Below are positions 1-38,336 of a stretch of 38,336 nt of DNA, piece after piece (position 1 is the stretch's first letter; each line of letters starts with the position of its first letter). The stretch comes from Pseudomonadota bacterium. GTDB lineage: Bacteria; Pseudomonadota; Gammaproteobacteria; Pseudomonadales; Azotimanducaceae. The notes beneath the pieces are model-generated. The model did no database searches. It had not been told where the DNA came from and worked only from the letters and a program-made list of their open reading frames with translations. The stretch spans positions 1-38,336 of the forward strand of contig JACZXW010000013.1 in the NCBI GenBank assembly GCA_022571415.1, read 5' to 3'. The position numbers and the translations under genes were made by a program.

Positions 1-84
1 TACCGACCTTAATCAGACGTTCCCTAAATACCCTCGGTGTCCAGGGCGAAAGCCGCCGCGATGGATTTCATGATCCTCCCGGTG

Positions 85-561
85 TCATCGGCGCTCGTAG
101 TATTGGTAAAGATAATCAATATTTGACCGGTAATATTTTTCTTCCACCAGGGTGAAGTCGTCAGTGGGAAATGGAGGGAAAAAGATATTACCCTCAACTT
201 CACACTGTATCGTGGTGAGATGTACTCCTGTTGCAACCGGTAGCGCCTGTCCATATATCTCGCCGCCACCGACGACAAACACGGGTTTATCATGCTGGCT
301 GGCGAAATCGATTGCGGTCTCCAGGCTTGCCGCAATTTCGCAGCCAGGTTGGTGATATTGTGTATTTCTGGTCACGATAACGGTGACTCGCCCGGGTAAG
401 GGCCTGCCTATCGATTCGAATGTCTTGCGACCCATGATCAGGACGCCGTGCATTGTGATTTCCCTGAAAAGTTTTTGCTCGCCCCGTGCTTTCCAGGGAA
501 TTTCACTATCGTTACCAATGACGTTGTTCAGTGACCGCGCTGCAACTAATTTAAGCGTCAT
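85..561 (-). CDS. folA: Dihydrofolate reductase, DfrA1-like
   Basis: Predicted to reduce dihydrofolate to tetrahydrofolate with NADPH in the cytosol, supplying one-carbon carriers for thymidylate and purine synthesis. The 158-residue protein has the full DHFR fold signature: VIGN near residue 14, IPW at 21-23, GRKTFES at 44-50 (NADPH contact) and VVGGGEIY at 97-103. The catalytic acid is Glu28 (Asp27 in E. coli), followed by Gln29 where E. coli has Leu28. The stretch GEQKLF and the C-terminal NIDYLYQ closely recall the plasmid/integron-borne DfrA1 group (157 residues) rather than E. coli FolA. Its ATG begins one base after the argS stop codon, so translation is probably coupled to argS. Family assignment is secure; the DfrA1-like placement is from remembered motifs and needs a tree. 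Confidence 0.93.
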   Translation of the reverse strand: MTLKLVAARSLNNVIGNDSEIPWKARGEQKLFREITMHGVLIMGRKTFESIGRPLPGRVTVIVTRNTQYHQPGCEIAASLETAIDFASQHDKPVFVVGGGEIYGQALPVATGVHLTTIQCEVEGNIFFPPFPTDDFTLVEEKYYRSNIDYLYQYYERR

Positions 562-562
562 G

Positions 563-2287
563 CTACATCTGCTCTACAGTCTCAATGCCAAGCAGATTCA
601 GACCCCTGTGCAAGGTCCTCGCGGTAAGGTCACAGAGCAGCAAGCGGCTGGTGCGGTGGGGTTCGCTGGCTTTTAACACTGGGCAGACTTCATAGAAAGT
701 CATGAATGTTCCTGCCAGGCCAAACAGATAGTTGCACAGGACATTTGCCTGGTAGTCTTCAATCACTCCGTCAATGGCTTCGCTAAATTGCAGTAGTTTG
801 ACGGCGAGTCGAATTTCGGCTTCATCAGTCAGGTGAAATTCTCCGCTAATATCCCTCGACGAGATGTTTTCACGACGAAAGATGCTGCGAATTCTGGTGT
901 AGGCGTATTGCAGGTAGGGAGCAGTATTGCCTTCGAATGAGAGCATCGTGTCCCAGTCGAAGATGTAGTCCGTGATGCGATTCTTCGACAGCTCGGCATA
1001 CTTGATCGCGCCTATGCCGACGACTCTCGCGATATTTTTTTTATCTTCCGGGCTTAAGTCAGGGTTCTTCTCCTCGACTAGTTTGTAAGCGCGATCAACC
1101 GCTTCGTTCAAAACGTCTATGAGCTTGACGTCAGCACCATCGCGGGTCTTGAAAGGTGTGCCATCGGTTTTTAGTACCCAACCAAAAGGCAGGTGCCGGA
1201 ACCGCTGCTCCTTACTTATATATCCTGCAGCAGTGGCAACTGCGAAGACCTGGCTCAAGTGAAGCAGCTGCTGCGTACCAACAAAATACAAGACTTCATG
1301 GGCGTTGAGACTATTTGTGCGATACCGAACTGCAGCCAGGTCAGTTGCCATGTAGGGGTAACCACCATCTGACTTCTGCACAATGGCGGGTAATGGTTTG
1401 TCGTCCTTGCCTTTGAATTCATCGAGGAACACACACTGCGCCCCGTCTGATTCGACCAGCAGGTCTCGCTGTTTGAGTTCTTCGACGACTTTTGGCAAGT
1501 CATCGTTGTAAGCGCTTTCAGCCATGATGTCGTCGGTTGTCAGGGTGATGTTCAACTGATCGTAAACAGCCTGGCAGTGCCGGGTTGATTCAGCGATGAA
1601 TTCTTTCCACAGGGCGAGACATTTTTCATCACCACTTTGCAATTTTACGACAAAGTTCCGGGCTTTTTTGGCGAATGTCTCGTCTGTTCTGAAAAGTGCG
1701 CTGGCTGACTGGTAGAACTTTTCCAGGTCCTTCAGTTCGGAGCTAGGCTTCTCGCCCTGTTTCTCGAGTTGATCCATATAGGCCAGTAGGCTGCCGAACT
1801 GTGCGCCCCAGTCACCAACATGGTTAGCCCGAACCACCTGGTGGCCAAGAAATTCAAGAATACGTACAGCGGCATCGCCAATGGTTGTGGACCTGAGGTG
1901 ACCGATATGCATTTCCTTGGCAAGGTTTGGTGCCGAGTAGTCAACGACAATGACTTTGCCTGGTTCCTCGTCAATACCCAGACGCTCACTGGGTTGCAGT
2001 TTCTGCAGGGTATGGGCAAGAAAGGCCGGGGTTAAAGTAATGTTGATAAATCCCGGTCCTGCGACTTCGAGACAGAGATTAACGTCGTCGCCAAGTTGTA
2101 CCAGGACCTTCTCTGCCAGTTCTCGCGGGTTTGTTTTTTGCTTTTTGGCGGCAGCCATAATGCCGTTGACCTGGTAGTGACCAAACTCCAGGCGTTGTGC
2201 CTGCTTCACCACCGCCTGAGCATCCGGGACCCCGGCAGCGGTCATCGCTGCCGTGACTTTGTCGTCAAGTAGTTGCTTCAGGTTCAT
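563..2287 (-). CDS. argS: Arginyl-tRNA synthetase
   Basis: Charges tRNA-Arg with arginine (class Ia synthetase, cytosol). At 574 residues it matches E. coli ArgS (577). The N-terminal Add-1-like domain (about 1-100) precedes the Rossmann catalytic core, where the HIGH motif is visible at 127-130 within KEMHIGHLRS. The canonical KMSK is replaced by an FKTRDG-type loop, which is normal for many ArgS proteins. The last ~120 residues are the DALR-type anticodon-binding domain, with FEGNTAPYLQYAYTR upstream of it. The start ATG lies 36 nt downstream of the preceding dehydrogenase gene, and the stop lies one base before folA, so the three are probably co-transcribed. In Pseudomonas-type genomes argS often neighbours a SPOR-domain protein and hslV, which are not seen here. 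Confidence 0.97.
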   Translation of the reverse strand: MNLKQLLDDKVTAAMTAAGVPDAQAVVKQAQRLEFGHYQVNGIMAAAKKQKTNPRELAEKVLVQLGDDVNLCLEVAGPGFINITLTPAFLAHTLQKLQPSERLGIDEEPGKVIVVDYSAPNLAKEMHIGHLRSTTIGDAAVRILEFLGHQVVRANHVGDWGAQFGSLLAYMDQLEKQGEKPSSELKDLEKFYQSASALFRTDETFAKKARNFVVKLQSGDEKCLALWKEFIAESTRHCQAVYDQLNITLTTDDIMAESAYNDDLPKVVEELKQRDLLVESDGAQCVFLDEFKGKDDKPLPAIVQKSDGGYPYMATDLAAVRYRTNSLNAHEVLYFVGTQQLLHLSQVFAVATAAGYISKEQRFRHLPFGWVLKTDGTPFKTRDGADVKLIDVLNEAVDRAYKLVEEKNPDLSPEDKKNIARVVGIGAIKYAELSKNRITDYIFDWDTMLSFEGNTAPYLQYAYTRIRSIFRRENISSRDISGEFHLTDEAEIRLAVKLLQFSEAIDGVIEDYQANVLCNYLFGLAGTFMTFYEVCPVLKASEPHRTSRLLLCDLTARTLHRGLNLLGIETVEQM

Positions 2288-2323
2288 CGAGTTGTGCTGT
2301 GATGGGGCGCAAAAAGGGGCGTA

Positions 2324-3205
2324 TCATATCAAATTTGCACCCATGCGCAGGCGCTCGATCAAACTTGACGTATCCCAGCGACCACCGCCGAGTCGCTGCA
2401 CATCCGCGTAGAACTGATCTATCAATGCTGTTACTGGCAGGGAAGCCTGCACGCTATTTGCGGTGTCCAGCGCTATGCCCAGATCTTTACGCATCCAGTT
2501 CACGGCGAAGCCGTGATTGAATTGTCCAGCGGCCATCGTCTTGGATCGATTTTCCATCTGCCAGGACTGTGCAGCACCCTTGGAGATAACATCGACAACG
2601 GCACCGATGTCCAGGCCGGCTTTCTCTGCGAAATGCAGTCCTTCAGACAGTCCCTGCAAAATACCGGCGATGCAAATCTGATTGACTGCCTTGGTTAGTT
2701 GACCGCTACCTGGTGGTCCCATCAGACGGATGGATTTGGCGTAGGTTTCCAAAACTTGTTTTGATCTTGCGAAAGACGTTTCATCTCCCCCTACCATTAT
2801 CGTTAACGTGCCATTTTCTGCGCCAGCCTGACCGCCTGACACAGGTGCGTCAAGAAAACCACACTGACGTTCCCCAATAGCCTGGCTGAGCTCCTTTGCC
2901 AGGCTAGGGGAGTCAGTCGTGTGATCCACAAGCAATGAGCCTTCTTTCAGACCCGCGAGGATTCCCTCTTCGCCATACACCACTGACCTCACATCGTCAT
3001 CGTTGCCCACGCACATGCAGACAATGTCCGCAGCCTCAGCGGCACTACAAGGGGTATCGGCGATGTCTCCCTGATATTCCTCCTTCCAGGCGTCAGCTTT
3101 CTCCAGAGTTCGGTTGTATACAGTGACCTCGTAGTTCGCTCGCGACAGATGACCCGCCATCGGGTAGCCCATTACACCCAAACCGATAAATGCTATTTTC
3201 TGCAT
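2324..3205 (-). CDS. 3-hydroxyisobutyrate dehydrogenase family oxidoreductase
   Basis: An NAD(P)-dependent beta-hydroxyacid dehydrogenase of 293 residues, the usual family length. Visible features: N-terminal dinucleotide fold IGLGVMG (7-13), the substrate-binding stretch DAPVSGGQAGAENGTL (119-134), and the catalytic lysine Lys172 in GSGQLTKAVNQ. Family members oxidise 3-hydroxyisobutyrate, tartronate semialdehyde, 2-hydroxy-3-oxopropionate or short aldehydes (GLYR type). The sequence alone does not separate these; no valine-degradation genes adjoin it, so mmsB is not assigned. It starts 15 nt after the hybrid kinase stop, with AGGAG about 12 nt upstream of the ATG, and runs on toward argS. 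Cytosolic. Confidence 0.85.
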   Translation of the reverse strand: MQKIAFIGLGVMGYPMAGHLSRANYEVTVYNRTLEKADAWKEEYQGDIADTPCSAAEAADIVCMCVGNDDDVRSVVYGEEGILAGLKEGSLLVDHTTDSPSLAKELSQAIGERQCGFLDAPVSGGQAGAENGTLTIMVGGDETSFARSKQVLETYAKSIRLMGPPGSGQLTKAVNQICIAGILQGLSEGLHFAEKAGLDIGAVVDVISKGAAQSWQMENRSKTMAAGQFNHGFAVNWMRKDLGIALDTANSVQASLPVTALIDQFYADVQRLGGGRWDTSSLIERLRMGANLI

Positions 3206-3220
3206 GTTGCTGTCAATCTC

Positions 3221-5947
3221 CTATAACAGGCGCTCCCGGCTCTGCCGGGTCGTCTCGTTGTCCAGAACGGCTCGTACCCGGGCTCGCAGGGTGTCGGTAC
3301 TATAGGGTTTGGGTATGAACTCAAGACCCTCTTCAAGAATAAAGTTTGCGTGAATTCCTGAAGCCGAATAGCCGCTGGTGAATATGATTTTTATTCCCGG
3401 TTTCATGCGACGCATTTGTTCCATGGCTTCCCTGCCTCCCATACGTGGCATTACGACATCCATAACAACAAGATCGATTACTTTCATGTTGATTTTGAAT
3501 ATTTCGAGTGCATCGATACCATCTGTTGCGTCCAGTACCTCATAACCAGCACCTTTGAGAATTAACCGTGCCAGGTTTCGCACCTGATTATTGTCTTCGA
3601 CAACAAATATTGTTTCGTTTCCCCCGGTGACAGCGCGCTTGATCTTGGATGTAGCCTGCTGGGTTCTATCAGAGGCGAGAGGCAGGTAAACGGTGAATGT
3701 GGTGCCTGTTCCGATGTGGCTTTCAACGTCAATAAAGCCATCATGTTGTTTGACAATGCCGAATACCATGGCGAGTCCAAGTCCGGTGCCGGACCCTTCG
3801 GGTTTCGTGGTGAAGAAAGGTTCGAATATACGTTTTTGAACATCTTGCCCCATTCCAACCCCTGTATCTGTCACGCGTATAGCGACAAATTCGCCTTCCC
3901 TGGCGAAAGTCTTCTGGTAAACGAAATCCGCTTCAATCGTTTTTTTACTCACTTCGATTTCCAGTGAGCCGCCAGATGGCATAGCATCTCGTGCGTTGAC
4001 TGAGAGGTTGATCAGTACCTGCTCCAATTGCCCCAGATCAGCCATGACGTTCAGTTCGTGATTCGCGATGTTGCAGACCACTTCAATATTTTCTGGCAAC
4101 AATCTGTTAACCATAAGTTCCAGGCCTTTGATCAACTGATTTGCGTCAATCAGTTTAGGCTCAATAATTTGTCTGCGACTGAAAGCCAGTAGTTTTTGCG
4201 TCATATCCGCAGCGCGTTCGCCAGCGTATTTTATTTCTTCAAGGTATTCACGAATGTTGTCTTTTCCTGTTGTACGGGCTATCGCCAGGTCCGTATAACC
4301 CAGGATTGCCACCAGCAGGTTGTTGAAGTCGTGTGCGATGCCACCGGTCAACTGACCAATGGATTCCATTTTTTGTGATGCCAATAGCTGTTGTTCAAGC
4401 TTTTTTCGCTCTTGTTCGATTTCATTGCGTACGCTGATATCCCTGATAATACAGGTGCGGTACGAATCACCGCGAAATTCGTGGCTAGCGAATGAAATAT
4501 CCAGAGGTATTAGAGTGCGATCCTTACGCAGTCCTTTTAAGGCAACCCCAGTTCGAGATTCGCTGAATTGATGGCGATAGAGATCTCGAAGTTGCGTCTC
4601 ACCCAGCGCCTCCGGCATCAGTATCGTTGCATCCATACCGATCATCTCTGAAATCTCGTAGCCAAAAATCCGTACGCTTGCCGGATTTGCGAACGTAATG
4701 TTGTTGTCCTTGTTGATGGTAATAATAGCGTCCTGTGCAGTATTCGTAATGGCCTGATAACTGGTTTCCTGTTCGCTGATTTCTCCTTGCAGTACCTTTT
4801 GTTCGGTTATATCGCGGGCTATGCCGGTCAGTGAGATGGCTTTCTCTGTTTTATCCCGTACGAAAGCGGTCTTAACCTCAATCCACACGGGGTGCCCGTC
4901 CTTGTGCTTGAGTGGCAATTCTATTGTCGCTGGGGCAAGGGAATGATCGGTTCTATCGAGTTCGTTTTTAATGAATTCCCGTATCGCCTTGAGGGAGTCG
5001 TTTGTCAGAACTTTCTCAAGTGGCATATGCGTTATTTCATATTCTGAATAGCCGGTAATGGAAAGCACCGCTGGGTTGATATATTCGATCTCCAGTTCCG
5101 AATTCATCGTCCATACTATGTCATTGACATTGGTTGCGATTAGTCTGTAGCGCTCGTTACTCTCCTCTGCTTTTTGCTCAGAAATTTTTAGTTTGCGAGT
5201 TTCCTCCTGAAGCTCACGATATTTGTCCAGCAGCGAACTGTACGTCAAGTTAAGTTCCTTCGCTGTCTGTCGAGCGTTGAACAGCCACATGAGGGATCTT
5301 CTCAAGGGGGCCAACAAGCCTCCCTGACTGGAGTAGGAAATGTCGAAAGAAGCACCGTTATCAAGCTGACTAATTTCTACTTCGGCAGGAGGATAACCAA
5401 GAGATTCCGGTAACCCCATCATCTGCCCGGCGAGCACCTTGTGAAAAGTGTAGCTGGGTGGAAACCCTGGTTTCATTGTCAGAAATACTGTTAACCTGCG
5501 TGGACCCATTTGAATCACCGACATCTCCAGCGGATAGAGCTTTACTAGTGCGCCTAGCGGACCAAAGAGTTCCAGATACTGATCTCTCACGTTAAAAAGA
5601 AGCCTGCCGATGTAGGAGTGAACTTTAAGGTTGCCCGACTTCCAGGAATTGCGACCCGCATCAAGCAGTTCTGCTTCTGTCAGGTAATTGCTGAAATTTG
5701 AGATAAACGTGACGAAACTGCGCCAGTCGATAAATCTTGATGTATCTTTGAGATGTTCGATTGAATATGGAACATTCCGAGTGATTCTGCGGGGATCTAT
5801 ATTTCTTTGCGCACAAAACTCGAATGTCCAGGTCAGGCTCCCGCATGAAACATCCGCGGACTCTATTTCTTCAGGAGACGCGCGTTGGACAGCCCTGAGC
5901 TTTTCTTGCTCTAATAAATTGGTTGATTGATGACTCGCGTCCTGCAT
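3221..5947 (-). CDS. Soluble PAS-PAS hybrid sensor histidine kinase with C-terminal receiver
   Basis: A 908-residue sensor kinase with no transmembrane segment, so it probably senses a cytosolic signal. Order: an N-terminal region of about 230 residues that I do not recognise; a short helical linker (about 230-262); PAS 1 (about 264-384, ending GIARDITEQK); PAS 2 (about 392-512, ending IIRDISVRNE); HisKA with the phospho-accepting His539 in GGIAHDFNN; HATPase with LINLSVNARDAM (N box, about 646-656), DTGVGM (694-699) and GTGLGLAM (720-727); and a receiver with acidic Glu784/Asp785, phospho-acceptor Asp830 in MDVVMPRMGG and Lys880 in PKPY. The HDFNN-type H box is the HWE/NtrB-like 'GGIAHDFNN' class commonly found in PAS hybrids. 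No cognate response regulator gene lies nearby, so output is unknown. It is followed 15 nt later by the dehydrogenase gene. Confidence 0.92.
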   Translation of the reverse strand: MQDASHQSTNLLEQEKLRAVQRASPEEIESADVSCGSLTWTFEFCAQRNIDPRRITRNVPYSIEHLKDTSRFIDWRSFVTFISNFSNYLTEAELLDAGRNSWKSGNLKVHSYIGRLLFNVRDQYLELFGPLGALVKLYPLEMSVIQMGPRRLTVFLTMKPGFPPSYTFHKVLAGQMMGLPESLGYPPAEVEISQLDNGASFDISYSSQGGLLAPLRRSLMWLFNARQTAKELNLTYSSLLDKYRELQEETRKLKISEQKAEESNERYRLIATNVNDIVWTMNSELEIEYINPAVLSITGYSEYEITHMPLEKVLTNDSLKAIREFIKNELDRTDHSLAPATIELPLKHKDGHPVWIEVKTAFVRDKTEKAISLTGIARDITEQKVLQGEISEQETSYQAITNTAQDAIITINKDNNITFANPASVRIFGYEISEMIGMDATILMPEALGETQLRDLYRHQFSESRTGVALKGLRKDRTLIPLDISFASHEFRGDSYRTCIIRDISVRNEIEQERKKLEQQLLASQKMESIGQLTGGIAHDFNNLLVAILGYTDLAIARTTGKDNIREYLEEIKYAGERAADMTQKLLAFSRRQIIEPKLIDANQLIKGLELMVNRLLPENIEVVCNIANHELNVMADLGQLEQVLINLSVNARDAMPSGGSLEIEVSKKTIEADFVYQKTFAREGEFVAIRVTDTGVGMGQDVQKRIFEPFFTTKPEGSGTGLGLAMVFGIVKQHDGFIDVESHIGTGTTFTVYLPLASDRTQQATSKIKRAVTGGNETIFVVEDNNQVRNLARLILKGAGYEVLDATDGIDALEIFKINMKVIDLVVMDVVMPRMGGREAMEQMRRMKPGIKIIFTSGYSASGIHANFILEEGLEFIPKPYSTDTLRARVRAVLDNETTRQSRERLL

Positions 5948-6016
5948 GAGGAGCCTAGTTGCCGAAGTGAAAAACCAATATGGAGAAACTGCTAAATCGG
6001 GTCAAGTGATACTGGC

Positions 6017-6724
6017 TTAAGAATCTATATTTTTGATATGGCTGTGAAGGAATTCCAGGCTTCTGCCGTATAGTTCAGCATAAAATCGGATTTCCCGCCT
6101 TCCTTGATCTGTAATTGAATAGACCCCACGGGCTATCCTGTGGAACCACCCGTAATGGTTTTTGGAGAGGATGCCGGGCGTCCTGTCACCGGTTCCGAGA
6201 TCCCGGAGTCTCCTCGGTGAGCACTGACCTAGATGTTCCAGACAAGTCGCAACCAGGATGGCGTTTTCACGATATGCGGTGATCAGCTTTGTCCTGGTAC
6301 TGCCGCCGGTGTTGTAGTTGGAACTTCGTTCTGCGATTTCCCGGATGACCGCGTGCCGCCTTCCTTTTAGTTTCCGTCTTTGAGCGGGAAGCGGATCAAA
6401 CAGTTTTGTGACGGTGGCGCCCAGTGGACCGAATGACACCACCAGCAAACCCAATTGCAGACGTCGTAAGACTCGCTGCACTCCCCGCCAGCGTTTGCGG
6501 TTGCCGGTGCCGTCCGGAATGGCGACATACACGGCATCGGTGATGCTTTGTCTGTCGGTTGCCTGGATCAGCAAATTCATATTCGGGCCGGTTTTAAGCT
6601 CAACCACGATGAGTTCGTCGTTGCGGGTCGCTGTGACATCACAGTCTTTCACTTCTGCGTTGACCGAGTAGCCATGACGTTCAAAGTACTTCTTTATCGG
6701 CTCAAAAAGTTCGGTTTCCTGCAT
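6017..6724 (-). CDS. DUF2161 protein with PD-(D/E)XK nuclease fold
   Basis: A 235-residue cytosolic protein of the DUF2161 (COG5482) family, whose biochemical role is not established. The N-terminal half carries a restriction-endonuclease-like core: Asp29 in DCDVTATR, then VVELKTG with Glu42 and Lys44, followed by QATDRQS, the pattern D...ExK...Q. The C-terminal ~80 residues (LRDLGTGDRTPGIL...GVYSITDQGRREI) look like a winged-helix domain that could bind DNA. The ATG at 6724 is preferred over a GTG at 6736 because it sits one base after the mpl stop codon and gives the expected N-terminus; the longer form would overlap mpl by 11 bases. Co-transcription with mpl is therefore likely. Nuclease activity is an inference from fold residues only. 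Confidence 0.75.
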   Translation of the reverse strand: MQETELFEPIKKYFERHGYSVNAEVKDCDVTATRNDELIVVELKTGPNMNLLIQATDRQSITDAVYVAIPDGTGNRKRWRGVQRVLRRLQLGLLVVSFGPLGATVTKLFDPLPAQRRKLKGRRHAVIREIAERSSNYNTGGSTRTKLITAYRENAILVATCLEHLGQCSPRRLRDLGTGDRTPGILSKNHYGWFHRIARGVYSITDQGRREIRFYAELYGRSLEFLHSHIKNIDS

Positions 6725-6725
6725 G

Positions 6726-8108
6726 TCACCTGGCACCCCGAAGGTGGTTCACCAGGTTCTGATGGATACCGCCAAAACTGCTGTTACTCATGAGGACAAT
6801 GTGAGCAGGTTGCGACTCCGACGCGAACTGCACGGCCCAGTCGATAATCTGGTCTATATCCCGGGATACCCTGGTCGTCCTGGACGCAACAGCAGATACA
6901 AAATCCCAGCTAAGGTTTGCAGGTTCAAACCAGATTGCCTGGTCGGCAAGCTTCACAGACTGGGCGAGAGTGGTTTCGTGAGTCCCCTTCTTCATGGTGT
7001 GAGAACCAGGTTCTATAATAGCAAGGATTTGTTCTCCTCCCACCTGCTTGCGCAATCCGTCAAGCGTACATGAGATTGCGCTCGGGTGGTGCGCGAAATC
7101 GTCGTAGACACGTACTCCCTGGGCATCATGAATCAGTTCCATGCGTCGTTTAACGCCGAGAAATTCAGACAGTGCTTCGCTGGCTATCTGAGGTTTTACA
7201 CCCGCATGTCTTGCTGCAGCGATTGCAGCCAGCGCGTTGTGCATGTTGTGTAACCCGGTCAACGACCACTGAACCGTACCGGCGTCTTTGCCGTCAGCCG
7301 ATATCTGGAACCGGCTTGCATCGTCGCTCAGCAGGTTTGCAGTGAAAGTCGCATCATTGCCATTGGTGGAAGTACTGTTGTCAAAACTTAGCCGTGGTGT
7401 CCAGCAACCCAGATCGAATACAGACTGCAGATTCTCATCGTCCACCGGATGAATGATGAGGCCTGTTCTAGGGATCGTCCTTAGCAACAGGTGGAACTGG
7501 TTCTGGATCGACGCCAGGTCAGGAAAGATATCCGCGTGATCATATTCTAGGTTATTCAGGACCGCAGTCCTTGGTCGATAGTGCAGGAATTTTGAGCGTC
7601 GATCGAAATAAGACGTATCATATTCGTCCGCCTCAATGACGAAAAAGGGGGCGGACCCTATGCGGGCTGATTGTGTGAAGTTCGATGGCACGCCGCCAAT
7701 CAGGAATCCGGGCTCTAGACCAGCATATTCCAAAATCCATGCGATCATGCTGCTGGTGGTTGTTTTGCCATGTGTCCCCGCCACTGCAATGACCCAGCGA
7801 TTCGGCAAGACGTACCGGCCTAACCACTCAGCGCCGGAAGTGTAGGGCAGGTTCTGCTCCAGCACCGTTTCTACGGCTGGATTCCCTCTGGGTAAACCTG
7901 CGTTTCCAATCAGGATCAGATCAGCATCTGTCGCTACATTTTTAGCCGAGTAAGGAGAGGAAAGCGTAATGCCGGCTTTCTCAAGTTGAGTGCTCATGGG
8001 CGGGTAGACGTTTTCATCCATGCCCGAAACCTGGTGACCCAGTTCGCGTGCAAGTAAGGCAATGCTCCCCATCAGGGTTCCACAAATACCTAGTATATGG
8101 AGGTGCAT
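6726..8108 (-). CDS. mpl: UDP-N-acetylmuramate:L-alanyl-gamma-D-glutamyl-meso-diaminopimelate ligase
   Basis: Murein peptide ligase: attaches recycled tripeptide L-Ala-gamma-D-Glu-meso-DAP to UDP-MurNAc with ATP, in the cytosol, feeding recovered peptidoglycan fragments back into wall synthesis. The 460-residue form (E. coli 457) begins MHLHILGICGTLMGS, the conserved Mpl N-terminus, with the Mur ligase P-loop GTHGKTTT at 111-118, an EADEYDTSYFDRRSKF segment in the central domain and DDFAHHPSA in the C-terminal domain. The reading frame is open for another 45 codons upstream (to 8243), but that part overlaps the preceding gene and lacks Mpl homology, so the ATG at 8108 is chosen. It sits between a membrane protein (5 nt gap) and a DUF2161 gene (1 nt gap). 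Confidence 0.96.
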   Translation of the reverse strand: MHLHILGICGTLMGSIALLARELGHQVSGMDENVYPPMSTQLEKAGITLSSPYSAKNVATDADLILIGNAGLPRGNPAVETVLEQNLPYTSGAEWLGRYVLPNRWVIAVAGTHGKTTTSSMIAWILEYAGLEPGFLIGGVPSNFTQSARIGSAPFFVIEADEYDTSYFDRRSKFLHYRPRTAVLNNLEYDHADIFPDLASIQNQFHLLLRTIPRTGLIIHPVDDENLQSVFDLGCWTPRLSFDNSTSTNGNDATFTANLLSDDASRFQISADGKDAGTVQWSLTGLHNMHNALAAIAAARHAGVKPQIASEALSEFLGVKRRMELIHDAQGVRVYDDFAHHPSAISCTLDGLRKQVGGEQILAIIEPGSHTMKKGTHETTLAQSVKLADQAIWFEPANLSWDFVSAVASRTTRVSRDIDQIIDWAVQFASESQPAHIVLMSNSSFGGIHQNLVNHLRGAR

Positions 8109-8113
8109 GGTGA

Positions 8114-8644
8114 TCAGGCGGCTGGAAATAAACTGACTGAAGTGATGACCCCGAGCAGTTCCGTAACGAAGGCAATGGCAGAACCCTGGATCACGCTGAT
8201 ATTGGATGCCTTGTGATAAATAAAACCCGCAATGGCCAACCACCAGCCAAGGCAGATCCAGGAAACGGAATCTGCCAGAAGCTTCAGGCTTTCGTTATCG
8301 GTGTTCAGAAGGACCAGATTAACGGGCAGCAAAATGATCAGCATGATGGAATTGGTCCCAAGAAGGGCAGAATAGGTCGCTACAAATCGGTTTGTGGCCT
8401 GTTTCAATGCGAGCAATCCCCAGGTCAGTGCCGCTGGAAATATCAAGCCGATGATGACGGTACCTACTATGCCAGCCAATCCCAGTGCAGGTCGGCCTAT
8501 GGTAATGGCGATGAGCGCGATAGGCAGGTAAACGAGAAGCACGAGTGCCAGTACGAATGGCGTGGCAGGAATCCGTTCCGGACTGTCTCGTAACAGGCAA
8601 AGTCGCCAAAAATAGAAGGATATGTGCTGCATAGTTTTCATCAT
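8114..8644 (-). CDS. Unrecognised multi-pass inner-membrane protein
   Basis: A 176-residue hydrophobic protein with about five predicted membrane helices: FVLALVLLVYLPIALIAI, ALGLAGIVGTVIIGLIF, a segment around MLIILLPVNLVLL, ICLGWWLAIAGFIY and a C-terminal AFVTELLGVITSVSLF. A short basic, aromatic N-terminus (HISFYFWRLCLLRDSPE) precedes the first helix. I cannot name the family; the size and topology resemble small YIP1-like membrane proteins but this is weak. The ATG pair at 8641/8644 follows a GAGC element; the frame is open up to 8689. The stop codon is five bases before mpl, so translation is probably coupled to mpl and a link to peptidoglycan recycling, such as fragment handling, is conceivable but unproven. 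Confidence 0.7.
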   Translation of the reverse strand: MMKTMQHISFYFWRLCLLRDSPERIPATPFVLALVLLVYLPIALIAITIGRPALGLAGIVGTVIIGLIFPAALTWGLLALKQATNRFVATYSALLGTNSIMLIILLPVNLVLLNTDNESLKLLADSVSWICLGWWLAIAGFIYHKASNISVIQGSAIAFVTELLGVITSVSLFPAA

Positions 8645-8758
8645 GTGTTTAGCTCGGCAATGTTCTGCTATTTCGCTTGTATAGATCAAGTCATGGTTCG
8701 TGTCAGTGATAAGGATCTGGACAAACCGACCTAACCACGTTTTAGCCAGGCCGCGAGC

Positions 8759-9496
8759 TCAGGTAAGCCGCGGGTGCTTTAGATTATTTTCCATGAAGGC
8801 GAGTACTTTTAGCCAGGCGTTCTCGCTTTGTTTCTCGCGATAGCGCGTCGGCGCAGGAAAATTCTGGAATGCGTGTCCGGCACCTTCGTATCGGTGAAAT
8901 TCATGGTGCACACCGGCCTTCTCAAGCGCCCGGCTATAGTCATCTACATCCGCTGGAGTGGGATTTTTATCAAGCTGGCCAAAAAACCCGGCCACCGGGC
9001 ATTTTATTTGATCAGCAAGATCAATGGGCGCTGGATTACCTTTGCCCATACCCAGTTTGATCCTTCCGCCGTAGAAAATAGCACAGGCGGCTAAATGGGG
9101 GAGATGGCAGGCGGCCAACCAGGCCACCCTGCCACCCCAACAATGTCCAACGATACCTATCCGGGTGTTATCGACCTGGTCTTTTTGGCAAAGCAGGTCG
9201 AATGTGGCCGTAATATCCTTGATCATATTCTCATCTCGGCTTTCATCTCGTTTAACAATGATGTCTTCATCTTTAGGCCACCAGTGGAATATGAATGGCA
9301 CGGCAACCAGGTAGCCGTCTAAACTGAATCGTTTCGCGGTTTCGAGCGTAAATGTGTCATTCTCAATTCCTGTATGCCCAATAGGGATATGTTGTGCGAG
9401 GATGAGCGCGGGATGTGGACCCTGCTGTCCAGAGGGCTCGAACAGGAACACCTCCATGGGATCGCCGTTTACGTCGATTTCTTCAATCTCATACAT
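8759..9496 (-). CDS. Dienelactone hydrolase family protein
   Basis: An alpha/beta hydrolase of 245 residues with the dienelactone hydrolase cysteine triad visible: Cys119 in the nucleophile elbow GHCWGG, Asp176 in GQLDKNPTP and His208 in GAGHAF. Family members open enol-lactones in chloroaromatic degradation or act on assorted esters; no catechol-pathway genes are nearby, so the substrate is unknown. There is no signal peptide, so it is cytosolic. The gene starts 18 nt downstream of an MFS exporter, and the pair is probably one operon read leftward; a transporter plus hydrolase suggests handling of an exogenous or xenobiotic ester, which is inference only. The ATG is preceded by GGGAGGGGGAAATC, a strong ribosome binding site. 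Confidence 0.87.
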   Translation of the reverse strand: MYEIEEIDVNGDPMEVFLFEPSGQQGPHPALILAQHIPIGHTGIENDTFTLETAKRFSLDGYLVAVPFIFHWWPKDEDIIVKRDESRDENMIKDITATFDLLCQKDQVDNTRIGIVGHCWGGRVAWLAACHLPHLAACAIFYGGRIKLGMGKGNPAPIDLADQIKCPVAGFFGQLDKNPTPADVDDYSRALEKAGVHHEFHRYEGAGHAFQNFPAPTRYREKQSENAWLKVLAFMENNLKHPRLT

Positions 9497-9514
9497 GATT
9501 TCCCCCTCCCTGCC

Positions 9515-10801
9515 TTACGAGCGCTCGTAGCCCGTGTTGATCGCACGAATCTTTGGCATCAATGAAGCGAGGATAATAGTGGTCACACAGAGAATGACTC
9601 CACTTAAAGCGAGTCCTGCCTCTACGCTGACTGTTTCGGCAATATAGCCAATGGGTAGTATGCCCAGGGGCATAAGACCATGGGACATCATGTCGATGCT
9701 CATGATTCTTCCACGCATATGCTGTTCCACCTGCAACTGCACGAGACTCCGGTTCATTGACATGTTGACCGCAGAAACAAATCCGATCAGCGCGATGAAC
9801 AACAAAGACAGATAGAACCAGGATGTGAATGCGAAGGCAGTGACCGCAATTCCCCAGAGGGCGCCGGTCGCCAATACCCAGTTACCCTTGTTCCTGAGAT
9901 TGCCTAGTTTTGCAAGGGTGAGTGAGCCGCCGATTGCACCCACGCCCATGGCTGTCATCAGCAAGCCCAGTTTGTCGGGTCCACCGTCGTAAACATCAGT
10001 GTTGAACGCTGGCAGGAGCGTATTGATGCCTATGCCAAACAGGAAAGGAACGATGGAGAGCAATATGAGGCCGCCAACCACCGGTGAATTGAACACATAG
10101 GTCAGGCCATCGACGATTTCGACAGCCGGACTTTTACGGCTGCCCGGCATGGGTTTCCCTGGATGGCGGATAAATAAAACAGTGACCGCTGAAATAATAT
10201 ACAGGCCTGAAAGAACAAAATAGACCAACCCCACACCAAAGGCCGATGTCGTATCTCCGCCCGCAAACATAGCAATCATAAATCCTGCCAGGGCCGGGCC
10301 CAGGATTCGTGACAGGTTCCAGGCCGCGGTATTAAATGCCATGGCATTGAACATCAATCTTTCGCCGACGATTTCGGGGATGAATGCCGTTCTGGCCGGA
10401 ATTGAAAGGGCCATCACCGTACCGTTTAACGCGCCGATCCAGATAAAGTCCCAGAAGGTTACCTTGCCGCTGATAATGACGAAGGCCATAAAACAAGTTG
10501 CAATGCCGTTAACCACCGGAAACCAGCCGATCAGGGGTTTCTTGTTGATCCTATCGGCAAGAACACCGCCAACCAGGGAGAATAGGACCTGCGGCAGCAT
10601 AAAGGACAGAGTGACCCAGGCCAGATTGATGGCAGAAGAGGTCATCTCGTACACCAGCCAGCCCTGCGCTACCAGTTGCATGTTCATGGCAAATGCAGAA
10701 GTGAGCATGCCCCCCCAGAGGAACAGGTAATCCCGGTCCTTGAGAGAAGCGAACAAGGATTTATCTTCGACGGGTTTAAATTCTGACTGCAGGTCGTTCA
10801 A
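9515..10801 (-). CDS. MFS transporter, MFS_3/EntS-like exporter
   Basis: A 428-residue major facilitator superfamily permease with about twelve membrane helices. The N-terminal portion (FASLKDRDYLFLWGGMLTSAFAMNMQLVAQGWLVYEMT) and the motif-A loop GGVLADRINKKP (about 78-89) are typical of the MFS_3 subgroup that includes EntS and many drug or siderophore exporters. A loop of charged residues between helices 6 and 7 (IRHPGKPMPGSRKSP) is present as expected. Substrate cannot be read from sequence. It is the first gene of a two-gene leftward unit with the dienelactone-hydrolase-like protein. Its start faces the DUF3619-like gene across a divergent intergenic region of about 260 bp. Confidence 0.88.
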   Translation of the reverse strand: MNDLQSEFKPVEDKSLFASLKDRDYLFLWGGMLTSAFAMNMQLVAQGWLVYEMTSSAINLAWVTLSFMLPQVLFSLVGGVLADRINKKPLIGWFPVVNGIATCFMAFVIISGKVTFWDFIWIGALNGTVMALSIPARTAFIPEIVGERLMFNAMAFNTAAWNLSRILGPALAGFMIAMFAGGDTTSAFGVGLVYFVLSGLYIISAVTVLFIRHPGKPMPGSRKSPAVEIVDGLTYVFNSPVVGGLILLSIVPFLFGIGINTLLPAFNTDVYDGGPDKLGLLMTAMGVGAIGGSLTLAKLGNLRNKGNWVLATGALWGIAVTAFAFTSWFYLSLLFIALIGFVSAVNMSMNRSLVQLQVEQHMRGRIMSIDMMSHGLMPLGILPIGYIAETVSVEAGLALSGVILCVTTIILASLMPKIRAINTGYERS

Positions 10802-10936
10802 CGAGGTTCCAAGATTAGAGTGACAGACGGATATAACAGGATCGACAATGATAACTCATCCGGGAGTTCAACTGCATGAAGTCGCTCGAGACACTGCCGC
10901 AGTTTTCAGAATCTGGCATAAACCTCCGGATTGCGG

Positions 10937-10970
10937 TTGACAAGCACTGCTCCTGCTACTTCCTTGTCAA
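10937..10970. repeat. Perfect 8-bp inverted repeat in divergent promoter region
   Basis: TTGACAAG at 10937-10944 is mirrored exactly by CTTGTCAA at 10963-10970 with an 18-nt spacer. The first arm contains a perfect sigma-70 -35 hexamer (TTGACA) facing the downstream gene at 11063, but no good -10 box was seen at 16-18 bp. It could be an operator or an mRNA hairpin in the leader. The remainder of the intergenic region between 10802 and 11062 holds no recognised gene. Confidence 0.35.
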
Positions 10971-11062
10971 TGGATTGCATCGTGATTCGTTACAGATAAC
11001 GCACAGATACATCTGTACCGGAACAACACATGCAGCGCACTTTGACTGAGGGTATCAGCAGC

Positions 11063-11380
11063 ATGGATGCCGCGACGCTTTCAAAACTCCACCGGGCACG
11101 GAACTTTGCCCTGGACCAGGAGTCGCGAGGCGTAAGCTGGAGTCAGTGGGGTTTCGGCGGTGCACTACTGTCCAGCTTCTTACTCCTGGGTATCTATTTC
11201 TACCAGCTGACCCCGCCTCTATCAGAAATCTATGCTGACCCCATTCAACAGGCCAGCGCCGAGAACATAGAATTACTCGATGATCTGGAATTTTTCGCCT
11301 GGTTATTGCTTGAAGAGAGCAGTTTGAAAGATGGAACAATTGAAGACAATGAGTCGGAAAAAGAGACCACCAGGTCATAG
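11063..11380 (+). CDS. DUF3619-like single-pass membrane protein
   Basis: A small protein of 105 residues: a helical N-terminus (MDAATLSKLHRARNFALDQ), one membrane span (GGALLSSFLLLGIYFY), and an acidic tail containing ENIELLDDLEFFAWLLLEE. This arrangement, and the presence of a DUF3106 gene two genes downstream, match the DUF3619 family, which usually follows an ECF-type sigma factor gene and may modulate it. The ATG at 11063 is preferred because GAGGG lies 10 nt upstream; an ATG at 11030 gives 116 residues. The next gene overlaps its 3' end by 50 nt. No sigma factor gene is present upstream here. Family assignment is by pattern and not certain. Confidence 0.62.
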   Translation: MDAATLSKLHRARNFALDQESRGVSWSQWGFGGALLSSFLLLGIYFYQLTPPLSEIYADPIQQASAENIELLDDLEFFAWLLLEESSLKDGTIEDNESEKETTRS

Positions 11381-11636
11381 GTGGCTGGTGGTGGCAGCAC
11401 TTTTGGTGAACCTGGATGTTACAGCAGATGAATGGACACCTGATGACATGCTGCCCTCATTGAAGCTGCTGGAGTATTTGGGCTCGCTGGTGGATGGGCC
11501 GGCTGGGTTGATTGGCCCCGAGATCTTTGCCCAGGAGAGTATGCAGGGAAAGGATGCGACCCGTTCAGGATCTGGAGGTCAATCAGCGCCGAAATCGAAT
11601 CAAACCTCAACAGAAGAGGTTCGTTATTATGATTAG
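11331..11636 (+). CDS. Small predicted exported protein of unknown function
   Basis: A 101-residue reading frame lying between DUF3619-like and DUF3106 genes. A basic N-terminus (SRKKRPPGHR) precedes a short hydrophobic stretch (WLVVAALLVNLDVTA), consistent with a signal peptide; the rest is an acidic, leucine-rich segment (MLPSLKLLEYLGSLV) and a polar Ser/Gln-rich tail. I do not recognise a family. It overlaps the upstream gene by 50 nt and the downstream DUF3106 start by 8 nt (ATGATTAG), which supports it being a real, translationally coupled gene. An alternative ATG at 11349 would give 95 residues and fits the signal peptide better. Confidence 0.65.
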   Translation: MEQLKTMSRKKRPPGHRWLVVAALLVNLDVTADEWTPDDMLPSLKLLEYLGSLVDGPAGLIGPEIFAQESMQGKDATRSGSGGQSAPKSNQTSTEEVRYYD

Positions 11637-12114
11637 TAAATTTATGGCAAGCCTGTTGCTGGGGGTCATCTGTTCTTCCGCTGTCGCGCTGGAGTGGGAA
11701 GAGTTGTCCTCGACCCAGCAATCAATACTCAAGACTTATCATGGCCAATGGCAGGAGTTTACCGCGCCGCTTCAACAGCAACTGGCAACCGGGGCGTCAC
11801 GATGGGCGAATATGGACCGTGTGAATCGTATTGAGATGCAAAACCGATTCGACAGATGGCAAGCGCTGCCTGATGATCGCAAACGGCAGTTGATGCAGCG
11901 CTTTGAGCAGTTCAAACAATTGAGTCCAGAACAACAAAAACGATTGAAACAAAAACATCAGGAATTCAAAAAAAGAACGCCAGCCGAGCAACGAAAGTTG
12001 CGCGAAAAATACAACAGTTTGAACAAAAGAGAAAGATCAAGAGTCGTGGAGCGACTTAAGAGGCGACACCACTCAAAAAGCCAGGGTCGTCCCAAATCGA
12101 GGGGCGGCAGATGA
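11629..12114 (+). CDS. DUF3106 exported protein
   Basis: A 161-residue predicted periplasmic protein. A signal peptide (MISKFMASLLLGVICSSAVA, cleavage about residue 20) is followed by a repetitive, Gln/Lys/Arg-rich helical region with iterated 'RWxxLxxxxRxxLxxRxxxFxxLSPEQQ' blocks, the hallmark of DUF3106, and a very basic C-terminus (RRHHSKSQGRPKSRGGR). Function of the family is unknown; the alternating charge suggests a coiled-coil or anionic-polymer-binding protein. The ATG at 11629 is preferred over upstream in-frame starts because AGAGG lies 9 nt before it and the signal peptide begins there. It overlaps the previous gene by 8 nt. Confidence 0.75.
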   Translation: MISKFMASLLLGVICSSAVALEWEELSSTQQSILKTYHGQWQEFTAPLQQQLATGASRWANMDRVNRIEMQNRFDRWQALPDDRKRQLMQRFEQFKQLSPEQQKRLKQKHQEFKKRTPAEQRKLREKYNSLNKRERSRVVERLKRRHHSKSQGRPKSRGGR

Positions 12115-12262
12115 TTATCTGCGTTTAGACCTGGGAACGACGCTTACCAAACGGTCGTAATTTGCGACAAGCTGTCGTCAACCAACTCAGAACTCATGCG
12201 TTTCTATTGTTAACGCCCAGGGTTATCAGCCATGGGTTTTATCAATCTAAGGATTACTGAAC

Positions 12263-12895
12263 ATGATTTCCCCGAAAAGCTTAGTCCCCATTGTGACCCT
12301 TGCGCTGACAATTAGCGCAACGACAACCATCGCGGCCCCGGGTGATCGCAGGTTTGATAACCGCCAACAGCAAGATCATCAACGCGGCGGTCCGAGAAAC
12401 AAGGTAGCGCGAATTTTCCACGCGCTGGATGTCGATGGCAATGACATTATCACCCTGGATGAATTTCTGGCCAAGTCCATTGCCAAAGCAGCTGATCAAT
12501 TTGCCCGCATTGATACCGATGACGATGAACTGATTTCTCTCGAGGAATTCCTGCTTGTTCACGGTGACAAGTGTAATAATGCTGACATTGATGTTGAAGC
12601 GTTGCGGGCTTGTATCGCAGAGAACAGCGATGCGGCGTTGCCGGAAAGGCTAGGTGGAGAAGCCCGTTTCGACGAGATTAATACCGATGACGATGATTTT
12701 ATTAACCTGGATGAATTCATCGCGGCAAAAACGAGCTACGCCACTGGTAAATTTAATCAAATCTATACGGATGCAGATGGTGCAATTACGCCGGAGGAGC
12801 TATTTTCGGTATTCAAAGCCCATCGCGAACATCGAGCAATTCGCAGAGCCTGTGTTGAAGAACAACGGGATGTGGATGCATTGTTAGGCGGGTAA
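12263..12895 (+). CDS. Exported EF-hand calcium-binding protein
   Basis: A 210-residue secreted or periplasmic protein with a signal peptide (cleavage near residue 25, TTIAA) and four EF-hand loops: DVDGNDIITLDE (56-67), DTDDDELISLEE (84-95), NTDDDDFINLDE (140-151) and YTDADGAITPEE (168-179). The first three have good Ca2+-ligand positions 1, 3, 5 and 12; the fourth has Tyr at position 1 and probably binds poorly. Three cysteines (about 104, 117, 197) could form a disulfide. A good ribosome site (AAGGA) lies 9 nt before the ATG. It follows the DUF3106 gene after about 150 nt, so it may have its own promoter. Such proteins (calmodulin-like 'EF-hand domain-containing') have no assigned function. 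Confidence 0.85.
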   Translation: MISPKSLVPIVTLALTISATTTIAAPGDRRFDNRQQQDHQRGGPRNKVARIFHALDVDGNDIITLDEFLAKSIAKAADQFARIDTDDDELISLEEFLLVHGDKCNNADIDVEALRACIAENSDAALPERLGGEARFDEINTDDDDFINLDEFIAAKTSYATGKFNQIYTDADGAITPEELFSVFKAHREHRAIRRACVEEQRDVDALLGG

Positions 12896-12905
12896 CTGCA
12901 CCGTT

Positions 12906-12955
12906 CCCGGGGCCTGGAGTCGTGCGATTGCTCGGCTCCGGGTTCGCCTTTCCTT
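12906..12955 (+). terminator. Probable Rho-independent terminator after the EF-hand gene
   Basis: CCCGGGGCC (12906-12914) can pair with GGCTCCGGG (12934-12942) over nine base pairs including one G-U, with a 19-nt loop, followed by TTCGCCTTTCCTT. It lies 11 nt after the EF-hand stop and separates it from the convergent acyl-CoA dehydrogenase gene. The T-tract is interrupted, so efficiency is uncertain. Confidence 0.5.
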
Positions 12956-12999
12956 CCTGAAATTGGCTAGCCCGCGCCCATTGTCAGATCTGACGACTG

Positions 13000-14184
13000 T
13001 TAGTCCGGTAAGCCCAGAACTCTTTTGCTGATGATATTCATCTGAACCTCATTGGTGCCGCCGTAAATAGTCACGGCCCTGGAGTTCAACCAGCTACGTG
13101 TGGATGCAAGTTCTTGTTTCTCGAATCCCTCGCCCTCCCAGCCGAGCCCGTTAAAGCCCATCAAATCTGATTTCAATTCCGCACCATCCCTGGCGAGGTT
13201 GGCGCCCACCAGCTTGAAGATAGAAGTAGCCGCACCGGGCGTCTTGCCTGTCTGACTTTCCTGCATGACACGTTGTGCCGTCAACTGGAATGCTCTTTCA
13301 GTCATTGAGTGGAGCAGAATTCGCTCCCGGGCATCCGTGTCAGCGATCTTGCCATTCACTTCACCTGTATATTTTTTTGCGGTTTTGGCATATTCATTCA
13401 CGGATTTCTTTTTCTTTCGAGCGCCCCCGGACAACCCACCAATCCCAGATCGTTCGAATTGCAGCAGTCGTTTACCGACGGTCCAACCCTTGTTCAGCTC
13501 TCCGATCAGGTCATCCCGTCTGGCAATGACATCGTCGAGAAAAGTTTCACAGAAAGGGGATGAACCGGAAATTAGCTGAATGGGCTTGATCGTGACACCA
13601 TCCTGATGCATATCCAGCAACACGAAACTGATGCCATCGTGTTTGTTCGCGTCTGGGTCGGTTCGAACAAGGGCGAACATCCAGTCGGCAAATTGGGCGC
13701 CGGAAGTCCAGATCTTCTGCCCGTTGATGACAAAGTGATCTCCTTCCAGCACAGCGCGAGTTTGCAGGCTTGCCAGGTCTGAACCTGCGTTGGGCTCGCT
13801 GTAACCCTGGCACCATCTGATTGTGCCATTGCAGATACCGGGCAAGTGGCGTTGCTTCTGCTCCTCGGTAGCAAACTCCAGCAGCGTTGGACCAATCATG
13901 GCGAGTCCCATCCCGGTAGATGCGGAAACTGCGCCGATTCTCCCCATTTCCTGTGAAAGCATCTGGGCCTGTTCCTGCGTAAGGCTTCCACCACCGTATT
14001 GGCTCGGCCAGGTAGGTGCAATCCAGCCTTTTTCTGCCATCCTTTCACGCCAGAGGTCCGCCGCATCGGTGTTGTAGATCTTGTGGGCATCTTCCCAGTG
14101 AAATGTAAGATTGCGCATTTCCGCGGGACAGTTGTCCTCGAGCCAGGATCGAGTTTCTTCTCTAAAACTGTTGATGTCGGTCAT
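13000..14184 (-). CDS. Acyl-CoA dehydrogenase
   Basis: FAD-dependent alpha,beta-dehydrogenation of an acyl-CoA, passing electrons to ETF. The 394-residue protein has the three-part ACAD fold: helical N-domain, beta-domain with WCQGYSEPNAGSDLAS (about 124-139) and GQKIWTSGAQFADWMF, and C-terminal helices ending IYGGTNEVQMNIISKRVLG. Since the MCAD catalytic Glu position is Gly in IYGGTNE, the base is probably the Glu in LLQFERSG (about 244), as in isovaleryl- and long-chain-type enzymes. A KKKK-containing insertion (GGARKKKKSVNEY) follows it. The ATG at 14184 is preferred over 14196 because GGAG lies six bases upstream of it. Chain-length specificity is not readable. It is divergent from ctaA and convergent with the EF-hand gene. 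Confidence 0.92.
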   Translation of the reverse strand: MTDINSFREETRSWLEDNCPAEMRNLTFHWEDAHKIYNTDAADLWRERMAEKGWIAPTWPSQYGGGSLTQEQAQMLSQEMGRIGAVSASTGMGLAMIGPTLLEFATEEQKQRHLPGICNGTIRWCQGYSEPNAGSDLASLQTRAVLEGDHFVINGQKIWTSGAQFADWMFALVRTDPDANKHDGISFVLLDMHQDGVTIKPIQLISGSSPFCETFLDDVIARRDDLIGELNKGWTVGKRLLQFERSGIGGLSGGARKKKKSVNEYAKTAKKYTGEVNGKIADTDARERILLHSMTERAFQLTAQRVMQESQTGKTPGAATSIFKLVGANLARDGAELKSDLMGFNGLGWEGEGFEKQELASTRSWLNSRAVTIYGGTNEVQMNIISKRVLGLPD

Positions 14185-14437
14185 TTTTGTCTCCATGCCG
14201 GGGAGGGGTATTGCTCCCGGCGATATCTGCAGATTTGCGATGAGTAAGCCACAGAAACGATCTGTCGAGAACGATCATTCACTATGGCGATGAAAGCCTA
14301 TAGGTTTCTGTTTTAACCGAATGATAATGAAGTCCGCGTGTATCGGCAAACGTTCAATGGGGCCGATCAATGACCAACAGTTAGGTAGCCGGAGACGTGT
14401 CATATCGTTAAAATAGCGCGACTTTTTGAGACTTAGA

Positions 14438-15496
14438 ATGATGAATTCTGCCAACAAAATTGTAGCGGGCTGGTTGATGCTGGTCTGTATCGTCATTTTC
14501 GCAATGATTGTCGTGGGCGGGGTCACACGGTTAACTCACAGTGGACTTTCGATGGTGGACTGGAAACCCGTCATGGGGTTTATTCCTCCGCTCAATGCCG
14601 GACAGTGGACGGACGCCTTCGATGCCTACAAGCAGTATCCGGAATACCAAAAAGTCAACAAGGGTATGAGTCTGGATGAATTCAAAAATATTTTCTATTG
14701 GGAATACGGCCATCGCGTGCTCGGCAGGAGTATTGGCCTGGTTTTCTTTATCCCTTTTGTTGTCTTGTTGCTGCTCGGTAAAATTGAAAAACAGCTGGTG
14801 CCAAAGTTACTGGTTGCTCTGATACTCGGTGGGGTTCAGGGTTTGATGGGCTGGTACATGGTGATGAGCGGGCTGGTTGATGTACCACGGGTGAGTCACT
14901 ATCGGCTGGCGGCACATCTTGGTTTGGCGCTGGTCATTCTTTCTTATCTTTTCTGGATCGTCCTGGCTCTGCGATCTACTAAAAAAATAGCTGTATCGCA
15001 TTGGTTTAAAACCCTTTGCTTTGTGACATTGGGTATTATCTCTCTGCAGATCCTGTTCGGTGCGTTCACCGCCGGCCTACGAGCGGGTCTGGGGTTTAAT
15101 ACATTTCCGCTGATGGATGGGCGCTTCATCGCCGAAGCGGCGACCATGATGACGCCGTTGTGGTTGAACTTCCTTGAGAATGGCGCCATGGTGCAGTTCG
15201 TGCATCGCTGGCTGGGAACACTATTGCTTCTGCTGGTGATCCTGCTCTTTGGCTTTACTGTATTAGGTAATATGCCGCGGCGATTAATGGTGATTTGTGG
15301 ATGGCTGGCGATGATGACTTTTGCCCAGTTCCTGCTCGGCGTGCTTACGTTAGTAAGCTATGTGCCTATTGTTCTGGCAAGCGCTCACCAGGGAGTTGCC
15401 TGCCTGGTTTTACTCGCCAGCGTATTACTCCTCTATTCAGTTCGGATTCCAGATAGGGCTGCTACAGCCAATGAAGTTGCAACCAGGGAGGTGTGA
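14438..15496 (+). CDS. ctaA: Heme A synthase, Cox15/CtaA type
   Basis: Oxidises the C8 methyl of heme O to the formyl of heme A for aa3-type cytochrome oxidase; integral to the inner membrane. The 352-residue protein has about eight helices in two four-helix halves, with GGVTRLTHSGLSMVDWKP near the N-terminus, EYGHRVLGR (heme-ligand His) and a second-half VQFVHRWLG plus ASAHQGVA. Length and the insert QYPEYQKVNKGMSLDEFKNIFYWE mark the Cox15 (type II) class. An in-frame TTG at 14426 is possible, but the ATG pair at 14438/14441 is more likely. No ctaB or cox structural genes are in this window. It is followed 42 nt later by nadE. Confidence 0.94.
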   Translation: MMNSANKIVAGWLMLVCIVIFAMIVVGGVTRLTHSGLSMVDWKPVMGFIPPLNAGQWTDAFDAYKQYPEYQKVNKGMSLDEFKNIFYWEYGHRVLGRSIGLVFFIPFVVLLLLGKIEKQLVPKLLVALILGGVQGLMGWYMVMSGLVDVPRVSHYRLAAHLGLALVILSYLFWIVLALRSTKKIAVSHWFKTLCFVTLGIISLQILFGAFTAGLRAGLGFNTFPLMDGRFIAEAATMMTPLWLNFLENGAMVQFVHRWLGTLLLLLVILLFGFTVLGNMPRRLMVICGWLAMMTFAQFLLGVLTLVSYVPIVLASAHQGVACLVLLASVLLLYSVRIPDRAATANEVATREV

Positions 15497-15538
15497 TCTT
15501 TGTTGATCCTTTGTTTTTCTGAGGTACTGGAGTAAACC

Positions 15539-17296
15539 GTGCGAGTTTGCATTGGCCAGATCAATACGACCCCCGGGGATTTTGACGGCAACCTTGAACG
15601 AATAAAGAAGGGAATCGATGTTGCAGATGCGGCACGGTGTGACGCAATTGTCTTCCCTGAGCTCACCATCCCCGGCTATCTCAGCCAGGACCTGCTATAT
15701 GACCCGAAATTTATCGACCGAAACCTTGAAATACTGCAGGAAGTCTGCGACTACACGAGTAATCTCCCGCGGCTAAGCGTTGTCGTTGGTTGTATCGGCC
15801 GGAATGAAGCTGCAGGCAAACCGTTTTTCAACATGGCGGCAGTCATAGTCAACGGGCAAATAATCGGTCGCTACAAGAAACAGCTTCTGCCGTTTTACGA
15901 TGTGTTTGATGAGCTACGCTACTTCGAACCTGGCGACGGACTGACTCTTGTGGAGATAGGCGGGAAAAAAGTAGGCATCACCATCTGTGAAGACCTGTGG
16001 AATGACAAGGGGTCAGATGACTATCAATACAGCGGCAACCCGATGGATTTGTATCGTAAGCAGGGTGTTGAGGTCATCTTTTCCCTCAACAGTTCTCCCT
16101 ATGTACAAGGTAAGTGCTGGAGACGGCTTAAAGTGATTGCGCCCGGAAGTGAGTCCGGGGTAGCCATTGTGTATGTCAATCAATATGGCGGTCAGGACGA
16201 GCTGGTATTTGACGGGCAGAGTTTTGTGGTCAGGGATGGTAATTTGCTCTACCTGTGCGAGGAAGTCTCAGGCGATACCTTTGATATTGTCGATCTGGAA
16301 GATGCCAAGGTGTTGCTGGCGAATGTCTGCAGGGAGGAAAACCAACAAGCAATCCAATCGCGTTCCATCAAACTTTATGACATGCTGGTTCTGGGCCTGC
16401 GAGATTATGTACAGAAATCTGGATTCAGCCAGTTGGTTTTGGCCAGCAGTGGCGGTGTTGATAGTGCGGTCGTATGCAAGATCGCTTGTGACGCAGTGGG
16501 GGCTGCCAATGTCCATGCCATACGAATGCCTTCTATCTACAGCAGTGCTCACTCCAGGGATGATGCCTTGCAGCTGCATAAAGACCTCGGCTGTTGGGAC
16601 TATGAAGTCCCCATCGAACACCAGTCGGTCGTTGATATGTTGAATCGTCACTTTGATGGGCATGAGGATGACAGCAATCTTGTGCGTCAGCAGTTATCTT
16701 CCAATAATTATGGGTTAGTCGCTGACGAGAATATGCAGGCAAGGCTGCGTGACATTTACATCATGCACTTCAGCAATGCCTTTGGTGCGATGCCGCTGTC
16801 CACGGGTAACAAAACGGAGTCGGCTTGCGGCTACTACACACATTTCGACATGAATTTCAGTTTTGCGCCCATCAAAGATCTGTACAAGTTTCAGGTGGTG
16901 GATATTGCTAGGCAAAAGGGTGAAATCCCGGAGAACATCTGGAAGAAGCCGCCTAGCGCAGAATTGGCTGAAGGGCAGAGCGATGAGGCGAGCTTGCTTC
17001 CCTATGCTGTTCTGGATGCGATCGTGCACGCGTATGTCGAAGATTATGTGAGTACCTTCCCGGGGTTCGGGAAGTGGGTGCACCAGCAACTTTCTTTGGG
17101 TAACAAGATATCCGGAGACCACGACCATCTGCTGGTGTGGGCAGAAGGAAGTAGCGCGGAGCAGGAATTCCAGCGAATTCTCAGCCTGATGGGCAAAATG
17201 GAATACAAACGAAGGCAGACCTGTCCGGGTACCAAGGTGTCAAAAGTTGCTTTTGGTAGTGGCCGCAGAATTCCCATTGTGGAGAAGTGGTCGTAG
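15539..17296 (+). CDS. nadE: Glutamine-dependent NAD+ synthetase
   Basis: Last step of NAD synthesis: amidates nicotinic acid adenine dinucleotide with ATP, using ammonia from glutamine. The 585-residue protein fuses an N-terminal nitrilase-type glutaminase (Glu41 in FPELTIPGY, Lys114 in KKQLLPFYDVFDE, Cys150 in ITICEDLW) to a C-terminal NAD synthase domain (P-loop SSGGVDSA at 303-310; STGNKTE in the substrate loop; KPPSAEL). Both active sites look intact. It starts at a GTG with GGAG six bases upstream. Cytosolic. It follows ctaA closely and may share its transcript. Confidence 0.97.
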   Translation: MRVCIGQINTTPGDFDGNLERIKKGIDVADAARCDAIVFPELTIPGYLSQDLLYDPKFIDRNLEILQEVCDYTSNLPRLSVVVGCIGRNEAAGKPFFNMAAVIVNGQIIGRYKKQLLPFYDVFDELRYFEPGDGLTLVEIGGKKVGITICEDLWNDKGSDDYQYSGNPMDLYRKQGVEVIFSLNSSPYVQGKCWRRLKVIAPGSESGVAIVYVNQYGGQDELVFDGQSFVVRDGNLLYLCEEVSGDTFDIVDLEDAKVLLANVCREENQQAIQSRSIKLYDMLVLGLRDYVQKSGFSQLVLASSGGVDSAVVCKIACDAVGAANVHAIRMPSIYSSAHSRDDALQLHKDLGCWDYEVPIEHQSVVDMLNRHFDGHEDDSNLVRQQLSSNNYGLVADENMQARLRDIYIMHFSNAFGAMPLSTGNKTESACGYYTHFDMNFSFAPIKDLYKFQVVDIARQKGEIPENIWKKPPSAELAEGQSDEASLLPYAVLDAIVHAYVEDYVSTFPGFGKWVHQQLSLGNKISGDHDHLLVWAEGSSAEQEFQRILSLMGKMEYKRRQTCPGTKVSKVAFGSGRRIPIVEKWS

Positions 17297-17366
17297 AAGA
17301 ACATGGACCTGACAGTCAGCTACCGATTCTCGGAATACTACCGTTGGTCGAGTAATCCTCTGCTCG

Positions 17367-17382
17367 GGTGACCTGGGTCACA
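17367..17382. promoter_or_regulatory. CRP/FNR-family-like operator upstream of the DUF4382 lipoprotein gene
   Basis: The sequence gGTGA-cctggg-TCACa matches the CRP consensus TGTGA-N6-TCACA at nine of ten core positions. Its centre (17374.5) lies about 60 bp before a start inferred from a possible -10 box CATAAT (17423-17428), the spacing of a class I CRP promoter. The same palindrome followed by AGTTTT could instead act as a weak nadE terminator. The start site is a guess. Confidence 0.4.
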
Positions 17383-17461
17383 GTTTTAGGTTCGGGCGAT
17401 AGAAAACATCTGCTGATCAAATCATAATTGCTGCACATTGAACTAAAAAAGGGTGTCTGTT

Positions 17462-18400
17462 GTGTGGCAGAAAATCAACAAATCAGGAAAATTCACTGCG
17501 TTAATTTCTGTGTTACTGCTAATGATCAGCGGATGCAGCGGCGGTGGAGGCGGTAATGCCGCAGAGGAAGTAGTAGTTGATGAGGCCGGTTTCATCAACA
17601 TTTCGATTACCGATTCCCCGGTGGACACGGTCATTGAGGTTTGGGTGGAATTCGATGGCATTTCTCTCAAGCCCCAATCAGCGGACACACTGGACTTCGA
17701 ATTCGAGGAACCCCTGCGAATCGATCTGCTGGCACTCACTGGTGAAAACACGTCTTCACTGCTGGAAAACCAGTCCGTTCCCGCCGGAGGATACAACTGG
17801 ATACGTCTTGACGTTAACGCTGACCTGGACACGGTTTTCGATTCCTATGTTATGACAGTAAACGGAGAGATGGTTGAGCTGGAAGTCACCAGCCAGCGGG
17901 GATTACAATTGGTTAGCGGATTTACCATCACCTCCGGTCAGACTGCCAGTTTTGTCATTGACTGGGATCTGCGCAAGGGATTAACCATGCCGAAGGGGCA
18001 GGGCATGGGCTGGAAGCTTCGACCGGCGCTGCGAATTACGGACCTGGTAGAGTCGGGCAGTATCAGTGGTGTGGTCGAAGAAGGGCTTCTTTCCGCTGAT
18101 AGCTGCACGAATGACCTGGCAGAGGACACAGGTAACAGTGTTTACGTGTTTTCCGGTCATGATGCAACGCTTGAAGATATTCATACTGAAGAAACTGATC
18201 CCGTTACCACGGCAGCGGTTACCCAGGACGAGAACGGATTTTACGTCTATTCAGCGACATTCCTGTCGGCTGGCGACTACACGGTTACATTTACCTGCCA
18301 GGGTCTCGATGATGATCCGGAGACAGATGACACACTGGAGTTTTCTCCTTCACAAAATGTTTCTGTTATCGCTGACGAGGACACCATCGCTGATTTTTAG
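17462..18400 (+). CDS. DUF4382 domain lipoprotein
   Basis: A 312-residue predicted lipoprotein. The lipobox is LMISGC with Cys25, followed by a flexible Gly-rich linker (SGGGGGNAAEE). The DUF4382 domain (about 42-205) begins FINISITDSPVD and includes VEFDGISLKP and GGYNWIRLDVNA; the rest (about 205-312) is a carboxypeptidase-regulatory/prealbumin-like beta domain starting GSISGVVEEG. Function unknown; family members are surface or periplasmic proteins. The GTG at 17462 is chosen because AAGGG sits 8 nt upstream; an in-frame GTG at 17453 coincides with that ribosome site and is unlikely. No Asp at +2 (it is Ser), so outer-membrane sorting is expected in E. coli terms. Confidence 0.82.
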   Translation: MWQKINKSGKFTALISVLLLMISGCSGGGGGNAAEEVVVDEAGFINISITDSPVDTVIEVWVEFDGISLKPQSADTLDFEFEEPLRIDLLALTGENTSSLLENQSVPAGGYNWIRLDVNADLDTVFDSYVMTVNGEMVELEVTSQRGLQLVSGFTITSGQTASFVIDWDLRKGLTMPKGQGMGWKLRPALRITDLVESGSISGVVEEGLLSADSCTNDLAEDTGNSVYVFSGHDATLEDIHTEETDPVTTAAVTQDENGFYVYSATFLSAGDYTVTFTCQGLDDDPETDDTLEFSPSQNVSVIADEDTIADF

Positions 18401-18413
18401 GTATCAGCCGCAT

Positions 18414-18451
18414 CCCCGCCGTGTCAGCTGAAAATCCCGGCGGGGTGTTTT
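18414..18451. terminator. Rho-independent terminator between the DUF4382 lipoprotein and sirB2 genes
   Basis: CCCCGCCG (18414-18421) pairs perfectly with CGGCGGGG (18438-18445); a 16-nt loop separates them and TGTTTT follows. It begins 14 nt after the lipoprotein stop and overlaps the last codons of the convergent sirB2 gene. On the opposite strand the hairpin is preceded, not followed, by a run that would serve sirB2, so it acts mainly rightward. Confidence 0.75.
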
Positions 18452-18840
18452 GTCAACGCAACGGATATCATGAACCCATAGGTTAGCAGGGCGGCTGTAT
18501 AGAATGCCAAACGATGCGATTTGGTCTTCCCTCTTCGTAACGCGAATATCCCCAGCAGAACATAGACAACCAGGGCGATAAGCTTCACCGTCAGCCAGCC
18601 GTGTGTAATTGGGAATTGCTGGATTTGTAGTGTCAGCGAAATCGCGGATGCCAGCAGCAGGGTATCAATGATATGCGGAAGAATCCTGACCGCCTTGTTT
18701 TGCAGTAATCCGTTGTCAGCCAACATCCAAATGCCACGTACAATGAAGAAGCTGCCAGACAAGAGTACGCAGAACACGTGAAAGTAATAACTTGTAATGT
18801 AGATGTTCAAGGTGTGGTGGGTGTGAAATACAAAAGACAA
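18424..18840 (-). CDS. SirB2-family inner-membrane protein
   Basis: A 138-residue membrane protein with four helices in the SirB2 (invasion gene expression up-regulator) pattern: FHVFCVLLSGSFFIVRGIW, HIIDTLLLASAISL, TVKLIALVVYVLLGIFALRRG and LAFYTAALLTYGFMISVAL. The conserved VRGIWM and PHIIDTLLL motifs are present. Despite the family name, function is unknown. The gene overlaps the 3' end of the upstream aspartoacylase-like gene by 34 nt if the ATG at 18840 is used; a TTG at 18810 would give a TTGA stop-start overlap and 128 residues. Neither has a clear ribosome site. Confidence 0.82.
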   Translation of the reverse strand: MSFVFHTHHTLNIYITSYYFHVFCVLLSGSFFIVRGIWMLADNGLLQNKAVRILPHIIDTLLLASAISLTLQIQQFPITHGWLTVKLIALVVYVLLGIFALRRGKTKSHRLAFYTAALLTYGFMISVALTKHPAGIFS

Positions 18841-19832
18841 TCTTTACGAGCGATGTAAGGATCTGTGGTCGCCATAAAGATTGTCAGCTCTTGTTTAGTC
18901 GTCAGAAACCCGCTGACATCATGGAAATATTCATGCATCAGGTCGTCACCCCGGGCATTGACTGCGCGCATCCCGTCCAGGCCGCTTCTGCCCAACCATC
19001 CGATATTAGTACCGGCTTTGACGGTCTGAAAATTCAGTTGGTCGATCGTGTTGACGATAGTGAGATCGGCGTCATCCTGCACGGAACTTGAATAGTGAAT
19101 TTCACTGGATTCGTCAATTTCGAGGCGAAGGGGGTGGTGCAGTATCTGCATCGGCACCGGTTCTGTATTAAAAAGATGACGTTTGGTCACAAATGATACG
19201 AGAGATTCGAAAGCAAGCCGATCTGCGTTTGGATCCATGAGTCCGCCGAACTCCACTGTTACAACCGGTGAAACGCTGTTCGCCTTTTCAATCAAAGTGC
19301 CGAGGTGCTGGTCAATCACTACCAGTTTGCTGGTAAATATCTGCGCAATCTGCTGCGTAACGCAGTGGTCGTCTACCGCTACCGCGAATGGCTCGCTGTG
19401 GCTAGAAGTATTGTGTGTATCAACGATTGCCTCAGGTGCAGCCCCAGTCAATCGTGACGCTATATCAGCAGCTAGATGCCTCTGGTTTGTGTTGCAGGGC
19501 GCGTTGAAACAACGGTTGAAGTCTTCTTCCCACGGCAGGAAACGGTGAGAAAGAATCGGTGGGTATAGAGCCGTATTGACCGAGGCGACAATAATTATCA
19601 GATTTGTTGCTGGAAGCAACTGCTGTTTCAAAATAGTATGCACAGCTTTTAAACCCGAAGGTTCGTTTCCATGTAACAAGGTCACGATGGCGCGAGTTCT
19701 AGAGCTGTCTTTTCCTTCTACCGTAATCCAGGTGGGTACTTTCAGGCGATGCAGAAATTCGATGTGATCCTCTCCGAGGTCGTCAGCGGATGGCGAATGC
19801 CAGACCTCAAGTTTGCTTGGTGTTTGCTGCAT
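18807..19832 (-). CDS. Succinylglutamate desuccinylase/aspartoacylase-like zinc hydrolase
   Basis: An M14-like metallohydrolase of 341 residues related to AstE and aspartoacylase, which remove acyl groups from N-acyl amino acids. Zinc ligands are visible: His54 and Glu57 in LLHGNEPSG and His140 in VDTHNTSS. Also present are the substrate arginine in DFNRCFN (Arg107) and the catalytic Glu194 in VTVEFGG. The frame is open upstream to 20183, but that part is antisense to the GCS2 gene and not conserved-looking, so the ATG at 19832 is used. There are no arginine succinyltransferase genes nearby, so astE is not assigned. It is divergent (115 bp) from a GCS2 ligase, hinting at related substrates. 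Confidence 0.82.
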   Translation of the reverse strand: MQQTPSKLEVWHSPSADDLGEDHIEFLHRLKVPTWITVEGKDSSRTRAIVTLLHGNEPSGLKAVHTILKQQLLPATNLIIIVASVNTALYPPILSHRFLPWEEDFNRCFNAPCNTNQRHLAADIASRLTGAAPEAIVDTHNTSSHSEPFAVAVDDHCVTQQIAQIFTSKLVVIDQHLGTLIEKANSVSPVVTVEFGGLMDPNADRLAFESLVSFVTKRHLFNTEPVPMQILHHPLRLEIDESSEIHYSSSVQDDADLTIVNTIDQLNFQTVKAGTNIGWLGRSGLDGMRAVNARGDDLMHEYFHDVSGFLTTKQELTIFMATTDPYIARKDCLLYFTPTTP

Positions 19833-19947
19833 TATCTGTTGCCGAATCTGTTGTAGCCGCGATCTTACGCAAGGTAAGGGGCTGAGAACCGAATAGGAAA
19901 AACAAGGTATTATAGACCAACATCCGGAAGTGTTGACGGTTTGATCA

Positions 19948-21084
19948 ATGAGGATTTCCGAACCAGCTTTTAGCATCGGAGTTGAAGAAGAATATTTGCT
20001 AGTGGATCGCGAGACTCGCGATCTGGTTAATGACCCACCTCCATCCCTTATGGAAGAATGTGCCGAATTGTTAGGGGACCATGTCAGTCCCGAGTTGATG
20101 CGGGCGCAGATTGAAGTGGGGACTACCGTCTGCGCCAATGTCAAGGAAGCAAGCCTGGAGGTCAGGCGATTACGAAAGGTCATCGCCCAGGTCAGCGATC
20201 GGTATGGTTACGCGCCGTTGGCCGTATCTACCCATCCGTTTGGACGATGGTTAGAGCAGAAACAAACTGAAAAAGCACGATACAGCGCCTTAACGAAAGA
20301 AATGCAGGCTGCCGCGAGGCGTTTGCTGGTTTGTGGTATGCATGTCCATGTAGGCGTAGATAATCCAGAACTCAGAATTGACCTGATGAATCAGATGACC
20401 TATTTCCTGCCGCATCTGCTGGCGTTGTCCACCTCCTCGCCTTTTTGGGAAGGAGAGAATACAGGTCTCAAGTCTTATAGGTTGACAGTGTTTGATGCGT
20501 TACCAAGAACAGGTTTGCCGGAACAGTTTGCCAGCTTTGGTGAGTATGAAAGACACGTGCAGATACTGGTGAACGCAGGATTGATCGAGGATGCCAGCAT
20601 GATCTGGTGGGATCTTCGTCCCAGCGCCAGGTTTCCGACACTGGAAACGCGAATCATGGATGTGGCAACGAACGTAAACCATGCGATCAGCCTGGTTGCC
20701 TTGAATGTTTGCCTGCTACGAATGCTGTTCAGGGCAAGACAGAAAAATCAGCGCTGGAGAATCTACGCCAAAATGCTGATTAACGAGAATCGATGGCGAG
20801 CAATGCGATACTCCTATGAAGAAGGACTCATTGACTTTGCCAGGGGAGAGGTTGTCCCTTTTGCAGAATTGCTGGAAGAACTGATCGATTTTGTCCGGGA
20901 AGATGCGCAAGCGCTGGATTGTATGGACGAAATAGAAAGTCTCAGGGATATTATGAAAGACGGGACCAGTGCTCATCAGCAACTGCGTGTCTATGAACAT
21001 TCCTGTACACGGGGAGCGGATCATGACCAGGCTGTGAAGGATGTGGTGGACTGGTTGATTGAAGAAACAGTAAGGGATATCTGA
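19948..21084 (+). CDS. GCS2-family carboxylate-amine ligase
   Basis: Member of the glutamate-cysteine ligase 2 family (YbdK/COG2170), 378 residues (E. coli YbdK 372). The ATP/Mg-binding start FSIGVEEEYLLVD (about 8-20), GMHVHVGV (132-139) and RFPTLETRIMDVATN (about 228-242) are all present. The E. coli protein has only weak gamma-glutamylcysteine synthetase activity; members more widely are thought to make peptide-like amides. The true substrate here is unknown. It begins with an ATG lacking a clear ribosome site and is followed 23 nt later by the PPi-PFK gene, so they are probably co-transcribed. The neighbouring divergent AstE-like hydrolase might reverse or process its product. Cytosolic. 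Confidence 0.88.
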   Translation: MRISEPAFSIGVEEEYLLVDRETRDLVNDPPPSLMEECAELLGDHVSPELMRAQIEVGTTVCANVKEASLEVRRLRKVIAQVSDRYGYAPLAVSTHPFGRWLEQKQTEKARYSALTKEMQAAARRLLVCGMHVHVGVDNPELRIDLMNQMTYFLPHLLALSTSSPFWEGENTGLKSYRLTVFDALPRTGLPEQFASFGEYERHVQILVNAGLIEDASMIWWDLRPSARFPTLETRIMDVATNVNHAISLVALNVCLLRMLFRARQKNQRWRIYAKMLINENRWRAMRYSYEEGLIDFARGEVVPFAELLEELIDFVREDAQALDCMDEIESLRDIMKDGTSAHQQLRVYEHSCTRGADHDQAVKDVVDWLIEETVRDI

Positions 21085-21107
21085 ATTAATTTTATCTGGA
21101 GGTAAAT

Positions 21108-22367
21108 GTGGCTGCTAGAAATATCTTCTATGCGCAGTCAGGCGGTGTCACAGCAGTAATTAATGCCACCGCCTGCGGTGTCATTGAGGCTGCAAGAGTC
21201 GAGAGAAAACTGGGGAAGGTTCTTGCCGGTCGCAATGGGATTATCGGTGCCCTGCGCGAAGAGCTGATCGACACGTCCAGGGAGACGAGGAGCGCCATTG
21301 CGGCTTTAAGACATACCCCGAGCGGTGCGTTTGGATCCTGCCGATACAAGTTGAAATCGATCGAAGATAATCCCACGGAATACGAAAGGCTGATTGAAGT
21401 CTTCAAGGCTCACGACATCGGTTATTTTTTTTACAATGGCGGCGGGGATTCTCAGGACACTGCCAACAAAATATCGGGACTCAGCAAAATTATGGGCTAT
21501 CCGTTGACCTGTATTGGTATTCCAAAGACGGTAGATAATGATTTACCCTGCACCGATACCTGCCCCGGTTTTGGCTCAGTTGCGAAATATGTCGCGGTTT
21601 CTACGCTCGAAGCAGGGCTGGATGTGGCGTCAATGGCAGAGAGTTCCACAAAAATATTCGTGCTTGAGGTGATGGGACGTCATGCAGGCTGGATCGCGGC
21701 AGCCGGAGCTTTGGCAAAACGTAACAGCTTTGATCCACCACACATCATTATTTTCCCCGAAATATCCTTTGATCGGAAAAATTTTTTAAAAAAAGTAAAG
21801 GAAACGGTAAACAGAACCGGCTATTGCGTCATCGTGGCATCCGAAGGCGCGCGCTATGCGAGTGGAACCTACCTCGCAGACGCGGGAATGAAAGATGCAT
21901 TCGGTCATACACAGCTCGGTGGCGTCGCGCCCACCTTAGTGGATATGATCAGGGATGCCCATGGCTACAAGTGCCACTGGTCAGTGGCTGACTATCTGCA
22001 ACGGGCAGCCAGACATCTGGCTTCGGCAACTGATGTGGAACAGGCCTATGCTGTTGGCGCGGCGGCGGTACGATTTGCGCTGGCAGGAAAGAATGCGGTC
22101 ATGCCCGTTATTATTCGAAACAAGGGCAAAAAGTATTCATGGAGCATCGGTGAAGTGCCGCTATCAAAGGTCGCCAATAAGGAAAAGAAATTGCCGCGAT
22201 CCTTTATCTCGAAGGATGGCTACGGCATTACGCCCAAAGGCCGACGGTATCTTGAACCCCTGATAGCAGGAGAAGATCCGCCACCCTACAAAAATGGCAT
22301 ACCGGTATACGTCCGGTTGAAAAATCAACTGGTCAGGAAAAAACTTCCGCCATTCGAAATTACCTGA
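21108..22367 (+). CDS. pfp: Pyrophosphate-dependent 6-phosphofructokinase
   Basis: Reversible phosphorylation of fructose 6-phosphate with PPi (and the reverse in gluconeogenesis or CO2 fixation), cytosolic. The 419-residue protein has the phosphofructokinase fold with GGGDSQD (111-117), in which Asp114 stands where ATP enzymes have Gly104, and IPKTVDNDL (138-146), where Lys140 replaces the Gly124 of ATP enzymes; both are marks of PPi use. MGRHAGW (194-200) is the F6P site. It starts at a GTG six bases after GGAGG. Downstream, on the other strand, lie a CMD-fold gene and a membrane pyrophosphatase, another PPi enzyme. Related genes are adjacent in some methanotrophs and thiotrophic symbionts. 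Confidence 0.93.
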   Translation: MAARNIFYAQSGGVTAVINATACGVIEAARVERKLGKVLAGRNGIIGALREELIDTSRETRSAIAALRHTPSGAFGSCRYKLKSIEDNPTEYERLIEVFKAHDIGYFFYNGGGDSQDTANKISGLSKIMGYPLTCIGIPKTVDNDLPCTDTCPGFGSVAKYVAVSTLEAGLDVASMAESSTKIFVLEVMGRHAGWIAAAGALAKRNSFDPPHIIIFPEISFDRKNFLKKVKETVNRTGYCVIVASEGARYASGTYLADAGMKDAFGHTQLGGVAPTLVDMIRDAHGYKCHWSVADYLQRAARHLASATDVEQAYAVGAAAVRFALAGKNAVMPVIIRNKGKKYSWSIGEVPLSKVANKEKKLPRSFISKDGYGITPKGRRYLEPLIAGEDPPPYKNGIPVYVRLKNQLVRKKLPPFEIT

Positions 22368-22387
22368 ATGATTGAGGGGATCGCGGG

Positions 22388-22954
22388 TCAGGTTTTTGGG
22401 AAAGGATATTGAGCGTCAGGCGGGAGAGGCACCTTAAAGGTATTCAGCGTCATGGAAACCATGGTGTAGTAACCCGCAAGGTTGATGAGTTCTGCAACTC
22501 CCTGTTCACCGAATTCTTCAACCGCTGCATCGAATGTCGCGTCAGAAACCTGGTGGTTGGTGTGTAGTTCGCGGCACAGCTCAAACGTGATCCGGTCTGC
22601 TTCATGCTCGAATGCTGGCGTGTCACCAACCCTGATCGCATCGACTACGCTCTGAGGAACGCCTGCTTTTAACGCCATCGGTTCATGGGCATACCATTCA
22701 AATTGTGCCTGCCAGAACTGCCCGGTGACCAGAATGGTCAGTTCGACATAACGTCTTTCAACTGAAGTTCTGAATCGAAAAAAACCACCGATGCCGACGA
22801 TCCGCTTGCCCATTTCCGCGTTTAACAACCATACATCGAAAGGACCGCCGATCTGTTCGTTCGGCGTGATGTTGCGAGATTCAGTTATCTGGTTGTAGAG
22901 GGTTTGCTGTTCATCACTTAGGTCGTCATAGGCTTTCTTGGATAGTCTGCTCAT
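22388..22954 (-). CDS. Carboxymuconolactone decarboxylase-fold protein
   Basis: A 188-residue all-helical protein of the CMD/AhpD-like family, convergent with pfp (20 nt gap). The central helix reads SVERRYVELTILVTGQFWQAQFEWYAHEPMALKAGV; the usual AhpD catalytic CxxC is absent (no Cys in this helix, the motif position reads Gln-Phe-Glu-Trp), so peroxidase activity is unlikely. Members of this type often have unknown lactonase/decarboxylase-like roles. The start at 22954 (MSRLSKKAYDDL) is preferred over the ATG at 22960 because GGAG lies seven bases upstream of it. It sits downstream of hppA on the same strand, separated by the repeat element at 22978-23054. No strong clue to its substrate. 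Confidence 0.85.
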   Translation of the reverse strand: MSRLSKKAYDDLSDEQQTLYNQITESRNITPNEQIGGPFDVWLLNAEMGKRIVGIGGFFRFRTSVERRYVELTILVTGQFWQAQFEWYAHEPMALKAGVPQSVVDAIRVGDTPAFEHEADRITFELCRELHTNHQVSDATFDAAVEEFGEQGVAELINLAGYYTMVSMTLNTFKVPLPPDAQYPFPKT

Positions 22955-22977
22955 TGGCATTCTCCTTCTGGTGCATG

Positions 22978-23054
22978 AAATTTGGGGTCAAAATTTGGAA
23001 ATTTGGAGTCAGAGTAAAAACTCCGACCCCACGCGACCCCACGACCCCAAATTT
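22978..23054. repeat. Composite inverted and direct repeat, REP/MITE-like
   Basis: A perfect 12-bp inverted repeat, AAATTTGGGGTC (22978-22989) and GACCCCAAATTT (23043-23054), flanks an internal region with three copies of AAATTTGG (22978, 22991, 22999), three copies of CGACCCCA (23024, 23034, 23042) and a small hairpin GAGT-AAAA-ACTC (23012-23023). It fills the gap between hppA and the CMD gene. The GGGGTC...GACCCC ends resemble intergenic repeats widespread in gammaproteobacteria; I recall the class but cannot name it. It could also end or stabilise hppA mRNA. No coding function. Confidence 0.6.
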
Positions 23055-23076
23055 TCCCCTGCTGTTTAGCGATGCT

Positions 23077-25101
23077 TTACAACAATGGCGCGATAACCAG
23101 GCTGACGATTGCCATCACATTGATAAGGATGTTCATGGCGGGTCCGGAAGTATCCTTGAATGGATCGCCCACGGTATCTCCCACAACAGTTGCGGCGTGG
23201 ACGTCAGATCCCTTGCCACCTAGATTTCCTTTTTCTACGTACTTCTTGGCGTTGTCCCAGGCGCCGCCTGCATTGGCCATCATCAGAGCCAGTAGCACAC
23301 AACCAAGCAAAGCGCCGGCCAGCATACCACCGAGGGTTTCAGCGCCCAGGCCGAAACCGACGACAGCAGGCATAGACACTGCCAGTACGCCGGGAAGGAT
23401 CATCTTCTTCAGTGCCGCTTTGGTGGCGATGTCGATGCATTTTGCATGATCAGGATCTGCCTTTCCTTCCATCAGACCTTCTATCTCGCGAAACTGGCGA
23501 CGAATCTCTTCAATCATCTCCATGGCAGCATCACCGACCGCGGTCATGGTGATGGATGCGATCAGGAAAGGCAGCATGCCTCCGATGAAGAGACCCACGA
23601 GAACATCAGGGTCGGAGAGTTCCAGGGAAAACCCCGGATTATTTGCCGTCATGGTTTCGACGAAAGCGGCGATAATAGCGAGCGCAGCAAGTGCGGCCGC
23701 ACCGATTGCAAACCCTTTGCCGATTGCTGCGGTGGTGTTACCGACTTCGTCGAGACCGTCGGTAATCTTTCGGACATCTTCACCAAGACCGCCCATTTCT
23801 GCAATACCACCAGCGTTATCAGCGACCGGGCCATATGCATCCAGTGCCATTGTCATGCCCACGGTTGCAAGCATACCGACTGCGGCTATTCCCACACCGT
23901 ATATACCGGCGAGTCCCGTTGATACATAAATAATAGTTGCGATGACGAGGATAGGGATCACTACAGACTCCATGCCAATGGCGAGGCCGGTGATCAGGAC
24001 GGTCGCAGGACCGGTTTTACCGGCTTCCGCGATTTTTATAATGGGCCCTTTTGACGTGTAGTACTCCGTAACGAGACCGATCACTATCCCGCCAGCGGTG
24101 CCAGCAACGATTGCCCACCAGACTTCTGTTGCAATACCAGCGAAATCCACGAGGAAATAGGCCGCAATGATCAATGCAACGGCAGACAACTGGTGTCCCA
24201 TCCTCAGCGCAGTTTCCGGTGCGCTGCCCGACATACCGCGGACGATTAAAATACCGATAATTGAACAAACCAGGCCAATAGATGCCAGCGCCAGTGGCAG
24301 GAACATCAGCGTGGACTGACCAGAACCGGGGGCAAGCGTGTTGATGCCAAATTCGGCATCAATAGCCAGGGTGGAGGCGATAGCAATCGTGGCGATCATG
24401 GCGCCACAGTAAGATTCGAAAATATCCGAACCCATGCCAGCCACATCGCCTACGTTGTCGCCGACATTATCGGCGATAACGCCCGGGTTGCGGGGATCAT
24501 CTTCCGGAATACCGGCTTCGATCTTTCCCACCAGGTCGGCACCAATATCCGCGCTTTTGGTGAATATGCCACCACCAACCCGGGAGAAGAGCGCTACGCT
24601 GGAAGCGCCCATGCCAAAACCATGGATGGCATGAACCGTATGCGGGTCACCGCCGAAATACCAGTATAGAGTCCCTAGTCCAATGAGGCCAAGTGAGGCG
24701 ACACACAGGCCCATAATTGAACCGCCGTAGAAAGCGACCGTCAGCGCCTCCGCTGCACCAGAATTCTGGGCGGCAGTGGTCGTTCGCACATTAGCCTTGG
24801 TCGCAGCAAACATGCCAAGGTAGCCGGCTGCGGCGGAAGTTACGGCGCCGACCGCGAAGGACAGAGCCGTGTTCCAGCCGAGGTCCGACACCAGGATGAG
24901 CAGGAACAGGGGTGCCGCGAATAACAACAGCATTGAGTATTCGCGGTGCATAAAAACCATGGCGCCTTCGTGAATCGCATCTGCGATCTTCCGGATTTTG
25001 GCTTCTCCTTCCGGGTACCTGGTCATCAGGACATAGATAATGAAGGCACAAACCAGCCCAAGCACACCAAAGATAGGTGGCAATTGTGTGAAACTACTCA
25101 T
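23077..25101 (-). CDS. hppA: Membrane-bound ion-pumping pyrophosphatase, K+-dependent class
   Basis: Hydrolyses PPi and pumps H+ or Na+ across the inner membrane. The 674-residue protein has about 16 helices, with the PPi-binding [20 protein letters not shown] (176-195) and DNVGDNVGD (211-219). The [10 protein letters not shown] motif (454-463) has Ala458 and Gly461, the K+-dependent signature; K+-independent enzymes have Lys and Thr at these places. The gate-region glutamate is Glu229 in GSDIFES, the position found in Na+-pumping members and in some H+ pumps, so the transported ion is uncertain. A GGA ribosome site lies 8 nt before the ATG. Downstream is the repeat at 22978-23054 and a CMD gene; the PPi-PFK gene lies just beyond. 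Confidence 0.97.
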
Positions 25102-25138
25102 AAGCGATTCCGAGTGGATTGTTATTTTTTTGAGTCGG

Positions 25139-25162
25139 TCATTCCCGCTGTTGCCGGAATGA
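25139..25162. repeat. REP-like hairpin upstream of hppA
   Basis: TCATTCC (25139-25145) and GGAATGA (25156-25162) form a seven-base-pair stem, extendable past one mismatch by two pairs, in the 135-bp gap between the DUF2333 gene and hppA. The TCATTCCCGC...GGAATGA form is a common intergenic repeat motif in proteobacteria. It may serve as a DUF2333 terminator or an mRNA stability element; there is no T-run after it on the minus strand. Confidence 0.45.
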
Positions 25163-25236
25163 TGATAAACCCAAGTTTTCGAAGGCGCCTATGGTACAAA
25201 ACTGCGCGCCAATAGAAAACCGTAGAAAGCAGATTT

Positions 25237-26283
25237 TTACCCCTCTTCCAAAAGTCTTCTCAGGTCAATGATGGCTGCATTTGCCCGGGAAATATGGGAA
25301 GCCATGACCAGCGAATGGTTAGCCAGCAGGCCAAGACCACTTCCATTTAATATGATGGGGCTCCAAAGCGAGTCCTGTGTCGGTTCCAGTTCACGAATGA
25401 TCTGCTGCAGGCTGATCAGCGCGTTTTTCTTTTCCAGTACATCATGAAAGTCGATTTCCACCGCTTGCAACAAATGGAGCAGCGCCCAGGTTGTCCCCCG
25501 GGACTGGTAGAAAACGTCATCCAGTTCCCGCCACGGGGTTTTTATCTCGCGCTCAATATAGGTTTCGGTAGACTGGCGAGCTGCTGGGTCGCCTGCGAGC
25601 GAGGTATCGAGCTGTCTTTTGCCGACACTCGCACTCAAGCGCTGAGACAGGCTGCCCAGTCGCGTTTCAACTTCACTTAACCAGGCTCGCAAGTTGTCAG
25701 CGCGAGCATAGAACTGCGCTGATTGTCGACTCGGATCGCCCAGTCGTTGCAGGTAATCATGCAGCGCGGCAATACCTTTCGCATACTCCGCCTCGGTCTC
25801 GGGTAGCAGCCAGGTATCATTGTCAAAATAGAACTGGTTCTCTGCCCTCACAAGTCCTGCATCTTCTATGGATTGAGATTGTGAACGGCTTATATTGTTG
25901 CGTAGGGTCCTTGCCATGTCCCTGATCTGCACGATGACGCCGAATTCCCAGTTGGGCACATTATCCATCAAGGATCCGGGCGGCAGGATGTCGTTGGTAA
26001 GGTATCCGCCGCGCTTGTGCAAAAGCACATCTGCCAGCTGAATCATGGTTGCGATTGTGGTGCTACCGGTGACCTGCTTAATATGCTTTTGCTCGACAAG
26101 TTCCGTCGTTTTAACAGCAACGTCGAAGAGGCCAGGTTCAGTATCCCAGATAAAGCCGACGACACTTACCAGTGTAAGCGTTCCAAGCAGGACCCCGCCT
26201 ATGCCCTTGCCGACGTTGCCAATGGTAGAGGAAGTTTCCAGTCTGTCAGAAAGTTTATTCTTGAAGTTATCCAGTACAGTCAA
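25237..26283 (-). CDS. DUF2333 family membrane protein
   Basis: A 348-residue protein with one N-terminal membrane span (about 27-46, GIGGVLLGTLTLVSVVGFIW) immediately followed by the conserved WDTEP of DUF2333. The rest is soluble and helical, probably periplasmic, with conserved-looking GGYLTNDILPPGSLMDNVPNWEFGV, LLPETEAEY and a C-terminal SPIILNGSGLGLLANHSLVMASHISRANAAI... region. Function of the family is unknown. It lies 56 nt downstream of a lipoprotein gene on the same strand and upstream of hppA after a 135-bp gap. Confidence 0.88.
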   Translation of the reverse strand: MTVLDNFKNKLSDRLETSSTIGNVGKGIGGVLLGTLTLVSVVGFIWDTEPGLFDVAVKTTELVEQKHIKQVTGSTTIATMIQLADVLLHKRGGYLTNDILPPGSLMDNVPNWEFGVIVQIRDMARTLRNNISRSQSQSIEDAGLVRAENQFYFDNDTWLLPETEAEYAKGIAALHDYLQRLGDPSRQSAQFYARADNLRAWLSEVETRLGSLSQRLSASVGKRQLDTSLAGDPAARQSTETYIEREIKTPWRELDDVFYQSRGTTWALLHLLQAVEIDFHDVLEKKNALISLQQIIRELEPTQDSLWSPIILNGSGLGLLANHSLVMASHISRANAAIIDLRRLLEEG

Positions 26284-26339
26284 TGGTGATGCCCGGGTAG
26301 AGTGTGTTTGAGGTTTATTTTAACCTGCCCATTCGCGGG

Positions 26340-27029
26340 TTAGTAGTAAAGGTGGATGCGAACCCTGCTGGTCATTTCGAATCGAGCCCGAACGCGCTCT
26401 CGCGTTGCCTCATTGAGTTGCTGGTAAATCCAGCGGCCGGTTGCATCCGAAGGCGCTTCGATCATGATAGTGGCCTGGAGTTTGGATATTTCAGCAGCAA
26501 TTTCGCCGAGTGTCGACACTGTTTCCGGGTCCCTGCGTTCAGTTGATGCTCTGGAGAGTTCAAAAGTTTGAGTTTTCCCCTCTGCATAGCTGTTGACCAT
26601 ATTTTCAACCGTTGCGATGTTTGGATGATTTTCATCCACCGATCTTGCTTTGTTCAGGAAGTCCCTTGCACGTCGGTATCTGGCCCGCTGTACATTTTCG
26701 ATTGACCAGGCAAGATATTTCTCCACGATGTCAGCAATACCCTGATTGGCCTTACTATTGTCGGGTTCAATGGACAGGACCTGGAGATAACGGAGGTAGG
26801 CATTGTCATCCAGTGGCGTGGTCAGTCTATTCTCAGCGAACGCCTCTTCTGCCTTTGCAAGTAAAGGGAAGATTCTCGGGTCCACCTCTACTGGCGGTAT
26901 TGAGGCGTTTAGGTCTTCCAGGGGGACTGTTCCCGTCTGGCACCCACACAATGCAGATACCAGGATGAACAGCAGGGTCAGCTGTTGAAGTGGAATTGCC
27001 TCGCTGAGAAGATTAACGTTATGGTTCAT
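26340..27029 (-). CDS. Predicted lipoprotein with TPR-like helical repeats
   Basis: A 229-residue predicted lipoprotein: hydrophobic LTLLFILVSALCGC with lipobox Cys30, then Gln, so outer-membrane sorting is expected. The first half (about 50-140) contains TPR-like helices (LLAKAEEAFAENRLTTP..., NAYLRYLQVLSIEPDNSKANQGI); a later segment FELSRASTERRDPETVSTLGEIAAEISKLQATIMIEAPSDATGRW and a positively charged C-terminus ending RVRIHLYY resemble proteins linked to OmpA-like or Tol-type partners, but I do not recognise the family. The frame is open upstream to 27080; ATGs at 27032/27029 best place the signal peptide and leave about 70 bp of divergent promoter to the DsbD-alpha gene. The following gene is DUF2333. 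Confidence 0.72.
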   Translation of the reverse strand: MNHNVNLLSEAIPLQQLTLLFILVSALCGCQTGTVPLEDLNASIPPVEVDPRIFPLLAKAEEAFAENRLTTPLDDNAYLRYLQVLSIEPDNSKANQGIADIVEKYLAWSIENVQRARYRRARDFLNKARSVDENHPNIATVENMVNSYAEGKTQTFELSRASTERRDPETVSTLGEIAAEISKLQATIMIEAPSDATGRWIYQQLNEATRERVRARFEMTSRVRIHLYY

Positions 27030-27098
27030 CATCTGATGGTACCGTCTGCAGGCGGTGAAATAAAAGATGCTGTTTATCAATTAGCCTGGACGAAACAA

Positions 27099-27539
27099 AT
27101 GAACCTGCGGCAGCTCGTTATTACAGTTTTACTGCTTTCCCTGAGCCATAGTGTTTCCGGAGGCAGTGTCAGCCTGGCTGGCAAGACGCTTGACCCGCCA
27201 GAGTTCCTACCCGTGGATGAGGCTTTCCTGCTAACCGCCAGTAAAAGCGGAGACAGCATACAGCTTCATTGGCTGCTGCAACCCGGTTACTACCTGTACA
27301 GGAAGCGCTTCAGTTTTACCGGGCTTGAGGGTTTACCGGAAATACCCGAAGGGGAACAGAAACACGATGAGTTTTTCGGTGATGTAGAGGTCTATTACGA
27401 TGAATTGGTGATTTCCATCCCTTTTTCTGGTAGTTCTAGGCAAGATAGCGCTAAATTCACGGTAGAATACCAGGGGTGTGCGGATGCAGGATTGTGTTAT
27501 CCGGTGCAGAGCAGAGAATTTATCTTGAATAATTTGTAG
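27099..27539 (+). CDS. Stand-alone DsbD alpha (N-terminal) domain, truncated DsbD
   Basis: A 146-residue protein matching only the periplasmic N-terminal domain of DsbD, the reductant-delivery domain that reduces DsbC, DsbG and CcmG. A signal peptide (MNLRQLVITVLLLSLSHSVSG) precedes QPGYYLYRKRF and the redox pair Cys127 and Cys133 in EYQGCADAGLCYPV. Full DsbD is about 570 residues with a membrane domain and C-terminal thioredoxin domain; both are missing, and the 146 bp after the stop hold no membrane-segment coding remnant. It lies directly before aroQ, exactly where dsbD sits in related genomes, so this is a reduced dsbD. The ATG at 27099 is preferred to 26985, which overlaps the divergent lipoprotein. 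It may work with a separate CcdA/ScsB-like partner. Confidence 0.85.
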   Translation: MNLRQLVITVLLLSLSHSVSGGSVSLAGKTLDPPEFLPVDEAFLLTASKSGDSIQLHWLLQPGYYLYRKRFSFTGLEGLPEIPEGEQKHDEFFGDVEVYYDELVISIPFSGSSRQDSAKFTVEYQGCADAGLCYPVQSREFILNNL

Positions 27540-27685
27540 CTAAAATCTAGAAACGTGCAAAAGTACATTTGCAGCCTGCTCCTATGAGGTTAGTGGGCCA
27601 TTCCTAAGAATTAAAAGCTCAAATACTACTGTCATCTCCTAGGAAAGTAGACTAAATTGACGGTTTCTCCCGGAAAATTCGAAAT

Positions 27686-28117
27686 ATGGCTAAATTACTC
27701 GTACTTCACGGACCGAATCTGAACCTATTGGGTAGCCGTGAACCGGAGGTATACGGGACTGATACGCTGGAAGATATTAACCGACGTCTGCAGGCCCAGG
27801 TTGAGGCCAGCGGTCATGAATTTGAAGCATTTCAGTCCAATGCGGAACATGAGCTCATTGACAAGATTCATGAAGCTAAGGGGTCTGTATCATTCATTGT
27901 GATTAATCCGGGGGCCTATACCCATACCAGTATCGCATTGAGGGATGCGTTCCTGGGTGTGAGTATTCCGTTCATTGAGATCCACCTGTCCAACGTGCAT
28001 AGCCGCGAAGACTTTCGACAACAATCCTTCCTTTCTGACATTGCGCAGGGTGTCATCACCGGCCTTGGTTCCCAGGGTTACGAGATGGCGGTCGAGGCAG
28101 CACTCAAAAAAATCTGA
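27686..28117 (+). CDS. aroQ: 3-dehydroquinate dehydratase, type II
   Basis: Third step of the shikimate pathway: dehydrates 3-dehydroquinate, cytosolic dodecamer. The 143-residue length is normal. Visible are the N-terminal [18 protein letters not shown] with catalytic Tyr23, [29 protein letters not shown] and [15 protein letters not shown] with the second catalytic His. It is the first gene of the aroQ-accB-accC cluster, with 21 nt to accB. No strong ribosome site is seen at the ATG. Confidence 0.97.
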
Positions 28118-28138
28118 GCAAAACTTCCGAGGTAAAAG

Positions 28139-28561
28139 ATGGACATCAGGAAAGTAAAAAAATTAATCGAGCTGATGGAAGCGTCTGATATCAGTGAGAT
28201 AGAAATCACAGAAGGGGATGAGGCGGTACGAATCGCTCGTCATGGGTCCAGGCCGAGTGTTCCGCCAGCCGGGATCGAAACACAGGTATCTGCCCGTGCC
28301 TCAGTGTCACCTGCCGCCATGCCTGGCGGACATATTGTTCGCGCACCAATGGTAGGGACGTTTTACCTCGCGCCTTCTCCGGGATCACCTCCATTTGTTG
28401 GTGTGGGTCAGCAGGTGAAGAAGGGAGATACGCTTTGTATCATTGAATCCATGAAAATGATGAACCAGATAAAAGCAGACAAACCCGGCACCATCGAGGC
28501 CATACTCGTCGAGAATGAGCAGCCAGTGGAATTTGACCAACCACTATTCACCATCGCCTGA
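28139..28561 (+). CDS. accB: Biotin carboxyl carrier protein of acetyl-CoA carboxylase
   Basis: Carries biotin between the carboxylase and transferase of acetyl-CoA carboxylase in the first step of fatty acid synthesis. The 140-residue protein has an N-terminal region, a Pro/Ala linker (about 40-65) and a C-terminal biotinyl domain with [21 protein letters not shown] ending in the [11 protein letters not shown] motif; Lys106 is the biotin attachment site. A strong ribosome site (GAGG, 8 nt before the ATG) precedes it. It is 22 nt before accC. Confidence 0.97.
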
Positions 28562-28583
28562 ACCCGTTTATTAGGAAACGTGC

Positions 28584-29927
28584 ATGTTCCGACGCGTGCT
28601 GATAGCGAATCGCGGCGAGATCGCGCTGCGTATTCTGCGTGCTTGCCGTGAGCTGGGTGTCCAGACCGTGGCGGTCTACACCAAGGTGGACGCTGACCTG
28701 TTGCACCTGAAGTTTGCGGACGAAACAGTATGCATCAGTGAGAGGAGCTACCTTGATGCCAGCAGCATGGTCGTTGCAGCGAAAAATTTCGCTTGTGATG
28801 CCATTCATCCGGGCTATGGTTTCCTTGCTGAAAATGCAGACTTCGCAGAACTGATTGAGGCTGAAGGACTTTCCTTCATCGGTCCGGACGCTGGGACAAT
28901 TTCCTCAATGGGCGACAAATCAAATGCGCGGGCAATGGCGATGACCTTCGGGCTGAACCCGGTTCCCGGTTCAGACGGATCTGTAGAGAATTTGGCGGAA
29001 GCTAAATCGATTGCAAGCGAGGTTGGCTATCCCCTGGTCGTGAAGGCTGCCCATGGTGGTGGAGGACGCGGCATTAGGATGGTCAGTGGGGCCTCCGAAT
29101 TTGAGAACGCGTTTGCCGAGGCGCAGGCGGAAGCATTGGCTTTGTTCTCAAATGGTGAAATGTACATCGAAAAGTTTCTTGACCGGGCGCGACATATCGA
29201 AGTGCAGGTGATGGGAGACGGCGCTGGAAACGTCATTCATCTGGGATCGAGAGAGTGCTCCCTGCAACGCAAACAACAGAAGCTGATGGAAGAGGCGCCC
29301 GCGGTCAATATCCCGGCTGATGACCTGCAGATGCTATTGGATTTGTCAGTGAGGATGGCAGGAGGTCTTGGCTATCGGAATGCCGGGACTTTGGAATTTC
29401 TGTACCAGGAAGGGGATTTCTACTTTATCGAAATGAATACCAGGCTACAGGTGGAGCATCCTGTTAGTGAGTGTGTAACAGGCATCGATCTGGTCAAACT
29501 GCAACTTGAAGTGGCAGCATCAGGGAGACTGGGTTTCAACCAGGAAGAAATCACCATTGAAGGTCATGCGATTGAATGCAGAATTAATGCCGAAGACGGA
29601 CAATTCAACCCAAGTCCAGGTCTGGTTTATGATCTTGAAATGCCTGGTGGTCCAGGTGTACGGGTAGATTCGCATTTATACAACGGCTATACAGTTCCAC
29701 ATGAATATGACGCCCTTATCGCCAAGATAATAACTTTCGATAATACGCGGCACGGTGCTATTGTTAGGATGAAACGTGCGCTGGATGAGTTCGCGTTGAA
29801 AGGAATTAACCACAGCGTCGAGATCCACAAGCGTATTTTAGATCACGAAAGTTTCAAAAACGCGACAGTGGATACCAATTTTCTGCAGAGGGAAATCGTC
29901 AGGTCGCGCCCCCTGGCTCACTTGTAA
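28584..29927 (+). CDS. accC: Biotin carboxylase of acetyl-CoA carboxylase
   Basis: ATP-dependent carboxylation of the biotin on AccB. At 447 residues it is close to E. coli AccC (449). The ATP-grasp fold is intact: N-terminal LIANRGEIALRI, glycine-rich loop KAAHGGGGRGIRM (154-166), the metal and bicarbonate site FIEMNTRLQVEHPVSE (about 285-300) and the C-terminal BC domain with VDSHLYNGYTVPHEYDALIAK. Its last codons overlap the convergent monooxygenase gene by 10 nt, but the protein is full length. It is part of aroQ-accB-accC. Confidence 0.97.
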   Translation: MFRRVLIANRGEIALRILRACRELGVQTVAVYTKVDADLLHLKFADETVCISERSYLDASSMVVAAKNFACDAIHPGYGFLAENADFAELIEAEGLSFIGPDAGTISSMGDKSNARAMAMTFGLNPVPGSDGSVENLAEAKSIASEVGYPLVVKAAHGGGGRGIRMVSGASEFENAFAEAQAEALALFSNGEMYIEKFLDRARHIEVQVMGDGAGNVIHLGSRECSLQRKQQKLMEEAPAVNIPADDLQMLLDLSVRMAGGLGYRNAGTLEFLYQEGDFYFIEMNTRLQVEHPVSECVTGIDLVKLQLEVAASGRLGFNQEEITIEGHAIECRINAEDGQFNPSPGLVYDLEMPGGPGVRVDSHLYNGYTVPHEYDALIAKIITFDNTRHGAIVRMKRALDEFALKGINHSVEIHKRILDHESFKNATVDTNFLQREIVRSRPLAHL

Positions 29928-31396
29928 ACAAAAATGGGATCGTCCAGATCGATTTTTGGCAGTTCGTCCTTCTCGACCCAATAGTCCTGCGTATGCTGCC
30001 ATTCCGGTTTGTCACCTCGCCTGGGCAGGAGATGCATTGAGCGCATGAGATAGCCCGGATTGAAATTTTCCGGATCCATCCAGGGCAGGAGCGGCATGTC
30101 CTTGTCTTCAGGTCGAAGCTTTGGTACGACTGCTTTTAGCCCCTTGTCTTTCATGTGGTTAAGGAGACGGCAGACAAAGTCGCCGATTAGGTCGACCCGC
30201 AATGTCCAGCTGGCACGGAAGTAACCGAAGATCCAGACCATATTCGGAACGCCAGTGAACATCATCCCGCGATAGGTAACCGTTTCAGCGAAATCCAGGG
30301 GCTCATCGTCGATTGAGAAGTTAATTTCCCCCAGCACACTAAGGTTAAAGCCCGTTGCGGTGATAATAATATCGGCTTCTAATTCCTTGCCGGATTTCAG
30401 AAGAATGCCCTTCTCAGTAAAACGCTCGATTTCGTCGGTGACCATGGAAGCTTTGCCCGAGTTGATCCCTTCGAAAAGGTCGCCATCCGGGACGAAGGCT
30501 ATGCGCTGTCTCCAGGGTCGGTATTTAGGCGTGAAGTGGGTTTCTATGTCGTAATCAGGACCCAGATACTTAACCACACCCGCAAGTAATTCTTCCTTGA
30601 CCGCTTCGGGTTCTTCAAACGAGCGGCGCGTGAAATGGTTTTGAAGGTGCAATATTTCCCGCCGTGCTATCTCATGGATCCATTTCTCGTCGATGCCCAG
30701 CATGCGCAACTTGTCTACCAGCTCATTTTCATTGCGACCGGGAATAAAATAAGTCGGTGATCGTTGCAGCACCGTGACATGACTGCAGTCAGCAGCAATG
30801 GCGGGAGCAAGCGTGGCGGTTGTTGCGCCTGAGCCGATCATGATGACATGCTTGTCTTTATAGTCCAGATCGTCGGGCCAGGTCTGCGGGTGAACGACTT
30901 TACCTTTAAACTTGTCCAAGTCTTTCCATGCTGGCGTATAGCCTTGCGCATGTTTGTAGTAGCCCTGGCACATCCATAAAAATTTACCGGTAAATCGAAC
31001 CGCGTCGCCGGTGTCCTTGCGCATACCCTCAAGGGTCCAGATTTTATTTTTGCTGCACCACTTCGCCGAGTCGATATGGTGTTGATAACGGATATGCTGG
31101 TCCAAGCCGTTCTCATCAATGACCTCACCCATGTAGGTAAGAATTTCATCGGCAGTTGCGATCGGCGTACCGGTCCAGGGCTTGAACCTATAACCAAAGG
31201 TGTAAAGGTCGCTGTCGGATCTGATGCCTGGATATGTGTGCATGAGCCAGGTACCGCCAAAGCTTTCCATTCCTTCCAGGACAACAAAGTTCTGGTCCGG
31301 ACATTGATCTTTCAGATGATAGGCCGCACCGACGCCAGAGATTCCGGCGCCGACGATCAAGACATCGAAGTGTTCGGTTTTTATTGTTCTGGTCAT
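29918..31396 (-). CDS. Flavin-containing / Baeyer-Villiger monooxygenase
   Basis: NADPH- and FAD-dependent monooxygenase of 492 residues. The N-terminal FAD fold is GAGISGVGAAYHL (16-28), followed by SFGGTW; the BVMO/FMO fingerprint FxGxxxHxxxW is visible as FKGKVVHPQTW (163-173), and the NADPH fold is GSGATTATL (188-196). Members oxidise ketones to esters, or heteroatoms (EtaA-like), so the substrate is open. The ATG at 31396 gives the expected N-terminus; an open frame extends to 31462. The gene lies on the minus strand between accC and prmA, which are usually adjacent and co-directional, and its 3' end overlaps accC by 10 nt, so it looks inserted into an old operon. Confidence 0.9.
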   Translation of the reverse strand: MTRTIKTEHFDVLIVGAGISGVGAAYHLKDQCPDQNFVVLEGMESFGGTWLMHTYPGIRSDSDLYTFGYRFKPWTGTPIATADEILTYMGEVIDENGLDQHIRYQHHIDSAKWCSKNKIWTLEGMRKDTGDAVRFTGKFLWMCQGYYKHAQGYTPAWKDLDKFKGKVVHPQTWPDDLDYKDKHVIMIGSGATTATLAPAIAADCSHVTVLQRSPTYFIPGRNENELVDKLRMLGIDEKWIHEIARREILHLQNHFTRRSFEEPEAVKEELLAGVVKYLGPDYDIETHFTPKYRPWRQRIAFVPDGDLFEGINSGKASMVTDEIERFTEKGILLKSGKELEADIIITATGFNLSVLGEINFSIDDEPLDFAETVTYRGMMFTGVPNMVWIFGYFRASWTLRVDLIGDFVCRLLNHMKDKGLKAVVPKLRPEDKDMPLLPWMDPENFNPGYLMRSMHLLPRRGDKPEWQHTQDYWVEKDELPKIDLDDPIFVYK

Positions 31397-31605
31397 AAAG
31401 TATTCCGTGCTTTGTTCATTTTTAATGCAACTGACTTTGAGTATTCTGATTGCAAGGCGCAATGATCTATGTCAAAAGGGCCTGGAGTGAGGGATTTATC
31501 GCGATGAGTGCCAATTATCAGTGAAGATGGCAACAGGAGTGTCAGCGGAATTGATCTCGTTATCTGACGAACATGAGCCGCACAGGCCTGTGACTGAGGC
31601 AACGG

Positions 31606-32484
31606 ATGCATTGGAAAAAAATCACGGTTGAGGCTACTGCAGACAGTCTTGATGTCTTGGAAACACGCCTTTGGAACCTGGGTGCTGTCTCCGTGACGGT
31701 GACTGATAGCAACGACAACCCCATTTTTGAACCTGGTCCGGGAGAGACCCCGCTCTGGTCTGCGATGGATGTCAGTGGCTTGTTCGAGCAGGACCGGGAC
31801 CATGATCAGTTGGAGCAGCAGATAGAGGAATCGGGATACAAGGTGTTATTCACAGAAGAACTGTCTGATAGGTTGTGGGAACGTGAGTGGCTGTCTCGTT
31901 TCCATCCCATGCAGTTTGGTCGTCGTCTCTGGGTGGTCCCCTCAGACATGGAGATTGAAAATTCTGATGCCGTTGTGGTGAACCTGGATCCTGGCCTTGC
32001 GTTTGGCACGGGATCCCACGCCACGACGAGATTGTGTCTCGAATGGCTTGATTCACACGATCTGCAAGGTAAGCGGGTGATTGACTATGGCAGTGGATCC
32101 GGAATTCTGGGTATTGCTGCGTTGCGACTTGGAGCGGATGAGGTCTGGGCTGTCGATAATGACCCGCAGGCTTTAACCGCAACCCGGGATAATGCAATGA
32201 AAAACAATGTAGGACACAAGTTACGGGCAGGCTCACCGGATAGTTTTAATTTCAATGGAGCCGACTTTGAGGAAGCAGATCTGGTGATCGCGAATATTCT
32301 TGCGCAACCTTTAATTGATCTCTCCGGCTTGCTGGTATCGTTGCTGAAAAAAGACGGGGACCTGCTTTTGTCGGGCATCATGGTTTCACAACAATCCTGG
32401 GTAGAATCCGCTTACGCTGGGAAAATTAGATTTGTACAAAGGCGAAACGACGACGGCTGGTCGTGCCTGCAGGCCAGGAAATGA
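31606..32484 (+). CDS. prmA: Ribosomal protein L11 methyltransferase
   Basis: Trimethylates ribosomal protein L11 using AdoMet, cytosolic. The 292 residues match the family. The N-terminal substrate-recognition domain is followed by a Rossmann methyltransferase with VIDYGSGSGILGIAAL (AdoMet loop), VDNDPQALTATRDNA, and LVIANILAQPL, the PrmA form of the NPPY motif. The ATG follows GAGG at a six-base distance. Its stop codon overlaps the start of the DUF3426 gene (ATGA), so the two are translationally coupled. Confidence 0.95.
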   Translation: MHWKKITVEATADSLDVLETRLWNLGAVSVTVTDSNDNPIFEPGPGETPLWSAMDVSGLFEQDRDHDQLEQQIEESGYKVLFTEELSDRLWEREWLSRFHPMQFGRRLWVVPSDMEIENSDAVVVNLDPGLAFGTGSHATTRLCLEWLDSHDLQGKRVIDYGSGSGILGIAALRLGADEVWAVDNDPQALTATRDNAMKNNVGHKLRAGSPDSFNFNGADFEEADLVIANILAQPLIDLSGLLVSLLKKDGDLLLSGIMVSQQSWVESAYAGKIRFVQRRNDDGWSCLQARK

Positions 32485-33434
32485 ACGAGGACCAGGCGTT
32501 CATTACCTGTTGCCCGGTCTGCGATACGTCGTTTCGAGTCACTCCTGAGCAGATGGAAATGGCGTCCGGCGCCGTGCGTTGCGGGGCCTGTCTGCGAATT
32601 TTCCAGGCGAATGCGCAGAAAGTTGAAGAAAGCGCCGCTGCAGATATTAAGGATACGCGCCAGGAGCTTTTGGATTTTGGTGTTGATGAGATTAAATCCG
32701 GATACTGGCAGGACTGGGATCTTTATGTTGGGGAAGTTTTTGTCGCGCTTCAGGGCCTCGAAGAGACGGCTGGCGCCAAAGAATCCGGGTATGAAGATTC
32801 ATCTGACGCTGATTCATACGAAGATGATTTCGTCGTCGATGGGCAAGTGGCACTGGACATCGAAGAGGAAGAGGCTGAGTCAACGACTCTGGTCTCGTTG
32901 CTTGATCTGGAGGATGATCCGGAGAATCTCGTGGGTGAACAAGTTGCCCGTCAGTCGACGCATCCGGTTTGGTTTGCCGCCCTGTTGGTGCTGGTGATGT
33001 CGAGTCTGCTGCAGTATGCTTGGTTTAACCGCGGCATCTATGCACAGCAGGTCGAGTATCGACAGGCGTACCTTTTTGTGTGTGCCTGGATTGGCTGTGA
33101 GTTGCCTGAATACTCGAATACTGCTGCCCTTTTCACTTCGAATCTTGTCATTCGAGCACATCCTGATGCCGAGGGCGCATTGATCATCGACGCCATCGTT
33201 CGAAATTCGGCAAGATATCGCCAGCTGTTTCCTGTTCTGCAACTGCAGTTTCAGGACATTGACAATAACCTGGTGGCCCAGCGGCGGTTTCGTCCTGAAA
33301 ATTATCTGGCAGGAGAATTACGCGGGCTGCGTTTCATCCCGGGTAACACGGAGGTCCGCTTTTCGCTTGAGATCGCCGATCCGGGTAAAAATGCTCTGGG
33401 CTACAATCTCAAGGTAATCCAGCATCGTCCATAG
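32481..33434 (+). CDS. Zinc-ribbon DUF3426 membrane protein
   Basis: A 317-residue membrane protein found between prmA and dusB in many gammaproteobacteria. The N-terminal zinc ribbon has Cys11, Cys14, Cys34 and Cys37 (CPVC...CGAC, the MJ0042 type), then an acidic low-complexity linker (about 90-155), a single membrane span (about 163-182, HPVWFAALLVLVMSSLLQYA) and a periplasmic DUF3426 beta domain. Function is not established. The start at 32481 gives an ATGA overlap with prmA; a GTG at 32463 adds six residues and is less likely. Confidence 0.9.
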   Translation: MNEDQAFITCCPVCDTSFRVTPEQMEMASGAVRCGACLRIFQANAQKVEESAAADIKDTRQELLDFGVDEIKSGYWQDWDLYVGEVFVALQGLEETAGAKESGYEDSSDADSYEDDFVVDGQVALDIEEEEAESTTLVSLLDLEDDPENLVGEQVARQSTHPVWFAALLVLVMSSLLQYAWFNRGIYAQQVEYRQAYLFVCAWIGCELPEYSNTAALFTSNLVIRAHPDAEGALIIDAIVRNSARYRQLFPVLQLQFQDIDNNLVAQRRFRPENYLAGELRGLRFIPGNTEVRFSLEIADPGKNALGYNLKVIQHRP

Positions 33435-33506
33435 GGCGCAGCACCCGTTGGTGAATGAATTTGTTGCTGTTATCATCTGCGCTCTTTGCAGGTCAGTTCC
33501 CATAGC

Positions 33507-34490
33507 ATGTTGAAGATAGGCTCTTTTATTCGTTCAAGTAGCGTCATTGTTGCGCCCATGGCCGGGGTTACAGACCAACCCTTCAGGAATTATTGCCGCC
33601 AGTTTGGCGCCGACTGGGTTGTATCGGAAATGGTGACGAGTGACGCCAGGCTCTGGGGGACAGCGAAATCTGCCCATCGACTGCGTTTCAACGGTGAAGC
33701 TGAACCTCGGTGGGTACAGATTGCGGGCGCAGAACCAGCAATGATGGCGATTGCGGCGGCTCGAAATGTTGACCTGGGTGCGCAAATAATTGATATCAAT
33801 ATGGGTTGCCCGGCGAAAAAGGTCTGCAGAAAAGCAGCGGGTTCCGCATTGCTTCGAGATGAAACACTGGTGGGTTTAATTCTTCAGGCTGTGGTCAGGG
33901 CAGTGGATGTACCAGTAACCTTGAAGATTCGCCTCGGCTGGTCACGGGAAGAGATGAACGCCGTGAAAATTGCCCGCATAGCTGAAAGCTGCGGCGTACA
34001 GTTGCTGACAGTCCATGGTCGTACCCGGCAATGCAGATTTGCCGGAGAAGTCGATTACGAGTCTATAGCAAAGGTGAAAAATTCAGTTGCGATTCCGGTA
34101 ATCGCCAATGGTGATATCACCACGCCGCTTTGTGCTGAACGCGTATTGAACATTACCGGGGCCGATGGCGTAATGATTGGCAGGGCCGTACAAGGGCGGC
34201 CCTGGTTGCCCGGCATGATTGCTCACTACCTCGTCACCGGGGAGTTGGGCTCAGCGCCTGCTGCTGAAGTGATTCGGGAGACAATGAGAGGGCACATCGT
34301 GGCCTTGTCCGATTTCTATGGGGAGCAAACTGGTGTAAGGGTGGCGCGTAAACATGTGGGCTGGTACCTGGACGCACATCATGGTTACGAAGCGCGGGAG
34401 TTTAAAAATTGTTTTAACCAGCTTGAATCCACCAGGGCGCAGTTGACACTGATTGATGATCGATTCTCGCCATCACGGTTGGCGGCGTGA
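33507..34490 (+). CDS. dusB: tRNA-dihydrouridine synthase B
   Basis: FMN-dependent reduction of uridine to dihydrouridine in tRNA, cytosolic. The 327-residue protein has the TIM-barrel start VIVAPMAGVTDQPFR, catalytic Cys101 in NMGCPAKK, TLKIRLGW and the FMN-phosphate loop region VIANGDITTPLCAERVL with GADGVMIGRAVQGRPWL. The ATG at 33507 fits the family start; the open frame begins with a TTG at 33486. In many gammaproteobacteria it precedes fis, as here (7 nt). Confidence 0.96.
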   Translation: MLKIGSFIRSSSVIVAPMAGVTDQPFRNYCRQFGADWVVSEMVTSDARLWGTAKSAHRLRFNGEAEPRWVQIAGAEPAMMAIAAARNVDLGAQIIDINMGCPAKKVCRKAAGSALLRDETLVGLILQAVVRAVDVPVTLKIRLGWSREEMNAVKIARIAESCGVQLLTVHGRTRQCRFAGEVDYESIAKVKNSVAIPVIANGDITTPLCAERVLNITGADGVMIGRAVQGRPWLPGMIAHYLVTGELGSAPAAEVIRETMRGHIVALSDFYGEQTGVRVARKHVGWYLDAHHGYEAREFKNCFNQLESTRAQLTLIDDRFSPSRLAA

Positions 34491-34497
34491 GGTAACG

Positions 34498-34743
34498 ATG
34501 AGAGAACCACGAGCAGAAAAGTCTCTGGCGGGATCCGTTGAAGATGCCGTGAAAGAATATCTGGATACCATGGGTGATCAGCAGGTAACAGATTTGTATG
34601 AGCTGGTTCTAACTGAAGTTGAAGTGCCTTTAATGAGCTGTGTTCTGCAGTTTACGAACAATAACCAGAGTCAAACTGCGAGCATTCTCGGATTGAACAG
34701 GGGCACCCTGAGAAAAAAACTCCGGAAGTATGGCCTGCTTTAG
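34498..34743 (+). CDS. fis: DNA-binding protein Fis
   Basis: Nucleoid-associated regulator that bends DNA and tunes rRNA, stable RNA and recombination promoters. The 81-residue form has the dimer helices and the C-terminal HTH QTASILGLNRGTLRKKLRKYGL, nearly identical to E. coli Fis there. It lacks most of the ~17-residue N-terminal arm region of E. coli Fis (98 residues), the part needed for stimulating Hin-type invertases. The ATG at 34498 follows GAGG at the correct distance; an in-frame start at 34453 would overlap dusB by 38 nt. It is followed 9 nt later by purH. Confidence 0.95.
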   Translation: MREPRAEKSLAGSVEDAVKEYLDTMGDQQVTDLYELVLTEVEVPLMSCVLQFTNNNQSQTASILGLNRGTLRKKLRKYGLL

Positions 34744-34752
34744 GGTTTCACT

Positions 34753-36366
34753 ATGCCAAGCGTACCGATTCGAACCGCGTTGATTAGCGTTTCCGACAAA
34801 TCTGATCTGATCAGGTTCGTGAAGGAATTAAAAAGTTTTGACCTTGCCCTGTTGTCGACTGGTGGCACTCACGACCTGCTTCGGGAGAATGACATTGAGG
34901 TCCGGGAAGTGTCCGACTACACACAATTCCCGGAGATGATGGATGGTAGGGTCAAGACGCTGCACCCAAAAATTCATGGTGGCCTGTTGGGCAGACGCAA
35001 TGCCGATGGTTCGGGTATCGATACCCAGGTGATGCAGGCACATGGCATTGAACCTATTGACCTGCTTATCGTTAATCTCTATCCGTTTGAACAGACGATT
35101 GCCAGGCCTGGCTGCAGTTTGGCAGCAGCCATAGAAAACATCGATATAGGCGGGCCCGCCATGCTCAGGTCTGCTGCAAAAAATTTTGAAAGCGTTGCTG
35201 TCGTCGTTGACATCAGTGATTACCCGGCAATCACCGAGGAAATGCGAAACAATATGGGTATGTTGAGTCGGGCAACTAGATTCCGGTTAGCCGCAAAGGC
35301 CTTCGCCCATGTGGCAAAATATGATGCGGCTATCTCGAATTATCTGAGCTCCATTGACAGTGTTGCCATGAACAGCCCGGGGGAGCCGTCAGTCTCCCAA
35401 CCCTTCCCCAGTAGCTTAACGAACCAGTTTATAAAGAAACAGGAGATGCGCTATGGGGAGAATCCTCACCAGCGTGCCGCCTTCTACATCGACGAAGATG
35501 TAGAAGGCGCCAGTGTCTCCACCGCGAGGCAGTTACAGGGTAAGGAACTGTCCTATAACAATGTAGCCGATACTGACGCCGCCATTGAGTGTGTGAATTC
35601 TTTTTCGGAACCGGCTTGTGTCATTGTCAAGCATGCCAATCCCTGTGGGGTCGCGGAAAATGAAAATCTGATTCAAGCCTATCGATTGGCGTTTGCAACT
35701 GACCCGACGTCTGCTTTTGGGGGGATCATTGCCTTTAATCGGGCGCTGGACAGCGCACTGGCCCAGGAAATTGTCAACAGGCAACAGTTTACAGAGGTAG
35801 TTGTAGCGCCCGGGGTCGAAGAAGCAGCGCTTCAGGTTTTTGCCGCGAAAAAGAATATCCGTATCCTCGATTGTTCAGCACCCGGTTCCAATGCTTCCGA
35901 GACTATGGACTTCAAGCGTGTCAATGGCGGTTTGCTTGTGCAAAGCAGGGATACTGCCATTTTGGATGATACTCAGTTAAGAGTTGTAACAAAGCGTGAG
36001 CCAACGGATGAAGAAAGGCGCGATCTTTTGTTTGCCTGGAAAGTGGCCAAGTATGTGAAATCCAATGCAATAGTCTACGCAAAGAATTGCCGCACTATCG
36101 GTGTGGGGGCGGGCCAGATGAGCCGGGTTTATAGCGCAATCATCGCCGGGATGAAAGCTGCGGATGAGGATCTGCAAGTTACCGGTTCCGTGATGGCTTC
36201 AGATGCGTTTTTCCCGTTTCGGGATAGTATTGATGCGGCCGCAGAAGCCGGCATATGCGCAGTTATCCAGCCTGGGGGCTCGGTTCGCGATGAAGAGGTA
36301 ATCGCTGCCGCCAACGAGGCGAATATGGCGATGATGTTTACCGGGATGCGTCACTTTCGTCACTAG
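34753..36366 (+). CDS. purH: Bifunctional AICAR transformylase / IMP cyclohydrolase
   Basis: Last two steps of purine synthesis to IMP, cytosolic. The 537-residue protein has an N-terminal MGS-like cyclohydrolase domain ([48 protein letters not shown]) and a C-terminal AICARFT domain ([69 protein letters not shown]). Both active-site regions appear intact. It starts 9 nt after fis and is followed 32 nt later by purD; no PurR box was noticed. Confidence 0.97.
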
Positions 36367-36398
36367 GGCGATTTAAAAGCAGGGCAGAGAACACGAAT

Positions 36399-37685
36399 GT
36401 GAAGATATTGGTGACTGGAAGCGGCGGACGGGAGCACGGGCTGGCCTGGCGTGCAGCGGCGTCGGCGGAAGTAGAGCGAGTGTTCGTTGCGCCGGGAAAC
36501 GCCGGAACTGCAACTGATGACAAGATGGAAAATGTTGATATCGACGTAATGGACTTCGATGGGCAGATCGAATTTGCGCGCAGCCATGATGTGGGCCTGA
36601 CCATTATTGGACCTGAGGCGCCGCTAGTGGCAGGCGTGGTCGATCGATTTCAGGCGGCGGGTCTGACATGTCTGGGGCCGGGTAAGGACGCGGCACGGTT
36701 GGAAGGGTCAAAGAGTTTTACCAAGGATTTCCTGAAGAGGCACGGCATCCCGACTGCCCGATACGGCAGTTTCGAAGACGCTGATCTGGCGGCTGAATTT
36801 GTCAGAAACATGTTGATGCCGGTAGTGATCAAAGCTGATGGTCTGGCGGCAGGTAAAGGCGTGGTCATCGCACATAACCGCGCCGATGCTGAATTCGCCA
36901 TTATGGATATGCTCAGTGGCAATGCGTTTGGCGAGGCGGGTGCCCGTGTCGTGATTGAAGAGTTTCTCATCGGCGAGGAGGCCAGCTTTATCGTGATCGC
37001 GGATGGCAGGAACTTTTTGCCGTTTGCCTCTTCACAAGATCACAAGGCCGCTTATGATGGTGACAAGGGTCCGAATACCGGTGGTATGGGAGCATATTCA
37101 CCCGCACCGGTTGTGACCCCTGAGGTTCACGATCGAATAATCGAACAGGTCATCAAACCCACGATTGCTGGTATGTCTGAAGAGGGCAATCCCTATACGG
37201 GGTTTTTATATGCTGGGTTGATGATCGACGAGAAGGGTTTACCAAAGGTCATTGAATTTAATTGCCGATTCGGAGACCCGGAGACTCAACCGGTGATGAT
37301 GAGAATGAAATCCGATCTGGTTCAATTGTGTATTGACGCTACCAAGGGCAACCTCGCGGGAAAGAAAATTGAGTTTGATGACGATGTCGCGCTGACTGTC
37401 GTTATCGCCTCTGGTGGTTATCCGGGAGACTATGCCACGGGGTGTCCCGTTGAAGGTCTTACCGGCCTGAAAAGCGGCAAGATATTCCATGCCGGGACTA
37501 AACTCGAAGATGGCGTTGTTATAACCAGTGGCGGCAGGGTGCTCGGTGTAACAGCTTCAGGTCGAACCGTAGGAGAAGCGCAGTCAGCGGCCTATCAACT
37601 GGTCAACGACGTTTCCTTTGAAAATATGTACTTCAGGACCGATATCGGACACCGGGCAGTGACAAGAGAAAAAACCAACAACTGA
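36399..37685 (+). CDS. purD: Phosphoribosylamine-glycine ligase
   Basis: Second step of purine synthesis: joins phosphoribosylamine to glycine with ATP to make GAR. The 428-residue protein (E. coli 429) has the N-terminal LVTGSGGREHGLAW, the ATP-grasp segment VIKADGLAAGKGVVIA, SQDHKAAYDGDKGPNTGGMGAYSPAP and EFNCRFGDPETQ. It starts at a GTG (36399) two bases after an out-of-frame ATG. It ends the aroQ-to-purD block; the next 322 bp hold the inverted repeat at 37840-37960. Confidence 0.97.
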   Translation: MKILVTGSGGREHGLAWRAAASAEVERVFVAPGNAGTATDDKMENVDIDVMDFDGQIEFARSHDVGLTIIGPEAPLVAGVVDRFQAAGLTCLGPGKDAARLEGSKSFTKDFLKRHGIPTARYGSFEDADLAAEFVRNMLMPVVIKADGLAAGKGVVIAHNRADAEFAIMDMLSGNAFGEAGARVVIEEFLIGEEASFIVIADGRNFLPFASSQDHKAAYDGDKGPNTGGMGAYSPAPVVTPEVHDRIIEQVIKPTIAGMSEEGNPYTGFLYAGLMIDEKGLPKVIEFNCRFGDPETQPVMMRMKSDLVQLCIDATKGNLAGKKIEFDDDVALTVVIASGGYPGDYATGCPVEGLTGLKSGKIFHAGTKLEDGVVITSGGRVLGVTASGRTVGEAQSAAYQLVNDVSFENMYFRTDIGHRAVTREKTNN

Positions 37686-37839
37686 TCCATGTTTACTCAT
37701 TAGGTTCTGTGCGGAAATAGAGTCTAATTGCTACTCCCGTATTAATAGTTTGTGCAGAGAGTGTTCGGCTCTTCGTACCGGAGGGACTAGCCTATTTCTA
37801 AGATCTTCCGTTACACACCTCGCAGGAATCTCGCGAAGA

Positions 37840-37960
37840 ATCGCTTGTGCCCGGCTGAGGGACCTTCCCTTCGTAAGGCTAAAAGCCGCGCCGGGAGCGC
37901 GGCCGTACCAGGGACGGTTTGCCTGGAGAAGGGAAGGTCCCTCAGCCGGGCGCAAGTGAT
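37840..37960. repeat. Long near-perfect inverted repeat with nested hairpins
   Basis: Arms 37840-37872 and 37928-37960 are reverse complements over 33 bases with only two mismatches. The 55-nt interior folds further: GCCGCGC (37885-37891) with GCGCGGC (37897-37903), loop CGGGA; and CCAGG (37908-37912) with CCTGG (37922-37926). It is the only structure in the 322-bp gene-free gap between purD and the pteridine reductase gene; the remainder, 37686-37839, shows nothing I recognise. The symmetric, non-coding form suits a MITE/REP-type element or a bidirectional transcription barrier between the two convergent genes. Confidence 0.65.
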
Positions 37961-38007
37961 GTAGCCTTAGCCCAAAGTGATAATTTCTGGAATGTTGCTG
38001 GCCTAAC

Positions 38008-38336
38008 TTAACTAAGCGATCTGCCGCCGTCGACTGACAGTATCTGGCCGTTGATATAGGGCGCATCTCGCGCCAGAAATACCGCGGTATTGGCGACATC
38101 TTCCGGCGCGCCTTGACGCTTCAATGGTATCTGGCGAATGATAGTGGCCTTGGTGCTGTCTTTAACTTCAGCCTGTTTTTCCGGCCAGAGAATGGCGCCA
38201 GGGGCGATCCCGTTCACCCTGACTTCCGGCGCCAGCTCCTTGGCAAGGCCTCGTGTCATCATGGCAAGTCCCGCCTTGGCGATACTGTAGACACTGTAAC
38301 TTTTCAAAGGCCGGTCGCCATGAATATCACAGATAT
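38008..38336 (-). CDS. Pteridine reductase-like SDR, 5' end beyond window
   Basis: The C-terminal 108 residues of a short-chain dehydrogenase that continues past the window edge. The frame stays open to the last bases and reads DIHGDRPLKSYSVYSIAKAGLA, closely matching pteridine reductase (PTR1/FolM-like) proteins; the SDR catalytic Tyr and Lys are in YSIAK, then VRVNGIAPGAILWPE and the C-terminal NGQILSVDGGRS are typical. Such enzymes reduce dihydrobiopterin or dihydromonapterin, and some also act on dihydrofolate. The TTG near 38307 is not the start; the N-terminal cofactor-binding half lies outside the window. Gene symbol not assigned. Confidence 0.85.
   Translation of the reverse strand, partial: ICDIHGDRPLKSYSVYSIAKAGLAMMTRGLAKELAPEVRVNGIAPGAILWPEKQAEVKDSTKATIIRQIPLKRQGAPEDVANTAVFLARDAPYINGQILSVDGGRSLS

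Follow-up and report, generated by a model that had tools for sequence, protein, structure and literature searches.

The alpha-domain gene ahead of aroQ

The plus strand of the analyzed stretch of DNA (38,336 nt in full, hereafter the window) carries a stand-alone DsbD alpha-domain gene at 27099-27539, stop codon included, an assignment based on Pfam, NCBIfam, and the copies in congeners. The frame is open from ATG to TAG and encodes 146 aa. DsbD_N (PF11412) was the only match in the Pfam scan of the product (E 5.1e-31, residues 35-142), placed at 27201-27524 by the profile search of the genome, and only positions 5-139 of the 574 positions of the NCBIfam DsbD model were covered. Judged from hydrophobicity alone, the N-terminus is likely a signal peptide of approximately residues 1-22 (27099-27164, with a presumed end), and the structural model has a helix at residues 4-15. 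Cys127 (codon 27477-27479) and Cys133 (codon 27495-27497), located by sequence and alignment, are the sole cysteines and form a CX5C motif. The cap loop DEFFG (residues 90-94, 27366-27380) was aligned to DEFYG of E. coli nDsbD (1L6P), and its residues D90, F93, and G94 were invariant across 42 aligned sequences. After a spacer of 146 nt (27540-27685), aroQ starts on the same strand (27686-28117) and marks the dsbD locus; judging from their sequences, we take the genes 3′ of the alpha gene to be aroQ, accB, and accC. When 56 beta-gamma queries were run by tblastn against 27530-27700, nothing was found below E 0.19, and the matches in the whole window sat in the alpha domain itself. As had been claimed from the sequence, the spacer thus holds no detectable remnant of the membrane or thioredoxin domain.

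The comparison with E. coli nDsbD (1L6P) by phmmer gave an E of 8e-21, and the aligned part included the cap loop DEF(Y/F)G as well as the active site YQGCADAG(F/L)CYP. The AlphaFold2 model, calculated with 42 sequences, reached a mean pLDDT of 87. Its 18 best Foldseek matches were all nDsbD structures, with 3pfu, 1jpe, and 1l6p at the top (E ~4e-12) and the DsbC-DsbDalpha complex 1jzd at rank 5, while the N-terminal domain of ScsB (6c29) appeared at rank 19. The product is predicted to have the nDsbD fold, and the alignment indicates that the aromatic cap loop shielding the cysteines is retained; with regard to both sequence and model, the domain looks functional. Modeled fold, CX5C motif, and DEF(Y/F)G loop are shared with nDsbD of E. 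coli and Neisseria (1L6P, 1JPE, 3PFU, 1JZD, 6DPS); the role of the nDsbD cap loop, including F70, is described in PMC7347389.

DsbD-family proteins with missing domains have been described before, such as DsbD2 of Legionella, which has no alpha domain, and CcdA, which is the beta domain alone (PMC4491210 and PMC4460558). However, these keep the membrane part and lack alpha, and the gene in the window is the reverse. It is not a ScsB either, as the ScsB alpha domain carries CX3C or CX4C, is joined to ScsB-type membrane and gamma domains in one chain, and lies across a branch with 100% support from the type in the window. A stand-alone CcdA would consist of the membrane domain only, whereas DsbD_N is the sole Pfam match here.

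DsbD itself is the textbook three-domain thiol relay in a single chain, and split-domain experiments have reportedly been done with the E. coli protein. While nDsbD is one of the three domains in that chain, the alpha domain in the window is a whole gene by itself; PF11412 and the cysteine pair are present, PF02683 and the gamma domain are absent from the chain. Full-length dsbD lies upstream of aroQ, i.e. at the same place, in Pseudomonas and in some relatives (L020, L035), and the alpha locus is therefore the old dsbD locus. In summary of the locus, the frame at 27099-27539 is the DsbD alpha domain alone, with cysteine pair and cap loop kept, which bears out the original prediction of a dsbD position ahead of aroQ that encodes only a signal peptide and this domain. 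A description of a natural stand-alone DsbD alpha domain was not found in the literature searched, which lay mostly outside subscription journals.

Stand-alone alpha domains and ScsB-like proteins in relatives

The alpha query matched 54 of 58 genomes (the window's own and 57 relatives), and the short form was present in 5/5 genomes of the window's genus. Of 150 family genomes surveyed, 142 matched PF11412 and 131 matched PF02683, and the stand-alone alpha proved to be widespread. Among the matches listed, 53 of the 150 genomes, from 13 genus codes, have a stand-alone alpha, defined as a PF11412 match that is listed and falls within an open frame below 300 aa; the listed matches are the stronger-scoring ones, so the count is at least 53, and closure of the frame inside the contig was confirmed on the DNA for 30 of the 53. 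A partial match in a frame of 325 aa (G170) was left off, and G119 is off the list because the contig ends at its alpha frame and the membrane part is found on another contig.

Counting the window and 37 other loci, there are 38 distinct stand-alone copies, and in 33 of them aroQ follows directly 3′ on the same strand at a distance of -1 to +266 nt. For the other five, the copy of G001 stops at the contig end, and no aroQ was found in the stretch examined for G010, G085, G100, and G054. A stand-alone alpha gene before aroQ was also found in other families (G048, G050), in Litoricola (L060), and on family-unassigned contigs (L034, L055, L056, L059). G054, a genome outside the family, has its stand-alone alpha away from aroQ alongside a full-length DsbD, hence the two can coexist there. 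Both stand-alone and longer forms occur within single genera (g7, g8, g33, g58). On the alpha tree, nine changes between the stand-alone and long states are needed, two of them forced by starred branches; in the shorter alpha alignment with ScsB added, the starred branches force one.

Four stand-alone copies of genus g58 (L165, L171, L172, L173; 191-196 aa) end in a hydrophobic segment with a basic terminus and are, by this composition, likely membrane-anchored. The copy of G048 (L094, 1791-2552, plus strand) has a 253-aa frame from a GTG start with a LASC lipobox-like motif.

All four congeners encode a ScsB-like protein of approximately 700 aa away from the alpha gene. Throughout the survey, the ScsB-like class was assigned by score and frame length, and the eight such proteins that were scanned for domains, three of them from congeners, all contained DsbD_N, DsbD_TM, and Thioredoxin_7. 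For one of the ScsB-like proteins (P0002), the best solved match was 6c29, the ScsB N-terminal domain. The ScsB alpha motif is mostly CX3C, with CX4C in G010, G011, and G016; in G017 it reads WLVCKDVCIPE. The ScsB-like protein of G010 (L105, 596-3874, minus strand) has 1092 aa and an extra C-terminal redoxin/AhpC-TSA-like domain, and other g7 and g58 genomes have ScsB-like frames of 1096-1157 aa.

Across the family, a ScsB-like protein was found in 46 of the 53 listed stand-alone genomes. Membrane domains of the DsbD type, or fused ones, occurred in 71 genomes, of which 5 had a ScsB-like protein (Fisher p 9e-21, a statistic that ignores kinship among the genomes), and in none of the 53. The set of 71 consists of 56 genomes with a high-scoring DsbD_TM match (partial in G119 and G120) and 15 with a low-scoring one in the alpha frame. 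The 26 genomes with neither a listed stand-alone alpha nor such a membrane domain were left out of the comparison; a ScsB-like protein is present in 14 of them, and a weakly matching stand-alone alpha may be present in some. One of these 26 is G112, whose 590-aa protein is a fusion according to the beta-gamma tree but whose membrane domain scored under the threshold. A tree-aware pair test with 68 partly hand-picked rows (26/33 vs 2/35) yielded six pairs on the best tree and one on well-supported branches, with which significance is out of reach, and the co-occurrence may therefore owe much to kinship. The two genes share a contig in 3 of the 46 genomes (G061, G085, G100), more than 500 kb apart. 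Within the family survey, the stand-alone alpha replaces full-length DsbD and is usually accompanied by a ScsB-type reductase. A frame of 227-234 aa with DsbD_TM only, CcdA-like, was additionally seen in two stand-alone genomes with a ScsB-like protein (L112 on G001:C93, and G116:C68).

Among the matches listed, 7 of the 53 stand-alone genomes have no ScsB-like match, and their completeness is 94% (G000, the window's own), 84% (G095), 96% (G105), 86% (G110), 90% (G126), 92% (G131), and 80% (G147). G105 is assembled in 30 contigs and has neither a ScsB-like nor a DsbD_TM match; G048 is 99% complete and has no DsbD_TM match at all. For these seven genomes and G048, either assembly gaps or another donor would account for the missing partner.

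The most informative result concerns fusions: in 13 of 55 full-length rows, a DsbD-type alpha domain (CX5C) is joined to ScsB-type beta and gamma domains (NLMPC..P, A.WC..C). These chimeras (L011, L019, L030, L032, L036, L037, L043, L057, L128, L130, L148, L151, L152) come from related genera, Stenotrophomonas, and Pseudoxanthomonas, and in the stretch examined aroQ is the next gene after 6 of the 13. In the beta-gamma tree, from which two short rows were dropped, a branch with 100% support has the 42 DsbD-type rows on one side and the 17 ScsB rows together with the 13 fusions on the other. The alpha tree, which has few columns and from which one ScsB row without a motif match was dropped, splits off 16/16 ScsB alpha domains with 100% support, while the 13 fusion alphas stay with the DsbD type. 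Together, the two trees lead to the conclusion that a DsbD-type alpha naturally shares a chain with ScsB-type membrane domains. The fusions may be read as a Rosetta-stone hint of a partnership between alpha and ScsB, and we infer from them that the free alpha could pair with ScsB in trans. The original prediction had anticipated neither how widespread the arrangement is, nor the existence of chimeras between this alpha type and the membrane domains of ScsB, nor that ScsB has a different alpha domain of its own.

Electron supply of the free alpha domain

With a probability of roughly 60%, we consider the free alpha domain to be a periplasmic nDsbD that works as an electron adaptor, reduced by ScsB and feeding clients of the DsbC/CcmG type. 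Electrons would pass from cytoplasmic thioredoxin to the membrane (beta) domain of ScsB and on to its gamma domain, which would reduce the Cys127-Cys133 disulfide of the free alpha. The latter would in turn pass electrons to classical DsbD clients, for example DsbC and, in genomes that have it, CcmG. The alpha domain of ScsB itself, whose active-site spacing differs (CX3C/CX4C), would serve other clients. What the genomes show is the parts and their co-occurrence, and the transfer from gamma over free alpha to DsbC/CcmG is a proposal. DsbC_N was detected in 55 of 58 genomes, including the window's own and G048. CcmG exceeded its cut-off in 54 of the 58, among them all four congeners. ScsB, known from Proteus, Salmonella, and Caulobacter, would be the partner in the relatives; its periplasmic alpha, membrane beta, and thioredoxin-like gamma domains and its reduction of ScsC are described in PMC8900818. 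Since many relatives share the split, and most of them have a ScsB-type reductase that could feed the alpha, it seems that a known redox machine has been split in nature and its pieces paired anew. A free alpha that replaces DsbD, goes with ScsB, and is fused to ScsB-type domains in related genera would demonstrate a natural modularity of the relay. As a candidate adaptor that would link ScsB to the classical clients of DsbD, it also bears on the role of ScsB in CcmG reduction, which was stated as not analyzed in 2015 (PMC4460558 and PMC4491210).

Several findings count against the adaptor. ScsB carries an alpha domain itself, and therefore an additional one is not obviously needed; the two genes do not lie next to each other; the seven listed stand-alone genomes named above have no ScsB-like match, and G048 has no DsbD_TM match. 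The window's own genome is one of the seven. Its assembly gave no match to the DsbD_TM profile, although the same search was positive in 10 of 14 control genomes, and no match to a congener's ScsB, a query that had no positive control. No CcmG exceeded the cut-off in this genome, with three weaker matches. The own genome thus lacks both CcmG (over the cut-off) and ScsB, and 4/4 congeners have both; either gaps or a reduced genome would explain the two absences. A membrane partner encoded elsewhere, one of the options originally put forward, is supported for the lineage by the ScsB-like proteins of all four congeners and most listed stand-alone genomes, but no such protein was found in the window's own genome.

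The neighborhood of scsB was examined with regard to this gap. In congeners, scsB sits just after a presumably carboxyltransferase-like gene, and the order in G002 and G004 is, judging from the sequences, pntB, pntA, carboxyltransferase, scsB, two MaoC genes, ExbD, phosphoglycerate mutase, and TRAP genes. The carboxyltransferase and MaoC neighbors have only paralogues of 29% and 38% in the own genome. A 19.9-kb DNA query from G002 recovered the TRAP-side flank on contig C79, plus two short segments from other contigs, and nothing of the pntA/pntB side was found in the own genome. On C79, the shared gene order starts at approximately base 2130, and the bases from there back to the contig start match no ORF of the neighborhood. 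The own assembly has 2.56 Mb in 159 contigs at 94% completeness, and the congeners have 3.2-5.2 Mb. The scsB block is either unassembled or lost; because the neighbors of scsB are missing as well, the orphan status of the alpha domain may be an artefact of the incomplete assembly. If the adaptor reading holds, the window's own genome would presumably encode its ScsB in a part missing from the assembly.

A full-length DsbD elsewhere in this genome, which would have contradicted the original prediction, was searched for and not found: no DsbD_TM match occurs anywhere in the assembly, and the second PF11412 match belongs to a 605-aa ORF on contig C23. This ORF (L002, 1480-3297, minus strand) has a C-terminal DsbD_N domain (residues 486-599), and the rest is weakly glycosidase/epimerase-like. 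We take its N-terminal part to be DUF255/YyaL-like and the adjoining ORF to be transposase-like.

Instead of ScsB, the alpha domain might be served by an unrelated donor, e.g. a PF13386-type membrane protein or a c-type cytochrome, and work without any protein of the DsbD, ScsB, or CcdA type. The own genome, G105, and G048 have a stand-alone alpha and no DsbD_TM match, DsbC_N is kept in G048 and the own genome, and a cytochrome can stand in for DsbD, as cytochrome c restores CcmG reduction in dsbD mutants (PMC8782879). Nevertheless, the ScsB-like proteins in 46 of the 53 listed stand-alone genomes and the fact that several scsB neighbors are missing in the own genome, which fits a gap, make this rather unlikely in general. 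Limited to the lineages of the window, G105, and G048, an alpha domain that survives without a DsbD-family membrane protein and is reduced by a non-homologous transmembrane or cytochrome donor is a distinctly doubtful proposition; if true, such a donor would be a further route of electrons to the periplasmic thiol network.

It is also unlikely that the free alpha, instead of being an electron hub for DsbC/CcmG, serves ScsB or oxidants as a client or buffer, e.g. in redox protection or copper handling. ScsB is tied to copper tolerance (PMC8900818), and a lipobox-like form (L094) as well as C-terminally anchored forms (4/38) do occur. However, sequence, cap loop, and modeled fold resemble nDsbD, which was solved in complex with DsbC and CcmG (PMC7347389), and the own genome has retained DsbC_N. 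The adaptor reduced by ScsB remains the preferred reading.

Conservation of the short form

The short alpha gene was found in 4/4 congeners with open frames of 148-183 aa, whose stop codons lie at a comparable place, within approximately 10 residues. Of ten congener pairs compared by NG86, three were saturated; the other seven had a finite dS and gave dN/dS values of 0.11-0.26, although most of these seven are near saturation. CX5C was retained in 38/38 stand-alone rows (37 distinct loci, L133 being equal to L167) and in the window. The cap-loop pattern is looser, and a rough pattern search missed or misplaced the loop in several stand-alone rows. A pseudogene was judged unlikely from the conservation in congeners, the dN/dS values, and the lack of remnants, and purifying selection and the conserved CX5C agree with the original view of an intact gene.

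The gene could still be what is left of a dsbD in decay, having persisted by chance once beta and gamma had been deleted, as it sits at the old dsbD locus and these domains are gone. A stand-alone alpha in 13 genus codes of the family (among the matches listed) and in other families (G048, G050), together with the dN/dS and CX5C data, has already largely refuted this highly improbable reading. That the stop at 27539 is a sequencing or assembly error is hardly conceivable: the own genome is indeed a draft of 159 contigs, but an error confined to this one assembly is very unlikely because 4/4 congeners carry the short gene with a comparable stop as well, and there is no detectable beta-gamma sequence just downstream nor a DsbD_TM match anywhere in the assembly.

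Further upstream in the window, two genes lie close together which, judging from their sequences, are presumably phosphofructokinase-like (21108-22367) and membrane pyrophosphatase-like (23077-25101), and they perhaps point to a pyrophosphate-linked glycolysis.
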